A DNA stretch of 64,000 nt from the NCBI GenBank assembly GCA_028293625.1, contig JAQGOL010000025.1:310001-374000 (forward strand), written 5' to 3'. This stretch comes from Chthoniobacteraceae bacterium. GTDB lineage: Bacteria > Verrucomicrobiota > Verrucomicrobiia > Chthoniobacterales > Chthoniobacteraceae. Below the pieces are notes generated by a model. It worked only from the letters and a program-made list of their open reading frames with translations, did not search any database and was not told the origin of the DNA. Position numbers and translations under genes: made by a program. Below, one piece after another: positions 1-64,000 of this stretch (position 1 is its first letter; each line of letters opens with the position of its first letter).

Positions 1-2541
1 CTCTTCAGCCTCACGCCGGAATCCGTCGCCCTGCCGGCTGCCTGTATATTTATCCACGAAACGATCGAGCTCGACCACGTTTCCGCCGAGCGCCGTATCG
101 ATCAGCGCGGGATGAAGCAGGATCTTCAGTTCCATCAACGGATCAGCCTTTGCCATCGTTACAGCCGTGGGCCGCTGATCAGCCGCGTATACCAGCGCCT
201 GATAGACCAATGTAGCCCGATGCGGAGCACTCCGGAATGTTTGGCCACGCTCATCTTGCACGACCAGGTGAATTTGGTTCCCTTCACCCAACTCCCATCC
301 AAAGCTCGTTAACAATAGTTTCCCCGCGGTTTCCGGCTCACGCCCAATCAGGACGCCTCCAACGCGTGAAAAGCCGCGTAACATCGTGAAGCTGCGTGCA
401 CGTGCAAAGCTGACGCGAGCCGGCGCGGAAATTTTGGATCCTCCCTTCAACGCGGCATTCCCTCCCCCTGTAGCAGGTCGATGGGGTGCAGACCCATTGT
501 GCCCGCCACCGCCACCGCCACCGCCGCCACCGCCACCGCCGCCACCGCCACCGCCGCCACCGCCGCCACCGCCGCCACCGCCGCTTGGCGGCCCGTATGG
601 ATTCGCGGAATTGATCGGCACGCCATCCTCGAACCCGCGACGGATATTTGCCGCCGCTGTGCGTTCATCCGCGCCAGCCTGTCCGGGGAAATAATCATCA
701 TAACTGACAACCGAATCCGCCATTGAGGCGAAGTGCGCGGCGTCCTGACTGTTTTTTGCCCGAAACTCAACGAGTGCCTCGGTGGCTCTGGAAATGGCAG
801 CCCGATCTTCGACAACGTGCAATGCCGGCGGATGATCTCGAAAATTTGCAGCGACCCGATTCGGCTCTGGAAGTTGCTGGACCTCTGCACGCACAATCCG
901 TTGCAACTCAGCCGCTTCACCGGGCGTAAGGATGCGGTCTCCGGAAAGCGCGCTTTCCGCGGCAGCCGTTACATCGCTTCCCTTGGTCCACTGATGGGCG
1001 GCTCGATTAATCGTCACGCGTTCATAGCGCCGGAAAACGTCCCGCTGCGTTTCACTGATCTGTTCAACAGCGTCTCCAAACGCCGAGATATTGCCTTCGA
1101 AAACGTCGCTGAAATGGCCCAAAATGGCGCGTTGAAAGTCAGATGCGCGGGCACTCTCACGCCACGCGGCAGCTTCGACCCGTGCTCGCATGCGCAGATC
1201 GGCTTCCGCATGGGAGAGAACCGTTTTGAGCTGTTCGCCGAACTTGCGGCCGTGGCTGGTGCGCGGCCGCAACGAGCCGGGTTCGGCATTGGCCATCTCC
1301 ATCATTGTCTGCTCCGTTTTCGAAAGGTTCGCCTCTCCAAACGATACCTGCGTCGTGACGCGCTCCGGGTGTTGAGCTGCGGCACGTTTTAAAATGCGGT
1401 CGCGCGCGGAAAGCGATTTCAACTCATAGATTGGGCCGCGGGGGACCAACGCTGCGTTCCACACGCCACGCGCTGCGCTCTCAAACTCAAACTTTGCCCC
1501 TAGAATATTGATCGCCTCTTCATCCTCCTTTGCCAATTTCTGCTCTGGCATCTGTTCGAACGCCTGCGCGGTTTGCTCCCAGGCTTGATCCGCGATCTGC
1601 ACCGCTTGCTCAACTGCAGCAAGATCCTTGGCTTGCTGGAGCCTGAGTTCAATCTGTTCAAAGGCGATTTTCTTTTCCTGAAGCCGTGCCGTATGACTCT
1701 CCAACACCGGCGCATTGACGCGCGCGCTCAGACTCACAAAGGCCGGCAGCAGCAGCGCCAGCGAAACATAGGCAAGCATTCGCCGGGCACGACTCAAGTT
1801 CACCAGCAATCCGCGGCTCATGAAGATATGCTCGATTTTCTCCCAGACGTTCCTTGCTTTGGGAAGGGCCGCATCTTCTTCATCGAGCTTAAAATTTAGC
1901 CGGCGTAAGAGATCACACTTGGCTCGGTAACCGATCAGCTCGCTGGCGCGCTCTTCGATTCCCCGCCTGATTTCGGCAGCTTGCACATCGTCGGCTGCTA
2001 TCTCAGCGGTGAGACCGCTATAGAGGCTGTCAAGTTTCTCCAGCTCCTGGTCGATAGCCACCATCTCCTGCGTGGGAGCCATCGGCGGCAACTCGTTCGC
2101 CAGAAGTTTTTCCCTGAGCCGGTCGAACTCGCGTTGCGCGGCCCGATGGATGGCTTCACTGGCGCGGATCTTTCCCCGGCGTCGAAAGTAGAGCGCGAAT
2201 CCTACAAGCACGACTCCCAGGAAAAACCAACTCGAGAACACCGTCATTTCTTCGACTTCCTGCCGCCAGCGCGTCACCTTCTCCAGCGCTGCCACGACCT
2301 GCGGCAAAGTGCTTCCTCCGGAGCGTGTGAGCCACCAAATGGCAATCCAGACCGCAACCGCGCTCACCAATGCCACCTGCGCAACCGATGCCATGAAACC
2401 ACACATGGCAAGCATCCCGGATCGTTGAATCGCGCCAGCTCCCGCCAGGGTCGGCAGCGAACGTGCAAGACGCGGGACAATGAAAAAACGGAGTCCGAAG
2501 GCAGCCGCCAGGCAGACGACAATGAAATGCCATAGTTGCAT
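1..2541 (-). CDS. large membrane-anchored coiled-coil protein with 27-Gly linker (3' end beyond window)
   Basis: This is an unrecognised protein. One uninterrupted frame of 847 codons runs from an ATG at 2541 down to base 1 and leaves the window, so the C-terminus is missing. Hydrophobic segments lie near residues 3-22, 42-72, 101-119 and 254-272. They alternate with charged, Glu/Arg/Gln-rich stretches (about 126-245 and 280-345) typical of coiled coils. Residues 654-680 are 27 consecutive glycines. They are followed by a Ser/Ala/Gly linker and then a mixed alpha/beta-looking segment (about 705-847) that matches no family I know. I infer an inner-membrane protein with long helical arms and a flexible tether to a separate C-terminal domain. 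No clear ribosome binding site precedes the ATG. Shorter open frames in this stretch are shadows of this gene. The gene is secure; the function is unknown. Confidence 0.8.
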   Translation of the reverse strand, partial: MQLWHFIVVCLAAAFGLRFFIVPRLARSLPTLAGAGAIQRSGMLAMCGFMASVAQVALVSAVAVWIAIWWLTRSGGSTLPQVVAALEKVTRWRQEVEEMTVFSSWFFLGVVLVGFALYFRRRGKIRASEAIHRAAQREFDRLREKLLANELPPMAPTQEMVAIDQELEKLDSLYSGLTAEIAADDVQAAEIRRGIEERASELIGYRAKCDLLRRLNFKLDEEDAALPKARNVWEKIEHIFMSRGLLVNLSRARRMLAYVSLALLLPAFVSLSARVNAPVLESHTARLQEKKIAFEQIELRLQQAKDLAAVEQAVQIADQAWEQTAQAFEQMPEQKLAKEDEEAINILGAKFEFESAARGVWNAALVPRGPIYELKSLSARDRILKRAAAQHPERVTTQVSFGEANLSKTEQTMMEMANAEPGSLRPRTSHGRKFGEQLKTVLSHAEADLRMRARVEAAAWRESARASDFQRAILGHFSDVFEGNISAFGDAVEQISETQRDVFRRYERVTINRAAHQWTKGSDVTAAAESALSGDRILTPGEAAELQRIVRAEVQQLPEPNRVAANFRDHPPALHVVEDRAAISRATEALVEFRAKNSQDAAHFASMADSVVSYDDYFPGQAGADERTAAANIRRGFEDGVPINSANPYGPPSGGGGGGGGGGGGGGGGGGGGGGGGGGGHNGSAPHRPATGGGNAALKGGSKISAPARVSFARARSFTMLRGFSRVGGVLIGREPETAGKLLLTSFGWELGEGNQIHLVVQDERGQTFRSAPHRATLVYQALVYAADQRPTAVTMAKADPLMELKILLHPALIDTALGGNVVELDRFVDKYTGSRQGDGFRREAEE
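502..582 (-). repeat. poly-glycine codon tract (27 GGN codons)
   Basis: On the minus strand 27 successive codons are GGC, GGT or GGG. On the plus strand they appear as an irregular mixture of GCC and ACC triplets. The tract is in frame with the long coding sequence around it and reads as polyproline or Ala/Thr repeats in the other frames, which produces spurious open frames. Such tracts are prone to slippage, so length may vary between strains or assemblies. Confidence 0.9.
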
Positions 2542-2844
2542 AAGAGATGGGAGAATTGAATGCGCGGAGAAAGGTCTGCGACGATTCATCGCAAAGCCGC
2601 ACCAAGCAGATGCTACTAACCAACTGATTTATGATTAAACGAAGACAGATAACCGATTGGAATCTGCTTTCAGACTATCAACTTATCATGCGCCTGTCAT
2701 CAAAACATGTCATTATTTGAAACACATTTTCAAATAATTAAAAAACAACATCTAAATCGAATCGGCCACCGCAGATCCACGGCTTTCAAAGCGAGAAAAA
2801 ACTTATTTGCGTCCTTACAACGCACTATGAATTTACGTAAAAAA
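2542..2844. other. AT-rich intergenic region
   Basis: This stretch separates two leftward-reading genes and is visibly more AT-rich than its flanks. A short open frame overlapping it (2707-2907) has no family resemblance and is probably spurious. The only structure I see is the perfect palindrome at 2712-2738. It probably carries the promoter of the gene starting at 2541, but I cannot pick out a convincing -35/-10 pair. Confidence 0.5.
2712..2738. repeat. AT-rich perfect inverted repeat
   Basis: Arms ATTATTTGAAA (2712-2722) and TTTCAAATAAT (2728-2738) are perfectly complementary around a five-base CACAT loop, and six A residues follow shortly on the plus strand. It lies about 170 bases upstream of the gene starting at 2541 and about 107 bases past the stop of the gene ending at 2845. 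It could be an operator or a weak terminator for the cytochrome gene, but a U-tract is missing in the minus direction. Confidence 0.4.
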
Positions 2845-5307
2845 TTACGATTTGGCTTCTTCAGTCAAAAGGTAAGTCATCAGATCGCGCAGCCCTTCTT
2901 TTGTTAACGTTTTGTCCAGGCCCGGGGGCATGAGCGAGCCGGGGAGCGGTTCGGCTTTTGTAATCTGACTCTTCTTCAACTTGGAAACTGCGCCGCCCGG
3001 TTGGGCGATCTGCAGCTCGGCCGCAGTCTCGGAAAGGCGGGTGCCGACGACGACGGTGCCATCGCTTAATGTAACCGTGTAACCGACGGCATCGGGATTA
3101 ATTGTCGCGTTCGGGTCGGTGATGTCCCGCAACACGCTCGCGTAATCGCGATCCATCAGGTTGCCGAGCTCGGGGCCGACGCGGACACCGTCGCCACGCA
3201 GCAGATGGCACGTGGCGCACGCGGCTTTGAATAACTCGCGCCCGGCTCGCCAGTTCCCGCCTGCGATTTCCGGGATGGTGCGCTCCAACTGGTCCGGCGC
3301 GCCGGGTGTGGCGAAGGGGACAAAAAAACGCCGTGTTGCCAATGCGCGCGGACGCGGATCGCGAGTCGTGGAAACCGCAATATCGAGCGCACGCGCCGGA
3401 GTGGCGAGGGTAACGGTGAAGGCGTGCCAGCGCTCCGTCCCGGCGATGGTAAGAGACGACTTATGTTCATTGATCCGTTGGAGCTTCGTGCCGGCCGCTT
3501 CAAGCGTAAGCGCTGCGTCGCTTTGAAAAGTGACAGTCACCGTTTCCGGCTCGGGCTCGTAGTCGAGCCTGGAGAGCGGTTGTGTAGCCGGGATCAACAT
3601 CTGCCACAGGTCGAGCTGGCCACGCAACGTGAGGAGACCATCCATGGCAAGGTTCCGCCACAAGAGATCGTGTCCGGCGCTGCCTCGGGTGAACTCGCGC
3701 GCCGCCATGAAGTCGGGATGCGGCAGCCACCCGCCCCAACGGGTATCGCCGGCTCCGCGCCACTCGGCCAGCACGCCGGAAAGATCGTGCGCGAGATGGA
3801 GTTTGTTGCCGATGGAAAGCGCGTAATTGATGGCACTCACTCGTGGGGCGGTTTCAAAAATCACACTGCGCCGGTCATCGGCAAGCCGCGCGCTTTTTAC
3901 ACGAACCCCGGTTCGCGGCTGGCGTTGTTGCATCTTCACCACGGCGTAACCGGGCCGGATCGTTTCGAGCCGGTCGGCGGCGGAGACGTAGCGGCCCGCT
4001 TCAATCCTGGTCTGCTCCGCGGCGTTTCGCCACTCGGCGGCATCAAGCGGGCGATCAAATGCGACGACCGTTTCCGTTTCGCTCGCGGGCCAGGTCAGGA
4101 CGGGCTGCGGCGTGGCTTTGCCGGCATGACTGATTTTGAAAATACGCCCCTCGCCGCCTGGCCCGTTGCCCCAGTCCGGCGCGCCGGTATGGCAGCAGAC
4201 AACGAGATCGCCTTCGGGCGAGATTGCGCAATCAACCGCCATCAGTCCGAGGCGCGCGAAAAGCTCGGTGTGTGCCACATAACCCGCCGTGGTCTTCGCC
4301 AGTTTGGTGCGCCAAAGTTTGCCACGCGATTCGCCGGTCACGAGCGCATCGTGGCTCCACGATTCCGGCCCGAAACGGCCGCGACCCGCGACTGGTCCAT
4401 TAAAACGAAACCCGCATGTGCTCTCATGCTGCGGCGTGTAGTCAAACACGCTCGGCTCATCAATGACGCCGGGCAACTCGCGCGGATGCCGCGGTGGAAA
4501 ACCGTAATGCCGGCCCGGTTCAAGGTGAAGCAACTCGTCAAAAGGATTTCCGTTTGGCACCCAGGTGGCGCCTTCCTGTTCGGTGCCAAAAAGATCGTCT
4601 TGCGAATTAAATTGCAGCGCCATGATGTAACGCAATCCCGAGGCGAGCTGTTCCACTTTGCCATCGGCCCCAAAACGCAGCAGGCAGCCGCGGCGTTTGT
4701 CCGGGGAATAATGGGACGCGCCGGATTTATCCTTCCAATACGGATTATCGTAGCCGGCATTGCCCATCGTGACGTAAAGGGCGCCATCGGGGCCGCAGGC
4801 AATAGCCATCGAGCTGTCGACGCGGCGATGGTTAAGATACGGCGCCTTTACAAGCTCGGGATCATCAAACCCTTTTAGCACCGTCTCGCGCGAATCGGGA
4901 ATGCCATCACCATCGGTATCGCGCCACCGAACCACGGCATCGGTCAGAACCGCGTAAGGCATTCCGTCTTTCACCAACATCCCAAGCGGATAATCGGGCG
5001 TCGTTTGGGAAGAAAACGTGTCGACTTTATCCTCAAGCCCATCGCCATCGGTGTCGCGCAGCAGATGAAAACGACCGTCGTAACCGCCCGCGAAGAGCCG
5101 TCCATCGGCCGCATACTCGATATTGTTCAGGCTCGTCAGTTTAATCGGCAGTTCGCGCACCGTGAACCCCGGCACCAGCATCGCGATCCCCGCCGAGGCC
5201 GGTGTGAATACAAAGGGCGGCTGTTGATCCGGCACAGGCGGAATCGGGTTCTCAGCGGCGAAAAGCGGGGTGGCGGCGCAGGCGATTGTGGCAAGCAGGA
5301 AGCGCAT
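2845..5307 (-). CDS. secreted PVC-type dehydrogenase/beta-propeller protein with C-terminal cytochrome c domain
   Basis: The 820-residue protein begins with a signal peptide (about residues 1-18, ending in FAAE). An N-terminal propeller-like region follows, of the PVC putative membrane-bound dehydrogenase type, with Ca-binding-like DTDGDG repeats (about 86 and 130). Near the C-terminus is a heme-binding domain with the CxxCH motif CATCH, a GPELGN segment and the GSLMPPGL motif typical of Planctomycetes/Verrucomicrobia heme domains. Such proteins are periplasmic oxidoreductases, often linked to sugar or glycoside oxidation, but the substrate here is unknown. The gene starts 15 bases after the stop of the LarA-like gene on the same strand, so the two are probably co-transcribed. 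Long plus-strand open frames here are antisense shadows. Confidence 0.85.
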   Translation of the reverse strand: MRFLLATIACAATPLFAAENPIPPVPDQQPPFVFTPASAGIAMLVPGFTVRELPIKLTSLNNIEYAADGRLFAGGYDGRFHLLRDTDGDGLEDKVDTFSSQTTPDYPLGMLVKDGMPYAVLTDAVVRWRDTDGDGIPDSRETVLKGFDDPELVKAPYLNHRRVDSSMAIACGPDGALYVTMGNAGYDNPYWKDKSGASHYSPDKRRGCLLRFGADGKVEQLASGLRYIMALQFNSQDDLFGTEQEGATWVPNGNPFDELLHLEPGRHYGFPPRHPRELPGVIDEPSVFDYTPQHESTCGFRFNGPVAGRGRFGPESWSHDALVTGESRGKLWRTKLAKTTAGYVAHTELFARLGLMAVDCAISPEGDLVVCCHTGAPDWGNGPGGEGRIFKISHAGKATPQPVLTWPASETETVVAFDRPLDAAEWRNAAEQTRIEAGRYVSAADRLETIRPGYAVVKMQQRQPRTGVRVKSARLADDRRSVIFETAPRVSAINYALSIGNKLHLAHDLSGVLAEWRGAGDTRWGGWLPHPDFMAAREFTRGSAGHDLLWRNLAMDGLLTLRGQLDLWQMLIPATQPLSRLDYEPEPETVTVTFQSDAALTLEAAGTKLQRINEHKSSLTIAGTERWHAFTVTLATPARALDIAVSTTRDPRPRALATRRFFVPFATPGAPDQLERTIPEIAGGNWRAGRELFKAACATCHLLRGDGVRVGPELGNLMDRDYASVLRDITDPNATINPDAVGYTVTLSDGTVVVGTRLSETAAELQIAQPGGAVSKLKKSQITKAEPLPGSLMPPGLDKTLTKEGLRDLMTYLLTEEAKS

Positions 5308-5322
5308 GGGGAAGAAACGGTT

Positions 5323-6573
5323 TTACGGGAGGTTGCCATCGGCACCGAAGCTCATGTCGCGAGCTTTGCCGATAGCCGTCAATTCGGGACGGGAGGCCAT
5401 TTCATCCCAGAGCGCTTCGGACAACTCCATTTCGACCAGGGACAACGTGTCGGCGATGCGAACAATGCGCGGGCTGGCGGTGCCAAGAGTATCGAGCATG
5501 AGCCCGATGGCTTCACGGTCGGTCTCGCAGTGGATGGGCACTTTTGCGCTCTGCGGGGTGAGAGCCGTCAGCGCGTTAAGAAATGTGATGCGCGAGTTCA
5601 TTTCGCGAACGAGGCGCGTGGTGATGATGTCAGCCATGCCGATCCCGACGGCATTGCCATGGGTCTCCGCGGTGAGACCACGGACAAAGATGCGCCGGAT
5701 AAATGGAGCAGGCCGGTCGTCGCGCCCCAGCATGCTTGAATAGCCGTGAATGCTTCGGCCGATCACGTTTGGGTCCATGCCGGCGCCGCTGATATTTTTC
5801 CCGATGCAATCGACAATGAGCAAATCAATCTCCTCAAATGGGAGCAACGGCATTAATGAGCGCGCCTCAAGCAGGAGGGCGTCTTCCGCGGTTTCCATCA
5901 ATTCCCGCGGCAGGACAACAAGGCGCGCGATCTCCTGGCATTGATTTTCCAAAATCGCCACCCCGCCAAGCACGGGTGCGTTTTGCAAAACAACGGCCGC
6001 CATGCCTCGAATCACGCGCTCATAGCCGAGGCGCATTGCAGCCTGATGCATGGCGATCGCGCCGGTGCGTTTGCCAAGGCCGATGACGCTCATCTTCAGG
6101 AGGCCGCTGCCGAGGGTGCCAAAAAAATCGGTGTGCGGCTTGATTCGATTCACCAGCACAACGCCATCGGCCGCCAGCGCCTCGGTGCTGCAAAAGACCG
6201 GGATGCCATCCGCGCTTTCACCAATCTGCCGCACCTCAAGCGAGGCGTGGATCGGCACGCCCATTGATTCTTCGGTGATGCCGTAGCTTGCGAGCACTTC
6301 ACGTTGGCCTTCCGGGGTCGCCCCGCCATGGCTGCCCATTGCGGGAATGATAAAAGGTTGCGCGCCCGCCTTGTGCAACTGATCAATCACGGCCGCCACA
6401 ATCCGCGCCAATTGCGTGATGCCGCGGCTGCCGACTCCGACCGCAATCCGGGCGCCGGGCCGGATGCGTCCGCGCAATTTTTCAAACTCCGCGTCAAGAG
6501 TCGTGCCAATGTCGACCGGCGCGGATTGAGGGAAACTCTGGCGGACTCGGAGAATGCGGGGGAAGGGATTCAT
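5323..6573 (-). CDS. LarA-like (DUF2088) nickel-pincer racemase family protein
   Basis: This 416-residue protein resembles the LarA N-terminal domain family (DUF2088). The prototype uses a nickel-pincer cofactor for lactate racemisation, and other members act on other 2-hydroxy acids. Family features visible are the glycine-rich segment GSRGITQ, the SHGGATPEGQ motif and the NRIKPHTDF motif. The frame stays open upstream, but I chose the ATG at 6573 because the family starts here and AAAGGGAG lies a few bases upstream, one of the better ribosome binding sites in the window. No larB, larC or larE cofactor genes are in this window, so the cofactor would be made from elsewhere or the protein has another role. 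It likely forms an operon with the downstream cytochrome gene. Confidence 0.8.
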   Translation of the reverse strand: MNPFPRILRVRQSFPQSAPVDIGTTLDAEFEKLRGRIRPGARIAVGVGSRGITQLARIVAAVIDQLHKAGAQPFIIPAMGSHGGATPEGQREVLASYGITEESMGVPIHASLEVRQIGESADGIPVFCSTEALAADGVVLVNRIKPHTDFFGTLGSGLLKMSVIGLGKRTGAIAMHQAAMRLGYERVIRGMAAVVLQNAPVLGGVAILENQCQEIARLVVLPRELMETAEDALLLEARSLMPLLPFEEIDLLIVDCIGKNISGAGMDPNVIGRSIHGYSSMLGRDDRPAPFIRRIFVRGLTAETHGNAVGIGMADIITTRLVREMNSRITFLNALTALTPQSAKVPIHCETDREAIGLMLDTLGTASPRIVRIADTLSLVEMELSEALWDEMASRPELTAIGKARDMSFGADGNLP

Positions 6574-6772
6574 GGCGTCAACTCCCTTTGCGCGGAGGGA
6601 GAGGAATCTCATTTTAAGTTTCCATTTTAAGCAAGGCGTTTGCTTAAACCGAACGAGGCCCCCAATCCCTCGATGACTGCAGCCGGAGGCTCGCCACGTG
6701 AGGTTCAAGCGCGATGGCGCTCCCGATGACTTCGGCCTTGATCCAGCACCGCTTCCCCGGCACTTTGATTTC

Positions 6773-7351
6773 ATGTTCGCTCCGATCGTATTGCTGCTTG
6801 TTGTCGTGATCTATCGCGTCGCTTTTGCGACGCCGCTTAGCAGTGATCTAAGTTGGATGCAAAATTTTGCGCCGCTGACCGCCCTCGCCCTTTGCGGAGC
6901 CACCTGCCTGCCGCGCCGGATGGCGTGGGTGCTGCCGATGGGCATTCTTCTGATCAGCGATTTGCTCCTCAACGCCTTTGTTTACCACGTGCCGCTTTTG
7001 ACCCTGGAGATCGTGCCCCGTTATCTGGTGCTGGCAGCGGTCACTGCGCTCGGCTGTTTTCTGCGTGGAAAAGTACGGCTTCCGGGCCTTTTGGGAGCGG
7101 CCCTGGTCAGCTCCCTTCTTTTCTATGTCGTGACCAATACCGGCTCATGGCTGGGTGAACCGGCTTATTCGAAAACCTTTGCCGGCTGGATTCAGGCGCT
7201 CACGGTCGGACTTCCCGGTTACCCTTCCACCTTCCTTTTCTACCGGCAGACGCTCGCCAGCGATTTGATTTTCACCCTCCTCTTTTCCGCCTGCATGGCT
7301 CTGAGTGCGCATCGCGCCTCGGCCCCGCTCGTTGCTGCTCCGGCCCGCTAA
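6773..7351 (+). CDS. integral membrane protein, DUF6580-type putative transport protein
   Basis: The 192-residue protein is almost entirely hydrophobic, with about five or six predicted membrane helices. The first helix starts directly after MFAP. The motif PLTALALCGA followed by LPRRMAWVLPM resembles DUF6580 putative transport proteins, which look like substrate-binding (S) components of vitamin transporters. I chose the ATG at 6773; the frame is open upstream but those residues are polar and unlike the family. It is divergent from the LarA-like gene and lies 104 bases before lepA. No vitamin genes are adjacent, so the substrate cannot be guessed. Confidence 0.65.
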   Translation: MFAPIVLLLVVVIYRVAFATPLSSDLSWMQNFAPLTALALCGATCLPRRMAWVLPMGILLISDLLLNAFVYHVPLLTLEIVPRYLVLAAVTALGCFLRGKVRLPGLLGAALVSSLLFYVVTNTGSWLGEPAYSKTFAGWIQALTVGLPGYPSTFLFYRQTLASDLIFTLLFSACMALSAHRASAPLVAAPAR

Positions 7352-7455
7352 CAGCGCCGCCGGCTTCTTTTCCGGCCGCTCTTTCCATTCCGGAAGTTGA
7401 CCCGGCGGGAGTCGCCCCGCATAGTCCCCAGCTCGCCACCTGGCGCTTTTCCATC

Positions 7456-9261
7456 ATGCCGCACACTCGTACCCGTAACTTCTGCATCATCGCGCACATC
7501 GACCACGGGAAGACGACTCTTTCCGATCGTCTTCTTGAGCATACCGGCACAATCGAAATGCGCGATTCCCAGGCACAATTTCTCGATTCGATGGACTTGG
7601 AACGCGAACGCGGCATCACCATCAAATCGCATCCGGTCACGATGCGCTACAAGGCGAAGGACGGGCACACTTACAAGCTCAACCTCATGGACACGCCCGG
7701 GCACGTGGACTTCGCTTATGAAGTTTCGCGTTCACTGGCGGCATGCGAAGGCGCCTTGCTGATTGTCGACGCGGCCCAGGGAGTTGAGGCGCAGACGGTG
7801 GCCAATGTGCACCTGGCCAACAAACAAGGCCTCACGCTCATTCCGGTCATCAACAAGATCGATCTGCCCAACGCCGACATCCCGACTGTGCTCAAGCAGA
7901 TCGAAGACATCCTGATGATGCCAAGCGATGCCGCCGTCCTGGCCAGCGCCAAGAACGGGATCGGGATTGAAGAAATTCTCGAGGCAGTCGTGAAGCTCAT
8001 TCCGCATCCGCAGGGCAAGAACACGGAAAAGCTGCGTGCGCTCGTGTTCGACTCCACCTTCGACACGTATCGCGGCGTGGTCATTCACGTCCGGGTCGTC
8101 GACGGCATCATCAAGGCGGGCGATCCGGTCAAGATGATGGCCACCAACAGCACTTATGAAGTCAAGGAAGTCGGCGTCTTCCGACCCGGCCTGGCCAAGA
8201 TGACGGCCATGGAACGGCTCGAGGCGGGCGATGTCGGCTACGTGATCGCCAATATCAAGTCGACCTCGGATGCAAAGGTCGGCGACACTCTCGTTAGCAC
8301 CCGCGCCCCGGCCACCGAGCCGCTGCCTGGGTTCCAGCAGATCCAGCCGATGGTGTTCAGCGGCATCTACCCGATTAACACGGCCGATTTCGAGCATCTC
8401 AAAGTGGCGATGGGCAAGCTCCAGCTCAATGACGCCGCGTTCGTTTTCCAGCCTGAATCAAGCCTTGCCCTCGGGTTCGGCTTCCGATGCGGCTTTCTGG
8501 GATTGCTGCACATGGAGATCATCCAGGAACGGCTCCGGCGCGAGTATGGGATGGACATCATCGCCACGTATCCCTCGGTCATTTACGAGATCCTTAAGAG
8601 CAACGGCGAGACGATCTACGTCGATAATCCGGAGCACATGCCCGATGCCAGTATCATCGCCGAAATCCGCGAGCCGATGGTGCGCTGCTTTATCATGATC
8701 CCCAACGAGAACATCTCCGGGCTCATGCAGCTGATCATGGATAAGCGGGGCGAGGTCAAACACACCGAGAGTCTCGATACCCGGCGCGTCATGCTCACGA
8801 CCGAGCTGCCGCTGAACGAAATCCTGGTCGATTTCGTTGACAAAATCAAATCGATGACCCGCGGCTACGGCTCGATGGACTACGAGCAATGTGGTTACAG
8901 GGCGAACAAGCTGGTCAAGCTCGACATGCTCGTCAACGGCGAGCCGGTGGACGCCTTCAGCTCGATCGTGCATCGCGACAAGGCTGAAGCCCGCGGCCGT
9001 GCCCTGGCCACCAAGCTTAAGGAAGTCATTCCCACCCAGCTCTACGTAGTGGCCATCCAGGCTGCCATCGGCGGCAAGATCGTCGCCCGCGAAAGCGTGA
9101 GCGCGTTGCGCAAGGACGTCACGGCCAAATGCTACGGCGGCGATATCAGCCGTAAACGCAAGCTCCTTGAAAAACAGAAGGAAGGCAAAAAGCGGATGAA
9201 ATCGATCGGCCGGGTCAATATCCCGCAGGAAGCCTTCATTGAAGTGCTGAAGACAAATTAA
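7456..9261 (+). CDS. lepA: elongation factor 4 (LepA)
   Basis: The 601-residue protein is a full-length LepA/EF4, a ribosome-associated translational GTPase that acts during initiation and stalled elongation. The GTPase domain carries AHIDHGKTTL (about residues 13-22), the switch I segment ERGITI, DTPGH and the NKID specificity motif. It is followed by the beta-barrel, EF-G-like domains and the LepA-specific C-terminal domain. The protein ends in the family-typical INIPQEAF-like segment (here VNIPQEAFIEVLK). No strong ribosome binding site is visible before the ATG. It reads in the same direction as the small gene 110 bases downstream. Confidence 0.97.
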   Translation: MPHTRTRNFCIIAHIDHGKTTLSDRLLEHTGTIEMRDSQAQFLDSMDLERERGITIKSHPVTMRYKAKDGHTYKLNLMDTPGHVDFAYEVSRSLAACEGALLIVDAAQGVEAQTVANVHLANKQGLTLIPVINKIDLPNADIPTVLKQIEDILMMPSDAAVLASAKNGIGIEEILEAVVKLIPHPQGKNTEKLRALVFDSTFDTYRGVVIHVRVVDGIIKAGDPVKMMATNSTYEVKEVGVFRPGLAKMTAMERLEAGDVGYVIANIKSTSDAKVGDTLVSTRAPATEPLPGFQQIQPMVFSGIYPINTADFEHLKVAMGKLQLNDAAFVFQPESSLALGFGFRCGFLGLLHMEIIQERLRREYGMDIIATYPSVIYEILKSNGETIYVDNPEHMPDASIIAEIREPMVRCFIMIPNENISGLMQLIMDKRGEVKHTESLDTRRVMLTTELPLNEILVDFVDKIKSMTRGYGSMDYEQCGYRANKLVKLDMLVNGEPVDAFSSIVHRDKAEARGRALATKLKEVIPTQLYVVAIQAAIGGKIVARESVSALRKDVTAKCYGGDISRKRKLLEKQKEGKKRMKSIGRVNIPQEAFIEVLKTN

Positions 9262-9371
9262 AGAAAATCGAGCCGCCGCGTGATTTGTGAAAATAAGTCC
9301 AACAAGTTGCGCTCTGCGGCGTTATAAATAATGCCCGCTCTCTCGGGCGTAACCCCAATCCTTATCCTTCC

Positions 9372-9686
9372 ATGAAAAAAATCGCCCTTTTTAGTTCCGC
9401 CCTTCTTATCGCCCTGACTCTCTCGCTTCATGCGGCAGATAAAATCACTGGCGAAGCCGTCTGCGCCAAGTGCTCATTGAAAACAGCGTCTGCCTGCCAG
9501 ATGGCCATCAAGACCACGAATGCCGACGGCAAAGAAGAAATCATCCTTGCTGACAACAACAGCGTTGCCAAAGATTTCCATTCTGAGATCTGCAAGAAAG
9601 CCGAAAAAGTCACCGCTGAAGGTGTGATCACTGAAAAAGACGGCAAAAAGACGATCGCCCTGACCAAGGTCGACGCCGCCAAGTAA
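9372..9686 (+). CDS. small secreted cysteine-containing protein (DUF6370-like)
   Basis: The protein is 104 residues long with a clear signal peptide (Lys-rich start, hydrophobic core, cleavage near LHAAD). The mature part opens with a GEAVCAKCSL segment, then a further Cys (ACQM) and one more near the C-terminus (EICKKAEK). The rest looks like a small beta-rich domain with a repeated EGVITEKDGKK theme. It resembles the DUF6370 family, short periplasmic proteins of unknown role. The CxxC could bind metal or form a disulfide. A perfect hairpin follows the stop codon. Confidence 0.7.
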   Translation: MKKIALFSSALLIALTLSLHAADKITGEAVCAKCSLKTASACQMAIKTTNADGKEEIILADNNSVAKDFHSEICKKAEKVTAEGVITEKDGKKTIALTKVDAAK

Positions 9687-9698
9687 TTCTGAATTTTT

Positions 9699-9734
9699 CA
9701 AACGCCTTCCGTGCTCCGGTGCGGAAGGCGTTTG
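9699..9734. terminator. perfect 13-bp hairpin, probable transcription terminator
   Basis: Arms CAAACGCCTTCCG (9699-9711) and CGGAAGGCGTTTG (9722-9734) pair perfectly around a 10-base loop. The hairpin lies 12 bases past the stop of the small secreted protein and 62 bases past the end of the converging MFS gene, so it could serve both. The U-tract is short on both sides, so efficiency is uncertain. Confidence 0.65.
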
Positions 9735-9796
9735 AATGTACAACGATCCTTCGCCCCATCACGGGGCGAAGGAAAATCGGAACGGAGGGAACCTCC

Positions 9797-11086
9797 TTAA
9801 CTTGCCACGGGGGCGGGATCCGCCTCCAGATCCGGAGCCGGCGCGTCCACGGCAATCGCTTTGGGCGGATGAAACGCCACGGCCAAAAGAATCACTGCCA
9901 CAAGCGCCATCGCCGAGGGAACCAGGAAGAGTTTGTGATAGTCGATCATCTCCTTGGCCCCGTCTCCGGTCCCGACCATGACTGTCCAGTTTTTCATCAA
10001 TGGCACAAACAGCCATTTGGCCGCGAGATCGCCAAGCCCGAGAATGAGCAGGTTGAAAAGACCCTGAGCCGAAGCGCGGACATCTTTGGGGAACGCCGCA
10101 TCGATGAAAATATAGACTGTGGCGAAAAAGAACGCGTAACAGATTCCGTGAAGCACCTGCACGGCGATGATCACCGGCGCGTTTTGCGGGAAGAAGGCAA
10201 ACACTGCGTAGCGCGCGGCATGGCCGAGGATCCCTACGATCATCGTTGTCCGCCACCCAAGCCTGGAAAGCACCATGCCGAGCACGCCCATTGTCAGGAT
10301 TTCGGCGATCTGCCCGATGCTCATCACCGGCATGATGTTTTCAGGTTTAATCCCGACATCGGCCAGGAATCCAAACGCCATCACGAAGTAACCGTTGTGG
10401 ATCGTGGCGTCGATAAACGTCACAATAAAGAGGACAAAAAGAAAAGGAAGCCGCAGGAGTTTCATTGCTTCGCGCCAGGCGAGCGCGTCCGTGTTCGCAG
10501 CCGCCGGTTTTGGCGGAGTATGCGGCAGCGTGAGGCTGTAAAGGGCCAGCGTGAGTGAGGCGACTCCCGAAACAATAAATGCATAACTCTCAGCGTTGGC
10601 CAGAGCCGCCCCATCCTTGCCTTGCAACAGGAAATAAAGCGGCCACGAAGCCAGGATCCAGCCAATGGTCCCGCCCATCCGGATCAGCCCGAATTCCTTG
10701 GCCGGATCCTTGAGATTGGCAAAAGCAAGCGAGTTTCCCACCGAAATCGTAGGGACGTAAAAGAGCGAGTGGACTAATAGCAGCGCAAAAAACGGCCAGA
10801 AGCTCTTGGCAAAAAAGAGGCCGATCATCGCCAGGCCACCTACCAAATGGCTGAATGCCAAAAACCGCTCCGCCGAAAAAGAGCGGTCCGCGAACTGATT
10901 CGAGAAAAAAATGCCGAGCACCGAGGCGATCGCGAAGCAGCTTCCAATCAGTGCCTGCTGGCTGGCATCAAAATTCAGCCCCTCCTTGGCGCCCATCAGA
11001 TGGAACAGCGGCGGCAGCCAAGCGCCCCAGATGAAGAACTGCAGGACCATCATCAGGAAGAGCTTGAATTTGGGGGAGGAATTCAT
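9797..11086 (-). CDS. MFS transporter of the nucleoside:H+ symporter type
   Basis: This is a 429-residue integral membrane protein with about 12 predicted helices. The N-terminal pattern FIWGAWLPPLF and the later FGLIRMGGTIGW segment match the nucleoside-H+ symporter group (NupG/XapB-like) of the major facilitator superfamily, common in Planctomycetes and Verrucomicrobia. Transport of a nucleoside or sugar is inferred from family. The C-terminus ends in an Ala/Pro-rich tail. It stands alone on its strand, converges on the small secreted protein gene and diverges from the DUF2089-type regulator. Confidence 0.85.
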   Translation of the reverse strand: MNSSPKFKLFLMMVLQFFIWGAWLPPLFHLMGAKEGLNFDASQQALIGSCFAIASVLGIFFSNQFADRSFSAERFLAFSHLVGGLAMIGLFFAKSFWPFFALLLVHSLFYVPTISVGNSLAFANLKDPAKEFGLIRMGGTIGWILASWPLYFLLQGKDGAALANAESYAFIVSGVASLTLALYSLTLPHTPPKPAAANTDALAWREAMKLLRLPFLFVLFIVTFIDATIHNGYFVMAFGFLADVGIKPENIMPVMSIGQIAEILTMGVLGMVLSRLGWRTTMIVGILGHAARYAVFAFFPQNAPVIIAVQVLHGICYAFFFATVYIFIDAAFPKDVRASAQGLFNLLILGLGDLAAKWLFVPLMKNWTVMVGTGDGAKEMIDYHKLFLVPSAMALVAVILLAVAFHPPKAIAVDAPAPDLEADPAPVAS

Positions 11087-11309
11087 GGCGACTGTTTATG
11101 ACGCTTCGTTCGGCACGGCAAGCCCGTCTGATGGAAAAGCGGAGTCCTACGAATCCAAGAGTGGGAACCGAGCGGGAAGGCGGCTTGATGCGTCTCTCTT
11201 ACGTTGCCATGAAGGCTTCGGATGCAGACCCAAACTATTCAACATTTAAAACCGATAATTAAGTTTATTAATTTCCTGATTCTATTTATGAATTTTCATA
11301 TCAAATTTG

Positions 11310-11675
11310 ATGAGCCCTCCCATTAAACGCTTGGTCGCCCGCTGCCCTTTTTGCGATAGCTCCCTTGAAATTCGACGGCTCGGCTGCTGCGAATGCGACA
11401 CGGTGATCGATACCAAGCTGGCGGTCCCTCCGATTTTCCGGCTTCCGGCGGATTTGCAGGCTTTTGTCCTTACGTTCCTGCGGTGCGAGGGAAAAATTCG
11501 CGATGTGGAGAAGGAGCTGGGCATTTCGTATCCAACGGTGGTTAAACGCCTTGAGCTGGTCAATGTGCTGCTGGGCAATCAAGCGGCGCCGCTCGACCGG
11601 ACCGGGATTTTGGAACAACTCGAGCGCGGCGACATCACGGTTTCAGAAGCCACACAACTACTAAAACAGATATAA
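11310..11675 (+). CDS. DUF2089-type zinc-ribbon/HTH regulator
   Basis: This 121-residue protein has an N-terminal zinc ribbon (C12, C15 and C26/C27/C29), a central helix-turn-helix-like region (GKIRDVEKELGISYPTV, about residues 61-77) and a short C-terminal hairpin motif (residues 100-119). That order matches DUF2089 proteins, small putative transcription regulators. I used the ATG at 11310; a TTG immediately before it is also possible. The stop is three bases before the next gene, a membrane protein whose own hairpin motif closely resembles residues 100-119. The two probably act as a pair. The AT-rich leader likely holds the promoter. Confidence 0.8.
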   Translation: MSPPIKRLVARCPFCDSSLEIRRLGCCECDTVIDTKLAVPPIFRLPADLQAFVLTFLRCEGKIRDVEKELGISYPTVVKRLELVNVLLGNQAAPLDRTGILEQLERGDITVSEATQLLKQI

Positions 11676-11678
11676 TTT

Positions 11679-12755
11679 ATGTCATCCCATCCTCCCGAAC
11701 TTCACTTCACCCTGCTCCTGCTGATTGCCTCAGCGGGGAGCTTCTTTCTTTATCTCAAATATGCCAGACTGCGCGCTCCGCAAGCCGCCCTGGCCTGGCT
11801 TTTGACTGCCATCACGGCAGTCGTATTTTGTCTATGGCGGATACGTCTGAATAACGTCGCCCCCGACGCGACGATGAGTGCAGCACTCTGCCTGTTGCTC
11901 CTGCTGCCATTTCTTACGAGGCTGCACAGCAAATGGATCGACGGTCAACTCAGCGAGGCCGAATGCGCGCCAGGCAGCGCCGGCTTTCGCGCCTGGCTGA
12001 GCCTCGGCAATATCGTGATCGCGGTGCTGATTTCGGTCACGGCGTGGTATGGGTTTGGAATTGGCCTGCCGCTCATGCTGCTGCTGACAATTGGAGCCCT
12101 GACAGTTTGGCCTTTAATGCAGACGATCCCTTCGGCAGCTGCACGCGAGCCGGCCTCGGAAAACCTTTCAGCGGAACGCGAAAAAGTCCTCTCTCTTCTT
12201 GAGGCGGGAAGGATCACGGCCGAGGAAAGTACCGAACTGCTCAATGCATTGGGGGCCACAAGAGCGCCGTCCCGGTCGCCATCGGCAACGCTGCTCAGCG
12301 CGGGCCGCAAGCTTGTGCTTGCCGGCAGTGCACTGGTCCTGATCGGTTTTTTTCTTCCCTGGTTTACGTTCTCGCCAATGGGTGAGCTCAATGCCGCTTT
12401 CAACCAGATGCGGCAGAGTTTTCCCATGGCCGAAGCGGGGTTTCCGGAAGGATTTCCCAAAGGCGCCATACTGCCATCGGGCAGCGTGACGGTTACCGGC
12501 GGCAACATTGGGCACGGTTTGGGCTGGATCATCCTGCTTTTGACGCTAACCACCGGGCTGCTGCCTTACCTGATGAGCGATCTCAACGGTAAATCGCTTC
12601 GCACCTGCCGCTTTCTGGCATTGGCCGGCGGCAGCATTCTTCTCCTTTTCCTTCTGACTCAAAATTTCCGGCTTGCGAGTATCGGCCTGGTGCTTGCCGT
12701 GGCCGGATGCGCATTGCAATGGGTAGGGCTTTTGAACGAAGAGCGTTCGGCCTAA
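11679..12755 (+). CDS. multi-pass membrane protein with internal SHOCT-like hairpin, partner of DUF2089 regulator
   Basis: The 358-residue protein has about eight hydrophobic segments: helices in the N-terminal half up to residue about 150, a cytosolic-looking stretch at 151-205, then more helices to the end. Residues 169-190 (EKVLSLLEAGRITAEESTEL...) form a helix-turn-helix hairpin like SHOCT or regulator C-terminal motifs and resemble the end of the upstream DUF2089-type protein. A weaker copy may lie at 83-95. Three bases separate the genes, so they are co-translated. I infer that it senses a membrane or envelope state and binds the soluble regulator through this shared hairpin. The family is not recognised. 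Confidence 0.7.
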   Translation: MSSHPPELHFTLLLLIASAGSFFLYLKYARLRAPQAALAWLLTAITAVVFCLWRIRLNNVAPDATMSAALCLLLLLPFLTRLHSKWIDGQLSEAECAPGSAGFRAWLSLGNIVIAVLISVTAWYGFGIGLPLMLLLTIGALTVWPLMQTIPSAAAREPASENLSAEREKVLSLLEAGRITAEESTELLNALGATRAPSRSPSATLLSAGRKLVLAGSALVLIGFFLPWFTFSPMGELNAAFNQMRQSFPMAEAGFPEGFPKGAILPSGSVTVTGGNIGHGLGWIILLLTLTTGLLPYLMSDLNGKSLRTCRFLALAGGSILLLFLLTQNFRLASIGLVLAVAGCALQWVGLLNEERSA

Positions 12756-12777
12756 GGGATTGCTCTCTGTACAAACA

Positions 12778-12807
12778 AAAACGCCATGGTTTTCACCATG
12801 GCGTTTT
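12778..12807. terminator. bidirectional rho-independent terminator
   Basis: A perfect 13-bp stem with arms AAAACGCCATGGT (12778-12790) and ACCATGGCGTTTT (12795-12807) encloses a four-base loop. Poly-A on one side and poly-T on the other give a U-tract in both directions. It sits between two converging genes that end at 12755 and 12836, so it should stop both. Confidence 0.9.
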
Positions 12808-12835
12808 CTAAGGTATTAGCTGCTAAGCAGGAAGC

Positions 12836-13219
12836 TTAGTAGCGGCGCTCAGGGCGTCCGCCACCACCGCCGCCGCCGCCGTAATCGCGACGTCCACCAC
12901 CACCGCCGCCGCCGCCGCCGCCGCCGCCGAAGTCACGGCGTCCGCCGCCGCCACCGCCGCCGCTGCGCTCTTCACGAGGACGAGCTTCATTTACAGTCAA
13001 AGGACGGCCTTGGAGATTCTTGCCGTGGAAAAGGGAGATCGCTTTCTGAGCTTCGTCAGGAGTCGACATGGTAACGAAAGCAAACCCGCGGGATTTGCCG
13101 GTGAACTTGTCTTGCATAAGAGCGGCTTCCTGAACGGTGCCAGCTTGTGCGAAGAGATCTTGAAGATCGATTTCAGTCGCGTCGAAGGAAAGATTCCCGA
13201 CGTAGAGTTTGGTTGACAT
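12836..13219 (-). CDS. RRM RNA-binding protein with glycine-rich tail
   Basis: The 127-residue protein has one RNA recognition motif. RNP2 is LYVGNL (residues 5-10) and RNP1 is KSRGFAFV (42-49). A C-terminal tail from about residue 91 is made of glycine runs broken by RRDF/RRDY and ending in RPERRY. This is the architecture of bacterial glycine-rich RNA-binding proteins (cyanobacterial Rbp-like and eukaryotic GRP-like), thought to act as RNA chaperones, often cold-induced. I chose the ATG at 13219; five in-frame codons upstream are unlike the family. It is followed by the bidirectional terminator. A 302-base gap separates it from divergent folD. Confidence 0.93.
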
Positions 13220-13521
13220 ATATGTGTTTCTCACAAAGCCCGAGCTTCTGTGGCTGTTTCCGATGATCGGATTTCAAACTGCCACTGGAAGTTCGCGGGT
13301 CTGCGACCACGCTACGAACACAATTAGCAATCCACCAACAACTGAACTGTCTCTTAATTTGCGAGTCGCCAATACACCACGGCACTGAGCGCGGTGCAAT
13401 AATTTTTTTGGAAAAAAGCTCGCAAATAATCCAGTTTCCAAGCGCCCCGATTTCTGGGGAGTTTTTAAACCAAAACTCCGGGCTTCCTCCGGCCTGTTCC
13501 GCAGTTAAAAATCCATCTGTT
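13220..13521. other. divergent intergenic region between RRM gene and folD
   Basis: About 300 bases without a gene. The RRM gene reads left and folD reads right, so both promoters should be here. A TGCAATAAT sequence at 13395-13403 could be an extended -10 box for folD, but no -35 is clear. The long leader on the RRM side would suit post-transcriptional or cold control, although I see no defined structure. Confidence 0.4.
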
Positions 13522-14406
13522 ATGCAACTTATTGACGGCACCGCCATCGCCCAAAAAATCAACGCTGCGTCGCGCGAGGAGGTGGCGCGGCTCAAAACCC
13601 TCGGGTTCACACCGGGACTCGCCGTGGTGCTCGTGGGCGACGATCCCGCTTCGCGCGCTTACGTGCGATCCAAAGACAAGATGTGCCAGGAGCTCGGCAT
13701 GCACTCCGTCAAACATGAGCTACCCGCTTCTGTCTCCCAGGCGGACCTCATCCACATCGTCCATCAGCTGAATGCCGACCCCGCCATCCACGGCATTTTG
13801 GTTCAGTCGCCGCCACCCGCCCATATCAACGAACGCGCTGTCGTGGATGCGATTGATCCCCGCAAAGATGTCGATGGATTTCATCCGCTCAATGTCGCCA
13901 AGCTTGCCCTTGGTGATTCCGACGCGTTTGTTCCATGCACGCCGCTTGGCTGCCAGCGTCTGCTTATTGAAACGGGAATTGAAACCGCCGGCGCGAACGT
14001 CGTGATACTCGGCCGCAGCATGATCGTTGGCAAGCCGCTCGCCCTTCTTCTCATGCAAAAAGGAAAAGGAGGCGATGCAACCGTCACCGTGGCCCATTCC
14101 CGCACCCGCAATCTGGCCGATGTCTGCCATTCTGCGGACATCCTGATCGCGGCAATCGGCCAGCCATATTTTGTAAAAGAAAATTTTGTTCGGGAAGGGG
14201 CGGTCGTGATCGATGTCGGGATCAATCGAATCGACGATCCGGCCTCGCCCAAAGGATCGCGTCTGGTGGGAGACGTCGCATTTGATGAAGTCGCCCCGAA
14301 ATGCCGCGCCATTACCCCGGTGCCCCGCGGTGTCGGGCCAATGACGATCGCGATGCTCATGCAGAACACGATTACTTCCTGCCAGCGATTTGCCGGAACG
14401 CGTTAG
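13522..14406 (+). CDS. folD: bifunctional methylenetetrahydrofolate dehydrogenase/cyclohydrolase
   Basis: The 294-residue FolD interconverts 5,10-methylene-THF and 10-formyl-THF in one-carbon metabolism. Visible signatures are the substrate-binding [14 protein letters not shown] segment with the catalytic Lys, the QSPPPAH loop (a variant of the usual QLPLP), and the NADP-binding [14 protein letters not shown] and PRGVGPMT motifs. I chose the ATG at 13522 ([11 protein letters not shown]); 38 in-frame codons upstream do not belong to the family. The stop codon overlaps by three bases the stop of the converging mlaD-like gene, with no space for a terminator. Confidence 0.96.
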
Positions 14407-15449
14407 CGGCGCGGGCGCCGAGCCAATACTCTTATTTCTTTCTCCTGCCCGCCCGCCTTGGCCACAGGCCTCGGCGTGGCTGCGGGAAGGGCGTCCTCGG
14501 GATACTTTTTTGTCGTCGGCCAGATAAGCCGCCAAGGCTGGTGTTTGACCGTGTCGCTGGCCTGTTCAAGATTGTGGCCGATCGCTCCAAAACGCGGCCC
14601 CAGTTCATCGACTGTCTGCGAAAGCGAATCGGAAGAGCGGCGAAAATTCCGAAGGGTGACGGCGAGGTCCCGGTTGCCAGCCAATCCGCGAGTGAATTGT
14701 TCCGCGTTTTTTAGCGTCAGGGCAAGCGCTCCGCCCGGTGCGGTCAATGATTCAAGTTGCCCGACCGTCTTGTCGAGCCGGCCCCCTTCGCCCGCGAGTT
14801 TCTCAAACCCGGCAAGAGATTTGCGCAGTGAACCGTCCGGCCCGCTCAATTGATTCAGATTGCCGCCGAATTCGCGGAACTCAGCCAAAGCCTTTGGCAA
14901 ATCGCCATCCGATGCAGTGAGGGTGTTGACGTTTTGAAGGGTGATCTGGAGATTTTTGAGTGTCTCATCCAAGGTTTTGAGCACCGGATCGAGTTTTTGC
15001 ACCGCAAGCGGCGCGGCATCGTTGAGTCCCAACGCGCGGCCTCCCTCAAAATAAAATCCATTCGGAGCCACCCCCTCGGTTTCCGTGCCTCCATAAAAAT
15101 CGATCATCAGATCGCTGAGCAAATTGGTTTGCACCAGCTGCACGTGTGAATTTTTGTAAACTTTCACCTTCGAATTGATCCACACGTCGATCCGGACTTC
15201 ATACCGCGGCTCGGGTCGTTGATTTTCCGGGACCGGAGAAAAAATGGACGCCACCTGGCCGACCTTGCGCCCTGCGAACATCACGTCGGCGCCGTGCTTG
15301 ATGGCACCCGCATTGTCAAAATAAATGTGATAGGTGTTTTGAGGGATAAACACTCCGGGCGCCCCAAGGTAGAGCAGCAACCCCACCATTCCCGCCAGCG
15401 AAAGCAACACGAGCAGGCCTGTCCGGATTTCCTGTCGATGCACATTCAT
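14403..15449 (-). CDS. mlaD: MCE/MlaD-family lipid-transport protein
   Basis: The 348-residue protein has an N-terminal membrane anchor (about residues 11-29), a single MCE domain (about 37-120) and a long C-terminal alpha-helical region of about 150 residues with heptad-like patterns, ending in a basic tail. MCE proteins form hexameric rings that ferry phospholipids between inner and outer membranes, working with an MlaE permease and an MlaF ATPase. It is the last gene of the minus-strand set mlaE-mlaF-mlaD, 110 bases after mlaF. The coiled-coil extension suggests a longer needle-like assembly than in E. coli MlaD. mlaB and mlaC homologues are not adjacent. Confidence 0.88.
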
Positions 15450-15559
15450 TGGAGTAATTAAAAAACCGGCGGCAGTGCTTGTTCAGAAAAGACTTTGCCC
15501 CGCTTGCCTTCCAATCGTGCCATTGGAACGGAAAAGCCGTTTTAATCCGCTCGCCGCAT

Positions 15560-16330
15560 TTATCTCAAAATGGGTCCATCGACCTCGCCGTGGATAAATT
15601 GCGCGACGACAGGATCGGTGCTCTCGCGAAAATGCCCGGGGGTATCATCCAGAATGATGCGCCCCTCGTAGAGCATCGCCATGCGGGTGGCCACTTTGAA
15701 TGCGCTGCTCATTTCGTGGGTTACAATGATGGAGGTCACCTCGATTTTTTCGCTTAAAGTGATGATAAGCTCATCAATGACCGCGCTGATGACGGGATCG
15801 AGTCCGGCGGTCGGTTCATCATACAGGATCAGCGCCGGATCGAGCACGAGCGCGCGGGCAAATCCGACGCGTTTTCTCATTCCACCGCTCAGTTCGGCGG
15901 GCATCTTGTTTTTTGCATCGGCCATGCCCACCAGGGCGAGCTTTTCATCCACAATGGCTTCGATCTCCCGGGTCGATTTATCGGTTAACTCTTCAAGCGG
16001 CAAAGCGAGATTGTCGCGCACATTCAGGGAACTGATCAGCGCGCTGTATTGGTAGACCATCCCGATCCGGCTGCGCATTTGATTGAGCCTGCCCCGGCCC
16101 ATTTGCGAGACCTCGGCGCCCTCGAACTTCACCGAACCGGACACCAGTTTCACGATGCCGAGGATCAGGCGCAAAAGAGTGCTTTTGCCACTTCCGGAGC
16201 GTCCCAGGATAACGAGGCGTTCCCCTTGCATGGCGCGCAGGCAAACCCCGCGCAATACTTCCTCTCCTTCAAACGCAAGCCGCACCTGATCGAGTTCCAG
16301 CACGGGCCGCGAGGAAGGGTCGTTGCTCAT
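15560..16330 (-). CDS. mlaF: ABC transporter ATP-binding protein, MlaF type
   Basis: This 256-residue ATPase has Walker A GRSGSGKST (about residues 39-47), the signature LSGGMRKRVGFARAL, Walker B LILYDEPTAGLDP and a downstream switch His (IVTHEM). The Gly-Met-Arg-Lys-Arg signature is that of MlaF-type phospholipid transport ATPases. It lies nine bases after the MlaE-like permease gene and before the MCE gene, which supports the assignment. It would power lipid movement at the inner membrane. Confidence 0.92.
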   Translation of the reverse strand: MSNDPSSRPVLELDQVRLAFEGEEVLRGVCLRAMQGERLVILGRSGSGKSTLLRLILGIVKLVSGSVKFEGAEVSQMGRGRLNQMRSRIGMVYQYSALISSLNVRDNLALPLEELTDKSTREIEAIVDEKLALVGMADAKNKMPAELSGGMRKRVGFARALVLDPALILYDEPTAGLDPVISAVIDELIITLSEKIEVTSIIVTHEMSSAFKVATRMAMLYEGRIILDDTPGHFRESTDPVVAQFIHGEVDGPILR

Positions 16331-16339
16331 GAGCGCTTT

Positions 16340-17152
16340 TCAGGCAGTCCAGCTCACGAGGACGATATTAAAAACGGTGTCAAAACCAATGACGGTGGCA
16401 ATGGCCGTCACGACGCTTGAAGTCGTCGCCTCGCCTACGCCCGCTGCGCCCCCGCGCACTCCGAGGCCTTTAAAACAGGCCACCAATCCGATGATCAGCC
16501 CAAAAAGGAGACTTTTTAAAACACCCGCCACAATGTCGCGCATCAGCAGGCTTTCGGCGGCTGATTCCATGAAGAAGCGGTAGCTGATGGAGAAAACAAC
16601 TTTACTGATCAACGCCGCGCCTCCGATTGCCGCCATGTTGCCGACAATCACAAGGCTCGGCATCAGTGCCACCACTGCCAGGAGCCGCGGGGTGACCAGA
16701 AAACGAAGCGGCCCGATTCCCATCGCCTCGATGGCTTCGACCTCTTCGGAAACCGTCATGGTGCCAAGCTCCGCCGTGAATGCGGCTCCGACTCGCGCAG
16801 CAATCATGATACCGGTCATCAGCGGCCCGAGCTCCCTGGTAAACGCGATAGCGACGAGCGGCGGCACGAGTTGTTCCTGGCCAAATGTGCGCAACTGATA
16901 GCCGGTGAGCAGTGCGATCGTGAGACCGACAAAAAACGAAACGAGACTCACCAACGGCACGGAGCCGGCACCGACGCGGTCAGCCTGTGCAAACAAACTG
17001 CCAATGCGAATAGGAACACGACCCCGCCAGGCGTGGTCAGCTGTCTCTTGAATAGTCTCAATCAACAACCACGTCAGGCTGCTAATGTAGGCGAGCTTGA
17101 GGCGGAACATCGGAAAAAGATTCGCATCGGGCGCGGCGCTGGCTGGGAGCAT
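16340..17152 (-). CDS. mlaE: MlaE-family permease
   Basis: This is a 270-residue integral membrane protein with about five helices and the MlaE hallmarks: an ELGPLMTGIMIAARVG segment, an AELGTMTVSEEVEAIEAMG cytoplasmic coupling helix and a long hydrophobic end. It is the permease half of the MlaEF lipid transporter and the first gene of the mlaEFD set. The N-terminus has a short Ala/Pro stretch before the amphipathic helix. Two near-identical 12-13 base direct repeats lie about 25-57 bases upstream of its start. Confidence 0.92.
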   Translation of the reverse strand: MLPASAAPDANLFPMFRLKLAYISSLTWLLIETIQETADHAWRGRVPIRIGSLFAQADRVGAGSVPLVSLVSFFVGLTIALLTGYQLRTFGQEQLVPPLVAIAFTRELGPLMTGIMIAARVGAAFTAELGTMTVSEEVEAIEAMGIGPLRFLVTPRLLAVVALMPSLVIVGNMAAIGGAALISKVVFSISYRFFMESAAESLLMRDIVAGVLKSLLFGLIIGLVACFKGLGVRGGAAGVGEATTSSVVTAIATVIGFDTVFNIVLVSWTA

Positions 17153-17176
17153 TCCGTGGAAAAAGCTTAAAAAACC

Positions 17177-17209
17177 TTATCAGAGTTTAAATTTGAATTA
17201 TCAGGTTTA
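17177..17209. promoter_or_regulatory. tandem direct repeats upstream of mlaE, possible operator
   Basis: TTATCAGAGTTTA (17177-17189) and TTATCAGGTTTA (17198-17209) differ by one inserted base and start 21 bases apart, two helical turns. They lie in the divergent gap between mlaE and glnB, close to the mlaE start. This layout suits a regulator dimer binding the same DNA face. No factor can be named from sequence. Confidence 0.4.
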
Positions 17210-17334
17210 CTACACTAGCTTAAGCAACCTTGCCTCAATCCAAACGAGCTCGTCCCGCGCCGGGATGAATTAGAGTGCAAAAACCTTCGGCATACCCTGT
17301 GCTAAAAGCGCCGTTCGCGCTTTCATTCATCTGA

Positions 17335-17712
<378 letters not shown>

Positions 17713-17779
17713 CGGCTCCAAACCCGGGGGCGGTGCAATAATTCAACCCTCTGTAAACGTGCGCGGATTTCCGCACCCT

Positions 17780-18586
17780 TTAGACTGCCGCCTGCCGATG
17801 GATCTCGCGGCGAAAACGATCAGGCGCTTTAAAAAGGGAATCCATCTGTTCCCAGGCGTGTTCGGCCAGCGCCCCGGTTTGCAGGCCCAAGGTGCATTGA
17901 AGGAAAATCGCTTCCTTTAAGATCAGGTGATAGTCGGCCTGGACCCGTTTTTGCCATGCCGCATCGTCCATATCGGGGGTCCGCTCGACCGCGTTCTCAA
18001 AATCAATGAGCAGCATTTCCAACGGCGCGGGGCAGACGATGAGATTATGCAATTCCGCATCGCCATGCACGATTCCCGCGCGATGCAGCGTCTGAAATTG
18101 GGCAAACGCGCGCTCCATGAGGAACCAAAGTCCGGCCGCAGCCGCCAATGGGAGTTCCCGGGCGAGCCGCACGTTATTTTCTTCAGGATCAACCCCAAAG
18201 GGCGAGAGATGATTGTAAGGTTTGCCGGGCAGAAAACAGCTCCGGAACGTTAACGGCGACCAGCCGATGGGCGGAGGCAGCGACAAAAGCGCGCTTGCCT
18301 TGCTTTGCCGATCAAACTCGATCTGCGGGTCGCCATGCAGGCTGGCCGGAAAATAGGTCTTCCGAAAATGGAGGGGATACGTCGCCGCAAGCGGGTACCG
18401 GGCTCGCGTTTCAACACTGGCGATGACAAGTTCCGCCGACATTAACGGCATTCCGCCCACTTCGCGGTGCACCAGGGTTCGCACCACATAATCCGAGCCG
18501 GGCGGCCGGTCGACGAGATGGCAATATTCCTGCGCGAGCTTTACGGAATGCCGCGGTGAGACAGGAATCATGGCGTGATCGATCAT
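17780..18586 (-). CDS. protein-kinase-fold protein (small-molecule or LPS-kinase-like)
   Basis: The protein is about 268 residues from the ATG at 18586; a TTG 13 codons upstream and a second ATG five codons downstream are alternatives. It carries the catalytic loop of protein-kinase-like phosphotransferases, HGDAELHNLIV, and a metal-binding motif IDFENA. A FRKTYF segment may supply the ATP-binding Lys. These features match lipopolysaccharide or aminoglycoside kinase-type folds rather than Ser/Thr kinases. The catalytic Asp and Asn are present, so it is probably active; the substrate is unknown. It reads toward glnB and follows glnN on the same strand, but a strong terminator separates them. 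Confidence 0.7.
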   Translation of the reverse strand: MIDHAMIPVSPRHSVKLAQEYCHLVDRPPGSDYVVRTLVHREVGGMPLMSAELVIASVETRARYPLAATYPLHFRKTYFPASLHGDPQIEFDRQSKASALLSLPPPIGWSPLTFRSCFLPGKPYNHLSPFGVDPEENNVRLARELPLAAAAGLWFLMERAFAQFQTLHRAGIVHGDAELHNLIVCPAPLEMLLIDFENAVERTPDMDDAAWQKRVQADYHLILKEAIFLQCTLGLQTGALAEHAWEQMDSLFKAPDRFRREIHRQAAV

Positions 18587-18667
18587 GATGGCCGCATGTT
18601 CGTTGAGAATGCCCCCGGTTGCCAATCGCCGAATTTCATCCCCTTATTTCCAGCGCGCGATTGGCTT

Positions 18668-18706
18668 AAAAAAAACGCCGCCGTGCATCATCACACGGCG
18701 GCGTTT
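18668..18706 (-). terminator. rho-independent terminator of glnN
   Basis: A perfect 13-bp stem pairs CACGGCGGCGTTT (18694-18706) with AAACGCCGCCGTG (18673-18685) around an eight-base loop. On the minus strand it runs into eight T residues (plus-strand A-run at 18668-18675). It begins 18 bases after the stop of the glutamine synthetase gene and should insulate the kinase-fold gene. Confidence 0.95.
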
Positions 18707-18724
18707 GATTAATTTACCAGAGCC

Positions 18725-20878
18725 TTACTTGATGAAGAGCATCTCCTGATAGGTCGGAAGCGGCCAGGAATCATCAGGAACGAGGCCTTCGAGCGCATCG
18801 ACCGTCTTGCGGGTCTTGAGCATGGCGGGGAGCACCTTGAAGGTCCAATCGCTGATCTCGCTGGCTCCCGAATGCGCTTCCTTAAGGAAAGCGATATCGC
18901 TTTCAAGCTCAGTCACCAGCGCGGCCACTTTTTCAAGCGTCGAGATGCTGGAGCTGACTCCCGCGGCTTTCAATTTCGCGGCGCTATCGGCAAGCGTCGT
19001 CGCATAGCCGGAGGCAACCGGGAAGATCTTGGTCTGGGCGATCTCAGCGACAAGGTTGGCTTCCACGTTGACCTGCTTGACGTACTGCTCAACGGCAACC
19101 TCGTAGCGGCTGTGCAATTCGGCCTCGGAGAGCACGCCGTATTTTTCAAAAACCTCAACCACGTTGTCGCCGGCCATCTCAGGCAGCGCATCCGTGGCGG
19201 TCTTCAGGTTGGCCAGTCCGCGAACGGCTGCTTCAGCATGCCATTCTTCAGAATAACCGTTGCCGTTGAAGATGACCGAACCGTGTTCATCGACGATTTC
19301 CTTCAGGACATTCTGAATGGCGACATTCAGGTTGGGCGCCCCTTCAAGCCGGCTGGCGATGTAATCGAGCGAATCGGTCATGATCGTGTTCAGCGCGCTG
19401 AGGGCCGGACTGATTGTCTGATTGGAACCGACCGCGCGGAACTCAAAGCGGTTGCCGGTAAACGCAAAAGGCGAGGTCCGGTTGCGATCGCCCGCATCCT
19501 TGGGCAGATCAGGCAGTACATCGACGCCGATATTCAGGGTGCCGCGCTGTTTGGAAGTGGTGACGCCGCCGGCCTTGATCTGGTCGAACACATCGGCAAG
19601 CTGGTCGCCCAGGTAAACCGAGATGATCGCAGGAGGCGCTTCATTGGCGCCCAAACGATGATCATTTCCAGCCGAAGCCACCACGGAACGCAGCAGCGGG
19701 GCATACTTGCTCACCGCGCGAATGACGGCGCCCGCGAAGACCAGGAACTGGGCGTTTTCGTGCGGCGTATCGCCGGGATCAAGGAGGTTGCCTTGCGTCG
19801 AGTTGCCAAGCGACCAGTTGACGTGCTTGCCGGAACCGTTCACTCCTGCAAACGGCTTTTCATGAAGAATGCATGCCAGCCCGTGCTTGTCGGCCACTTT
19901 CTTCAGGACCGACATGGTCATCTGCTGATGATCAGCCGCCACGTTGGCCGACTCAAACAACGGCGCAATTTCGAACTGGCCGGGCGCCACTTCATTATGG
20001 CGTGTCTTTGAAGGAATGCCGAGCTTGTAGAGTTCCCGATCAACTTCATACATGAACGCAATCACGCGCTCAGGAATGACGCCAAAATAGTGATCTTCAA
20101 ACTCCTGGCCCTTTGGTGGCGGCGCGCCAAAAAGGGTGCGTCCGGCCGCGAGCAAATCAGGACGGCTGTAGAAGAAAGTCTTGTCGATGAGGAAATACTC
20201 CTGCTCAGGACCGGCGGTGGCCGAAACGTGAGCGATCTTCTCGTGACCGAAAAGTTTAAGGATCCGGCGAGCCTGCGTATCAAGCGCCTGCATCGACCGG
20301 AGCAATGGCGTCTTTGTATCGAGCGCCTCGCCCGTCCAGGAGACAAACGAAGTGGGAATGCAAAGCGTCGTGCCGTTGCCGCTCTCAAGGACGTAAGCCG
20401 GGCTGGTCACATCCCAGGCCGTATAACCACGGGCGCGGTGAGTGGCGCGGATTCCGCCATTTGGGAACGAGGAGGCATCAGGCTCACCTTGAATGAGCGT
20501 CTTCCCCTTAAACTTGGAGATCGCTTCGTTGCTGTATGAACCCGGATCGTAAAAAGAATCGTGCTTCTCCGCTGTGATTCCTGTGAGCGGATAAAAAACG
20601 TGCGCGTAGTGAGTGGCACCTTTGCTCACAGCCCAGCGGCGCATCGCATCAGCCACTTCATCGGCCGCCGTTTCAGGAAGTTTTTTGCCGTCTTTGATTG
20701 TGTCGACCACCGAAGCATAAGTCTCCGGTTTTAGCGTATCCTTCATCAACGCGAGGCTGAAGGTGCTCGAGCCAAAGACCGTCTCCGGCGATTCATCGGA
20801 AAAATTGACGGTGGACCCCGATGGGATTCGGCCGGCGATGGAAGCAATGGCGCTGAGGCGGCCAGTGAGAGTACTCAT
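18725..20878 (-). CDS. glnN: glutamine synthetase type III
   Basis: The 717-residue length and the N-terminal [15 protein letters not shown] signature mark the GSIII family, about 250 residues longer than type I. It condenses glutamate and ammonia with ATP. Other conserved segments are [23 protein letters not shown] (metal-binding Glu), [10 protein letters not shown] and [20 protein letters not shown]. The gene has its own strong terminator, and a -24/-12-like element lies about 150 bases upstream. A PII gene lies in the same neighbourhood. It is usual in Bacteroidota, cyanobacteria and PVC bacteria. Confidence 0.97.
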
Positions 20879-21196
20879 TTAAGGTGTTGAGGTGGGTTAT
20901 GGATTGCGGGTTGCGGGGACGGCGGGCTCAAAGCACCCAGTGTGCCATTTTGCCGTGGCGTCCTCTTCCCCTACTGTTAGCGCGCCCTATCGTAATCTGC
21001 AATGATCCGAAAAAGCGTCTTCGCTGCCGATAAATTGCCATGCTGGCACAATCTGTCCACACCCCTTGGATGAACCGGACTCGATTTGACCATCTTTTTT
21101 CTCCCTCAATTCCCTTTGTTCGTTTGCAGTAAACCGCTCCCCGTTCCCACGGTTGCTTATCCAAAGTTTTCCCCTACTCTTTGCGCACCCCGCGCC
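20879..21196. other. divergent intergenic region between glnN and secreted protease
   Basis: About 318 bases with no gene. An in-frame extension of the protease frame begins at 21086 but lacks signal-peptide character. The one notable element is TGCCGATAAATTGCCA at 21025-21040, read as a sigma-54-like promoter on the minus strand, with an overlapping small palindrome TGCCATGCTGGCA at 21036-21048. Confidence 0.45.
21025..21040 (-). promoter_or_regulatory. possible sigma-54-like promoter of glnN
   Basis: Read on the minus strand, TGGCAATTTATCGGCA keeps the essential GG and GC dinucleotides at the 10-base spacing of -24/-12 promoters, compared with TGGCAC-N5-TTGCA. It deviates at three other positions. 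It would start transcription about 135 bases before glnN. The neighbouring nitrogen genes make it plausible, but the match could be chance. Confidence 0.3.
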
Positions 21197-21958
21197 ATGA
21201 AACGCCTTCTCGCCATTGCCGCCCTCCTGCCTGTTTCCTTTTCCGTTTGGGCAGCGGAACCTGTCATTCCGGCCGCTTATCCAAAACCAACCGGCGCGCA
21301 ATTAGCCCAGACCTTTCCGTATTCGATGATCGGGCAGTTGCTCTTTGAAAACGGGCGCTCCTTTTACAGCGGCAGCGGAACGGTTATCCGGCCAAAATCG
21401 GTGCTGACAGCCGGCCATATTCTTTACGATTTCGATGGCGGCTGGTCGACCAACCTCCTTTTCCAACGTGGTCTTTATGGAAAAACCGGTCTCTCGGAAC
21501 AATACGCCACACGCATTTACGTTCTGGGCGGATACCGGGAAAGTGTGAACCGTTATGGCGGCGATGATGTGCGCGCTTTTTCCCACGACATGGGCGGATT
21601 GGTTTTCCCCAAACCACTTGCAAACGGTTCAACCGCTGGCTGGAGCTCCGATACCAGCCTGCTGACCGGCACTTCTTACAACATCGCATTCGGATACGGC
21701 GCGGAATTCCACACTGGCGATGATCTTCTCTCCGTTGTTCCCACCGCTCCCTTTGAGTCCATCAGCGGCGCCTTCCTGGAAAACCGGTCGCTTTACTTTG
21801 AATCCGGCATGAGCGGAGGCCCTGTCTTTGCCCGGGGCGACAAAGGGCTTCTGTTTGTTTCCGGCATCGTTGTCTCGGGGTCGACCGATCCGGTGGCAGG
21901 CGGGATCCGCGCTCTCAACTCCACGGCGGCCGCGTTCATCCAGCGATATCTCCGCTAA
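21197..21958 (+). CDS. secreted trypsin-like serine protease
   Basis: The 253-residue protein has a signal peptide (about residues 1-19, ending VWAAE) and the chymotrypsin-fold catalytic triad in order: His74 in TAGH, Asp131 in SHDMGG and Ser206 in GMSGGP. The GSGTVI start of the fold precedes the His. It resembles V8/glutamyl-endopeptidase-like proteases without a PDZ domain, so it is not a DegP homologue. I chose the ATG at 21197 because it starts the signal peptide. The next gene begins three bases after its stop, which suggests co-translation. Confidence 0.88.
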   Translation: MKRLLAIAALLPVSFSVWAAEPVIPAAYPKPTGAQLAQTFPYSMIGQLLFENGRSFYSGSGTVIRPKSVLTAGHILYDFDGGWSTNLLFQRGLYGKTGLSEQYATRIYVLGGYRESVNRYGGDDVRAFSHDMGGLVFPKPLANGSTAGWSSDTSLLTGTSYNIAFGYGAEFHTGDDLLSVVPTAPFESISGAFLENRSLYFESGMSGGPVFARGDKGLLFVSGIVVSGSTDPVAGGIRALNSTAAAFIQRYLR

Positions 21959-21961
21959 ACC

Positions 21962-23116
21962 GTGAAGCCACGCACAGCAGCACTTATCTTCCTGGGCATC
22001 CTGCTTTGCCTGACAATTGAGGTCATCTATAAAATCCGGCACGCCGATGATCCTGTTCCCGACGAAGTTCCCGCCGCGAGCGAGCCGGCCACCCCTTCTC
22101 CGCAAGCGCCCCGTGCCACCGCCCTGCCTTCGATTACCGGCAGCCTCTCCTTGCCCAATCCCGCACAATTACCCGCATCTCCGCTTTACGCCCGGATCAC
22201 CGCCCTTCTGGAAAAACTGCGCCATGGTGGCGCGAGCTCCTTGGATCTGGCGCAGCTTGCCGATGAACTCTCCGCGGCGGATAAACGCCAGGCATTCAGC
22301 GCGATCCTCGACTTCCTTTCCACGGGCCAGGATGCCAGCACCGGCGCTGAGTTTACGATTGGAGAAAACGGGCGGCTGGCCGGGGCGCCGACCCTGCGCG
22401 TCATGCTGATGGATCTGCTCGGCAGGTTTTCCGATCAAACCGGTGGAGCCGAAGCGGCCACGCTAGCGCGAACAGTTTTGGAAACAAAAGATTCCGCGGA
22501 CGAATGGGCCGTCTCATTGCGCAACATTGCCCGGCACGAACCGCAGTCCGTTCCCTATCTGGCTGGCAAGATGCAGGAACTTCTCTCCAATGCGCCGTGG
22601 CTTACCAAGCCGAGCGCCGGGATGCTTGAGGCCTTCGACGTCGCTGTTTTTACAAAAGATCCAAAGCTGATCCCGCCCCTGGCCGCCATGATCGGTGGCG
22701 AAAACCAGCCGCTCCGGCGCGCCGCTGCCGTCGCCCTCGATCGCCTGAGTGAAGCCGCCCCGCTGCAGGTTATGACTTACCTTAATCAGAACCCGCGCGT
22801 CATGGCCGATCACCCCTTTATCCGGGCCGACTATTTTTCCAAAGCCGACCTTGCTGATCCACAACAGCGCCAGGCGGTTGAACTTTACATCAGCCGTCCC
22901 GATGTCGCTCTTGAAGAAAAAACCAAGCTGCTCAAAGGCCTCGTCGCCCCTGCCAGCTTCGTATCCGAAAATCTCCTTACGCAGCCGCCGCCACCCGTTG
23001 ACGATGCCGTCCGCCTGGCCACGGTTGAAAAGACCACCGGTGAATGGCTGAAAAGCAACCGCTTCCCCCAGCTCCAACCCGAGCTTATTCGCCTCCAGTC
23101 GCACCTTGGCCGGTAA
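21962..23116 (+). CDS. membrane-anchored helical-repeat protein of unknown function
   Basis: This 384-residue protein starts with GTG three bases after the protease stop. It has one N-terminal hydrophobic anchor (about residues 7-25), a Pro/Ala-rich linker (about 30-65) and then a mostly alpha-helical body. The segment around IGGENQPLRRAAAVALDRLSEAAPL looks like a HEAT-type repeat, so the body may be a short solenoid. No catalytic motif is visible. Tight coupling to the secreted protease suggests a periplasmic partner or regulator of it; that is inference. It converges on the histidine kinase gene with an 18-base gap. Confidence 0.7.
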   Translation: MKPRTAALIFLGILLCLTIEVIYKIRHADDPVPDEVPAASEPATPSPQAPRATALPSITGSLSLPNPAQLPASPLYARITALLEKLRHGGASSLDLAQLADELSAADKRQAFSAILDFLSTGQDASTGAEFTIGENGRLAGAPTLRVMLMDLLGRFSDQTGGAEAATLARTVLETKDSADEWAVSLRNIARHEPQSVPYLAGKMQELLSNAPWLTKPSAGMLEAFDVAVFTKDPKLIPPLAAMIGGENQPLRRAAAVALDRLSEAAPLQVMTYLNQNPRVMADHPFIRADYFSKADLADPQQRQAVELYISRPDVALEEKTKLLKGLVAPASFVSENLLTQPPPPVDDAVRLATVEKTTGEWLKSNRFPQLQPELIRLQSHLGR

Positions 23117-23134
23117 AATCCCGGAGTTGGCAGT

Positions 23135-24520
23135 TCATCGATTGTCCGCGTCGGGAATCGTGAAGTGAAACACCGAGCCTCTCCCGATCTCGGATTCCAC
23201 CCAGATCCGGCCACCGTGCCGTTCCACGATTTTTTTGCATAACGCCAGGCCGATGCCGGTGCCTTCAAATTCGCGTCGCGTATGAAGCCGCTGGAAGACT
23301 CCGAAGATCCGTTCAAAATATTCCGCATCAATCCCGATGCCATTATCGGCAACCGAGACCTGCCAGGCATTTTCCCGGCGCGCCGCTGTAATGGAGATTT
23401 CAGGCAAACGATCGCGGCAGAACTTGAGCGCGTTGCCGATGAGGTTTTGAAAGAGCTGGGTCAGGAGCGTGGAATTACCCTGCACGATCGGGAGCTCATC
23501 GTAAGTGATGCGGGCGGGCTTTTCTTCAATGGCGGCGCGCAGATTCAACAACGCATCTTTTAAACACGCCTTGAGATCAACAGGTTCAGATTCCGAGCCG
23601 CGCAGGCCGACCCGGGAATAGGTAATGAGGTCGCCGATGAGCGCTTTCATTCGCGTGACGCCATCGACGACATAGCCGATGAGTTCGTCGGCGCGCGGAT
23701 CAAGCTGGCCTTTGTAACGTTGCTGAAGGATCTGCACGCAGCCGGCGACCGTGCGCAATGGCTCCTGAAGATCATGGGAAACCACCGATGCAAACTGCTC
23801 AAGCTCGGCGTTGGAGCGCGCCAGCTCCTCCACCATCCGATGCAGCTCCTCCTCCGCTTTGTGGCGTCCGGTGATATCGCGAGCGGCGGCATAGACCGTC
23901 CCGTCAGGCGTGGCGGCCGCAGTCCATAACATCCAGCGCATCGAGCCGTCCTTGCATCGGTAACGGTTTTCAAAACCGACCGTTTCCTCGCCCCGGGCCA
24001 GACTCGAGACAACCGCCAGTGTCGCCTCGCGGTCATCGGGATGGACAAAATCAATAAAAGGCCGGCCAAGAAGATCCGCTTCTTTATAACCAAGGATGCG
24101 TTGGAAAGCGGGATTAAGCCTGCGGAAATATCCGTCCGTTCCGGCCACACAAAAGAGATCGAGGGAGAGAGTAAAAAACCGGTCGCGCTCGGCCTCCTCG
24201 GTTTTGCGCCGCCGTTCACACCAGCGCGCCGCCCACCACGTCAGCGCCAGAAACAGGATTGCAGTGACCAGCGTCTTATCGAGCCTCGAATCCCAGCGGG
24301 CGATATATTCCCCCGCGCACATTGCCCCAATTGTCAACGCACCGGCGACAAGCCATTGCGAAAGCCGGGAACGGAGCCGGCTCGCAATCAGCGCCATCGT
24401 GATCAGGAGCAACCCGAGCGCCGCGTGCGAGTTGAACGATCCGCTCCCGGGCAAAGCAGCCAAAAAGAGAGGGAAGCCGCCGGACGGCACTGCGGAGAGG
24501 GTGATCAGGAAGGCTGTCAC
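23135..24520 (-). CDS. PAS-domain sensor histidine kinase
   Basis: The 461-residue protein has three likely membrane helices (about residues 33-49, 54-72, 83-99), one PAS domain with PAC motif (about 110-220, with FIDFVHPDDR), a dimerisation/phosphoacceptor helix with His249 in VVSHDLQEPLRT, and a HATPase domain (N box QNLIGNALKF, G1 DNGIGID, G2 GTGIGLAL). The phosphoacceptor sequence is of the bacteriophytochrome-like kinase group. No response regulator is adjacent, so it is an orphan. The listed start is GTG; the frame is open a little upstream. It diverges from sufS. Confidence 0.92.
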   Translation of the reverse strand: MTAFLITLSAVPSGGFPLFLAALPGSGSFNSHAALGLLLITMALIASRLRSRLSQWLVAGALTIGAMCAGEYIARWDSRLDKTLVTAILFLALTWWAARWCERRRKTEEAERDRFFTLSLDLFCVAGTDGYFRRLNPAFQRILGYKEADLLGRPFIDFVHPDDREATLAVVSSLARGEETVGFENRYRCKDGSMRWMLWTAAATPDGTVYAAARDITGRHKAEEELHRMVEELARSNAELEQFASVVSHDLQEPLRTVAGCVQILQQRYKGQLDPRADELIGYVVDGVTRMKALIGDLITYSRVGLRGSESEPVDLKACLKDALLNLRAAIEEKPARITYDELPIVQGNSTLLTQLFQNLIGNALKFCRDRLPEISITAARRENAWQVSVADNGIGIDAEYFERIFGVFQRLHTRREFEGTGIGLALCKKIVERHGGRIWVESEIGRGSVFHFTIPDADNR

Positions 24521-24704
24521 GGCATGGCAAGTAAGGTGGGCCGGGACGATCGCCAGCGATCACGGCCCGCAGGCAAGGGAGAGCTTTTCACAGGGCTCCG
24601 GATTGTCGAGTGGGTTTCCGAAGATGCCGCGGGGCGATCCGGGTGATTTTCGCCAAAAAGAAACGCGGACTGGCGGCGGCGCCCGGCTTTGAGAAGAGTG
24701 AGCT

Positions 24705-25943
24705 ATGAACAACGCAGATCCATCGGCCGTGGAGTGGGACGTCATTCGGGAAGATTTTCCGATTCTTCGTCAGGAAGTACGCGGCCATCCGCTTATCTAT
24801 CTCGATAGCGCGGCGAGCTCGCAAAAACCACGCTGCGTGATCGAGGCGCTTCGCCATTACTACGAATACGACAACGCCAACGTCCATCGCGGGCTGCACG
24901 AACTCAGTTCCCGCGCGACCGATGCATATGAAGGCGCCCGTGAAAAAGTGGCCCGTTATATCGGTGCCGCGAGCGCGGAAGAGATCGTCTTCACACGAGG
25001 CACAACCGAGTCGATCAACCTGGTGGCCAATGCGTGGGGCGGGAAATTTTTAAAAGCCGGCGATGTCGTGCTGCTCACCGAAATGGAGCATCACAGCAAT
25101 ATTGTTCCATGGCAGTTGCTGGCCGAGCGGACCGGGATCAAGGTGCGTTATCTGCCGGTGCGCGAAGAAGGGACGCTGGAGCTGGCGGAACTCGACAAAT
25201 GGCTGACGCCGGAAGTGAAGATTTTCGCCTTCACCCATATCTCAAACTCGCTTGGCACCATCAATCCGGTGCAGGAACTTTGCCGCGCGGCGCGCAAGGT
25301 CGGCGCTATTTCCCTCGTCGACGCGGCGCAAAGCGCGGGCCATCTGCCGATCAACGTCCAGGAAATCGGCTGCGATTTCCTGGCCTTTTCAGGGCATAAA
25401 ATGTGCGCCCCAACCGGCATCGGCGCGCTTTATGGCCGCCGCGAACTGCTGACGGCCATGCCGCCGTGGCATGGAGGCGGCGAAATGATCTCCAGCGTCA
25501 CTTTCGAAGGCGCCACATTCAAAGATGCCCCGCATAAGTTCGAAGCCGGCACCCCCAATATCGCCGGCGCCATCGGCCTCGGCGCCGCCATCGATTACAT
25601 TGAAAAAATCGGACGCGCCGAGATCTTTGCCCATGATGAAGCGCTGGTGGCTTATGCCATTAAACGCATGGCAGAACTTCCCGGCATCCGCATTTTTGGT
25701 CCCTCGGGAAAACGCGGCGGCCTGGTCAGCTTTATGATGGATTCGGCGCATCCGCACGACGTGACCACGTTTGCGGACCGCTACGGCCTGGCGCTGCGGG
25801 GCGGGCATCATTGCAATCAGCCGCTTATGCGCAAGTTCCGGCTCCCGGGCACAACCCGGGCAAGTTTTTACTTTTACAACAACCGCGCCGAGGTTGATCG
25901 GATGATCGAGATTCTAAAAGAAGTGCAGCGCTTCTTTGCCTGA
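24705..25943 (+). CDS. sufS: cysteine desulfurase SufS
   Basis: The 412-residue PLP enzyme is of the type II (SufS/CsdA) desulfurase group. Conserved parts are YLDSAASSQKP, the EMEHHSNIVPW motif, the PLP-binding Lys in FSGHKM and the catalytic Cys in GGHHCNQPLM (usually GHHCAQP). It removes sulfur from cysteine for Fe-S assembly. It lies 23 bases before sufU, the usual sulfur acceptor or scaffold partner in SufSU systems. sufBCD are not in this window. GAAGAG lies about ten bases before the ATG and may serve as the ribosome binding site. Confidence 0.96.
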   Translation: MNNADPSAVEWDVIREDFPILRQEVRGHPLIYLDSAASSQKPRCVIEALRHYYEYDNANVHRGLHELSSRATDAYEGAREKVARYIGAASAEEIVFTRGTTESINLVANAWGGKFLKAGDVVLLTEMEHHSNIVPWQLLAERTGIKVRYLPVREEGTLELAELDKWLTPEVKIFAFTHISNSLGTINPVQELCRAARKVGAISLVDAAQSAGHLPINVQEIGCDFLAFSGHKMCAPTGIGALYGRRELLTAMPPWHGGGEMISSVTFEGATFKDAPHKFEAGTPNIAGAIGLGAAIDYIEKIGRAEIFAHDEALVAYAIKRMAELPGIRIFGPSGKRGGLVSFMMDSAHPHDVTTFADRYGLALRGGHHCNQPLMRKFRLPGTTRASFYFYNNRAEVDRMIEILKEVQRFFA

Positions 25944-25966
25944 AAGCCTTTTGACTCAAACCGTCC

Positions 25967-26434
25967 ATGAACTCCGACCTCGAAGACCTCTATCAGCAAG
26001 TCATTCTCGACCACTCCAAGCGGCCGCGCAATTTTGGCGAAATCCCCGTGGGCGCCGTCCACGTGCATGGCGACAACCCATCTTGTGGCGATGAAATTCA
26101 TCTCCATGTCAAATTCGCAGCCGATGGCGCGGTGGAAGATATCAAATTCACCGGCCAGGGCTGCGCGATCAGCCAGGCATCCGCTTCGCTCATGACGATG
26201 AAGATCAAGGGCAAGCCGCGGGTTGAAGCCGAGGAATTGGCGCACGCCTTCCAGACACTCATCACCACCGATGCGACCGATTCGCCCCGCGCGTTAGGCG
26301 ACCTGCGGCTCATGAATGGCGTCCGCAAATTCCCGCAAAGGGTGAAATGCGCGATGCTTGCGTGGCGCGCTTTTGAACAGGCCCTGGCGCAAACTCCGGA
26401 AAGCGAAGCCGAGGTTTCCACCGAGCCAAAATAA
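25967..26434 (+). CDS. sufU: SufU-type Fe-S assembly protein
   Basis: The 155-residue protein starts with the SufU hallmark LEDLYQQVILDHSKRPRNFG. Three conserved cysteines are in NPSCGDE, GQGCAIS and RVKCAMLAW, and the family's GKPR(V) insertion is present between the second and third. SufU binds zinc and accepts sulfur from SufS, or acts as a scaffold. The last 15 residues are an acidic Glu/Thr tail that the family does not need. It is 23 bases after sufS and 84 bases before the feoA gene. Confidence 0.95.
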   Translation: MNSDLEDLYQQVILDHSKRPRNFGEIPVGAVHVHGDNPSCGDEIHLHVKFAADGAVEDIKFTGQGCAISQASASLMTMKIKGKPRVEAEELAHAFQTLITTDATDSPRALGDLRLMNGVRKFPQRVKCAMLAWRAFEQALAQTPESEAEVSTEPK

Positions 26435-26518
26435 AAGGCCGGACCGCCTGTCGCTAAACCGTCTTAAAAAACTATTGCGACCCAGTCTCAAAACGCCCAT
26501 AACTTCTATTCGAAGAAG

Positions 26519-26767
26519 ATGACTGCCTCTTTTCCGCCCTCCTGTCTCACCCTGGCCCGCGCCCGCTGCGGCGAGCGTCTTCGCGTCGTATCGCTTTGTC
26601 CCAACTGCCCTGAGTGCGTCCGGTTGCGGGAACTCGGCTTTTGTGAATCAGCCGAAGTGCGCAAAGTTGCCGATGGCGGCGCCATGATTTGCATGCTGAT
26701 GGGAATGCGCGTCGCCATTGGCCGTGAACTCGGGGCGATGGTGGAGGTTGAACGCGTTCTTGCATGA
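26519..26767 (+). CDS. feoA: FeoA-domain protein with CxxCxxC motif
   Basis: This 82-residue protein is a FeoA-type SH3-like domain: a RLRELGF core followed by a small beta-barrel ending in the GMRVAIGRELGAMVEVE pattern. It is unusual in having seven cysteines, among them CPNCPEC (C27, C30, C33) and C42 directly in front of and inside the core helix. Ordinary FeoA has none there. The motif could bind iron or an Fe-S cluster, a role FeoC plays elsewhere. It overlaps the second feoA gene by four bases (ATGA). Confidence 0.85.
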   Translation: MTASFPPSCLTLARARCGERLRVVSLCPNCPECVRLRELGFCESAEVRKVADGGAMICMLMGMRVAIGRELGAMVEVERVLA

Positions 26768-27006
26768 GTTCGGAAACGGCGGAAATCCTGAGCGCAATGC
26801 CTGCCGGCCAGCGCGGGCGCATCGCGGGATTTGACCTGCCGCCTGAACAACGCCAGCGCCTGCTTGAAATGGGCCTTACCCTTGGGGCCGAATTTGAAGT
26901 CATCCGTTTTGCCCCATTGGGTGATCCGATTGAAATCAAGGTGCGCGGTTACAATCTTTCCTTGCGCAAACGCGAAGCGGCGGGAATTCGCATCATACGC
27001 CTTTAG
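26764..27006 (+). CDS. feoA: FeoA, second copy
   Basis: The 80-residue protein is a plain FeoA domain without cysteines. It has the start SAMPAGQRGRIAGFD, the RLLEMGLTLGAEFEVI core and the NLSLRKREAAGI end. FeoA supports FeoB-mediated ferrous iron uptake at the cytoplasmic face. It overlaps the first feoA by four bases and ends three bases before feoB, so all three genes are translationally coupled. Tandem FeoA genes of different type suggest a FeoA1-FeoA2-FeoB complex. Confidence 0.93.
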   Translation: MSSETAEILSAMPAGQRGRIAGFDLPPEQRQRLLEMGLTLGAEFEVIRFAPLGDPIEIKVRGYNLSLRKREAAGIRIIRL

Positions 27007-27009
27007 AAA

Positions 27010-29112
27010 ATGAGTTCTGTCGCCACCTCGGGTTCCACCACTGACCAGGCGGTGCGCCGCGTCGCGATTGCAGGCAATCCCAATTGCGGCAAAAGCACCA
27101 TTTTCAACGCGCTGACCGGGCTGCGGCAAAAAGTCGGCAATTACCCGGGGGTCACAGTGGAGCGCAAGGAAGGGAGTTTCTTTGGCAGCCATGGCGAACC
27201 GATGAATCTGCTGGATCTGCCGGGCAGTTACAGCCTGCAGACCCGTTCTCCGGATGAAGCCGTGGCGCGCGATGTTCTTCTTGGCCGGCTTCCCGGTATC
27301 GCGCGGCCCGACGTCATCATTGCCGTCGTCGACGCCTCCAATCTTGAGCGCAACCTCTATCTGGTCGCGCAACTTCTTGAATTGGAATTGCCCGTCATTG
27401 TCGTTCTCAACATGGTCGATATGGCGGAAAAAGCCGGCGTCCTCATCGACCTGCCTGCATTGCGCGAAAAGCTCGGCATCCCGGTGATCCCGATGGTCGC
27501 CACCAAGGGCGTCGGCATGATTGAACTCAAGCAGGCACTCTCGCAGACCCCGCTGCAAAAGCCAAAACATCGCGCTCCTTTCGAGCCGCTGGTTGAGGAG
27601 GAAGCCCAACAACTGGCAAATAGCCTGCCCGTTCCCCTTGAACTCGCTTTTCCCGAGGCGCTGCTCCTTTTAACGCTGCACGATCAGGCACTCGACGAAC
27701 TCGCCTCCCACGACGGCGCGGTGATTGACGCCGCACGCCAGGCGCAACATCGGATCAGGGAAGCCGGCCTTGATCCGATCTCCGTGCTGGTTGACGCGCG
27801 TTATGCCTGGATTCATTCAGTCTGCCACGCGTCAGTCAGCAGGCCGGGAACGGACGATTTATTGTCGGTTTCCGACCGGATCGACATGGTCTTTACCCAC
27901 CGGATATGGGGTTGGATCGTGTTTTTGGCGGCCATGGGGTTGATGTTTTTCTGCATCTTCACCGTCGCGCAGTATCCGATGGACTGGATCAAGGCGGTGA
28001 TCAACGCGTTTGCGGGCTGGGTCGACAAACAGATGCCGGAAAGCGATCTGCAAAGTCTGCTCACGGGCGGCATCATTGGCGGCGTTGGGGCCGTGGTGGT
28101 CTTTTTGCCGCAGATTCTTATTCTCTATTTCTTCCTCGGGATCCTGGAGGACACCGGGTATATGGCGCGCGCCGCCTTCATCATGGACCGCCTGATGTCG
28201 CGGGTCGGCCTCCACGGCAAATCGTTTATCCCACTGCTTGGCTCGTTTGCATGCGCCATTCCCGGCATCATGGCCACGCGCACCATCGAGAACCGCAAGG
28301 ATCGCCTGGTGACAATCCTGGTGGCTCCGCTGATGAGTTGCTCGGCGCGTCTGCCGGTCTACGCGATCATGATCGCTGTCCTCATTCCGGTGGCTTCGGT
28401 TTTTGCAAAGGCGGGAGTGATGCTTTGCATGTATATGCTGGGAATTGTGGCCGCCTTCCTCATGGCGTGGTTCTTAAAAACCCGCATTTTTAAAGGCGAA
28501 ACCCCCATGCTGCTGCTGGAGATGCCGCCGTACCGGATGCCTTCCTTTACCTCCATCGCACTTCGCATGTGGGAACGGGCCGGACTCTTCCTTCGGCGCG
28601 CCGGCACGGTGATCCTTGCGCTTTCAATTTTGCTCTGGGCGCTGGTGACCTACCCCAAACCGGCCGATCCCCAGACTTCAAAAGCCGACGCGCTCGCCCA
28701 AAGTTTTGCAGGCAGGATGGGACACGCCATTGAACCGCTCATTGCTCCGCTCGGATTTGACTGGAAAATCGGCATCGGCTTGGTCGGCTCATTCGCGGCC
28801 CGCGAAACTTTCGTCAGCACGATGTCGATTGTTTATAACGTGGAAGAGGACGAGGATAACAGGACACCGCTCCGCGATACGATGCGCGATGAAAAACACG
28901 CGGATGGCACCCCGGTCTACACACCGCTGGTTTGTATCGGGCTGATGGTTTTTTACGTGCTTGCCATGCAATGCATCAGCACCGTGGCCGTGGTTCGGCG
29001 TGAGACCAACTCATGGCGCTGGCCTCTCTTCCAGCTCGCCTACATGACAACGCTCGCTTACGTGGCCTCGCTGATCGTTTACCAAGGCGGCCACCTTCTC
29101 GGTTTCCAATGA
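27010..29112 (+). CDS. feoB: ferrous iron transporter FeoB
   Basis: This full-length FeoB of 700 residues has an N-terminal G domain (G1 GNPNCGKST, switch I VGNYPGVTVE, G3 DLPGSYS, G4 NMVD), a helical spacer and about ten membrane helices with two gate domains. These carry the conserved GCAIPG-like SFACAIPGIMATR and LMSCSARLPVY motifs, whose cysteines are thought to line the Fe2+ path. It imports Fe2+ across the inner membrane. It is preceded by two feoA genes and overlaps the following Cys-rich peptide gene by four bases. Confidence 0.97.
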   Translation: MSSVATSGSTTDQAVRRVAIAGNPNCGKSTIFNALTGLRQKVGNYPGVTVERKEGSFFGSHGEPMNLLDLPGSYSLQTRSPDEAVARDVLLGRLPGIARPDVIIAVVDASNLERNLYLVAQLLELELPVIVVLNMVDMAEKAGVLIDLPALREKLGIPVIPMVATKGVGMIELKQALSQTPLQKPKHRAPFEPLVEEEAQQLANSLPVPLELAFPEALLLLTLHDQALDELASHDGAVIDAARQAQHRIREAGLDPISVLVDARYAWIHSVCHASVSRPGTDDLLSVSDRIDMVFTHRIWGWIVFLAAMGLMFFCIFTVAQYPMDWIKAVINAFAGWVDKQMPESDLQSLLTGGIIGGVGAVVVFLPQILILYFFLGILEDTGYMARAAFIMDRLMSRVGLHGKSFIPLLGSFACAIPGIMATRTIENRKDRLVTILVAPLMSCSARLPVYAIMIAVLIPVASVFAKAGVMLCMYMLGIVAAFLMAWFLKTRIFKGETPMLLLEMPPYRMPSFTSIALRMWERAGLFLRRAGTVILALSILLWALVTYPKPADPQTSKADALAQSFAGRMGHAIEPLIAPLGFDWKIGIGLVGSFAARETFVSTMSIVYNVEEDEDNRTPLRDTMRDEKHADGTPVYTPLVCIGLMVFYVLAMQCISTVAVVRRETNSWRWPLFQLAYMTTLAYVASLIVYQGGHLLGFQ

Positions 29113-29246
29113 AGCCGTTAATCGATCAGATCGCCGTGGCCACGATTGTCGCCGGGGCCCTCGTATTTTTTGCCCGGCGTTTTTTGAAGAAAAAAAGCCC
29201 GGGCGGCTCATGCGGCGGAGGCTGCTGCGCTCCGAAAAAGCGGTAA
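29109..29246 (+). CDS. FeoB-associated Cys-rich single-pass membrane peptide
   Basis: A 45-residue peptide begins at the ATG inside the feoB stop (ATGA overlap). It has one membrane helix (about residues 7-22), a basic stretch (RRFLKKK) and a short Gly/Cys tail with C35, C39 and C40 (GGSCGGGCC). The layout matches the FeoB-associated Cys-rich membrane protein family. A longer frame starting further left lies within feoB and is not the real start. It probably assists FeoB, perhaps by binding iron at the cytoplasmic side. Confidence 0.82.
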   Translation: MKPLIDQIAVATIVAGALVFFARRFLKKKSPGGSCGGGCCAPKKR

Positions 29247-29355
29247 GTCCGGCCCGGATTTTCGCTTTTTCCGTAATCGTAATCTTCCGTCTGCTTCATG
29301 GCATGTACGGGAGAGAGGGGAACGATTAAGAGAGGGGGAGGAGAGTTACCTCTCC

Positions 29356-29394
29356 AAAAAAACGGATGCCAGACGAGGTCGTCTGACATCCGTT
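29356..29394 (-). terminator. rho-independent terminator of infC
   Basis: A 16-base arm at 29361-29376 pairs with 29379-29394 with a single G-U wobble, and a tight loop. On the minus strand it is followed by seven T residues (plus A-run at 29356-29362). It begins 33 bases past the infC stop. Confidence 0.9.
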
Positions 29395-29426
29395 CAAATT
29401 CTTCGCGGCATTGCGCCGCACTCTTT

Positions 29427-30053
29427 TTACTCGTCGTCTTCGTCGTCGTCCTCGGGCTCGTCGGGGAGCGGCTCGAGTTCGTCGCCGGCAGTGGAAAATT
29501 TCCGTCTGCGTTTGGCTGCGGGAAGCGGGGCGAGGGTCATGGTGACATTTCTGCCCATGAGCTTCGGCTCGGTTTCCACATTGGCCATATTGACCAAGTC
29601 ACCTTTGACGCGGATCATGAGGCGCATGCCAAGTTCCTGATGCGCCATTTCACGGCCGCGGAACTGCAATTGGATGCGCACCTTGTTTCCCTTGTCGAGG
29701 AATTCCTCGGCGTGGCGCATCTTCGTCTCGTAATCGTGACCGTCAATATTGACGCGGAATTTGATCTCCTTGAGCTTGCTGCCCGAGTTTTTCTTTTCCT
29801 TGTCGTGCTTGGAAGTCTCGTACTTGAACTTGCCGTAATCGACGATGCGGCAAACGGGAGGCTGCGCGGTAGGGGCAACCTCGACGAGATCGAGGCCGAG
29901 ATTCTGTGCGTGCCGGATGGCATCGGACAGTTTCATGACCCCGAGCTGCTCACCTGTGGAGGCCACAATCACCCGCACCTCGCGTGCGCGGATTCGGCCG
30001 TTGACTCTGATTTGTTGGAGTTGGATAGCTGGCGTTCTGGTGGGGCAGGTCAC
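29427..30053 (-). CDS. infC: translation initiation factor IF-3
   Basis: The 208-residue IF-3 has the N-domain (VNGRIRAREVRVI, then DLVEVAP, PVCRIVDYGKFKYE) and the C-domain (KEIKFRVNI, FRGREMAHQELG). It is longer than E. coli IF-3 (180) because of a basic then acidic tail: RRRKF followed by an Asp/Glu-rich end (DDDEDDE). The start shown is GTG; IF-3 genes often use rare starts such as AUU for autoregulation, and an ATC codon nine codons later is an alternative. It has its own terminator, so rpmI and rplT do not follow it here as they do in most bacteria. Confidence 0.95.
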   Translation of the reverse strand: MTCPTRTPAIQLQQIRVNGRIRAREVRVIVASTGEQLGVMKLSDAIRHAQNLGLDLVEVAPTAQPPVCRIVDYGKFKYETSKHDKEKKNSGSKLKEIKFRVNIDGHDYETKMRHAEEFLDKGNKVRIQLQFRGREMAHQELGMRLMIRVKGDLVNMANVETEPKLMGRNVTMTLAPLPAAKRRRKFSTAGDELEPLPDEPEDDDEDDE

Positions 30054-30364
30054 CTTGGAGCTGAGGGGCCCGCCCGTTTACTTTTTTCAAGTCGCAATTT
30101 CGTGGCTGTCAAATCATTCAACAGCCGCGGCTCTTTCACCGACCGCGCTTGCAACTCCACGCAGGTCTGGCGCAATGCGTTTTGGCGCACATTGAACTAT
30201 GGGGTTTAGGAGAGAATTCAAAGCGCCGCAAGGGAATTTTCCAACACTTTGCCAGAACACTGATTCCAAAGGAGCCGCGCCCGTTGATGCGCGGCACGGA
30301 ATCGGCCGCTTTCTGGCTTGGTAAATGCGTTGCGTACCGCTCAATGGAGGTGTGAACTTTTCCA
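30054..30364. other. divergent intergenic region between infC and the 22-residue-repeat gene
   Basis: About 310 bases with no gene I can support. Short overlapping open frames on both strands have no family resemblance. The infC promoter and leader must be here, as must a promoter for the gene starting at 30365. I see no L20- or IF-3-type leader structure and no riboswitch. Confidence 0.4.
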
Positions 30365-31072
30365 ATGAGCGAAACCCTGCTTGAATTGCGCGAGGAAATC
30401 GCTGAGCTGCGCCGCAAGGTCGATCGTCTGACCGGTTTGATTGACCCCTCCTCCTCCGAAAATTCAGGGACCGCCACATCGCCCCAATCCGGCACCTTCA
30501 GCCTCCATTCCCCCGACGGCACGAGCCCGATCCGGATCCGCGCTGAAAATGAGAGCGCCGGCCTTTATTTCTACGACAAACAAAACGCTTGCCGTGGCAT
30601 GATTGAGATCACTGAAAAAGGAGTGCGTTTCTCTCTCCTAAGCCCGGAAGGGCATCCGATTGTTTCAATGAAAGGCATCGATGGCCATGGCCAGCTTTGC
30701 GTCGCCTCGCCCGATGGCATCGCACGCGCCGCGATCCGTTCCACCAAACATGGCGGCGTCGTCAAAGTGCTCAATGCCCAGGGCCGCCCGCTTGGGTTTC
30801 TTTTCGGGGCTGAAAGCGGCGGCGTCATTGAACTCAACAACCAGTCCCACCGCACCGGCGTCTCGCTCTTTGCCGAGGACGACGGCGGCATGCTGCGCCT
30901 CCACCAGGGCGGCGGCGAAGTCATGGCCTCGATTTCCGCCCACGACGACTCGGGCTTGCTCACGGTCTTCGGCACCCTGGGCGAACAAGCCGTCACACTT
31001 TGCGCGGGCGAACATGGCGGCCACATTCTTATTTGCGATGTCGATGGTGACGTGCGCACAGAACTTACGTAA
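30365..31072 (+). CDS. coiled-coil plus nine 22-residue repeats, predicted beta-solenoid
   Basis: The 235-residue protein has no signal peptide. Residues 1-27 form a heptad-like helix (LLELREEIAELRRKVDRL). From residue 39 to the end, nine units of 22 residues follow without interruption (39-60, 61-82, 83-104, 105-126, 127-148, 149-170, 171-192, 193-214, 215-235). Each has Gly at or near position 5, alternating hydrophobics, a Gly at position 14 in seven of nine units, and a second hydrophobic strand. This regularity points to a beta-solenoid or beta-prism. The helix could trimerise it. I know no family for it. It lies nine bases before an M42 peptidase gene and may be co-transcribed. Confidence 0.8.
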   Translation: MSETLLELREEIAELRRKVDRLTGLIDPSSSENSGTATSPQSGTFSLHSPDGTSPIRIRAENESAGLYFYDKQNACRGMIEITEKGVRFSLLSPEGHPIVSMKGIDGHGQLCVASPDGIARAAIRSTKHGGVVKVLNAQGRPLGFLFGAESGGVIELNNQSHRTGVSLFAEDDGGMLRLHQGGGEVMASISAHDDSGLLTVFGTLGEQAVTLCAGEHGGHILICDVDGDVRTELT

Positions 31073-31081
31073 AACCACCTT

Positions 31082-32161
31082 ATGGACGATCAGGCACGCA
31101 CTTTTCTCTTCGATCTTCTCAATACCCCAAGCCCCACCGGCTTTGAGATCGCCGGCCAGCGCAAATGGGCCGCTTACGCCAGGCAGTTCGCCGCCCGCGT
31201 TGAAAACGACGCCTATGGCACCGCCTGGGCGACCATTGATGGCCAGGGCGCCAATCCGCGGCGCATCATGATCGAAGCGCACGCCGATGAGATCGGTTAC
31301 ATCGTCAAACAGATCACCAAGGACGGCTTTTTACGCATCGATCGGATCGGCGGCTCCGACACGGCCACCGCGCGCGGGCGGCGCCTCGAGATTCTCGGCG
31401 ACAAAGGCCATGTGCGCGGCATCATCGGCAACACCGCCATTCATCTGCGCAAAGATAACAAGGACGAAAAAGCGCCCCAGATCCATGAGCTTTACGTCGA
31501 TATCGGCGCATCGAGCGCCAGCGAAGTTTATGAAGCCGGTATCCGCGTTGGGCATCCGGCTGTTTATTCCGATAAAGCCGAGGCATTTGGCCAGAACCGC
31601 ATCGTCAGCCGTGCCCTCGACAATCGGATTGGCGGATTCATCCTCACCCAGGTCCTCGCCAATCTCAGCAAACGCACCGAGCCGCTGAATTCCACCGTGT
31701 TCGCCGTCAACGCCGTGCAGGAAGAGATCGGCGGCAACGGTGCGAAAATGGTGGCGCACCGGCTCAAGCCCGACGTCTGCATCGTGCTCGACGTCACGCA
31801 TGCCACCGAGACTCCGGGGATTGAGGCCGAAAAACATGGCGAAGTGAAACTTGGCGGCGGGCCGAGCATCACGCATGGGACCTGCAACCATCCCGAAGTA
31901 ATCGCGCGGCTGATGCAAGTGGCCACGAAACTTGGCATCCCGCTTCAGCACGAGAGTTCCTCGCGTTATAGCGGCACCGATACCGACGTCATCTTCACCG
32001 TGGGCGATGGAATCCCAAGCGCGCTCATTTCCCTGCCGTTGCGGTATATGCATTCGGTCGTCGAGACGGTCGACCTTTCCGACGTGGAGAAAGTCATCGC
32101 GCTTCTGACCGGCTTCATCGAATCGGTGACCGATTCCGACGAGTTCAGCCTCAAGCTCTGA
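31082..32161 (+). CDS. M42-family metallopeptidase (glutamyl aminopeptidase/endoglucanase type)
   Basis: This 359-residue enzyme has dizinc M42 residues in order: His in EAHADEIGY, Asp in ALDNRIGG, the Glu pair in AVQEEIGGNGA, Asp in VLDVTHA and a final His in RYMHSVVE. M42 enzymes are cytosolic dodecameric aminopeptidases, a group earlier mis-annotated as endoglucanase M. It trails the repeat protein gene by nine bases on the same strand. Confidence 0.92.
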   Translation: MDDQARTFLFDLLNTPSPTGFEIAGQRKWAAYARQFAARVENDAYGTAWATIDGQGANPRRIMIEAHADEIGYIVKQITKDGFLRIDRIGGSDTATARGRRLEILGDKGHVRGIIGNTAIHLRKDNKDEKAPQIHELYVDIGASSASEVYEAGIRVGHPAVYSDKAEAFGQNRIVSRALDNRIGGFILTQVLANLSKRTEPLNSTVFAVNAVQEEIGGNGAKMVAHRLKPDVCIVLDVTHATETPGIEAEKHGEVKLGGGPSITHGTCNHPEVIARLMQVATKLGIPLQHESSSRYSGTDTDVIFTVGDGIPSALISLPLRYMHSVVETVDLSDVEKVIALLTGFIESVTDSDEFSLKL

Positions 32162-32181
32162 TTCATCACCGCGCCCGAGGA

Positions 32182-32736
32182 TCAGGCGGACGGCTTCAGG
32201 CGTTCTTTTTGATCCGGATGCTGATCCCGGCGGCCGTGGACATGGAATGCCGTCCATTCCGCAAGCCGCCGTCCGAGCAACCGGCAGGCAGCCTGTGCCT
32301 CGTCGTCACGCGGAGCCTTGGCGGTCACCGCGCCGTAATGGAGCGTCAAAGTGCGGGAAGCGTAATCGGTGACTCCAAAAACGAGAAACCCGAAGTTCAT
32401 GAGCACGGTAAGCACTGATTGGCAGGCAAGCTCCATGCCGCCGCCCCAGCCGCCCGCCGAACTAAATGCGCATCCGATCTTGCCATCGATGCTCATCCAC
32501 TGCCCGCGCATCGTGTCGTCCCAGAAACGCTTCATTTTCCAGGAAAGAATTCCCATGTTCGTGGGGCTGCCCACCGCGATTCCATGGCACCAGAGCACAT
32601 CCTCGACGGTCGCGTCATCGACTGATCTGAGGCGGGTTTCCGTCTCCGGAATGGATGAGGCGCCTTCGGCCACGAGCTGCGCCATCTGCGCCACGTTGCC
32701 GCTTGCGGAGTCGAACAGGACAAGAATCTGATTCAT
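32182..32736 (-). CDS. flavodoxin-family protein (WrbA-like NAD(P)H:quinone reductase type)
   Basis: This is a 184-residue flavodoxin-like FMN-binding protein. The FMN phosphate loop FDSASGNVAQMA follows the first strand, and GSPTNMGILSWKMKRFWD and SSAGGWGGGMELA match the WrbA/flavodoxin fold. It probably reduces quinones with NAD(P)H and guards against oxidative stress. I chose the ATG at 32736 because it starts the first beta strand; 48 in-frame codons before it are polar and likely untranslated. The C-terminus extends into a basic tail. It ends 20 bases from the converging peptidase gene and follows a cupin gene by 19 bases on its strand. Confidence 0.82.
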   Translation of the reverse strand: MNQILVLFDSASGNVAQMAQLVAEGASSIPETETRLRSVDDATVEDVLWCHGIAVGSPTNMGILSWKMKRFWDDTMRGQWMSIDGKIGCAFSSAGGWGGGMELACQSVLTVLMNFGFLVFGVTDYASRTLTLHYGAVTAKAPRDDEAQAACRLLGRRLAEWTAFHVHGRRDQHPDQKERLKPSA

Positions 32737-32755
32737 TGGAAAAAAAAGCACCGGC

Positions 32756-33238
32756 TCAATGGCCGGCCGGTTGTTGCACGATCTGGATACCGTATTTGGG
32801 CGCGGCGGCGAGCAACTTCCCAATCTCCTCCGCGCATGGCGGCAATGGAGGCGAATCGGGTGAAGGAAGTTCACTTGCAAACTCCGCGAGAAATTTCTCG
32901 AACCCGGCCGGCGCGCACTGGATCAGCATGCGGACCGGAGCCGGGCTCGCATTCTTAAAGGCATGCACGGTGCCGCGCGGGATCTGCACAAACGCACCGC
33001 GACCGGCCGTCAGGCTGCGATCCGCCACCCGGAAAGTCATCTCGCCTTCGAGAATATAAAACGATTCTTCCTCGCGGGTATGAATATGAGGCGGCGGCCC
33101 GCCCCCCGGCGGCACGAGCGCCTCAAAAAGCGTGTAGGCGCCGCCGGTCTGCTCGCCGCTTGCAAGCAGCACGTAACGGTCTCCAACAGCGGAATAGGTT
33201 TTTCCTTCTCCGGGAAGGGCAAGGATGAAGTCGGGCAT
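32756..33238 (-). CDS. cupin-domain protein
   Basis: The 160-residue protein has a single cupin with motif 1 PPHIHTREEESFYILEGE (metal ligands His, His, Glu) and motif 2 ending in PRGTVHAFKN (His). This places it near quercetin 2,3-dioxygenase-like and other metal cupins of unknown substrate. The C-terminal extension of about 45 residues is Pro/Glu-rich. I chose the ATG at 33238, which starts at MPDFILALPGEGK. It is 19 bases upstream of the flavodoxin gene on the same strand, which suggests an oxidative or quinone-linked role; that is inference. Confidence 0.85.
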   Translation of the reverse strand: MPDFILALPGEGKTYSAVGDRYVLLASGEQTGGAYTLFEALVPPGGGPPPHIHTREEESFYILEGEMTFRVADRSLTAGRGAFVQIPRGTVHAFKNASPAPVRMLIQCAPAGFEKFLAEFASELPSPDSPPLPPCAEEIGKLLAAAPKYGIQIVQQPAGH

Positions 33239-33492
33239 AACCCGTTCACATAGCCAACTCCGGCATCCCATTCAAGACGCGGGTCAGGAAGGCAACCGGC
33301 AATACCCGCATTCAAAGCAGTTATTTATATATAAAATGAAAACCTTTTACCACCCTGATCCGGATAAGGGGGCGCCACCCGATAGCTTTTGAGTCGCGCA
33401 TCGGAACATGCTCCGGCCCCTTCACACCCCCTGGCGCGCCCCTCCAAACCGCCCGGCACGCCCATCTCCGGGCGCACTCCATTTATTCCATT

Positions 33493-35469
33493 ATGCCCGC
33501 CTCTCAACAATATATTGATTCCCATACTCCCCTGGGTGCCAACCTTCATAATGGCGGCGCCACTTTTCGCACCTGGGCGCCCGGCGCGCAGGAAGTCTAT
33601 GTGGTTCTCCAGGATCCCGGTGAGAACGCGCCGAGCAGCTGGCAGAAAAACCCGCACGATTTACTTACCAAAGATTCCAATGGTTACTGGGGAGGCTATT
33701 TCCCTGGAGTAACCAACGGGACTGAATACCGGTTCTGGGTCGTAGGCAGTGGAACCTCCGGGTTCAAGCGCGATCCTTATGCGCGGGAACTTCAGCTATA
33801 CGGTTATCCCCAATGCAACTGTATCGTGCGCGACGCCAATAGCTATCCGTGGCACGACCAGGGATTCCACGCGCCCGCCTTCAATGATCTGGTAGTCTAC
33901 CAGTTTCATATCGGCGTTTTTTTCGCCGAAGACGCGCATGGCAACGACATCAGGCCGGGACGCCCATCGAAGTTCCTCGATGTAGTCGATAGGATCAAGT
34001 ATCTGGCTGATCTTGGCATCAACGCCATCATGCCGCTGCCGCTTAACGAATTCCAGGGCGCCAACAGCCTTGGTTACAATGCGACGGACATTTTCTCCCC
34101 GGAAATGGATTACTCGGTTGATGGCTCCAATCTTGTTCCTTACCTGAACAAAGTGAATGCGTTGCTGGCGGAAAAACAGTGCCTGCCGCTTACATCCGAC
34201 CAGCTTTCAGGACAGATCAACCAACTGAAAGCGTTGATTGATCTTTGCCATCTTCATGGGATCGCTGTCATCGCCGATGTTGTCTATAACCATGCCGGCG
34301 GCGGGTTTGACGAACAAAGCATGCATTTCTTTGATCGGCCCGCGAGTTCCGATAACAAGGATAGTATTTACTTCCTCCCGGATGGCCAGGCAGGCGGGCT
34401 GGTGTTCGCCTTCTGGAAACAGGAAGTCCGCCAGTTCCTCATTGATAACGCCAGGATGCTCACCACCGAGTATCATATCGATGGCTTGCGCTACGATGAA
34501 GTCACCGTCATTGATCAGCACGGCGGCTGGACTTTCTGCGGCGACCTCACCAACACCATCAGGTTCATCAAACCAAAGGCGGTCCAGATCGCGGAATACT
34601 GGGGAACGGAACGCTGGCGCGGTGTGGTCAACCGGCCCGATGGAATGGGATTTGATGTCGGCTACAGCGAAAGCGTCCGGGAAACGTTGCGTGGCGTCAT
34701 TGCGCAGGCCGTGAACGGCGCCGGCACGACAATCAACTTCGATCCGCTAAAACATGCGCTCTATCCGACCGCCGGATTTCCCGCCGCCTGGAAAACCTTT
34801 CACAACATCGAAAACCACGATCTTCTCTATGACGATCACGACGATAAAAAGCCCCGCATCCCCGCGTTGGCCGATCCGGGCAATCCGCGTTCATGGTATG
34901 CGCGCAGCCGTTCCAGGGTGGCAACGGGCCTGCTTCTCACGGCGCCGGGCGTGCCGCTTCTCTTCATGGGCCAGGAATTTCTGGAAGACAAATGGTGGAA
35001 GGACGATCCGCACGCCTCGCACCTGTTTGTCTGGTGGAAAGGGGTGCAAGGGGCCGACAAACATGCCGTCGATCATCACCGCTTTACGCGGGATCTGATC
35101 TGGCTGCGCCGCAAACAACCGGCGTTGCGCGGGGAAGGGCTCAATGTTTTCCATACCAACAACCCCAGCCGTGTGATTGCCATTCACCGCTGGCTGCCGG
35201 GAATTGGACGTGACGTGGTAATCATCGCCAACCTCAACGAGTCGACCTTTTATAACTACAGCTATCGCCTCGGCTTTCCCATCGCGGGCCATTGGGAGGA
35301 GGTTTTTAATAGCGACATCTACGACAACTTCTTCAACGTCATCTCGCAAGGGAACCCCGGAGGCATCACCGCCAACGGTCCCGGCATGCATGGGCTCCCC
35401 TCCTCCGCCGGCGTCACCCTTCCCGCCAACAGCATCCTCATCTTTGCAAGGGACCGGGGCGACGGATAA
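33493..35469 (+). CDS. GH13 alpha-amylase-family enzyme (branching-enzyme/trehalohydrolase-like)
   Basis: The 658-residue protein has no signal peptide. The N-terminus (about residues 10-110) is a CBM48-like beta domain (GATFRTWAPGAQEVYV). The catalytic barrel follows with GH13 regions: I VIADVVYNHAG, II DGLRYDEV with nucleophile Asp335, III VQIAEYWG with acid/base Glu368 and IV FHNIENHD. A C-terminal beta domain ends the protein. The order and N-domain resemble glycogen branching enzymes and maltooligosyl trehalose trehalohydrolases. The exact reaction cannot be fixed. Region IV ENHD and the residue content favour a branching-like alpha-glucan enzyme. No glg genes are adjacent. Confidence 0.85.
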   Translation: MPASQQYIDSHTPLGANLHNGGATFRTWAPGAQEVYVVLQDPGENAPSSWQKNPHDLLTKDSNGYWGGYFPGVTNGTEYRFWVVGSGTSGFKRDPYARELQLYGYPQCNCIVRDANSYPWHDQGFHAPAFNDLVVYQFHIGVFFAEDAHGNDIRPGRPSKFLDVVDRIKYLADLGINAIMPLPLNEFQGANSLGYNATDIFSPEMDYSVDGSNLVPYLNKVNALLAEKQCLPLTSDQLSGQINQLKALIDLCHLHGIAVIADVVYNHAGGGFDEQSMHFFDRPASSDNKDSIYFLPDGQAGGLVFAFWKQEVRQFLIDNARMLTTEYHIDGLRYDEVTVIDQHGGWTFCGDLTNTIRFIKPKAVQIAEYWGTERWRGVVNRPDGMGFDVGYSESVRETLRGVIAQAVNGAGTTINFDPLKHALYPTAGFPAAWKTFHNIENHDLLYDDHDDKKPRIPALADPGNPRSWYARSRSRVATGLLLTAPGVPLLFMGQEFLEDKWWKDDPHASHLFVWWKGVQGADKHAVDHHRFTRDLIWLRRKQPALRGEGLNVFHTNNPSRVIAIHRWLPGIGRDVVIIANLNESTFYNYSYRLGFPIAGHWEEVFNSDIYDNFFNVISQGNPGGITANGPGMHGLPSSAGVTLPANSILIFARDRGDG

Positions 35470-35561
35470 GTTCAAAAACAGCCGGCCAGTTAGCTATCCT
35501 TTAAAGCCAGAAAGGCTGGATCTTCATGCCGCCGGGTGGCTCAATCGCGGCTCCCCGACCC

Positions 35562-36911
35562 ATGACTTTTTGGAAATTCACCACCTTCGCCGCGGCTTTG
35601 CATGCCTCCTTGCTGGTGAACGGTTTTTCCGCGGAAACACCGGGAGTTTCCCCGGTCAGTTATCGCAAGGAAATCGCACCTATTCTTCAACGCCGATGCG
35701 CGGCGTGCCATGGCGAGGAGTCGGCAAAAGGCGGTTATCGTCTTGATTCATTTGCCCGAATGGGGAAACCAGGCGACAGCGATCTCGCTCCGCTTGTCGC
35801 AGGCAAACCGGCCGACTCGGAGTTGCATCAGTTGCTTTTGGAAAAAGCGCCGGATGATCGAATGCCGCAAAAGGCCGATCCCCTGCCCCCCGGGGAGATC
35901 GCGCTCATTGAACGCTGGATCCGGGAAGGCGCCGTCAATGATGGAGGCGCGCCCGATCGGTCGCTTGCGGAACTCGTGCGCGATTCGCTTCTGCTGCCCG
36001 CGCCGGAAAAATACGCGCGCCCGGCCCCGGTCACGGCGCTCGCGTTCAGCCCGGACGGAACGCAGATCGCCGCGAGCGGTTATTATGAAGTCACACTCTG
36101 GGATCTGGAGACCGGCGGACTCGTGCGGCGGATTGGCGGCTTGCCCGAACGCATCAATTCCATTGCATGGAATCCAAAAAACAACCTCATCGCGGTGGGC
36201 GGCGGATCGCCTTCTCAATGGGGTGGCATCTTCCTGATCGACCCGGCCGCCGACTTTAAGATTCGTCTATTGGCGGATCTGCCTGACACGGCGCTCGCGG
36301 TTGCTTTCAATCCCGATGGGAAACTGCTCGCGGCATGCGGAGGCGATCGTTCAATCCGGCTTTTCGATACGGGAGCGGGAAAAGTCATCCGACTTTTCAA
36401 ACAACACTCGGAGTTGATTCAAACCATCGCTTTCAGCCGCGACGGCAACCGGCTCGTGTCAGCCAGCCGCGATCGGACGGCGCGCGTGTTCTCAATCCAC
36501 GACGGCGAAGTGCTTGCCGCTTACGACGATCACGAAGCGCCGGTCATGACGGCCGCTTTTTCGCCGGACGGATCGACCATCTTTTCCGTTGCCCGTGGAC
36601 GGCCCGTGCATTCGTGGAATGCCGGCAACGGCAAACAAACCGCCCAGTTTATCAATGCCGGACGCGACACGCAGGTGCTGCTCGACACCGCTTTCGGCCT
36701 GATCACCGGCTCCACCGACGGCGTCGTGCGTCTGAGTGATCCGAGGGACCGGCGCGCCCTGATGACCCTGTTCGGACACCACGATTGTGTGGAATCAATT
36801 GCGCTCGCTCCAAACGGCCAGCTCTTTGCCACCGGCGCGCATGATGGCGAGGTCTGCATCTGGGAGCTCAAGTGCGAAACCTGGATCCGCCACTTTATCA
36901 CCAGCCCGTGA
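35562..36911 (+). CDS. secreted planctomycete-type cytochrome c plus WD40 propeller protein
   Basis: The 449-residue protein has a signal peptide (residues 1 to about 24, ending GFSAE), then a PSD1-type cytochrome c domain with CAACHG (CxxCH) and the family DRMPQKADPLPPGEI segment, and then about seven WD40 repeats forming a propeller (repeated SPDGTxIAA... and DxxTxRVF-like blades) to the end. Such proteins occur in Planctomycetes and Verrucomicrobia with DUF1501 and DUF1549/1553 proteins. The last two lie on the opposite strand with a nine-base convergent gap. I chose the ATG at 35562; 12 in-frame codons upstream are not signal-like. Confidence 0.88.
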   Translation: MTFWKFTTFAAALHASLLVNGFSAETPGVSPVSYRKEIAPILQRRCAACHGEESAKGGYRLDSFARMGKPGDSDLAPLVAGKPADSELHQLLLEKAPDDRMPQKADPLPPGEIALIERWIREGAVNDGGAPDRSLAELVRDSLLLPAPEKYARPAPVTALAFSPDGTQIAASGYYEVTLWDLETGGLVRRIGGLPERINSIAWNPKNNLIAVGGGSPSQWGGIFLIDPAADFKIRLLADLPDTALAVAFNPDGKLLAACGGDRSIRLFDTGAGKVIRLFKQHSELIQTIAFSRDGNRLVSASRDRTARVFSIHDGEVLAAYDDHEAPVMTAAFSPDGSTIFSVARGRPVHSWNAGNGKQTAQFINAGRDTQVLLDTAFGLITGSTDGVVRLSDPRDRRALMTLFGHHDCVESIALAPNGQLFATGAHDGEVCIWELKCETWIRHFITSP

Positions 36912-36920
36912 ACCGGGAGC

Positions 36921-38315
36921 CTATGCGAAAATGCCGGTCACCGGTTTGCCGTCGGAAATGAGCACTGGCCGGTTGGTCGCCATCCGCATCTCGGTCTGGG
37001 GATCGATGCCGAGCGCGTAATAGATCGTGGCGGCCAGATCCTCCGGGCTGACCGGGTCGGAGGCGGGATACGAGCCGGTTTTATCCGAGGACCCGTAAAC
37101 GAAGCCGCGTTTGACTCCGCCGCCCGCCAGCAGTGTCGTGTAACATTGCGGCCAGTGATCGCGGCTCACGTTTTTATTGATGCCCGGGGTTCGTCCGAAC
37201 TCGCCCATCCAGACCACGAGCGTCGTATCAAGAAGTCCGCGCTGATCAAGATCATTAAGGAGCGTCGGCAGCGTCTGCTCGGTAATCGGCAGATGATATT
37301 TTTCCACGATCGGAAACATGCGGGTGTCGTTGAATCCGTGCGTGTCCCAGCCGCCTTGTTCGGTGCTTTGGCCGCCGATCGATTCGGAAAAATAGACAGT
37401 CACAAACTTCGTGCCGGCTTCCACCAGGCGCCGCGCAAGCAGGCAGCTTTGTCCGTAGGAAGTGCGTCCATACGCCTCGCGGATGACCTCCGGTTCGGCC
37501 GAAAGATTAAACGCCTCGCGCAGCTTGGGCGATTGCAGCATCCCGATCGCGCGCTCGTAATATTCGTCAAACCCACGGGCTTGCGCGGAAAAATCGAGCA
37601 TCCTGGCTTGCTGATCAATCATCTGCTGCAAACCGCGCCGGGCCTGGAGCCGCTCAAAAGAAATCCCGTCGGGCAAACTCAGTTCAGGCAACGCGAACGC
37701 CGGCGAGTTCGGGTCCTGAAGAACGGTGAGCGGATCGTGGGTTTTGCCTAAAAAACTCGCGTGCTGGCCCGGCGTGATCGAGCCGTCACCAATCACATAC
37801 GGATACGAAATGGCGGTCGGCATTTCACCGCTGATCGGCGCGAACTTGTCGACGATGGAGGAGTAACCAGGAAAAAGGTCGAGCGAATCGCGCAGCCGCT
37901 GATCGTCACTCGGTGGCGCGTGCCCGGTAAGTGCATAGTAGCCCGCCGAATTGTGATTCTTCATCGTGTGATGCATCGAACGGATCAACGTCACCTTGTC
38001 CATGATCTGCGCTGTCTTTGGCAGATGCTCGGAAACCTGGATCCCGTCCGCCTTGCTTGAAATCGGCTTGTGCGGCCCACGGATTCCTTCGGGCGCATCC
38101 GGTTTCATATCGAACATGTCGATGTGCGAAGGGCCGCCCCATTGGAAAAGGAAAATAACCGACTTGGCGCGCGCCTTGAGTTTAACGGGATTGATCAGCG
38201 CCTCCGCGCGAAGCAATTGCGGCGTGGCGAGTCCGAGCAATCCAAGACCGCCGACCTTGAGCGCATGCCGCCGGGTCATTGCACGGTGAAAATCAGAACA
38301 GGCAAAGTGACTCAT
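36921..38315 (-). CDS. DUF1501 protein, Tat-exported
   Basis: This 464-residue protein has a twin-arginine-like signal (TRRHALKVGGLGLLGLATP, residues about 14-32) and the DUF1501 fold with the sulfatase-like hydrolase motifs KSVIFLFQWGGPSHIDMFD, HHTMKNHNSAGYYALTG and VVWMGEFGRTP. DUF1501 proteins are related to alkaline-phosphatase/sulfatase metallohydrolases and accompany DUF1549/1553 cytochromes. The substrate is unknown. It follows the DUF1549/1553 gene by 14 bases and is its operon partner. Confidence 0.93.
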   Translation of the reverse strand: MSHFACSDFHRAMTRRHALKVGGLGLLGLATPQLLRAEALINPVKLKARAKSVIFLFQWGGPSHIDMFDMKPDAPEGIRGPHKPISSKADGIQVSEHLPKTAQIMDKVTLIRSMHHTMKNHNSAGYYALTGHAPPSDDQRLRDSLDLFPGYSSIVDKFAPISGEMPTAISYPYVIGDGSITPGQHASFLGKTHDPLTVLQDPNSPAFALPELSLPDGISFERLQARRGLQQMIDQQARMLDFSAQARGFDEYYERAIGMLQSPKLREAFNLSAEPEVIREAYGRTSYGQSCLLARRLVEAGTKFVTVYFSESIGGQSTEQGGWDTHGFNDTRMFPIVEKYHLPITEQTLPTLLNDLDQRGLLDTTLVVWMGEFGRTPGINKNVSRDHWPQCYTTLLAGGGVKRGFVYGSSDKTGSYPASDPVSPEDLAATIYYALGIDPQTEMRMATNRPVLISDGKPVTGIFA

Positions 38316-38329
38316 GGCTGGGGACTCGT

Positions 38330-40555
38330 TTATTGGCGGAACACAAACTCTTTGGAATTAAGGAGTGCCCAGGCGAGGTCTTCAAACGCTTTTCGGCGTT
38401 CGCCGCTGCCGGAGAGATATTCGGCCGCCCGTTTGTTTTCCACCTCGGTGGGACTGCGGGAAAGAACATCCCAGAAAAGCTCGTCGATCAACGTCGGATC
38501 GGGTTTTCCGGAGGAAACCAGCGTATCGATGACTGAGCCGCTTGCAGTGAGAAGTTGCTGGAGCAATGGCCCGCTGATGAGCTGGAAAACCTGTGGCATC
38601 GCCGTGCTATTGCTGCGCTCGCAATCCGAGGCGATCAGCCGGGGCGGTTTGCCAAAATTGGCGGCGAACCGGTCAACGGCGGTCTTGAGCGGCCTGTAAT
38701 GTTTACGGCCCTCCGCCATTTGCGCGATGCGGGTCCCGGTTGCCACGCCATCAATGGGAAGCGGCGTCGCGAGCGCCGTGCTGATTGAATCGAGCATCTG
38801 CTCCGCGGAAAGGCGGCGGACGATCGAATGCGAAAAATTCGTCTCATCCTCCGCATTGGTCGCATTCGGCTCGGCCGCAAGCTGGTAAGTGCGCGAGGCC
38901 ATGATGGTGCGGATCACATGGCGGAGATCGTAACCGTGCGCCTCGAAATCTTTGGCCAGCGCGTCGAGCAGTTCCGGATGCGACGAGGGATTGCTCGCGC
39001 GGAAGTCGTCCACCGGATCGACCAGGCCGCGGCCGAAAAGATGAAACCAGATCCGGTTGACCTGCATCCGGGCGAACATCGGGGTGTGCGGAAGCCAATC
39101 GGCCAGCGCGAGCAGTTCGTCGCGTTCCGCGGAAACTGCCGGGAGTTCGCCTCCGAGAAAACGCGGTATGGCGGCATCGCCCGTGCGGACATTGATGACC
39201 GAACCGCCTGCCTTGATCAGCACCGTCTGATCGCCCTTGAACTCGTTTGTATCGTTCTCATCGCCTGCTTTTTCTCCCGAGAGTTTATAGTCGAGCCGCG
39301 AAAAGAGCCCCGCCCAACTGTAATAATCATCCTGCGTCCAACGCTCAAAAGGATGATTGTGGCACTGCGCGCAATTGAGCTGGGTGCCGAGGAAAACACG
39401 CGCCGTATTTTCAGCGCGGATGATCGGATTGCGGTTGGCGCGCCACCAATTGGCCGGAGGATTCTGAAGCGTGCTGCCGCGCGCGGCGATCAATTCGCGG
39501 GCAAACTGGTCGAGCGGTTTGTTCTGGGCGATGCTCTCCCGAATCCAGCCGTGAAAAACTCGCATCCCTTCGTAATCGAGCTGCCGCTGTTCGATCTTTA
39601 AAAGATCGGCCCATTTGAGCGCCCAGAAATCGGCGAACTCCTCGCGCGCAAAGAGCGATTCGACCAGCCTGCCGCGTTTATCCGGCGCGGAGTCAGCAAT
39701 GAAGGCGCGCGCTCTCTCCGCTGTCGGCACGATCCCAAGCAGGTCAAGATACGCTCTCCGCAAAAACACGGCGTCATTGCAAAGGCCCGATGGGTTGGTT
39801 CTTAGCGTGACCAGCTTTTTGAAAACGTGCTCGTCGATGAAGTTGTTCGGCGGCGGATTGCTCCAGACAAAATCCGGGCGCGCCGGCACAAAAGCGATCG
39901 GCACCGGCACCTGCTGATCCAGATACCGCACAAGCACTGTCGTCTCGCCCGAAGCAAGGCGGGTCACGAGTCCGTCGATGGAAACCTTTGCGCCAAAATT
40001 GTTCGGCTCATAAACCGCGAGACGGCTCACGTCGCGCTCGCTCTGATCGGCAAACTTCGCGGTGACGCGCAGCCGCAATTCGTTCGCCGGCTCCACCAAC
40101 ACGCGTTCCGCCGAACTGATTTCCAGCGCTACGAGTTTGGCCGCGCTCGCCCCCGAATCCGGAGCGCCGTCCCGGATCCAGTTTAATAAAATCGCGTATT
40201 CGGGCGAACCTGGTCCGAAGCGTTGCCCGCCTTCATGAGCCAAAGCGGCGGATGCTTTAAGAAGGAGCAGACTATTTTCAGGGGCGATCAGATCAACGCG
40301 GCGTCCACCCTGATCGCGAGTCATGGCGAGCCAATCGAGATCCGGGTCCTGCCCTCGGAGGGAGAGCTTGAAGCCGCCCTTGCCGTTCCCATTCCCATGA
40401 CAGCCGCCCGCATTGCATCCCGCCTTGGAAAGCACCGCCATCACATCGCGCCGGAAGCTCGGCTCCTGAGCTTGCGCGCAGTTTATCCCAAAAAGCAGCA
40501 TCGCCAGACAAATGCCTGCGATACGGGTTGTCTGGGAAAGCAGGGAAAAGGGCAT
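38330..40555 (-). CDS. DUF1549/DUF1553 secreted cytochrome-like protein
   Basis: The 741-residue protein has a signal peptide (about 1-29). At residues 47-53 lies a heme-like motif with a four-residue gap, CNAGGCH, instead of the usual CxxCH, followed by GNGNGKGGFKLSL. Next is a small Big2-like Ig domain (RLAVYEPNNF, TVLVRYLDQQVPVP), then the DUF1549 domain (FIDEHVFKKL to CAQCHNHPFERW, with a second CxxCH) and the DUF1553 domain (FRASNPSSHPELLDALAKDF, MASRTYQL, SILRRL-like SIVRRLSAEQ). This family is typical of PVC bacteria; the catalytic role is unknown. It starts the two-gene set with DUF1501. Confidence 0.93.
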   Translation of the reverse strand: MPFSLLSQTTRIAGICLAMLLFGINCAQAQEPSFRRDVMAVLSKAGCNAGGCHGNGNGKGGFKLSLRGQDPDLDWLAMTRDQGGRRVDLIAPENSLLLLKASAALAHEGGQRFGPGSPEYAILLNWIRDGAPDSGASAAKLVALEISSAERVLVEPANELRLRVTAKFADQSERDVSRLAVYEPNNFGAKVSIDGLVTRLASGETTVLVRYLDQQVPVPIAFVPARPDFVWSNPPPNNFIDEHVFKKLVTLRTNPSGLCNDAVFLRRAYLDLLGIVPTAERARAFIADSAPDKRGRLVESLFAREEFADFWALKWADLLKIEQRQLDYEGMRVFHGWIRESIAQNKPLDQFARELIAARGSTLQNPPANWWRANRNPIIRAENTARVFLGTQLNCAQCHNHPFERWTQDDYYSWAGLFSRLDYKLSGEKAGDENDTNEFKGDQTVLIKAGGSVINVRTGDAAIPRFLGGELPAVSAERDELLALADWLPHTPMFARMQVNRIWFHLFGRGLVDPVDDFRASNPSSHPELLDALAKDFEAHGYDLRHVIRTIMASRTYQLAAEPNATNAEDETNFSHSIVRRLSAEQMLDSISTALATPLPIDGVATGTRIAQMAEGRKHYRPLKTAVDRFAANFGKPPRLIASDCERSNSTAMPQVFQLISGPLLQQLLTASGSVIDTLVSSGKPDPTLIDELFWDVLSRSPTEVENKRAAEYLSGSGERRKAFEDLAWALLNSKEFVFRQ

Positions 40556-40638
40556 AAGGCGCGATATTCAGGAAAACCGCCTGGCTACTCCAATCCATAG
40601 GCGAATTCTCTCTCAATTCCTCCACGCGGAAAACCGGT

Positions 40639-43600
40639 TCAGCGCGGCGTAGCGGGGGAAACCGAGGAGGTCTCGTCTTCCGCCGGGAGATGCGAATCGA
40701 GATAGGCATCCAGTTCTTTTTGCGGCAGGAACCAGAACATACCATTCGCGCTGCTGTAGATCGGATTAAAGATGACGTATCCTTGCTTGTTCCAAAACCA
40801 CTGCCGGTCTGAATCGCGAGGGTCGCTCTGGTCAAAGGGCTCTTTTTTTAACGCGGTGAATTCAAAGGGAATCCGCACTTTGGGCATGTTTTCGCGCGGA
40901 AGTTGCAGTGTCCAGACATTGAGGTTGGAGACTTTTTTGTAGGCTTGCGCCCGGCCCGGCTTGGTTAAAGCCGTCATCACGCGCGCCTGGGCGGCGGGCG
41001 GAGCAATCGGTTCGGCTTTATCCCAGAGACGATTCGCGGGATCATAGCAAACCTTGCTCGTCCCTGGAGCAGGAGCACCGGTCTCGGTGTCGGGTGTCCC
41101 GGCTGCCCGGAGAATCACTTCGAGCCGGCCGTCCACCGAGGGCGCAATGTCAACGGCCTCAATGCCCGGATCGTCCAAGGGAGCCTGAATCGGAGTGCGC
41201 CGGTTGCTGGCGAGCAACTCCACTTTCCTGCTTTCGGGCGAATAACGCACCAGGCCCCGTGCCCCGAGAGACTCGGTCAAAAAGAAGAGATCCGCGCCGA
41301 TCCGCACGATGGCGCCGGTGGGTTGAAGGTCGCGGTTGATCTCCCATTTCCCCGTCTGCCGATCTACAAAAGCAAAGAACTCACGCCGTTTCCCCACATA
41401 GATGCGGTCCGGTTCCACAAGAAGATATACCTCCTGCCTTAACAGCCCGCCCGGAGGCGGCTGCTTACTCGCCGCCTGCTCCGGCAATGGCCAGGCAATC
41501 GTCTTCAGGGAAGGAAAACTTACTTCAAACAGATAACCGCGAGGCACTTCCCGCCACGGTTTGAACTCACCATAAAAATAGATCTTCTCGTCCGCCATCA
41601 AGAGACTGAGCGCATCCATTGCGAAGGGCCAATCCATTGCCGGAACCGTTGCTTCGACCGTCCATGTCCGGGTGACCGGCAGCGGCGGATGAGCGGCATA
41701 CGTCGGCGTCTTAGGCATTACCCGCTTGATTGGGGCGGGCGTGTCAGTCCGCGGATGCGTCTGAAAATAGCGTGCGTTTGATTTTTCATTCAGCTTCTTT
41801 TCAAGCGCAGCCAGTTCCGCAGCATCTTCATCGGCGGGATGATAATCGGGATCGCGGAGTTCCCCAGCCGAGTGTTCGCTTTGCGATGTCCTCGCAATGT
41901 GGAGATAGAGATCGCGGCGCAACTTCAACATCTCAGGGGTCAGGACAACCGTGCCCCCAGCGGGATTGAGATTGGCGAACTTGGGGGCATCGCCGAGGTT
42001 TTTGCTACTGGGAACAAATCTATCAAAAGAGACCAGGGAAACTGCCCGGGGCTCATCGACGAAGAGCTGGCGCTTTTCCCATAGCAAGGCGAAGTAACGC
42101 TCGGAAATCGCCAACCGCTCACGGGAATCGCTGGCCATGTTAAATCGAAGAGCTTCATAGGCCAATGCGTCCTCCGGGGTGGTCCCGGCACCAAGCTCGG
42201 CAAGGAATGCGTTTAGAACCGCCCTGCCATGCGAGGTCCTTATCGGCATCCACACCAAGTCGCGATTAAAGGTCGCACCCCGCTCACTGATGGTCGGGGT
42301 AGCGCTCTCCACTCCGGTTATCACCATCTTGCGGAGAGCGACCCGCGTTGCGATATCGTCGAAAATAAAATGCCGCTTCAGGAGAGCCCGCATCACGGCT
42401 TCGTAGCCGGCTGGATCCGGGTAAAGAATCGCGGCATATCTGGCCAACGTGATAGCGAGGGCGCTCTGAGCCTCGGCGAGTTCAGGGCGACGGTCGGCGG
42501 CGGCGAGCGCTTTCTCCAACGTCTCGCGAAGGACGCGCAAAACGGCATTAAGCTGCTCATCGTGCTCGATTCGGCCTGAGGAGGTATTGAGCGTGTACCA
42601 GGTAAGGATGCTTGATCCGATGACATTGTGTTCATACGCCAGGGCGGCGGCCACCTGCTTGGGATCGCCGGACTCCATTGTGTTTTCCAACACTTCTCCC
42701 CAGCGTTCCACACATTGGCGGCCGATTTCGAGCCACTCCGGGGGGCGCAACCAATCGTCTCCGCCCATGCGCGCATTGATCCAGCTCTCATCCCAACCAG
42801 CCCACCGCACCGGGTCTGAACTTGTCTTCTCGGCGAATTTGGAACCTTGCCAGAGGATGACGCCGAGGTCCGTCTTCAGGCGCCACTCGCTGAACTCCGG
42901 TGAGCGCAATCCAAGAAGTGAGGCCGTCTCCGCTTCGCGCCAGGCGGTGAGGAAAAGCGAGCGCGCATAGGCTTCGTGCGACTCGGCAAAATGAAGATCC
43001 GCTTCTTTTTTGAGATCCGCAGGCGTGCCCGGCGCCAGTGCCAGCGCTTTTGCAGCCTGGGCCACAAGCCCTTCCACCAATGTGCCCAGGCCGCTCCGCG
43101 GACCGCGGACCGTAAAAGTCTGAGGGGGACGCTGGTCGATCGGCTGCAGGCGAAGGGTCAAAGTGGCTGTCCCTGTGTCATCAAGGGCGGCTTCCGCCGT
43201 CCCATCGACCAAATAGCTGCCGGCCCAGAATTGCCCGGGCTGACCGATGACCTGCTCAACCGCCAGCTCTGCAATCGCGGCGCGTTCGAGCAGGATCACA
43301 TCGGGTTGATGCAGGAAGCGATCAGCCACCAGCAGCGCCGTTTCACGAGCCAGCGAGACGGCGGCAGGAGTGTTGGTTGCGGGGCGAAAATCAGCCGGGG
43401 AAAGCGCAATGCCGCGCTGGCCGCGTACCTTGGTAACAAGCGAATCGAGGCGTTGAACAGCATCGTGAGCCCATCCGTTTGCATCCTCCAAAGGCCAGGA
43501 GCGATAGTGGGTATCAAGCACCAGTCCCGGCGATACCCGCACCACGCGAAGTTCAAGCGCCGATTGCGAACCGAGTTCCACTTTGCGAAGCAGCACCAGC

Positions 43601-44349
43601 GCCTCCGCCCCCAGCAATGCACCGAGCCGGGGCGCGCGCGCCGCTTCCACGGCGGACTGGCCGGTTAGTTTTTGCTCCTCGATCACGCGGTTGAGTTCAG
43701 TGCGTTCCACCAGCTCGAAGTTGCCGGCAGTCAGATCGCTCGCGAGCAGATCAGCCATCGATTGCATCGACTCATCGGCAATGATTGCCATACGCAGTTT
43801 TTCTCCCACCGAACGGCTTGCGGCCGGGGCGGCGGGAAGGAGTTCGGAGACTCCCGGCAGCAGGGGCCTGGCGGTCCCTGCCACAGGCGAAATCGTTGCC
43901 GGTCTTTTTGCCACAGCCCGGAGCATTTTATAGATCTCCACCTTCAGATCCACATTGGCACGCCGCAGCGCCATTTGATCGTTCCACGCCACATCCGCTT
44001 TGGCATCAAGGAGAAGCCTCACCATTTTTGGTTCATCCAGATGAACCGCGAAAATGAGCGCGGGATGGCCCGAACAACTTGCCTCCGGGCATCGGGTGAT
44101 CCGATTTGGATCCGCTCCATGCTGCAGCAGGAACGCAACGAGGTCGCTCTTGTGGGCAAACATCGCACTCAGAAGCGGACTCAGGCCGTCCTTACCGACG
44201 ACATCCGCATTGCCGTTCTTTCCGAGCAGTCGCCGTGTCTTTTCAAGATCGCCGGCCCGGCACGCTTCCACGAGTTGATCGGGCGACACTGCCGCCAGTG
44301 CGAGGTGAGCCAGCTGGAAGCTTAAAAAGAGGGAGAGCAACGCTTTCAT
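40639..44349 (-). CDS. large secreted ankyrin/CsgG-like protein of unknown function
   Basis: The 1236-residue protein has a signal peptide (MKALLSLFLSFQLAHLALA). Residues about 20-130 are ankyrin repeats. They are followed by a Pro-rich linker and two CsgG/TolB-like alpha-beta segments: one around FELVERTELNRVIEEQKL and a second around VILLERAAIAELAVEQ. The rest is a long alpha-helical region and a beta-rich C-terminal third that reads like a propeller or interaction domain. I used the ATG at 44349; the frame runs five codons further to a TTG. The first CsgG segment matches FFPVERAELDKAL of the preceding gene. It ends a three-gene minus-strand cassette, 24 bases after that gene. No family fits the whole. 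Confidence 0.75.
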   Translation of the reverse strand: MKALLSLFLSFQLAHLALAAVSPDQLVEACRAGDLEKTRRLLGKNGNADVVGKDGLSPLLSAMFAHKSDLVAFLLQHGADPNRITRCPEASCSGHPALIFAVHLDEPKMVRLLLDAKADVAWNDQMALRRANVDLKVEIYKMLRAVAKRPATISPVAGTARPLLPGVSELLPAAPAASRSVGEKLRMAIIADESMQSMADLLASDLTAGNFELVERTELNRVIEEQKLTGQSAVEAARAPRLGALLGAEALVLLRKVELGSQSALELRVVRVSPGLVLDTHYRSWPLEDANGWAHDAVQRLDSLVTKVRGQRGIALSPADFRPATNTPAAVSLARETALLVADRFLHQPDVILLERAAIAELAVEQVIGQPGQFWAGSYLVDGTAEAALDDTGTATLTLRLQPIDQRPPQTFTVRGPRSGLGTLVEGLVAQAAKALALAPGTPADLKKEADLHFAESHEAYARSLFLTAWREAETASLLGLRSPEFSEWRLKTDLGVILWQGSKFAEKTSSDPVRWAGWDESWINARMGGDDWLRPPEWLEIGRQCVERWGEVLENTMESGDPKQVAAALAYEHNVIGSSILTWYTLNTSSGRIEHDEQLNAVLRVLRETLEKALAAADRRPELAEAQSALAITLARYAAILYPDPAGYEAVMRALLKRHFIFDDIATRVALRKMVITGVESATPTISERGATFNRDLVWMPIRTSHGRAVLNAFLAELGAGTTPEDALAYEALRFNMASDSRERLAISERYFALLWEKRQLFVDEPRAVSLVSFDRFVPSSKNLGDAPKFANLNPAGGTVVLTPEMLKLRRDLYLHIARTSQSEHSAGELRDPDYHPADEDAAELAALEKKLNEKSNARYFQTHPRTDTPAPIKRVMPKTPTYAAHPPLPVTRTWTVEATVPAMDWPFAMDALSLLMADEKIYFYGEFKPWREVPRGYLFEVSFPSLKTIAWPLPEQAASKQPPPGGLLRQEVYLLVEPDRIYVGKRREFFAFVDRQTGKWEINRDLQPTGAIVRIGADLFFLTESLGARGLVRYSPESRKVELLASNRRTPIQAPLDDPGIEAVDIAPSVDGRLEVILRAAGTPDTETGAPAPGTSKVCYDPANRLWDKAEPIAPPAAQARVMTALTKPGRAQAYKKVSNLNVWTLQLPRENMPKVRIPFEFTALKKEPFDQSDPRDSDRQWFWNKQGYVIFNPIYSSANGMFWFLPQKELDAYLDSHLPAEDETSSVSPATPR

Positions 44350-44373
44350 GGGCGAAAAATTCAAGCGCTGCCG

Positions 44374-45315
44374 CTAGTTTGCCGTCGCCGGCAAAATGCG
44401 GGCGGCAATCTCGCGCGCCGCCATCTCCAGGGCGCGCTTGCCGGCGATATGCTCGGCAAGATCAACAGCCACGCTCACCTGCCGGTCGGCGGCCAGAATC
44501 GCCCCGTCGGATACACGCCTCACCTTGATTTCCAATCGCGCTTTGCAACTGAAAAGCCCCCCTTTTTGCAGGGCGCGTTCGCTGAAAGCTTCTCCGGTGA
44601 TTTCCACCTCGGGCTTCGCCGTCGATTTCCCATCCACCAGCGTAAATCCACATTCCTTCAGCAGCAGTCCAAGCTCGGTCTCCGCGGCAGGATCAATAAC
44701 CGGCCGGCCGATATGCTGTTCGGGAATAGTCACGGAAACCGCGTGGCGCGGCTTGCCTTCAAGGGCTTGTTTTAGCGCCGCCAGACGCGATGCCGGGTCG
44801 ATGCCTGCGCCTAGGAGCGCCGTCTCGTTTTTCACCGAGAGAGCAGCGAGTTTTTTCGCGAGGTTTGAAACCGCCTCCACCGGCGAATCGGCCGGGGTAA
44901 TGGTGATTTTTTCGGCAAATACGCGGCTCGTTTCAGTCCCGATCACTTTGGCCACCACCACGGTGTTCTGGCCTATCTTCATCACCCGGCCGCTGATGAG
45001 AAGTTTTGCACCTGTAAGCTGACCAGTCCTGGCCGCCGAAGCCTCTGAGATCGTACCCGATAAACCGAGCTCCTGTTCCCCGAGCGCCTTATCCAATTCC
45101 GCCCGTTCCACGGGGAAAAACCGAGGGTCCACGGAAAAATCGACTCCCATCAAGGTGGAAAGTTTCGGAGCGATTTCGCGGCTGGCGTCATCAGCCCCCT
45201 GGAACTCAAAAATCGCAACTGTCAGCGGCGCTTTGGGCACTTCATCGGCCATCACCGAAAACGCGCCAAAGAAACCGGCGATAAAAGAAGGAATACGGAG
45301 AAAAAGCTTTTTCAT
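44374..45315 (-). CDS. CsgG-like secreted protein
   Basis: The 313-residue protein has a signal peptide (residues 1-24, cleavage near VMADE). The mature N-terminal half has the CsgG/FlgO-like pattern VAIFEFQGADDASREIAPKL, then FPVERAELDKALGEQELGLSG and GAKLLISGRVMKIG. The second half (from about residue 190) repeats a similar alpha/beta plan (HIGRPVIDPAAETELGLLLKECGFTLVDGK, ending in a helix of ISARI-like type). CsgG proteins form outer-membrane secretion channels; this one lacks a lipobox Cys, so lipid anchoring is not supported. It is the middle gene of the cassette, 77 bases after the first gene and 24 before the ankyrin gene. Confidence 0.75.
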   Translation of the reverse strand: MKKLFLRIPSFIAGFFGAFSVMADEVPKAPLTVAIFEFQGADDASREIAPKLSTLMGVDFSVDPRFFPVERAELDKALGEQELGLSGTISEASAARTGQLTGAKLLISGRVMKIGQNTVVVAKVIGTETSRVFAEKITITPADSPVEAVSNLAKKLAALSVKNETALLGAGIDPASRLAALKQALEGKPRHAVSVTIPEQHIGRPVIDPAAETELGLLLKECGFTLVDGKSTAKPEVEITGEAFSERALQKGGLFSCKARLEIKVRRVSDGAILAADRQVSVAVDLAEHIAGKRALEMAAREIAARILPATAN

Positions 45316-45392
45316 ACGGGAGAAGGAATGAGGCGATATAAAACGACGAACTGGGGGGAACAGGGGGAACGAACGGGAGGGGCAAGAGCAGT

Positions 45393-46199
45393 CTAAGGCG
45401 CGGGGCTGACCGGCGCGGAGGCTTTAATGCCGGTGGCGCGGCGCAGCAGTTCAATGAAACGGTATTGCGCCTCCGCCGAGCTCTCCAGATCGGTAAACTC
45501 AGCCAGCACGCCACACGCAAAACGCCCGGGGTTGCCGGGTTCCGGAACCGCACCGACAACCGCAATGGCGCGGCCATTTGCCGCGAGTTCACGCGCTGTA
45601 TTCTCGAGCACGGCCTGGTTCTCTGGCGTGCCGATCAAAACCATGAGGCGCGAAGGACTGTTCTTGAGCGCGTCCAAAGTCGGCATAGCGGTAAACCGGG
45701 CACCCAAAGTGCGCAGCCCGGGCGTGATCCGGACCGCTTCGTCAAAAACAGCCAACGCTTCCGGCAACCCTTCCAGCTGATCGTGAAACCAATCGACAGG
45801 AATTGCCACCAACGGGAGTTTGGCCAGCGTGACGCCATCCTCCTGTAAGAGCTGGAGTTGCAACATGGTCGCCGTGCGCACTTTTGGGTAAGTGACATTC
45901 ACCGGCACATCGCTACCCCCGGCGGCCTTGACCGCGCCGCTCCAGCACGGGACCGCCTTGCCTAACGGTTGCAGAGTGGCGGAACTTTGCTGCCAGAGCC
46001 GCGTGGAGAAGGTCAGTGCAACCTCCGTCTCCCGCCGGTTCTGGAGATGGATAACCAACTCGGCTTCCGTGCCTGCAACGCCAACCGGCCTCGGTTGGGC
46101 AAACGAGAACTCAATCTTCTCCGCGCCAACGGCAATGAGTGCCGTATTGATTAAAAGAAGCGCGCAATAAAGCTGCGCTTTTGCCGAGGGGTAATGCAC
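45393..46199 (-). CDS. secreted protein of unknown function, first gene of CsgG-like cassette
   Basis: The protein is 268 residues from a GTG start at 46199, which begins the signal peptide MHYPSAKAQLYCALLLINTA; a TTG further out is possible. After the signal comes a beta-rich domain (EIELVIHLQNRRETEVAL-like pattern with FSTRLWQ), then an alpha/beta C-terminal domain around LIGTPENQAVLENTARELAANG and AVVGAVPEPGNP. No known family is recognised and no catalytic motif is visible. It leads the minus-strand cassette with the CsgG-like and ankyrin proteins, so a role in the same envelope process is likely. Confidence 0.7.
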   Translation of the reverse strand: MHYPSAKAQLYCALLLINTALIAVGAEKIEFSFAQPRPVGVAGTEAELVIHLQNRRETEVALTFSTRLWQQSSATLQPLGKAVPCWSGAVKAAGGSDVPVNVTYPKVRTATMLQLQLLQEDGVTLAKLPLVAIPVDWFHDQLEGLPEALAVFDEAVRITPGLRTLGARFTAMPTLDALKNSPSRLMVLIGTPENQAVLENTARELAANGRAIAVVGAVPEPGNPGRFACGVLAEFTDLESSAEAQYRFIELLRRATGIKASAPVSPAP

Positions 46200-46434
46200 A
46201 GGAAAAGGATGGGTTGCAGTGCTTTGTCCCGCTAGCAAAAATTGGGTTTTTCACAAATGCACATCATTTTGTGAGACAATCGGCATCACGAGCCGCAAAA
46301 CGAACCGCGCAGGAATACAACTCCATTTCCCGGCGAGTTCATGCACGGATTGCTCTTGCCACAAATCCAGCACCCGGACCAAGGCGTCAAACCTGGTCTG
46401 GCGCAGTGGACAATAAGATTGTTATACACAAGTC

Positions 46435-46980
46435 ATGAAACCGCGATCAACGATTGTTTTTCTATTAGTCCTGATTGTTATCGGAGCGACTGTGCTTCGC
46501 CACAGACTTAACGCCCGCTCCGATTGGCAACCTGTGAGCGGTGGCGGTGAGGTTGGCGTCTATAAAATCACTTATGAACAGAATGCCTACGTCAGTTATG
46601 GAGAATCTCTTCGCCACAAGCTGATCCGGTCTCTTCCATGGAGCCTTCAATCGCGTTTGAACCGGCTGGCTGGCCCGGGCCCGGCCGAATGGTGGGCCAT
46701 CGCCCAGAAACCTTTGTTTACTGTCTGGTTGGTCGCACGCAACTCCGCAAATCGCGCGCCCGCTTCCCTGGAGAAAGTGCTCCTGGTGCTTCCGGACGGC
46801 CAGGAAATTCCCGGCCATCTGCCTGGCTTCAACACCGGCACCAAAGATGCCTTGCGCTCCTATTATTTCGACCCGGCATACCGAGCCCTTCCGCGCCTTC
46901 ACTTGCGCGCTTTTGTAAAGGAACAGTCTGAACCCTTGGAGTTCGATATTCTCAATCCCCTCCATGATCCCGCGCTCTGA
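46435..46980 (+). CDS. membrane-anchored extracytoplasmic protein of unknown function
   Basis: The 181-residue protein has an N-terminal hydrophobic helix (about residues 5-22) behind a basic start, then a soluble domain of about 150 residues with mixed beta character and an SLEKVLLVLPDGQEIPGHLPGF segment that looks like two beta strands with a turn. It has no cysteines. I recognise no family. It is divergent from the cassette (196 bases apart), and its C-terminal end is 68 bases from the converging peptidase gene. Confidence 0.65.
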   Translation: MKPRSTIVFLLVLIVIGATVLRHRLNARSDWQPVSGGGEVGVYKITYEQNAYVSYGESLRHKLIRSLPWSLQSRLNRLAGPGPAEWWAIAQKPLFTVWLVARNSANRAPASLEKVLLVLPDGQEIPGHLPGFNTGTKDALRSYYFDPAYRALPRLHLRAFVKEQSEPLEFDILNPLHDPAL

Positions 46981-47048
46981 AGCGGGGCATGCCTGCCACC
47001 GCTTTGAAAGGTTTTAAAAGCGCAAAGTCCGCACTAAAAAAACAGATC

Positions 47049-48428
47049 CTACTGTTTGGCGGCTTCCCTGGCGGCGAGGCGTTCTTCGTTCGCCTTTTTC
47101 CATTCCTCGGCAAGTTCCTGCACGGATTTGCTCGTGAGTTCTTTCCAGATCTCGTCCGTGTAACGGCCTTCCCGGGCCGCCACATTCAGCTTCTTCGTGA
47201 GCTCCTTGTCATACTTGCCTGTCACCCAGTCGAGGAAGTTACCTGTCACCCTGTAGCTTGCATCGTAACGCGCCTGGGCAATGTTGCGCCTATTTAATTC
47301 AGCGCCCCGGGTCTGCGGTTCATAGAGAAACCAACGGACGTAATCGGGGATCCCTTCCACGATCCAGCCGGGCGTGCGCGTTGGATTTGCCGTGGTCCGG
47401 CGCGCGGCACCGTATTGCTGAACCACATGCACCAATTCATGCACGACCGCGCCTTTGCCTTCGCCCTTTAGATTCTGGCGAAACCAGGGAATGTTGATAT
47501 TCACCCTGTTCCCGCCGGCACTCGCCGGGGTTCCCCCCATGTCTTCCCGGAACCCGAAGTAAACACGGCTCGGCGGAGTAAACCCTTCACTCGGAAACAT
47601 CTCGACAATCTTCGGATACCATTCCTGCACGACCGGTCCAAGTTCCTTCTCCGCCCATTCAGTCAGATCAGGTGAAAGCGAGGTATCGAATACAAACAGA
47701 TACTTCCCATCCGCCGACTTTAAATTAATAGGCGCCGGCGCCGGGTTCGACTCGGCTACAACCGGCGCACTGGCATCGATCACGTCGATTTCGCTAAAGA
47801 AAGTATTGCCGAATCCATCCGCGTTTTCAGTGCGGAAAATGTCAAAAAGCAGGTAACGATACTTTCCCACAATCCCGGCCTGATCCGAGATACTGACACC
47901 ATACTGGCCGCCCATCGCGCCTTCTTTGGGCCGGCTATCTATATTGGCAAGCAATCGCCAGCCGCAACTCGCCGGATCGGTTCCCTTTTTAGGCGCCGCG
48001 TTGAAATCAGCCTGAGTCCCATCACTGGCGTAAAGCTTGTAAACCTGCGGTGCGCGCGTGCCGCCATGCCTTGAAAACGTATTGATTTGTTTAATATCAA
48101 TCACGCTGCCCAGATCCCCGGCCAGTCGGCCGCCATCCACGCCCGCGGCAAAAAAGAAATTCTGTGAAGGCTGATCATCTTCATTGGGAACCCGCCCGTC
48201 GGTCAGTTTGGAAAGGTCACCGCCATTGCGATCCTTTTCTCCATCGACAAGCGTGAACTTCACTTTCGACGCCGCATCATTGCGCGCCGGCGCCGGAACC
48301 TCCTTAAACTGGAAGGAACCCCCGCCGTCATCCTGGTTGTGTGCAATGATCGGTTTGATCTCCGCCCGCGCCGCGAGGCTGAAGCAGAGAATCGAAGAGG
48401 ATAAAATCAGCAGGGAACGGGAGTTCAT
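47049..48428 (-). CDS. secreted basic secretory protein (BSP)-type metallopeptidase
   Basis: The 459-residue protein has a signal peptide (MNSRSLLILSSSILCFSLAARA). The first half is a beta-sandwich that resembles a discoidin/F5-8 or glycan-binding domain (SKLTDGRVPNEDDQPSQNF, INTFSRHGGTRAPQVYKLY). The C-terminal half has the HExxH zinc motif (VVHELVHVVQQYG), a PGWIVEGIPDYVRWF segment and a final helical tail, as in the BSP peptidase family (PF04450-type). It is probably secreted and acts on protein or glycoprotein. I chose the ATG at 48428 because it starts the signal peptide. The AT-rich gap upstream is its promoter region. Confidence 0.82.
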   Translation of the reverse strand: MNSRSLLILSSSILCFSLAARAEIKPIIAHNQDDGGGSFQFKEVPAPARNDAASKVKFTLVDGEKDRNGGDLSKLTDGRVPNEDDQPSQNFFFAAGVDGGRLAGDLGSVIDIKQINTFSRHGGTRAPQVYKLYASDGTQADFNAAPKKGTDPASCGWRLLANIDSRPKEGAMGGQYGVSISDQAGIVGKYRYLLFDIFRTENADGFGNTFFSEIDVIDASAPVVAESNPAPAPINLKSADGKYLFVFDTSLSPDLTEWAEKELGPVVQEWYPKIVEMFPSEGFTPPSRVYFGFREDMGGTPASAGGNRVNINIPWFRQNLKGEGKGAVVHELVHVVQQYGAARRTTANPTRTPGWIVEGIPDYVRWFLYEPQTRGAELNRRNIAQARYDASYRVTGNFLDWVTGKYDKELTKKLNVAAREGRYTDEIWKELTSKSVQELAEEWKKANEERLAAREAAKQ

Positions 48429-48831
48429 GGGAAGTTTCTTTGAAAAGAGCGGCAAGGCTAACGGTTGCCAGCCACGCGGGGGAATTTAAATCTGCCGGGA
48501 GGGTGTGGAAGCCGGAGGCTTTGACGTAACGCTGGCGCTTCCTGATTGGCAAGAGTCAGGTTGGGGGACGCCCGGATGAAGCCAAAGCGCTGAACCGGCC
48601 TCCTCGGCCGCATTGGAAAATACTTTCTGATAAAAAACCGAGGTTTAATTTTCAGCAACAGAAGAAATAAGCGACGAGCAAACAGTTGATAAAAAAGGTT
48701 TTTTACGCCGTTCTTACGATTGCAAGAACAGACACGGGCGAAGATAGTTCACACATCCATTCTCTATCTAGCTGACACTTTCAATTGTATCTCGACGCCC
48801 TTCTATCAAAAATGCCCTGCCGTAGATTAAG
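48429..48831. other. AT-rich intergenic region with a GTTC..GAAC inverted repeat
   Basis: The 400-base gap is more AT-rich than its neighbours. A short minus-strand frame (48458-48658) has no family resemblance. At 48710-48729, GTTCTT and AAGAAC arms are separated by eight bases, a perfect 6-8-6 inverted repeat about 100 bases before the small secreted protein gene, suited to a dimeric repressor. Promoters for two divergent genes must lie here. Confidence 0.45.
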
Positions 48832-49251
48832 ATGAAAAAGGTAATATTAGCGCTCCTTCTTCTTCTTTTCCTCACCTTCTGCCAGGCGGAAGAGGATCGA
48901 CCAGGAGTTAAAACACACAAGGAAATAGCGGTTCAATTACTGGAGCAGCTACGGATGATAGATGCGGCCACTGACCAGTTTGCAATTGAAAATAATTTAA
49001 AACGAGGAGAAAGAGTGACCCCGGCAGAAATCCGCCTTTTCATTAAAAAAGAGACCAGGCTCTACAAGGCTCTTGGGAATATATTTGGCGTAAGAGATGC
49101 ACTTGGCAATCTACTTGGCCCATTTATCCTGGACCAGACTCCAAAAATAAGCGAAGCCACTTTCAAGACACTTTCCGATGTAGCAGACGCCAAATTCTGG
49201 GGCCCCTACATGTTTTCATCAAAGCCCCTCCCAGACAAAGAGGAAAAGTGA
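48832..49251 (+). CDS. small secreted helical protein of unknown function
   Basis: This 139-residue protein has a strong signal peptide (MKKVILALLLLLFLTFC, ending near QAEE). The mature part has the segment LRMIDAATDQFAIENNLKRGE, which resembles the region after the helix in verrucomicrobial pseudopilin-like proteins, but it lacks a prepilin cleavage motif, so it is not a pilin. An AT-rich codon bias sets it apart from its neighbours. It is followed by the desaturase remnant. No function can be assigned. Confidence 0.6.
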   Translation: MKKVILALLLLLFLTFCQAEEDRPGVKTHKEIAVQLLEQLRMIDAATDQFAIENNLKRGERVTPAEIRLFIKKETRLYKALGNIFGVRDALGNLLGPFILDQTPKISEATFKTLSDVADAKFWGPYMFSSKPLPDKEEK

Positions 49252-49367
49252 CCGCGAACTAAGTAGTCCTGCTTTACATGTACTAATATACGATTGGGCA
49301 AGGTTTTAGTTGGGCCATTTTACAGAGGCCGCGCATGGCATCTCTGTTGCCAATGAACTTGGTTTGA

Positions 49368-49943
49368 GGCCAGCGCCAAGATTTTCAGGACCGTTTTCAG
49401 CGGGAGGGTTCTACAGCGAGTCTGGCTTGGTGGCAGGCGCTGCTTGTTGGACCGCTTTTTCCCCTTCGCCTGCACCTGAGCGCTTGGCGACGTGCTTCGT
49501 GCGCCAAGCGCCGCTGGATTGCCATCGAGTTTTGCGCCATTGGGCTGCTGTTTTTTTCCAGCTCTCGTCCTGCCGAACGTTCCTGCACTGCGGTGGCATT
49601 TGATTGCAATGCTAGCTGGTGAATCGCTGACTGGGTTTTTCGCTGTCTGGACCGTCCACCATGGCTGTAACCCTACAGGCATTTTTGCACACACGCAGCG
49701 TGGCCGCTGGTTTACCTTGTTCTCAGACAGCATGTTTTTCCATGCCGAACACCACATGTTCCCCTGGTGCCAACCTGCCGGCTGGCTCGTCTCGCCGAGC
49801 GTCTCGATCCGGAACTCCAATGGCTGCCCGTGATCCCGACTCGACCGTGGCAGCGTGAAACCTTTCCAAACTTGCGCAACACGCTTATAAGCTCGCGTGA
49901 CTTCCTGGATGATCGCCGGAAAGAATCAACCGCCTTGTCTTAG
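49368..49943 (+). pseudogene. fatty acid desaturase remnant with two frameshifts
   Basis: Three reading frames join to make the C-terminal part of a membrane fatty acid desaturase. The first frame gives LAWWQALLVGPLFPLRLHL to about 49555. The frame then changes at a T-run, and the next has TGFFAVWTVHHG and the third His box FFHAEHHMFP. The frame changes again at about 49761-49764 in a C-run and continues CRLARLAERLDPELQWLPV to a TAG at 49943. The upstream end is closed by a TGA at 49365, and the first part of the gene with the first two His boxes is missing. It is a decayed copy. The neighbouring AT-rich region suggests an earlier insertion or loss. Confidence 0.8.
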
Positions 49944-50064
49944 TGTCGAGCAAGCACGCCGGTTGTTAGCTGCTTTATATCTAGGCAAACAAAAATGGTG
50001 CTGTTGAAACGATGAAGGCAGGACTTGCGGCCGATGGACGGCTGCGGCACAAACTATCGCAATC

Positions 50065-51225
50065 ATGTCTCCCCTCACCCATTTTAGTTTTGCCGCATTG
50101 ACGGCAATCGCCTGCACTGTTTTGCCTTGCTCATCCTTTGCGGTGGATGTTGCCGAACTTCCCGCTGTGACCAAAGCCATGCAGGAGGCGATTGATCATC
50201 ATGAAATCGCCGGGGCCGTTACACTTGTGGCTTCGCCGGATCGCATCGTCCATCTAAGCGCGGTCGGCCAGGCCGATGTTGCCGCCAATATATCGCTTAG
50301 GACCGACGCGCTCTTTTGGATCGCTTCGATGACAAAACCGGTGACCGCCGCAGCCATCATGATACTTCAGGATGAAGGCAAACTTTCCATTAACGATCCG
50401 GTGGCCAAATACATTCCCGAGCTTGGCGCGCTCAAAACCGCGGATGGGAAACCCGGCAACCTGACACTAAAGCATCTTCTGACGCATACTTCCGGCATGG
50501 CTGAAGCCGCCAATGATCGCGCGCTTGCTGCCAAGACATTGGCCGATCTCATCCCCGCATTTATCCAACCGCTTAAGTTCGAGCCGGGAACAAAATGGGA
50601 GTATTGCCAATCAGCCATTAATACCCTGGGCCGGATTGTAGAAGTGGTTTCAGGCCAATCATTGCCGGAGTTTTTCCAACAGCGCCTCTTTAATCCGCTT
50701 GGAATGAAGGATACCAGCTTTTACCCCGACGCCGCCCAGGTTGCCCGGCTTGCGAAGAGCTATAAGCTTGTCGATGGCAAACTGGAACTCGCGCAACTCA
50801 ATCCGCTCTTTGATCCGGCGCGCGAGCATTATCCGGCTGCAAATGGCGGACTCTTTTCCACGGCGCGCGACTATGTGCGGTTCTGCCAGATGCTTCTTAA
50901 CAAAGGAAGCCTGGATGGGAAACGCTACCTTAGCGCCGACGCTGTCGCGCAAATGAGCACAATCCAGACCGGCGAGATTGTCACCGGGTTTACCCCGGGT
51001 TGCGCCTGGGGGCTCGGTTGCAGTCTTGTGCGCAAACCGCAGGGCGTCACCGCCATGCTTTCACCGGGCACCTTCGGTCACGGCGGCGCGTACGGCACCC
51101 AGGCCTGGATCGATCCGGTCACACAGCGCGTCTATCTTCTCATGGTTCAGCGGGCCAACTTCCCCAATAGCGACGCTTCAGAAGTCCGGCGCGCGTTCCA
51201 GGCTGCCGCGGCCGCTTCCTTATAA
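50065..51225 (+). CDS. serine hydrolase (class C beta-lactamase-like/esterase EstB type)
   Basis: The 386-residue protein has a signal peptide (cleaved near SSFAVD). The beta-lactamase/DD-peptidase catalytic motif SMTK (Ser88, Lys91) is in place. The second motif, usually YSN, reads YCQ here (WEYCQSAINTLG), and the third, usually KTG, is HGG (GHGGAYGTQ), typical of the esterase-like subgroup. It is likely a secreted or periplasmic esterase or peptidase rather than a resistance enzyme. The frame opens 121 bases past the desaturase remnant and ends 132 bases before the EF-hand gene. Confidence 0.85.
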   Translation: MSPLTHFSFAALTAIACTVLPCSSFAVDVAELPAVTKAMQEAIDHHEIAGAVTLVASPDRIVHLSAVGQADVAANISLRTDALFWIASMTKPVTAAAIMILQDEGKLSINDPVAKYIPELGALKTADGKPGNLTLKHLLTHTSGMAEAANDRALAAKTLADLIPAFIQPLKFEPGTKWEYCQSAINTLGRIVEVVSGQSLPEFFQQRLFNPLGMKDTSFYPDAAQVARLAKSYKLVDGKLELAQLNPLFDPAREHYPAANGGLFSTARDYVRFCQMLLNKGSLDGKRYLSADAVAQMSTIQTGEIVTGFTPGCAWGLGCSLVRKPQGVTAMLSPGTFGHGGAYGTQAWIDPVTQRVYLLMVQRANFPNSDASEVRRAFQAAAAASL

Positions 51226-51357
51226 GACGGGCGGCGGCTTGTTGAGGGCTAAAATCCTTTTGAATGAACTTTTTGCAACTCTCGTCAATTTCCGGCGTTG
51301 AGTCCATCTCAAGGCCCCCGCCTTGGTCACATTAAAATAAATCCAAAGAAGCAAACG

Positions 51358-51681
51358 ATGAAAACCCTTAGCAGCATCCTCGCAGTTCTCGCGCTTAGTA
51401 CGACCCTCAGCTTCGCGGCCGACGAAACCAAACCTGCCGATAAACCAGCTGCCGCAGAGCCCGCAGCCGAAAAACCAAAGCGGGATCCGGCGGAAGCGTT
51501 CAAGAAGCTTGATGCCGATAATGACGGCTTTGTGAGCGCCGATGAGTTCAAGAAGAGCCCGCAGGCTCAGCGCGCTCCCGAGAAGGCCGATGAAAACTTC
51601 AAGAAGCGCGATACCAACAGCGACGGCAAGCTTGATCTGGCCGAGTTCTCCGCCAAGCGCGGTGGTAAAAAAGCCAAGTAA
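51358..51681 (+). CDS. secreted EF-hand protein
   Basis: The 107-residue protein has a signal peptide (ending near SFAAD), a Lys/Ala/Pro-rich linker (residues about 22-47) and two EF-hand loops: DADNDGFVSADE (52-63) and DTNSDGKLDLAE (85-96), each with the canonical acidic residues at positions 1, 3, 5 and 12. It likely binds calcium outside the cytoplasm. I chose the ATG at 51358, which starts the signal peptide. A strong terminator follows. Confidence 0.88.
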   Translation: MKTLSSILAVLALSTTLSFAADETKPADKPAAAEPAAEKPKRDPAEAFKKLDADNDGFVSADEFKKSPQAQRAPEKADENFKKRDTNSDGKLDLAEFSAKRGGKKAK

Positions 51682-51697
51682 TCCGGCTTAAATCTTC

Positions 51698-51733
51698 AGC
51701 GCCGCATTCGTTAACTGCGAATGCGGCGCTTTT
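51698..51733. terminator. terminator shared by EF-hand and CotH genes
   Basis: A perfect 13-bp stem, AGCGCCGCATTCG (51698-51710) and CGAATGCGGCGCT (51718-51730), with a seven-base loop and a T-rich end on the plus strand (TTTGTTT). It lies 16 bases past the EF-hand stop and 10 bases past the end of the converging CotH gene. Confidence 0.85.
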
Positions 51734-51739
51734 GTTTAA

Positions 51740-54700
51740 TCACTCGCTTGTGACCCGCACCCGGGCAAAGATTCGGGCCCCTGCCGGGATGGCCTCCGGC
51801 GAACGCCAGGTTTCGGTCGCGGTACCGTTGCCGAGCGGAAGTGAACCGATATTAACTCCATTGCCGCTCCAGGTTCCGAGGTTGTCGGAAAACTCAACAT
51901 GATAGACTAGCTCGTCAGCGCCGAGCTGCCGGGTAAAGCTGATTACCAGGTAATTGCCCTCGACGCCATTGATAGTCAGCCGCCGGGTTTCAATTTGAGG
52001 TAACACGCCGGGCTGACTGAGGTTCGGGTTGCCGGCAAAAGCAAACTCCAGCCAGTTGCTAAGCCCATCATGATCGTCATCCGAGGCCGGATCGACGATC
52101 CCACCGTTGGACGCGCCCCAGGAAGCAAATGTCACCCGGTCATCACCGCCTGGAGTGCCGCCACTCAAACGGCTTGAACGCCAGCTCATCGCAAACGCCG
52201 GATCGGGGCGGGTTTGCGGCGCGATCAGGACAAGGCTGAATCCAGCCGTATCGTAATCCGCAGGCCACGAAACGACTTTCCCGTAAGAAAAGTCGATGAT
52301 CTGGATGCCTGCCCCGTAGGAAAGCTTCACCTCCTCGCCGCCGTTTTTAAGCGAATCAGGACCGTAACTTCCGGCGATTGGTTTGCCGGTGCCGTATCGA
52401 GAAATAAAGGCGGCAGTATTTCGCACCACCAGGATGGTTGCGCCCGGGGCAAGCTGTGTGCCGGCCGGAAAATCGAAGTCAATGCCTTTGGTAAAGCGCA
52501 CATCGGTGAGGCTAATGCTTGCCGCGGCTATATTGCGCACTTCAATAAATTCGAAATCATCTTCGATGTAGCCGAGCGCTGCCTCCTGCGCGGTCGGCGG
52601 CAAGGGATGATACATGAATTCGCTGATCACCAAGCTATTCACATACGGATTCACATCGGTTGCCGTTGTCGTGAATTGCACCGGCGCCGACCAATGGCTC
52701 CAGCGTCCGCTATTGTCTTTATGCCGGACCCGGGCGCGATAAGTATGGCCGGGCTTCGTGCCGGTTGTCGGAAAACGAAACTGGCTGTTGAAGACGGAAA
52801 TTTCGCCTGAATCAAAAGCGGCATTCCATTCAAGCTTAAGTTTATCGCCGGGCAAGTAAGACGGCGCGGTCGGGTCGGTGATCTCGGCGACTCGCCACTG
52901 CAATGCGGCAAATGTGCCCGTGCCTTGTGGATCGGTAAACGCGCTGGTTTGAAACCGCAGATCATCAACCGGATATTTCGCCGCGCCGAGATAAGTCAGG
53001 AGAGGGGTGCCGGGCAGCTGGGCACCTTCCCCATTGGAAGCTTGGAGCGTATCGAGGTATGCGGCCTGGCCGCCCGCACCGACATTGCCGCCGGGCCACG
53101 ATCCACCGGTCCATGCGAAGCTTTTCATGTCCGCGACGAGATTAGCCAGGGATACAATGCCGGCACCGGCGAGCCCGTTGAAGTTGCCGGCATCAGCCGG
53201 CGCGTTTTTCCAACGAAGCGAATCCGCCGCTTCAAAGGGTGCGATAACGGCGGCGAACTGCTCGATAAGAGGGTCGATCTGGTCGCGCTGCCAGAGCAGG
53301 TCGCGCAGTTCGCGCACGGCATTGAAGTAACGCGGCCATAGAGTCGGATTGGTCGCGGCGTCACCTCCGGAATCTCCGGCTGAGTTAAAGAGGGAGTTAT
53401 AGACGATGTCGCGTCCGTTATTCCAGGTCGGCCCCCATGTCGCATCCACGTCGTTAGGCAGGATCCAAAGTTTACCACGGTTGCCATTGGCCGCCGTGTA
53501 GGTCGGTTCGAAATAGTAGGCGCCGTTATTGTCGCCATTTGGCCAGTAATCGAAATGCCGCACAGCCTGCGCGAGCGCATGGTAGCGTGACCATTGATCC
53601 AGGTTTACATGCGCATCGATGAAGGCCGGCGTGCTTGTCCCCTTCAGGTTATTGTAAATGTTGCCATGATCGGACCCGTCTTTGACGGCGAACTGCGCCT
53701 GATAACGTTGCTGCGAAAGCCCTGAAATGGCGTCCCGCGTAAGCTTGTACAAGTTTCCTTTGGCAAGGTTATGCGCACTCAGAAAATGGCCGTCGTAATC
53801 TTCGTGGATAAAGATGAGGCCCCAGAAATCACCATGCCACTGATCGGTTTGCGCCTGCGCATTGGTTAGCAGCCGGAAATGTCCCCAATTGGCCAAAGGC
53901 GCCGGAATGCCGATCTGGTTCCAGAGATGGAAGTTAACCGCTTCATTCAGGCAGTAAGTAAGCGTGCCTCGGTTTTCCCAGCAGTTCTCGGTAACCAGGC
54001 TTTTCCATGTGCCAGGATAAGCGACGCCATCGTTGTCGCGTCCCTGGAACTCCGCGCCGTCATTAAAGAAAAACCGGAAAGCGCGTTTGCCGGCATAATA
54101 GTAGCGGCCATTGGCGCCATGGAGCCGGTAATGCATGTGATCGTAGACCACCCCATCGTAGACAAATGCAGCCTCCCAGTTTTCGTAAGTCCAGCCCGGC
54201 GTATTGCCTGTAAGCTGCTTGTTCACGTCGTAGGCGACGCAATCATCGTAGTCCTGTTTTCGCGTGATGAATTGGTAAACGGGCAACGTCTGCAGGACTG
54301 CCGCCGAGTTTCCCTGATAGGCTGGGACACCGTTGTAGACAAAACAGGCGAAGTTCAGCGATGGATCGTCCGCATACGGAACGCGAATGGAGTTCCCCAC
54401 ATTATCGGCAATCACAAGCCGGTAACGAACCAAGGAACGGTCAGGCTGGCCTGGGATGGTTCCAACATAAATCCCATCCCCATCCTGGGTATCTCCCGCG
54501 AGGCCGTCATCATTCATCGGCACCGTTGTCCAGGTGGCAAACGCGGGATTGGCCGACTGAGGCGTGCTCGTGTCGATGTTTCGATTTACTATCGGCTTTG
54601 GAAGCGTGGCCGGAATATAGTTGCCTGGCGCGACGATTTGATATTCCAGCTGCACCGAGGCGACCCCATCCGGATCGGTGACACGCGCGCTGATAACAAT

Positions 54701-56812
54701 GGGCGTGCCCGCAACCGGTTGCAGCGGCGCATGGGACACCTGGCGAATATTCGGCGCGGCATTGGCGGCAAATTGGAGGTTCTGCGCGCCTGGAGTGGCG
54801 GTGTCCGTGGTGGCGTTTGCGGAAGGAATCACAGAGGCGCGCCATGAACTGCCAAGGGTGCCATCGAGTGCGGGATTGATCAGCTCCATTGACGCTCCAT
54901 TGCCACCCGAAGCGATCGGCCATGGAAAACCGACCTTGTAATCAACCTCGCCGATGATGAGATCGGCGGCATTGCGAAGCCGCACAGTTTCACCATTGCC
55001 GCTCAGCGAACCAACCCACGGGCCGAGGGCGGTTTTAGTCCAGCGGCTTTGAATCACAGCCGGGTTGGCGGCAATCAACAGATAGGCGCCATTGGCAATC
55101 GTTGTGCCCGAAGGAAAGCTATAATCAACTCCGCCGGAAATACGCCACCCGGTTAGATTCACCGGCACGCCTCCGGCATTGTAGAGCTCAATAAATTGAT
55201 CCGCCAATGTGTTATCAACGCTGTTGAAATGGATCTCGTTAATGACAACGCCGGCCAGGGGCGCTGCCGCGGTCAGAGTGAAGGCGCCTTCCACGAAGAG
55301 TCCCTGCAAATCGGTTGACCGGATTCGAATCAGAAAGGTGCCGCCCGCCGTTCCGGCAAAGGATTGTGCCGCGCGAAGCTGATGTCCGTTGATTGAGAAC
55401 CGGGCATTGTCGGTGCCGCCCTCCCCGGCGACAAGAGTATAAGTATGCGTTTCGTCCGGATTGATGTCGCTGCTTGAAATACTTGAGATGAACGCCCCGG
55501 AGGTTGCACCGGTGCTGATCTGTGAGTTGCTTAGTAGGATTCTTGTCGGGGCGGCAGGCGGCGAGTTCACAGAAATCGAGACCGCAACCGGTGCGGAGTC
55601 ATACTTGCCGTCGTTGACCTTGAAGCTAAAACTATCGGGCCCGAAGTAACCCGCGGTGGCAGTATAGGAGAGCGAAGGAGCCGTGCCGCTTAGGACGCCG
55701 TGCGCCGGCGCGGTGACAATCAAATAGGCAAGCGTGCCGCCGTTGGGATCATTGCCAGCAAGCGTGATCGCTTTCGGCGTGGTCGCAAGCGTGTTCAGGC
55801 CGGACTGCGGAGTGGCGATTGGAATCCCAGGGTCAGCCGCAATATTGAGCTGCGATACACGAGAGGCATTGTTTCCACCGGTCTCGGTTGCGGTAAGGGT
55901 ATAGGTTATATTTTGAGCCGTGCCGGAAAGATTCGGAATTGTTACCGCGACATCTCCTGTCGCATTGGCGCTCGTATAAAAGGGAGTCCCGCCAGTGGCG
56001 ATTGAAATCCCGAGGGTGCCGGTGACTTTCGTCACATCGACCGTCCAGGAAAGCTGCATCGATTCGCCTTCAAACGCGGACGCCTTGGTCGATGTAAAGG
56101 AAGTGATCTGCGGCCCCGCAACCGGAGAAGCGCCCGCGGCGAGATTGGCAATTTCCTGCGCAGTCAGCGCGTTGTTCCAGATTGCGACGTCGTCGAGCAA
56201 TCCGCTGAAGTATTCGCCGTTATTGGTGGAACCAATTCGAAAATTGGTATTGGCGGCGGCATTAACCCCGGGCGCATCGGAAACCAGAAGCTGGCCGTTA
56301 AGATACAAAGAGCGGGTTGTGCCGTTATAGACTGCCACGATATGCACCCATTGGCCGCCGGTAAGAGTCACCCCTTTGGCTGTGACCTGGGCGTCGGAAG
56401 CATTGATATCCGCGCCCCACCAATAATGGCTGAACCCATTGGCCCCATTGAGCCGCAGCGCGTTGACCTGGCGTGAGTTCCCGTAATTTCCCCAGCCGAC
56501 AATCCCGCGCGCATCGCCAAGGGTTGGTTTGATCCAGGCGGCAACGGTGTATGTGCTGTTTCCAATCGGGAGCGTCGCAATGGCGCCGGAAAGGCAGGCA
56601 CCGGCCCCGTTAAGCGAGAGCGCACCGGCTTTCTTACCCGCAGCGGAATAGGCCGCGCCGCCAACCACGGTGAGGTTGTATCCGTTGCCGCTTGCATCCT
56701 GGCCGGGTTGCGTGGCGTTATCGAAGTTCCAGTAACCGACAATCGTGGCGCTTAACGGGCCAGGAACGGCAAGTGAGAGGAACGCAAGGAGAAGGGGAAG
56801 TAGACGGCGCAT
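51740..56812 (-). CDS. giant secreted LamG/cadherin/lamin-tail/CotH-kinase protein
   Basis: This 1690-residue protein has a signal peptide (MRRLLPLLLAFLSLAVPG). Domains in order: a concanavalin/LamG domain (about 25-230, starting VGYWNFDNAT), an Ig-like and a cadherin-like segment (to about 530), a lamin-tail domain (VVINEIHFNS, about 530-640), a second Ig-like region, a CotH kinase-like domain (about 880-1200, with the Asp motif ILPNDVDATWG), a fibronectin-like stretch, a second lamin-tail domain (LVISEFMYHP, about 1430-1540) and a C-terminal NWLEFAFAGNPN segment. CotH domains act as atypical protein kinases on secreted proteins. I chose the ATG at 56812 as the signal start. It ends at the shared terminator. 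Confidence 0.9.
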   Translation of the reverse strand: MRRLLPLLLAFLSLAVPGPLSATIVGYWNFDNATQPGQDASGNGYNLTVVGGAAYSAAGKKAGALSLNGAGACLSGAIATLPIGNSTYTVAAWIKPTLGDARGIVGWGNYGNSRQVNALRLNGANGFSHYWWGADINASDAQVTAKGVTLTGGQWVHIVAVYNGTTRSLYLNGQLLVSDAPGVNAAANTNFRIGSTNNGEYFSGLLDDVAIWNNALTAQEIANLAAGASPVAGPQITSFTSTKASAFEGESMQLSWTVDVTKVTGTLGISIATGGTPFYTSANATGDVAVTIPNLSGTAQNITYTLTATETGGNNASRVSQLNIAADPGIPIATPQSGLNTLATTPKAITLAGNDPNGGTLAYLIVTAPAHGVLSGTAPSLSYTATAGYFGPDSFSFKVNDGKYDSAPVAVSISVNSPPAAPTRILLSNSQISTGATSGAFISSISSSDINPDETHTYTLVAGEGGTDNARFSINGHQLRAAQSFAGTAGGTFLIRIRSTDLQGLFVEGAFTLTAAAPLAGVVINEIHFNSVDNTLADQFIELYNAGGVPVNLTGWRISGGVDYSFPSGTTIANGAYLLIAANPAVIQSRWTKTALGPWVGSLSGNGETVRLRNAADLIIGEVDYKVGFPWPIASGGNGASMELINPALDGTLGSSWRASVIPSANATTDTATPGAQNLQFAANAAPNIRQVSHAPLQPVAGTPIVISARVTDPDGVASVQLEYQIVAPGNYIPATLPKPIVNRNIDTSTPQSANPAFATWTTVPMNDDGLAGDTQDGDGIYVGTIPGQPDRSLVRYRLVIADNVGNSIRVPYADDPSLNFACFVYNGVPAYQGNSAAVLQTLPVYQFITRKQDYDDCVAYDVNKQLTGNTPGWTYENWEAAFVYDGVVYDHMHYRLHGANGRYYYAGKRAFRFFFNDGAEFQGRDNDGVAYPGTWKSLVTENCWENRGTLTYCLNEAVNFHLWNQIGIPAPLANWGHFRLLTNAQAQTDQWHGDFWGLIFIHEDYDGHFLSAHNLAKGNLYKLTRDAISGLSQQRYQAQFAVKDGSDHGNIYNNLKGTSTPAFIDAHVNLDQWSRYHALAQAVRHFDYWPNGDNNGAYYFEPTYTAANGNRGKLWILPNDVDATWGPTWNNGRDIVYNSLFNSAGDSGGDAATNPTLWPRYFNAVRELRDLLWQRDQIDPLIEQFAAVIAPFEAADSLRWKNAPADAGNFNGLAGAGIVSLANLVADMKSFAWTGGSWPGGNVGAGGQAAYLDTLQASNGEGAQLPGTPLLTYLGAAKYPVDDLRFQTSAFTDPQGTGTFAALQWRVAEITDPTAPSYLPGDKLKLEWNAAFDSGEISVFNSQFRFPTTGTKPGHTYRARVRHKDNSGRWSHWSAPVQFTTTATDVNPYVNSLVISEFMYHPLPPTAQEAALGYIEDDFEFIEVRNIAAASISLTDVRFTKGIDFDFPAGTQLAPGATILVVRNTAAFISRYGTGKPIAGSYGPDSLKNGGEEVKLSYGAGIQIIDFSYGKVVSWPADYDTAGFSLVLIAPQTRPDPAFAMSWRSSRLSGGTPGGDDRVTFASWGASNGGIVDPASDDDHDGLSNWLEFAFAGNPNLSQPGVLPQIETRRLTINGVEGNYLVISFTRQLGADELVYHVEFSDNLGTWSGNGVNIGSLPLGNGTATETWRSPEAIPAGARIFARVRVTSE

Positions 56813-56987
56813 GGAAGTGGGGGAAAGGAAGAACCCTTCACTCCATTTGTGAACACATTCCTCCAATGTCAATTGAAGGTTAAAGCACCAAGCAATGGGA
56901 GCTTTTAGACCTTCGCAGAATGCGCCACTTCCTATTCAAAAGCGCGGCCTGGACTGGGGGGGAAACCTAACGGCGCCCCGTCCCGAC

Positions 56988-58028
56988 CTATTTCTTTTCC
57001 TCATCAAGCTTCACCTTCACCGCGGCATAAAGCTCGTCATAAAGCGCGGTGTCAGTCCGGAGCACCTCTTTACCGGCATCGCGGCCCTGGGCAAGCTGGC
57101 TGCCTTTATAGCTGAGCCAGGAGCCGCGTTTTTCAACGAGCCCTTTTTCGATCGCCAAGTCGAGCAACGCTCCAGTCGAGCTGATTCCCTCGTTGTACAT
57201 GATATCGAATTCCGCTTCGGTAAACGGCGGCGCCACCTTGTTTTTTACAATCTTCAGCTTAGTCCGATTACCGGTGACGGTCCCGTCGGCCTGCTTGATG
57301 GCACCGATGCGCCGGATATCGCAGCGCACACTTGAGTAAAACTTGAGCGCTTTGCCGCCGGGCGTGGTCTCCGGGTTGCCAAACATGACGCCGATTTTTT
57401 CGCGGATCTGATTGGTAAAAATTACCACCGTGCTCGCCTTGGAGATGAGCGAGGTTAGCTTGCGCAGGGCGGCACTCATCAGGCGGGCCTGGGCGCCGAC
57501 TGTCGTATCGCCGATCTCGCCTTCGAGTTCCGCTTTGGTCACAAGGGCGGCCACTGAATCGAGAACAATGACATCGAGCGCGTTGGAACGCACCAGCGTT
57601 TCAACAATGCGCAATGCCTCTTCTCCCGAACTTGGCTGGGAAACGAGCAGATCATCCAGGTTCACGCCGAGCTTCTTGGCATATTGCGGGTCAAGCGCGT
57701 GCTCGACATCAACGAAGGCAGCAAGGCCGCCCAGCTTTTGGGCCTGCGCAACAACAGTCAGCGTAAGGGTGGTTTTACCTGAGCTTTCCGGGCCGAAAAC
57801 CTCGCAGATCCGTCCCCGGGGAAAACCGCCGACGCCAAGCGCGCGATCGATGACGATGTTGCCGGTGGGAATGACCTCCACGTCCATTTTCGTGCTGTCG
57901 CCCAACCGCATGATGGCGCCGTCGCCAAAATCTTTTGCGATCTGCTGGATGGCGAGATCGAGGTTCTTGTTTCGCGCGATATTCACGCGGCTTTCGTCCT
58001 GGGAGGAAGCGTCGACTTTCGTAGCCAT
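56988..58028 (-). CDS. recA: recombinase RecA
   Basis: The 346-residue RecA has Walker [10 protein letters not shown], the [17 protein letters not shown] segment, Walker [11 protein letters not shown], and the [21 protein letters not shown] loop 2 region. It binds single-stranded DNA and promotes strand exchange and the SOS response. Only about 180 bases separate it from the divergent 58209 gene. I do not see a clear LexA box there. No recX follows. Confidence 0.98.
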
Positions 58029-58208
58029 AAGTTGAGCACCCTATATGCGCTTGGGGATGGAACCAAACGAAAACCTTCGGCGCTTGCTTGAAAACGCGGC
58101 GCGGCGTTTGATAAGGGACGCAGAGCCGTCTGCCACGAATGCGAGCCCCCGATTTTTGCTCGCGTTGTGAACGTGGCGCGGACTTTGTTTAACCCAGATT
58201 TTTTTTAC

Positions 58209-60167
58209 ATGGAGACCAATTCGAAAGAAGAGGAAGTGACGCCTCAACCCACTGGTGAGCCGATCGCGGAACCTGCCGAGGGGCCAATCGCAGAAGTCCC
58301 CGCGGCGGAAGACTCCGCCCCGGAGCCGACCCCTCAGGAGGCGTCAATTGAGGAAGAACCGGCACCGGAGGCTGAATCGCCAGCCATCGAGCCGCCAATC
58401 GAATCGCCAGAGGCAGCTGAGGAAACCGCACCGGAGGCGGCGCAGCCTGCTGAGGAAACGGTCGTTGAAGAAGCGCCCGAAGCGCCGGTTGAAGAAGCGT
58501 TGGCTGAAGAAGCGCCCGTGCTGCAGGAACCGTCGGAGGAGACCACAGCCGAGGAAATGCGCTCGGAAGAAACGCCTTTTGAGTCCGCCGCCGAAAATCC
58601 GATGGCGGAAACAACCGCCGCTCCCCAGGGGGAATCGGCGCCTGCCCAGACTGAGTTTGCCCTCGTCGATGAGGGAGCCGCGCCCGGCGAACCGATCGAC
58701 CCGCTGGCGGACCTGGCAGCTCGTTCGCAGGCCGCCCGGCTTTCCGTCGCGGATGAAGAACAGATGAGCCGGCTCCTCAAAGAAGCCCTTCTCGCAGGCA
58801 GAGCGGGTGTTGGCAAAGCGGTCGAATTTTTGCCAGTGCTGCCGTGGATTGTCGGGGTTCGGGCGGTGGAAAGCACTTGGCCTGAGATGAAAATCACGGC
58901 CCGGGCGCATTTGCTGAAAGGACTCGCGGATATTGAATCGGACGCGGCCCGGCGCATCCGGCTTAGCCTGGCACGCGCGCTTTTCAAACTTGATCCGTCG
59001 ACTTCGATGAAGCTGACGGTGGGCGTTTGCAAAGAATTCAAAGATAAGGATAGCGGCGCACTTTCCCAGAAACACGCGCAGATTTTTGCCAACGTTTTTA
59101 TAGGAAAAGTCAAACCATGGCTTTCGCAGATTGCGCTTGCCGATATAAAGCCAGCGGATGCCGATCTGCTGGCCCATTGCGCGCTAATGGCCGTCTTTTC
59201 GTTGCCGCATCCGCCCGTCACGCAGCTTGGTGTTTTAAAATGGACAGGCGATGCCGGGCGCCTTGCCAAACTGGTGGACCCGGCGGCCGCCACCATCATC
59301 AAAAGCGTCTCGCGATGGAGTCCGCGCTGGCAGATCGCCTTGTATAAAGAGGTCCCCTCGCTGCCGCCGGAAATCGCTCAGGTACTCAAACATGTCAACC
59401 AGGCAACTCCCGATGAAGTGAGCTCGGGCGAACTGGCGGCTGACGCGGCGCCTTTCGAGGAGACAGTGATTCCGGAGCAGGAGGAGGAAAAACAAGCGGA
59501 GGCAACGGCTCCGGTGGTGGAAGCGCCGCGCAAACCGCGTCCTGTCTACGAGCCGCGCCCGCAGAAACCGCCAATCAATGAGCCGGAAGCACCTCGGGAT
59601 CGTGGCCGCGATGTGGAACGCGAACAGAGAAAAGAGCGGCCCGTTTATCAAGGCCGCAACGAAGGCCGCAACGCGGCAGGCGGCAATTTTAATCTAACGG
59701 AAACGCTGCGCCAGATCGAGACGCACGTGCAATCGCTGCGTTCCGAACTCAACGCGGCGCAGGCAAAGCTCAGCGATCGCGAGGAAGAAAACCGCAGGGG
59801 CGCCAATCGTCGCAGCGCGCCTGAGCGTCCCGCCGTGGCGATCCCCGGTGAGCCGACCGTGGAGGAACTCGCGCGGCTCAACCTCCAGCTTGAAGCGCGT
59901 ATCACCGAGCTCCAGCACCGCATTGATGAGCTTGGGATCGACGCCGAAGATCGCGCCGCGAGCATGGGCGCCCATAGCGACGAACAGGTGACCGATGTCA
60001 ACCAGCAGTTGCGCACATTGCTCGGATTCAAACTGCAGGACGATTACGCCGATTTTGCCGCCCTTGAAGGCGAATCGACCAGCGTGGTTGTCCAGCAACA
60101 CTACCGCTCGTTGCTGCGGCACATCTTTGAAGTGCTCAAGCACGAAGGCGTGGAGCTCAAAGGCTGA
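58209..60167 (+). CDS. acidic multi-domain protein of unknown function (recA-htpG interval)
   Basis: This 652-residue protein has no signal peptide. Residues 1 to about 165 are an extended Glu/Pro/Ala region with repeated EE-A-P patterns, a likely disordered arm. About 180-410 is a compact helical domain (LLKEALLAGRAGVGKAVEFL, LLAHCALMAVFSLP, AATIIKSVSRWSPRWQIALY). Then comes a basic/acidic linker (about 430-510), a coiled coil (about 512-600) and a helical end (LRTLLGFKLQDDYADFAALE... FEVLKHEGVEL). I recognise no family. The ATG at 58209 is used; 14 more codons in frame upstream are unlikely. It stands alone, between divergent recA and converging htpG. Confidence 0.75.
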   Translation: METNSKEEEVTPQPTGEPIAEPAEGPIAEVPAAEDSAPEPTPQEASIEEEPAPEAESPAIEPPIESPEAAEETAPEAAQPAEETVVEEAPEAPVEEALAEEAPVLQEPSEETTAEEMRSEETPFESAAENPMAETTAAPQGESAPAQTEFALVDEGAAPGEPIDPLADLAARSQAARLSVADEEQMSRLLKEALLAGRAGVGKAVEFLPVLPWIVGVRAVESTWPEMKITARAHLLKGLADIESDAARRIRLSLARALFKLDPSTSMKLTVGVCKEFKDKDSGALSQKHAQIFANVFIGKVKPWLSQIALADIKPADADLLAHCALMAVFSLPHPPVTQLGVLKWTGDAGRLAKLVDPAAATIIKSVSRWSPRWQIALYKEVPSLPPEIAQVLKHVNQATPDEVSSGELAADAAPFEETVIPEQEEEKQAEATAPVVEAPRKPRPVYEPRPQKPPINEPEAPRDRGRDVEREQRKERPVYQGRNEGRNAAGGNFNLTETLRQIETHVQSLRSELNAAQAKLSDREEENRRGANRRSAPERPAVAIPGEPTVEELARLNLQLEARITELQHRIDELGIDAEDRAASMGAHSDEQVTDVNQQLRTLLGFKLQDDYADFAALEGESTSVVVQQHYRSLLRHIFEVLKHEGVELKG

Positions 60168-60170
60168 AAA

Positions 60171-60196
60171 GTGCGGAGTGGTTTCACACTCCGCAC
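60171..60196. terminator. hairpin between converging genes
   Basis: A perfect 10-bp stem, GTGCGGAGTG (60171-60180) and CACTCCGCAC (60187-60196), with a six-base loop. It follows the stop of the 58209 gene by four bases and the end of htpG by 18 bases. On the minus strand it runs into TTTT (plus AAAA at 60167-60170), which suits htpG. Confidence 0.75.
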
Positions 60197-60213
60197 CTTG
60201 CGATTCTCAGGTT

Positions 60214-62052
60214 TTACTGAGTCAGCAGTTTCTCAAGCAGCGAGTTGAGGCGGCCCAGCATGGCGCGTGGGTCTTCAAGCAGGCCGGCTGCCACAAGCGA
60301 GTTATCGAAGATCTGCTCCGCGACCTGGCCGGCGAGCGGCGCATCGGTGTGCCGGATTTTTTCCAGCTGCACGATCATTGAGTTATCCGGGTTGATCTCG
60401 AGGTCGGGCGCGGCATCCATGGCGTCGGCAGCAGTGCCGTCGCGATTCATCGCTTTGAGCACGCGACGCATGCTGGCGGTGAGATGTTTGTCGCTGTCAA
60501 CGGCCACCGCCGGACTGCCGACCAACCGTTTGGAACTGCGCACCGCACCGACACGCTTTCCGAGGGTTTCCTTGATAAAAGCAGCCAGCTGCTCGGCCGT
60601 TTCGGCATTGAGACCTGTCGATTCCTTATCGAGGGTCAGATCGGCTTTCTCGGCGCTGACAACCTTCTTTGTATCAAACTCGCGCAGATGCTCCATGACG
60701 AACTCGTCGCGGGCATCGTAGAGGAAAAGGACTTCATATTTTTTCTCGCGGAAGATCTCAAAATAAGGGCTCGCCTCGGCGCTCTCGCGGCTCGGCGCCA
60801 GCAGCCAGTAAATCTCCGTCTGCCCTTCCGGCATCCGGCTGACGTAATCGGTCAGCGAGGTCGTTTTGCCTTGCTCAGTAAAGGAGGATTCAAACCGCAA
60901 CAGCTTGGCAATGGCTTCCCGGTGGCCCCAATCAGTCGCCACCCCTTCCTTCAAACAATGACCGTGCTCCTTGAAAAAACGGTCATACTTCTCGGGATCG
61001 GCTTTTGCTTCTTCATCGAGCCATTTGAGGACGCGCTTGGTCAGCACTTCGTTAAGCTTCCGCATCAGTGCGGAGTCCTGCATCGTTTCGCGCGAGATAT
61101 TCAACGGCAGATCTTCGCTGTCGACCACGCCGCGCAAGAACCGCAGCCATTCCGGCAACAGCGTTTTAGCCTTCGATTGGATCAGAATTTTGCGGCAATA
61201 GAGATGCACTTCGCTCTCCGTGCGCGCCATGGTGATCAACTCGTAGTTTTTCTCCGGCACGAAAAGGAGTGCGCGGATGGAAAGCGGCGCATCCGCCGCG
61301 AAATGGAGCCGGAAAAGCGGCGCCTCGCTGTCGTGACCGATGTATTTATAAAACTCCTCGTAATCGGCATCGGTGATCTCATTCCGATTTTTTGTCCAAA
61401 GCGCCTGAACCGTGTTCACAGGCTTCTCGTTCAGCTCGATCGGGAACTGGACGAAATTGGAGTAATGTTTGATGACCTGCTCAACGCGCGACTCTTCAGC
61501 GAACTCGTCCTCACGCAATTGAAGCACGATTTTGGTGCCGCGCGGCAGATCGGCGGCTGACTCGATTTCATACCCGGTTTGTCCGTCGCTGGTCCAAACC
61601 CAGCCTTGTTCATCCGCCTGATATGAGCGCGAATAAACGGTCACTTTTTCGGCCACCATGAATGCGGAATAAAAGCCGACTCCGAACTGGCCGATCAAAC
61701 TGGCGTCCGCCTTGCTCGCCTTGAGCTGTTCAAGAAACGCTTTTGAGCCCGAATGCGCGATTGTGCCGAGATTATCGATCAGTTCGCCGTGGGTCATGCC
61801 GAGGCCGGCGTCAGTGAAAGTGATCGTCTTGGCTTCTTTGTCGGTAACGACACTGATCTTGAGAGGTTCGTCCGGTTGAAAGAGTTCCGTGCCTGAGGTT
61901 TGAAGGAACTTGAGCTTCTCGGTGGCATCGGCGGCGTTGGAAATGAGTTCACGCACAAAGATTTCTTTATCCGTGTAAAGCGAGTGGATGACGATTTCGA
62001 GCAGCTGCGCGATCTCCGCCTGGAAAGCGTGTTTTTCGGCCGTAGTAGACAT
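60214..62052 (-). CDS. htpG: chaperone HtpG (Hsp90)
   Basis: The 612-residue Hsp90-family ATPase has the N-terminal ATP pocket with ELISNAADA, DAGLGMTHGELI and GQFGVGFYSAF (a GHKL fold), a middle domain with the catalytic-loop Arg and the C-terminal dimerisation domain. It folds and remodels client proteins under stress. No CIRCE element is visible upstream. It converges on the 58209 gene and shares the hairpin at 60171-60196. Confidence 0.97.
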   Translation of the reverse strand: MSTTAEKHAFQAEIAQLLEIVIHSLYTDKEIFVRELISNAADATEKLKFLQTSGTELFQPDEPLKISVVTDKEAKTITFTDAGLGMTHGELIDNLGTIAHSGSKAFLEQLKASKADASLIGQFGVGFYSAFMVAEKVTVYSRSYQADEQGWVWTSDGQTGYEIESAADLPRGTKIVLQLREDEFAEESRVEQVIKHYSNFVQFPIELNEKPVNTVQALWTKNRNEITDADYEEFYKYIGHDSEAPLFRLHFAADAPLSIRALLFVPEKNYELITMARTESEVHLYCRKILIQSKAKTLLPEWLRFLRGVVDSEDLPLNISRETMQDSALMRKLNEVLTKRVLKWLDEEAKADPEKYDRFFKEHGHCLKEGVATDWGHREAIAKLLRFESSFTEQGKTTSLTDYVSRMPEGQTEIYWLLAPSRESAEASPYFEIFREKKYEVLFLYDARDEFVMEHLREFDTKKVVSAEKADLTLDKESTGLNAETAEQLAAFIKETLGKRVGAVRSSKRLVGSPAVAVDSDKHLTASMRRVLKAMNRDGTAADAMDAAPDLEINPDNSMIVQLEKIRHTDAPLAGQVAEQIFDNSLVAAGLLEDPRAMLGRLNSLLEKLLTQ

Positions 62053-62212
62053 AGGTCTGACGAGTGTATGAATCTCTGCGCGGCGTGCAAGAAATGGCGT
62101 GCGATTTACCGTTGCAATCCGACTCTTCCCCTCGCAACCGGCAACCGTTTTTCCGCCGATGCGCGAATTTAATTATGCAAAGGGTTGGTTAACAAGGAGG
62201 GGATTTTTTCGG

Positions 62213-62614
62213 ATGAGAATTCAGTTATTTGCAATGGCAGCCATGCTGGCGCTTGGCGCCACGACACTTCACGCACAACGTGTAAACACCGGTATACTCG
62301 ACTTCGTGTCGCCCGATGATGGCACGGTCCGGCTTCGGTGCGATCAGCTTGGAATGCGGCCCGTCGTCTTTTTTGGACTCAATGCCGCCAATATTCTCGG
62401 TACCAACGGCTCGGTTCTGACGGTGGAAGATCTTTCCCCCGGAATGAGCGCGACGTTTTTCTATACCAGGATCAACAAGAAACGCTGGGTCATTTCCAAG
62501 ATCCTCGTCAATGAACAGGAGGCGTATTGCGGGCAGCCGATCGGCTGGTGCCAGGGGGATTATCCGCCCACGCGTGTCGTAGGGAGAAGCGGTCCCTGGC
62601 GGCGCATCCCATAA
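62213..62614 (+). CDS. small exported protein of unknown function
   Basis: This 133-residue protein has a signal peptide (MRIQLFAMAAMLALGATTLHA). The mature part has a small beta-barrel-like feel (VNTGILDFVSPDDGTVRL, GMSATFFYTRINKKRWVISK) and two Cys in CGQPIGWCQ near the end. I recognise no family. The start is set by one of the best ribosome binding sites in the window, AAGGAGGGG at 62194-62202, about 10 bases upstream; the frame is open further up but that part is not signal-like. It lies 78 bases before the YebC gene. Confidence 0.75.
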   Translation: MRIQLFAMAAMLALGATTLHAQRVNTGILDFVSPDDGTVRLRCDQLGMRPVVFFGLNAANILGTNGSVLTVEDLSPGMSATFFYTRINKKRWVISKILVNEQEAYCGQPIGWCQGDYPPTRVVGRSGPWRRIP

Positions 62615-62692
62615 AAAGCGTGCACCCCTGGCGATTCTTTCTTTTCAAAGCGGCTTGAGCATCGCGCGGCGGGCTGTTACGTACCCCCTCCT

Positions 62693-63430
62693 ATGGGTCG
62701 TCAATGGCTGCAAGCAAAACGTGATGTCGCTAACCTTCGCAAAGGTCAGGCTGTCGGAAAACTCGTCAAAGAGATGATGGTGGCCGCCAAACTCGGCGGC
62801 GCCGACATCGAAGGAAACCCGCGCCTTAGCGCTGCGGTCGACAAGGCACGCCGTGCGTCGGTCACCCGCGACGTGATCGAACGGGCGATTAAAAAAGGGG
62901 CGGGCGTCGGGGCTGACAAACTCGTGCTTGAACACGTGGTTTATGAAGGTTACGCCCCGCACAAAGTGCCGCTGATCCTGGAAGTCCTTACCGATAACAA
63001 CAACCGCACCGCCCCGGAAATCCGGGTGATATTTAAAGATGCGGGTCAGCTTGGAGCCCCCGGCAGCAATAAATTCCTTTTTGATCATGTCGGCTTGGTC
63101 GAAGCCCATCACGCCGCCGGCGCCGATATCGACATTGAAGCCGCCGCGATTGAAGCCGGCGCCCAAAATGTCGAACCGCTTTCCCACGAGGAAAACGACG
63201 ACATTCCAGCCGATCGGACCGGCGCCCGGTTTATCACCGAGCGGACCGATCTGCATGCCGCCTCCCAGTGGCTGATCCAGAACGGCTGGACCATTGTCAC
63301 CAGCGAGCTTGGATACGTGGCCAAAAATTTCCCGAAAATCAGCGACGAACATCGCGCTGAGGTAGGTGAATTTCTTCAAACGCTCGAAGACCACGACGAC
63401 GTCCATCGCGTCTGGGCCGCCTTGAAATAA
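62693..63430 (+). CDS. YebC/PmpR-family transcriptional regulator or translation factor
   Basis: This 245-residue YebC family member opens with MGRQWLQAKRDVANLRKGQ in place of the usual MAGHSKW/KRQKGA. It shows the EMMVAAKLGGADIEGNPRLS segment, the RDVIERAIKKG helix and the VVYEGYAPHKVPLILEVLTDN motif. Members are DNA-binding regulators or help ribosomes on proline-rich sequences. The length matches the family. No Holliday-junction ruvC genes are adjacent, unlike in many bacteria. Confidence 0.92.
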   Translation: MGRQWLQAKRDVANLRKGQAVGKLVKEMMVAAKLGGADIEGNPRLSAAVDKARRASVTRDVIERAIKKGAGVGADKLVLEHVVYEGYAPHKVPLILEVLTDNNNRTAPEIRVIFKDAGQLGAPGSNKFLFDHVGLVEAHHAAGADIDIEAAAIEAGAQNVEPLSHEENDDIPADRTGARFITERTDLHAASQWLIQNGWTIVTSELGYVAKNFPKISDEHRAEVGEFLQTLEDHDDVHRVWAALK

Positions 63431-63506
63431 AAGGCGGGCCAAAGGGGGCGGTTTCCGGGAAGCCACTCCATTTTTGGCGGCACAGGAGTAACGGGTTTTG
63501 CACCAA

Positions 63507-63526
63507 CGGCAGTTCGGGAACTGCCG
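63507..63526. terminator. hairpin after the yebC-family gene
   Basis: Perfect nine-base arms CGGCAGTTC and GAACTGCCG are separated by two G residues. The stem is 76 bases past the yebC-family stop and is followed by a weak T-rich tail. It may be a terminator or a cruciform-prone site. Confidence 0.45.
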
Positions 63527-63631
63527 CTTCTTGTCAAAATACGGCGAGTCGGCGCTAAAAAGCGGCTTAACGCGACTAAGGGAGAGCAGGTCCGGCGATT
63601 GATTCAACGCGCACGCAGCGCGCTGCAATTT

Positions 63632-64000
63632 ATGAAACTGGCATTCCCCCGGACGCCTCTCCTTTTCAGGGTACTCTCTTCCCTTCTTTTTCTTGGATGG
63701 CAAGCCAGGGCCGACGATCCAGCGCCCGACGCTCCCAACGATGGTCGCGTGCATGTCGAGCTGTTTGAAACAGCCCCGTCCGGCGATTCAGCCCAGACTG
63801 ACGAAGCCGGTACCGAACAAAACTGGACGAATCTCCCCCGGATCCGAACCGACACGTATACGGAAACCGCTTTCGCATTTGGCGCCATCCCCGCCAAATA
63901 CAATGGGCACGGCATCAAGATCGATCGGTCCCGGCCGTATCTGGTGTGGGCAACCGGCGTTGTAATGCTCCCCGTTGGTGAACAAAAACTTCATTTGCGG
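63632..64000 (+). CDS. secreted protein, N-terminal part (runs off right edge)
   Basis: This frame runs from the ATG at 63632 to the end of the window (123 codons) without a stop. Residues 1 to about 26 are a signal peptide (hydrophobic VLSSLLFLG, ending QARAD). The rest is beta-rich, with YNGHGIKIDRSRPYLVWATG and LPVGEQKLHLR, which resembles the strand order of PA14-like or related domains found in verrucomicrobial cytochrome proteins. The family cannot be fixed until the rest is seen. Minus-strand frames here are shadows. Confidence 0.65.
   Translation, partial: MKLAFPRTPLLFRVLSSLLFLGWQARADDPAPDAPNDGRVHVELFETAPSGDSAQTDEAGTEQNWTNLPRIRTDTYTETAFAFGAIPAKYNGHGIKIDRSRPYLVWATGVVMLPVGEQKLHLR

What the first reader, a model, noticed from the sequence alone, without database searches (positions are those of the whole stretch)
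30365..31072. Nine exact 22-residue repeats behind a coiled coil: an undescribed beta-solenoid
Seen directly: from residue 39 to 235 the protein splits into nine units of 22 residues (last one 21) with no insertions. Each has a Gly near position 5, a Gly at position 14 in seven of nine units, and two alternating-hydrophobic strands. A 27-residue amphipathic helix precedes them. Inference: a rigid beta-solenoid or trimeric beta-prism stalk, cytosolic as no signal peptide is present. The strict register is unusual for so short a protein, and I know no matching family (not bactofilin, pentapeptide or hexapeptide).
Basis: partly seen in the sequence, partly recalled or inferred. Interest (0 to 1): 0.68.

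Follow-up and report, generated by a model that had tools for sequence, protein, structure and literature searches.

The report
Coiled-coil protein with β-hairpin repeats
A bacterium of the Verrucomicrobia group encodes a small protein, probably inside the cell, in which a short coiled coil is followed by nine equal 22-residue units that are predicted to fold into one long flat sheet, a rod-like scaffold of a repeat family for which no catalogue entry was found.

Summary
In detail: ORF 30365-31072 (+) encodes 235 residues, a heptad helix and then nine in-register 22-residue units (lags 22, 44 and 66 each reached by 0 of 2000 shuffles). The gene is real: relatives evolve at dN/dS 0.02-0.07. The β-solenoid inference is not supported. 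Two AlphaFold2 monomer models (window protein; a 31%-identical relative) give two strands per unit, joined mostly by alternating 2- and 5-residue turns. Best structural matches are single-layer antiparallel sheets: engineered OspA (Z 14.4, 3.3 Å over 197 residues), then CPAP G-box and MORN1. One sheet face is hydrophobic and uncharged (0 of 44 positions), so it is probably buried against another copy held by the coiled coil; a trimeric prism is not excluded. No Pfam, NCBIfam or PHROGs family fits the window protein. Relatives include 463-497-residue, membrane-anchored and Nitrospirota plasmid versions. The gene is accessory: two congeners have infC and the M42 peptidase gene adjacent without it. 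Most likely role: a cytosolic rod or spacer scaffold. New variant of a known kind.

The parts
30365..31072 (+). ORF, 235 aa plus stop: coiled coil followed by nine 22-residue repeats
   Evidence: relatives; dN/dS 0.02-0.07 among six relatives
30368..30442 (+). N-terminal amphipathic heptad helix (residues 2-26)
   Evidence: a/d positions LIVI / MLLL; AlphaFold2 helix 2-23; one relative (L009, apparently the same contig as L024) has a 7-residue insertion here against the other six rows of the alignment, one heptad; the window alone lacks 3 more residues nearby
30443..30478 (+). Ser/Thr-rich linker (residues 27-38), predicted disordered
   Evidence: residues 23-42 have pLDDT under 50
30479..31069 (+). 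nine tandem units of 22 residues (last 21), starting every 66 bases from 30479; predicted 18-strand antiparallel single-layer sheet
30346..30350 (+). GGAGG, possible ribosome-binding site 14 bases before the ATG
   Evidence: read directly; spacing is long, so weak
31082..32161 (+). M42 glutamyl aminopeptidase gene, starting 9 bases after the repeat gene's stop codon, probably co-transcribed (inference)
   Evidence: PF05343 E 2e-82; gap read
29427..30053 (-). infC (translation initiation factor IF-3), divergent neighbour
   Evidence: PF00707 and PF05198
30103..31077 (.). stretch holding the repeat gene that has no counterpart between infC and the M42 gene in congener G001
   Evidence: blastn flank matches to G001 end at 30102 and resume at 31078; the infC-M42 gap is 298 bases in G001 and 273 in G002 against 1028 here

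Best explanation
A cytosolic rod protein. Each 22-residue unit gives a beta-hairpin (typically 8-residue strand, 2-residue turn, 7-residue strand, 5-residue turn that often carries xxG). Nine units join edge to edge into one long antiparallel single-layer sheet of 18 strands. One face (unit positions 7, 9, 18, 20, 22) is hydrophobic and uncharged, the other (6, 8, 10, 17, 19, 21) is variable and more polar. The N-terminal coiled coil brings two or three copies together so that the hydrophobic faces cover each other and make a stiff rod whose length is set by the number of units. The variable outer face or the sheet edge then holds a partner, so the protein works as a spacer or scaffold. Shown by calculation: periodicity, selection on relatives, predicted hairpin sheet in two sequences, hydrophobic alternation, heptads. 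Inferred: which residues share a face, oligomer, burial of the face, scaffold role, partner.
For: Periodicity. AlphaFold2: block-mean pLDDT 82-94 from residue 51 on in the window protein; much the same strand pattern in a 31%-identical relative, with a deviation at its residues 108-125. Foldseek's top 18 rows for the window model are OspA structures or designs of that kind (E from 1.3e-7); VIA: 2fkj Z 14.4, 3.3 A over 197 residues, CPAP TCP/G-box Z about 12, MORN1 Z 11.8; similar with the second model. By sequence alone, two of three family profiles (A2, A4, which share no row) pick the engineered OspA chain 3eex as best PDB hit, E 3.2e-4 and 2.7e-4. Hydrophobic face: 0 of 44 charged in the window protein, 2% of 1364 positions over 22 proteins, against 24% and 20% on the other face. 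Heptads in all 13 coiled-coil-type proteins scanned. One relative carries a one-heptad insertion, and L020 (like L031 and L032) lacks 43 residues, one short of two units.
Against: AlphaFold2 can be confidently wrong on repeats (abstract of PMC11795689), although its bias there is towards beta-solenoids, the opposite of the result here. The structural aligner warns that Z under about 13 may mean only a common arrangement for repeats; that covers CPAP and MORN1, not 2fkj. A residue-covariation test of the strand register was inconclusive. A free single-layer sheet should not have one strongly hydrophobic face, so the monomer model cannot be the whole story. The third profile, A1, does not hit OspA; its best hit is a designed coiled coil. 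The heptad and repeat scans fit their own register and have weak or no controls. No partner, expression or phenotype is known, and neighbours are hardly shared within the short subfamily.
Confidence: 0.5

Rival explanations
1. Trimeric beta-prism or intertwined triple beta-helix fibre: a trimeric coiled coil templates three chains whose strands wrap round a hydrophobic core, as in phage tail-fibre and Bdellovibrio MAT stalks.
For: The conserved hydrophobics alternate strictly in each strand. A distant relative, L043, has a weak hit to the MAT N-terminal domain (NF053851, E 0.0016, 18 bits against a cut-off of 60) and to a phage tail-fibre PHROG (E 1.1e-8 at residues 134-204, before its repeats) and carries irregular repeats of this general type. 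MAT fibres are intertwined trimeric beta-prisms (passages of PMC10769870).
Against: Two monomer models fold confidently as in-chain hairpins. The heptad core (mostly V, I or L at a; mostly L or M at d) fits a dimer better than a trimer by the a/d rule (recalled). The window protein has no visible signal or tip domain, and no phage record matches. L043's spacing is irregular (18-34) and its membership rests on 30 bits.
Confidence: 0.25
2. Two-sheet beta-solenoid: each 22-residue unit is one coil of two 11-residue halves with hydrophobics inside and Gly at the turns.
For: The 11-residue sub-period (lag 11 z 4.0) and the hydrophobic alternation at 7, 9 and 18, 20 are what a two-sided solenoid would show.
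Against: Both AlphaFold2 models have short hairpin turns and align along their length to antiparallel single-layer sheets, although AlphaFold2 leans towards solenoids on perfect repeats (PMC11795689 abstract).
Confidence: 0.12
3. Monomeric exposed single-layer sheet that binds a peptide along its edge or face, as CPAP's TCP domain binds STIL.
For: Fold matches to CPAP, including the STIL-peptide complex 4bxr. The CPAP domain is predominantly monomeric, with about 20 antiparallel strands, type I turns and PDG motifs (passages of PMC3776556); window units carry SPDG, SPEG, SPDG and NAQG turns.
Against: CPAP's sheet has both faces exposed and hydrated, whereas here one face is hydrophobic and uncharged, and a coiled coil is present. 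No partner is known.
Confidence: 0.1

Closest known systems
Engineered and native OspA single-layer beta-sheet (Borrelia outer surface protein A; peptide self-assembly mimics)
   Same: Row of antiparallel hairpins in one layer; best fold match (2fkj, Z 14.4) and best PDB sequence match of two of three family profiles (3eex).
   Different: No lipoprotein signal seen, no globular end caps in the model, nine near-regular units, a coiled coil in front; the only Pfam match listed at E up to 10 is a sub-cut-off BPL_C hit (E 0.032); 10% identity over the structural alignment to 2fkj.
CPAP/SAS-4 TCP (G-box) domain
   Same: Single-layer sheet of consecutive hairpins with PDG turns; Z 10.4-12.6.
   Different: CPAP's sheet is hydrated on both faces; here one face is hydrophobic. 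Identity 2-8% in the rows; no Pfam match.
MORN repeats
   Same: 23-residue hairpin units in a row, dimers (passages of PMC7725318), found also in prokaryotes (abstract start); Z 11.8.
   Different: Consensus YxGEW...GxG absent; turns mostly 2 and 5 residues rather than 5 and 6.
RHS/YD repeats
   Same: Rhs and teneurin shells appear in the Foldseek lists; the YD motif resembles the D..G[RK] turn (recalled).
   Different: TM-scores only about 0.2; no RHS_repeat Pfam hit; no toxin domain.
MAT fibres of Bdellovibrio
   Same: One distant relative (L043) joins a weakly MAT-like N-terminus to repeats of this general pattern.
   Different: MAT stalks are intertwined trimers; the window protein has no signal peptide or tip.

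Membership tests
beta-solenoid | successive coils stacked by parallel beta pairing | tested here: not met
   Two AlphaFold2 monomer models show short hairpin turns and align to antiparallel single-layer sheets; a prediction, not a structure, and pairing was not read from coordinates.
Single-layer antiparallel beta-sheet architecture | one chain forms a row of hairpins in one layer | tested here: met
   Predicted in two sequences; 2fkj Z 14.4 and 14.0.
OspA family | Pfam model match; lipoprotein signal peptide | tested here: not met
   No OspA-type Pfam hit listed at E up to 10; no hydrophobic N-terminus.
MORN repeat | YxGEW...GxG 23-residue consensus or Pfam match | tested here: not met
   No MORN hit; commonest residues give xE[DG]GGxLxLxDxDGKPRAxLx[AV].
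CPAP TCP/G-box domain | Pfam match | tested here: not met
   No hit listed at E up to 10; similarity is of fold only.
RHS/YD repeat | Pfam RHS_repeat match | tested here: not met
   No hit.
RHS/YD repeat | closed shell of hairpins | not tested
   Shell closure was not examined.
Trimeric beta-prism / MAT fibre | three chains intertwined round a hydrophobic core | not testable with these tools
   No multimer prediction; monomer models and face analysis only.
Bactofilin, pentapeptide or hexapeptide repeat | Pfam match | tested here: not met
   No such hit listed at E up to 10.
Coiled-coil protein | hydrophobic a/d heptads over at least three turns | tested here: met
   All 13 coiled-coil-type proteins scanned, best register, no shuffle control; residues 2-23 helical. 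Oligomer number not tested.

The most novel reading that the evidence does not exclude
An uncatalogued bacterial repeat superfamily (commonest residues xE[DG]GGxLxLxDxDGKPRAxLx[AV]) makes natural, soluble, length-coded single-layer beta-sheets with one sticky face, mated in pairs or triplets by a coiled coil in the cytosol or displayed behind a membrane anchor. It would be a natural counterpart of the OspA-based 'peptide self-assembly mimics', with unit number acting as a ruler.
Probability: 0.35. Interest if true: 0.6.

Novelty: new variant of a known kind. Interest (0 to 1): 0.44.

Why it matters
The solved single-layer sheets that this model matches best are OspA and designs on it, or eukaryotic (CPAP, MORN1, junctophilin, radial-spoke proteins). 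A bacterial family that builds such sheets from about 9 to 19 units, in soluble and membrane-anchored forms, would give a natural test of how they avoid aggregation and would let other 'hypothetical proteins' be read as rods of predictable length. The MlaE/MlaD neighbourhood of some anchored relatives gives a first functional lead for that branch.

Tried and rejected
Phage origin: no match in phage records for the window protein or for relative L041, none confirmed in four viral-contig scans, no PHROG listed at E up to 10 for the window protein. Plasmid origin: no plasmid match for the window protein; L041 finds 3 records of Candidatus Manganitrophus. Defence system: no PADLOC model for the window protein and two paralogues at E up to 1. 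Conserved operon for the short subfamily: of ten genome contigs relatives on short contig pieces (3.6-12.7 kb), only L024 shares a neighbour with the window, a cupin gene that is not next to the repeat gene in the window. Residue covariation to decide parallel or antiparallel pairing: inconclusive on 161 two-unit rows from 25 proteins, one near-duplicate dropped and four proteins added. Promoter and terminator scan: 0 promoters, 2 terminator-like sites against 1.3 expected. Weak family hits in relatives, all below the curated cut-offs and not followed: Sep15_SelM (E 5.5e-5) and Astro_capsid_p2 (E 0.0012) for L037, VirB8 (E 0.0052) for L041, a tRNA-splicing endonuclease model (E 1.2e-6, 29 bits against 157) for L039. 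PDB single-sequence search found only a designed beta-trefoil at E 0.13, read as chance. Literature: searches returned no paper on this repeat that I could recognise from the listing and abstract starts; only 8-15 rows were listed for each and the library holds part of the literature. No solenoid title stood out among the VIA rows shown, which is not evidence of absence.

Full report
Observation. The open reading frame 30365-31072 (+) encodes 235 residues. Residues 39-235 fall into eight units of 22 and a last one of 21. On 2000 shuffles of that region, lags 22, 44 and 66 have z of 8.4, 8.6 and 7.4 with 0 of 2000 shuffles as high; the largest z over lags 5-69 in any shuffle was 4.8. An 11-residue sub-period is present too. 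The N-terminal segment reads as a clean heptad helix in its best register.

Is it a gene? Yes. Fifteen pairwise comparisons among six relatives from metagenome-assembled Verrucomicrobia (L025-L030) give dN/dS 0.02-0.07; some dS values are near or above 1, so those ratios are rough. Several relatives align over nearly the whole length (residues 1-234) at 27-32% identity; others cover only residues 1-175 or less.

Family. The own genome holds two long paralogues, 463 and 476 residues from the start codons I chose. Matches were found in 5 of 57 close relatives at E up to 1e-3, 15 of 213 genomes of the order at E up to 1e-5, and 11 and 12 of 387 sampled genomes of the phylum with two profiles at E up to 1e-6; all these counts include the own genome. 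A scan of one genome for each of 84,980 species with the short-subfamily alignment gave 10 loci, all titled Verrucomicrobia; that method reaches only fairly close relatives. Profile A4 has seven rows and none of the coiled-coil-type proteins: six from genomes of the same phylum and one Nitrospirota plasmid protein; six of the seven bear an N-terminal hydrophobic anchor. It finds the own-genome paralogue L002 at E 3.9e-10, so the two branches share the repeat. In the nine proteins that I grouped as the wider branch, seven (L038-L042, L044, L050) have a 19-residue Kyte-Doolittle mean of 1.8 or more near the N-terminus; L037 has 0.6 and L043 1.1. The plasmid protein of Candidatus Manganitrophus is annotated 'hypothetical protein' beside a CusA/CzcA efflux gene.

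Repeat consensus. A position matrix trained on 22 proteins (264 units in the last round) has as commonest residues xE[DG]GGxLxLxDxDGKPRAxLx[AV]. Unit spacing: 22 in 103 and 23 in 30 of 159 intervals in coiled-coil-type relatives, 22 in 48 and 23 in 23 of 84 in the wider branch, and 22 in all 7 intervals found in the window protein; the procedure penalises spacings other than 22, so these lean upwards. Every protein scored far above the best of 20 shuffles of itself (lowest 129, highest shuffle 17), but the matrix was trained on the same proteins. Unit number varies: L020, and likewise L031 and L032, lack 43 residues that L014 has before the last unit, one short of two units, and seven long forms have 17-19 units. 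L009 (apparently the same contig as L024) has a 7-residue insertion, one heptad, in the coiled coil.

Structure. AlphaFold2 with ten aligned sequences gives mean pLDDT 83 for the window protein, 82-94 per ten-residue block from residue 51 on, helix 2-23 and 18 strands, mostly with alternating 2- and 5-residue turns. A second job on the 31%-identical relative L024 gives much the same pattern with a deviation at residues 108-125, mean pLDDT 80.6. The closest solved structures are engineered OspA single-layer sheets, then CPAP TCP/G-box and MORN1, with Rhs-type shells further down the Foldseek lists. The aligner's own note says that for repeats Z under about 13 may mean only a common arrangement; 2fkj (14.4 and 14.0) stands above that, CPAP and MORN1 do not. 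Among viral models, 19 of the 50 rows shown are MORN-repeat proteins; the top row is an Ackermannviridae protein and many rows are unnamed. Two of three sequence profiles also name an engineered OspA chain as best PDB hit (not). Hence not a β-solenoid by prediction. Limits: monomer only, shallow alignment, no coordinates, and AlphaFold2's known unreliability on repeats (PMC11795689, abstract and outline read), although that bias runs towards solenoids.

Faces. Through a two-residue turn, positions 20 and 18 of one unit pair with 7 and 9 of the next, so they share a face, and by repeat symmetry all of them lie on one face (inference from the strand limits). These positions are hydrophobic: 73% VILMFWY and 0 of 44 charged in the window protein, 71% and 2% over 1364 positions in all 22 proteins; the other face has 31% and 24% in the window protein, and 29% and 20% over 1638 positions. 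A monomer with such a face would be sticky. The coiled coil offers the remedy: two or three copies with faces buried together. Mostly V, I or L at a and L or M at d fits a dimer (rule recalled, not tested).

Genome setting. The repeat gene lies between divergent infC and an M42 aminopeptidase gene that starts 9 bases after its stop codon. In congeners G001 and G002 the two genes are neighbours with 298 and 273 bases between them and no repeat gene; flank matches to G001 stop at 30102 and resume at 31078. In G003 the two genes lie on different contigs, so the site could not be judged. None of the 3 congeners (86, 96 and 96% complete) has a match to the window protein at E up to 1e-3, so the gene is accessory. 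GC (0.599) is near that of its neighbours (0.597 and 0.577) and GC3 (0.686) a little lower than theirs (0.739 and 0.737), so no clear sign of a foreign origin. One long paralogue (L003) begins one base after ubiD in the own genome, and its relative in G010 overlaps ubiD by four bases; the UbiD proteins are 82% identical over 495 residues and a UbiA-type gene lies upstream in both. Anchored relatives in G482, G502 and G565 sit in a shared cluster that in G565 holds MlaE and MlaD homologues. These are leads for other branches and do not fix the role of the window protein.

Verdict. A real, uncatalogued member of a wider bacterial hairpin-repeat superfamily, most likely a coiled-coil-mated rod or scaffold. 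The fold class is known; the family and its combination with a coiled coil are undescribed as far as searches show.

Noticed in passing
L052 6274-9301 (G000:C26) and L054 5764-8771 (G010:C17): A long coiled-coil repeat protein directly follows ubiD (UbiD 82% identical, repeat protein 30%), with a UbiA-type gene upstream: a possible conserved quinone-related operon.
   Followed up: partly
L066 4374-14664, with L062 and L064: Membrane-anchored repeat relatives lie in a gene cluster shared by three genomes; in L066 it holds two MlaE permeases, one MlaD protein above and one below the Pfam cut-off, a TPR-like protein below cut-off and two carbamoyltransferase genes.
   Followed up: partly
L043 751-2847 (-), genome G444: A 699-residue protein with weak MAT-fibre N-terminal and phage tail-fibre similarity and irregular repeats of this general pattern; possible surface fibre.
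   Followed up: partly
L050 3851-4645 (CP114563.1 plasmid, Nitrospirota): Repeat protein with a hydrophobic N-terminus, annotated 'hypothetical protein', next to a CusA/CzcA heavy-metal efflux gene.
   Followed up: partly
C-termini of L037, L040-L042, L044, L084, L088, L090: These eight relatives of the wider branch end at or within a few residues of a W-x-[AVT]-P motif, and 10 of 12 coiled-coil-type relatives end at or soon after [LMF]P that follows a last G-containing turn: a possible end cap of the sheet, absent in the window protein, which ends in ELT.
   Followed up: no
L033 536-997: A relative whose tblastn match spans query residues 1-234 while its open frame is only 154 aa; decayed gene or assembly error.
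   Followed up: no
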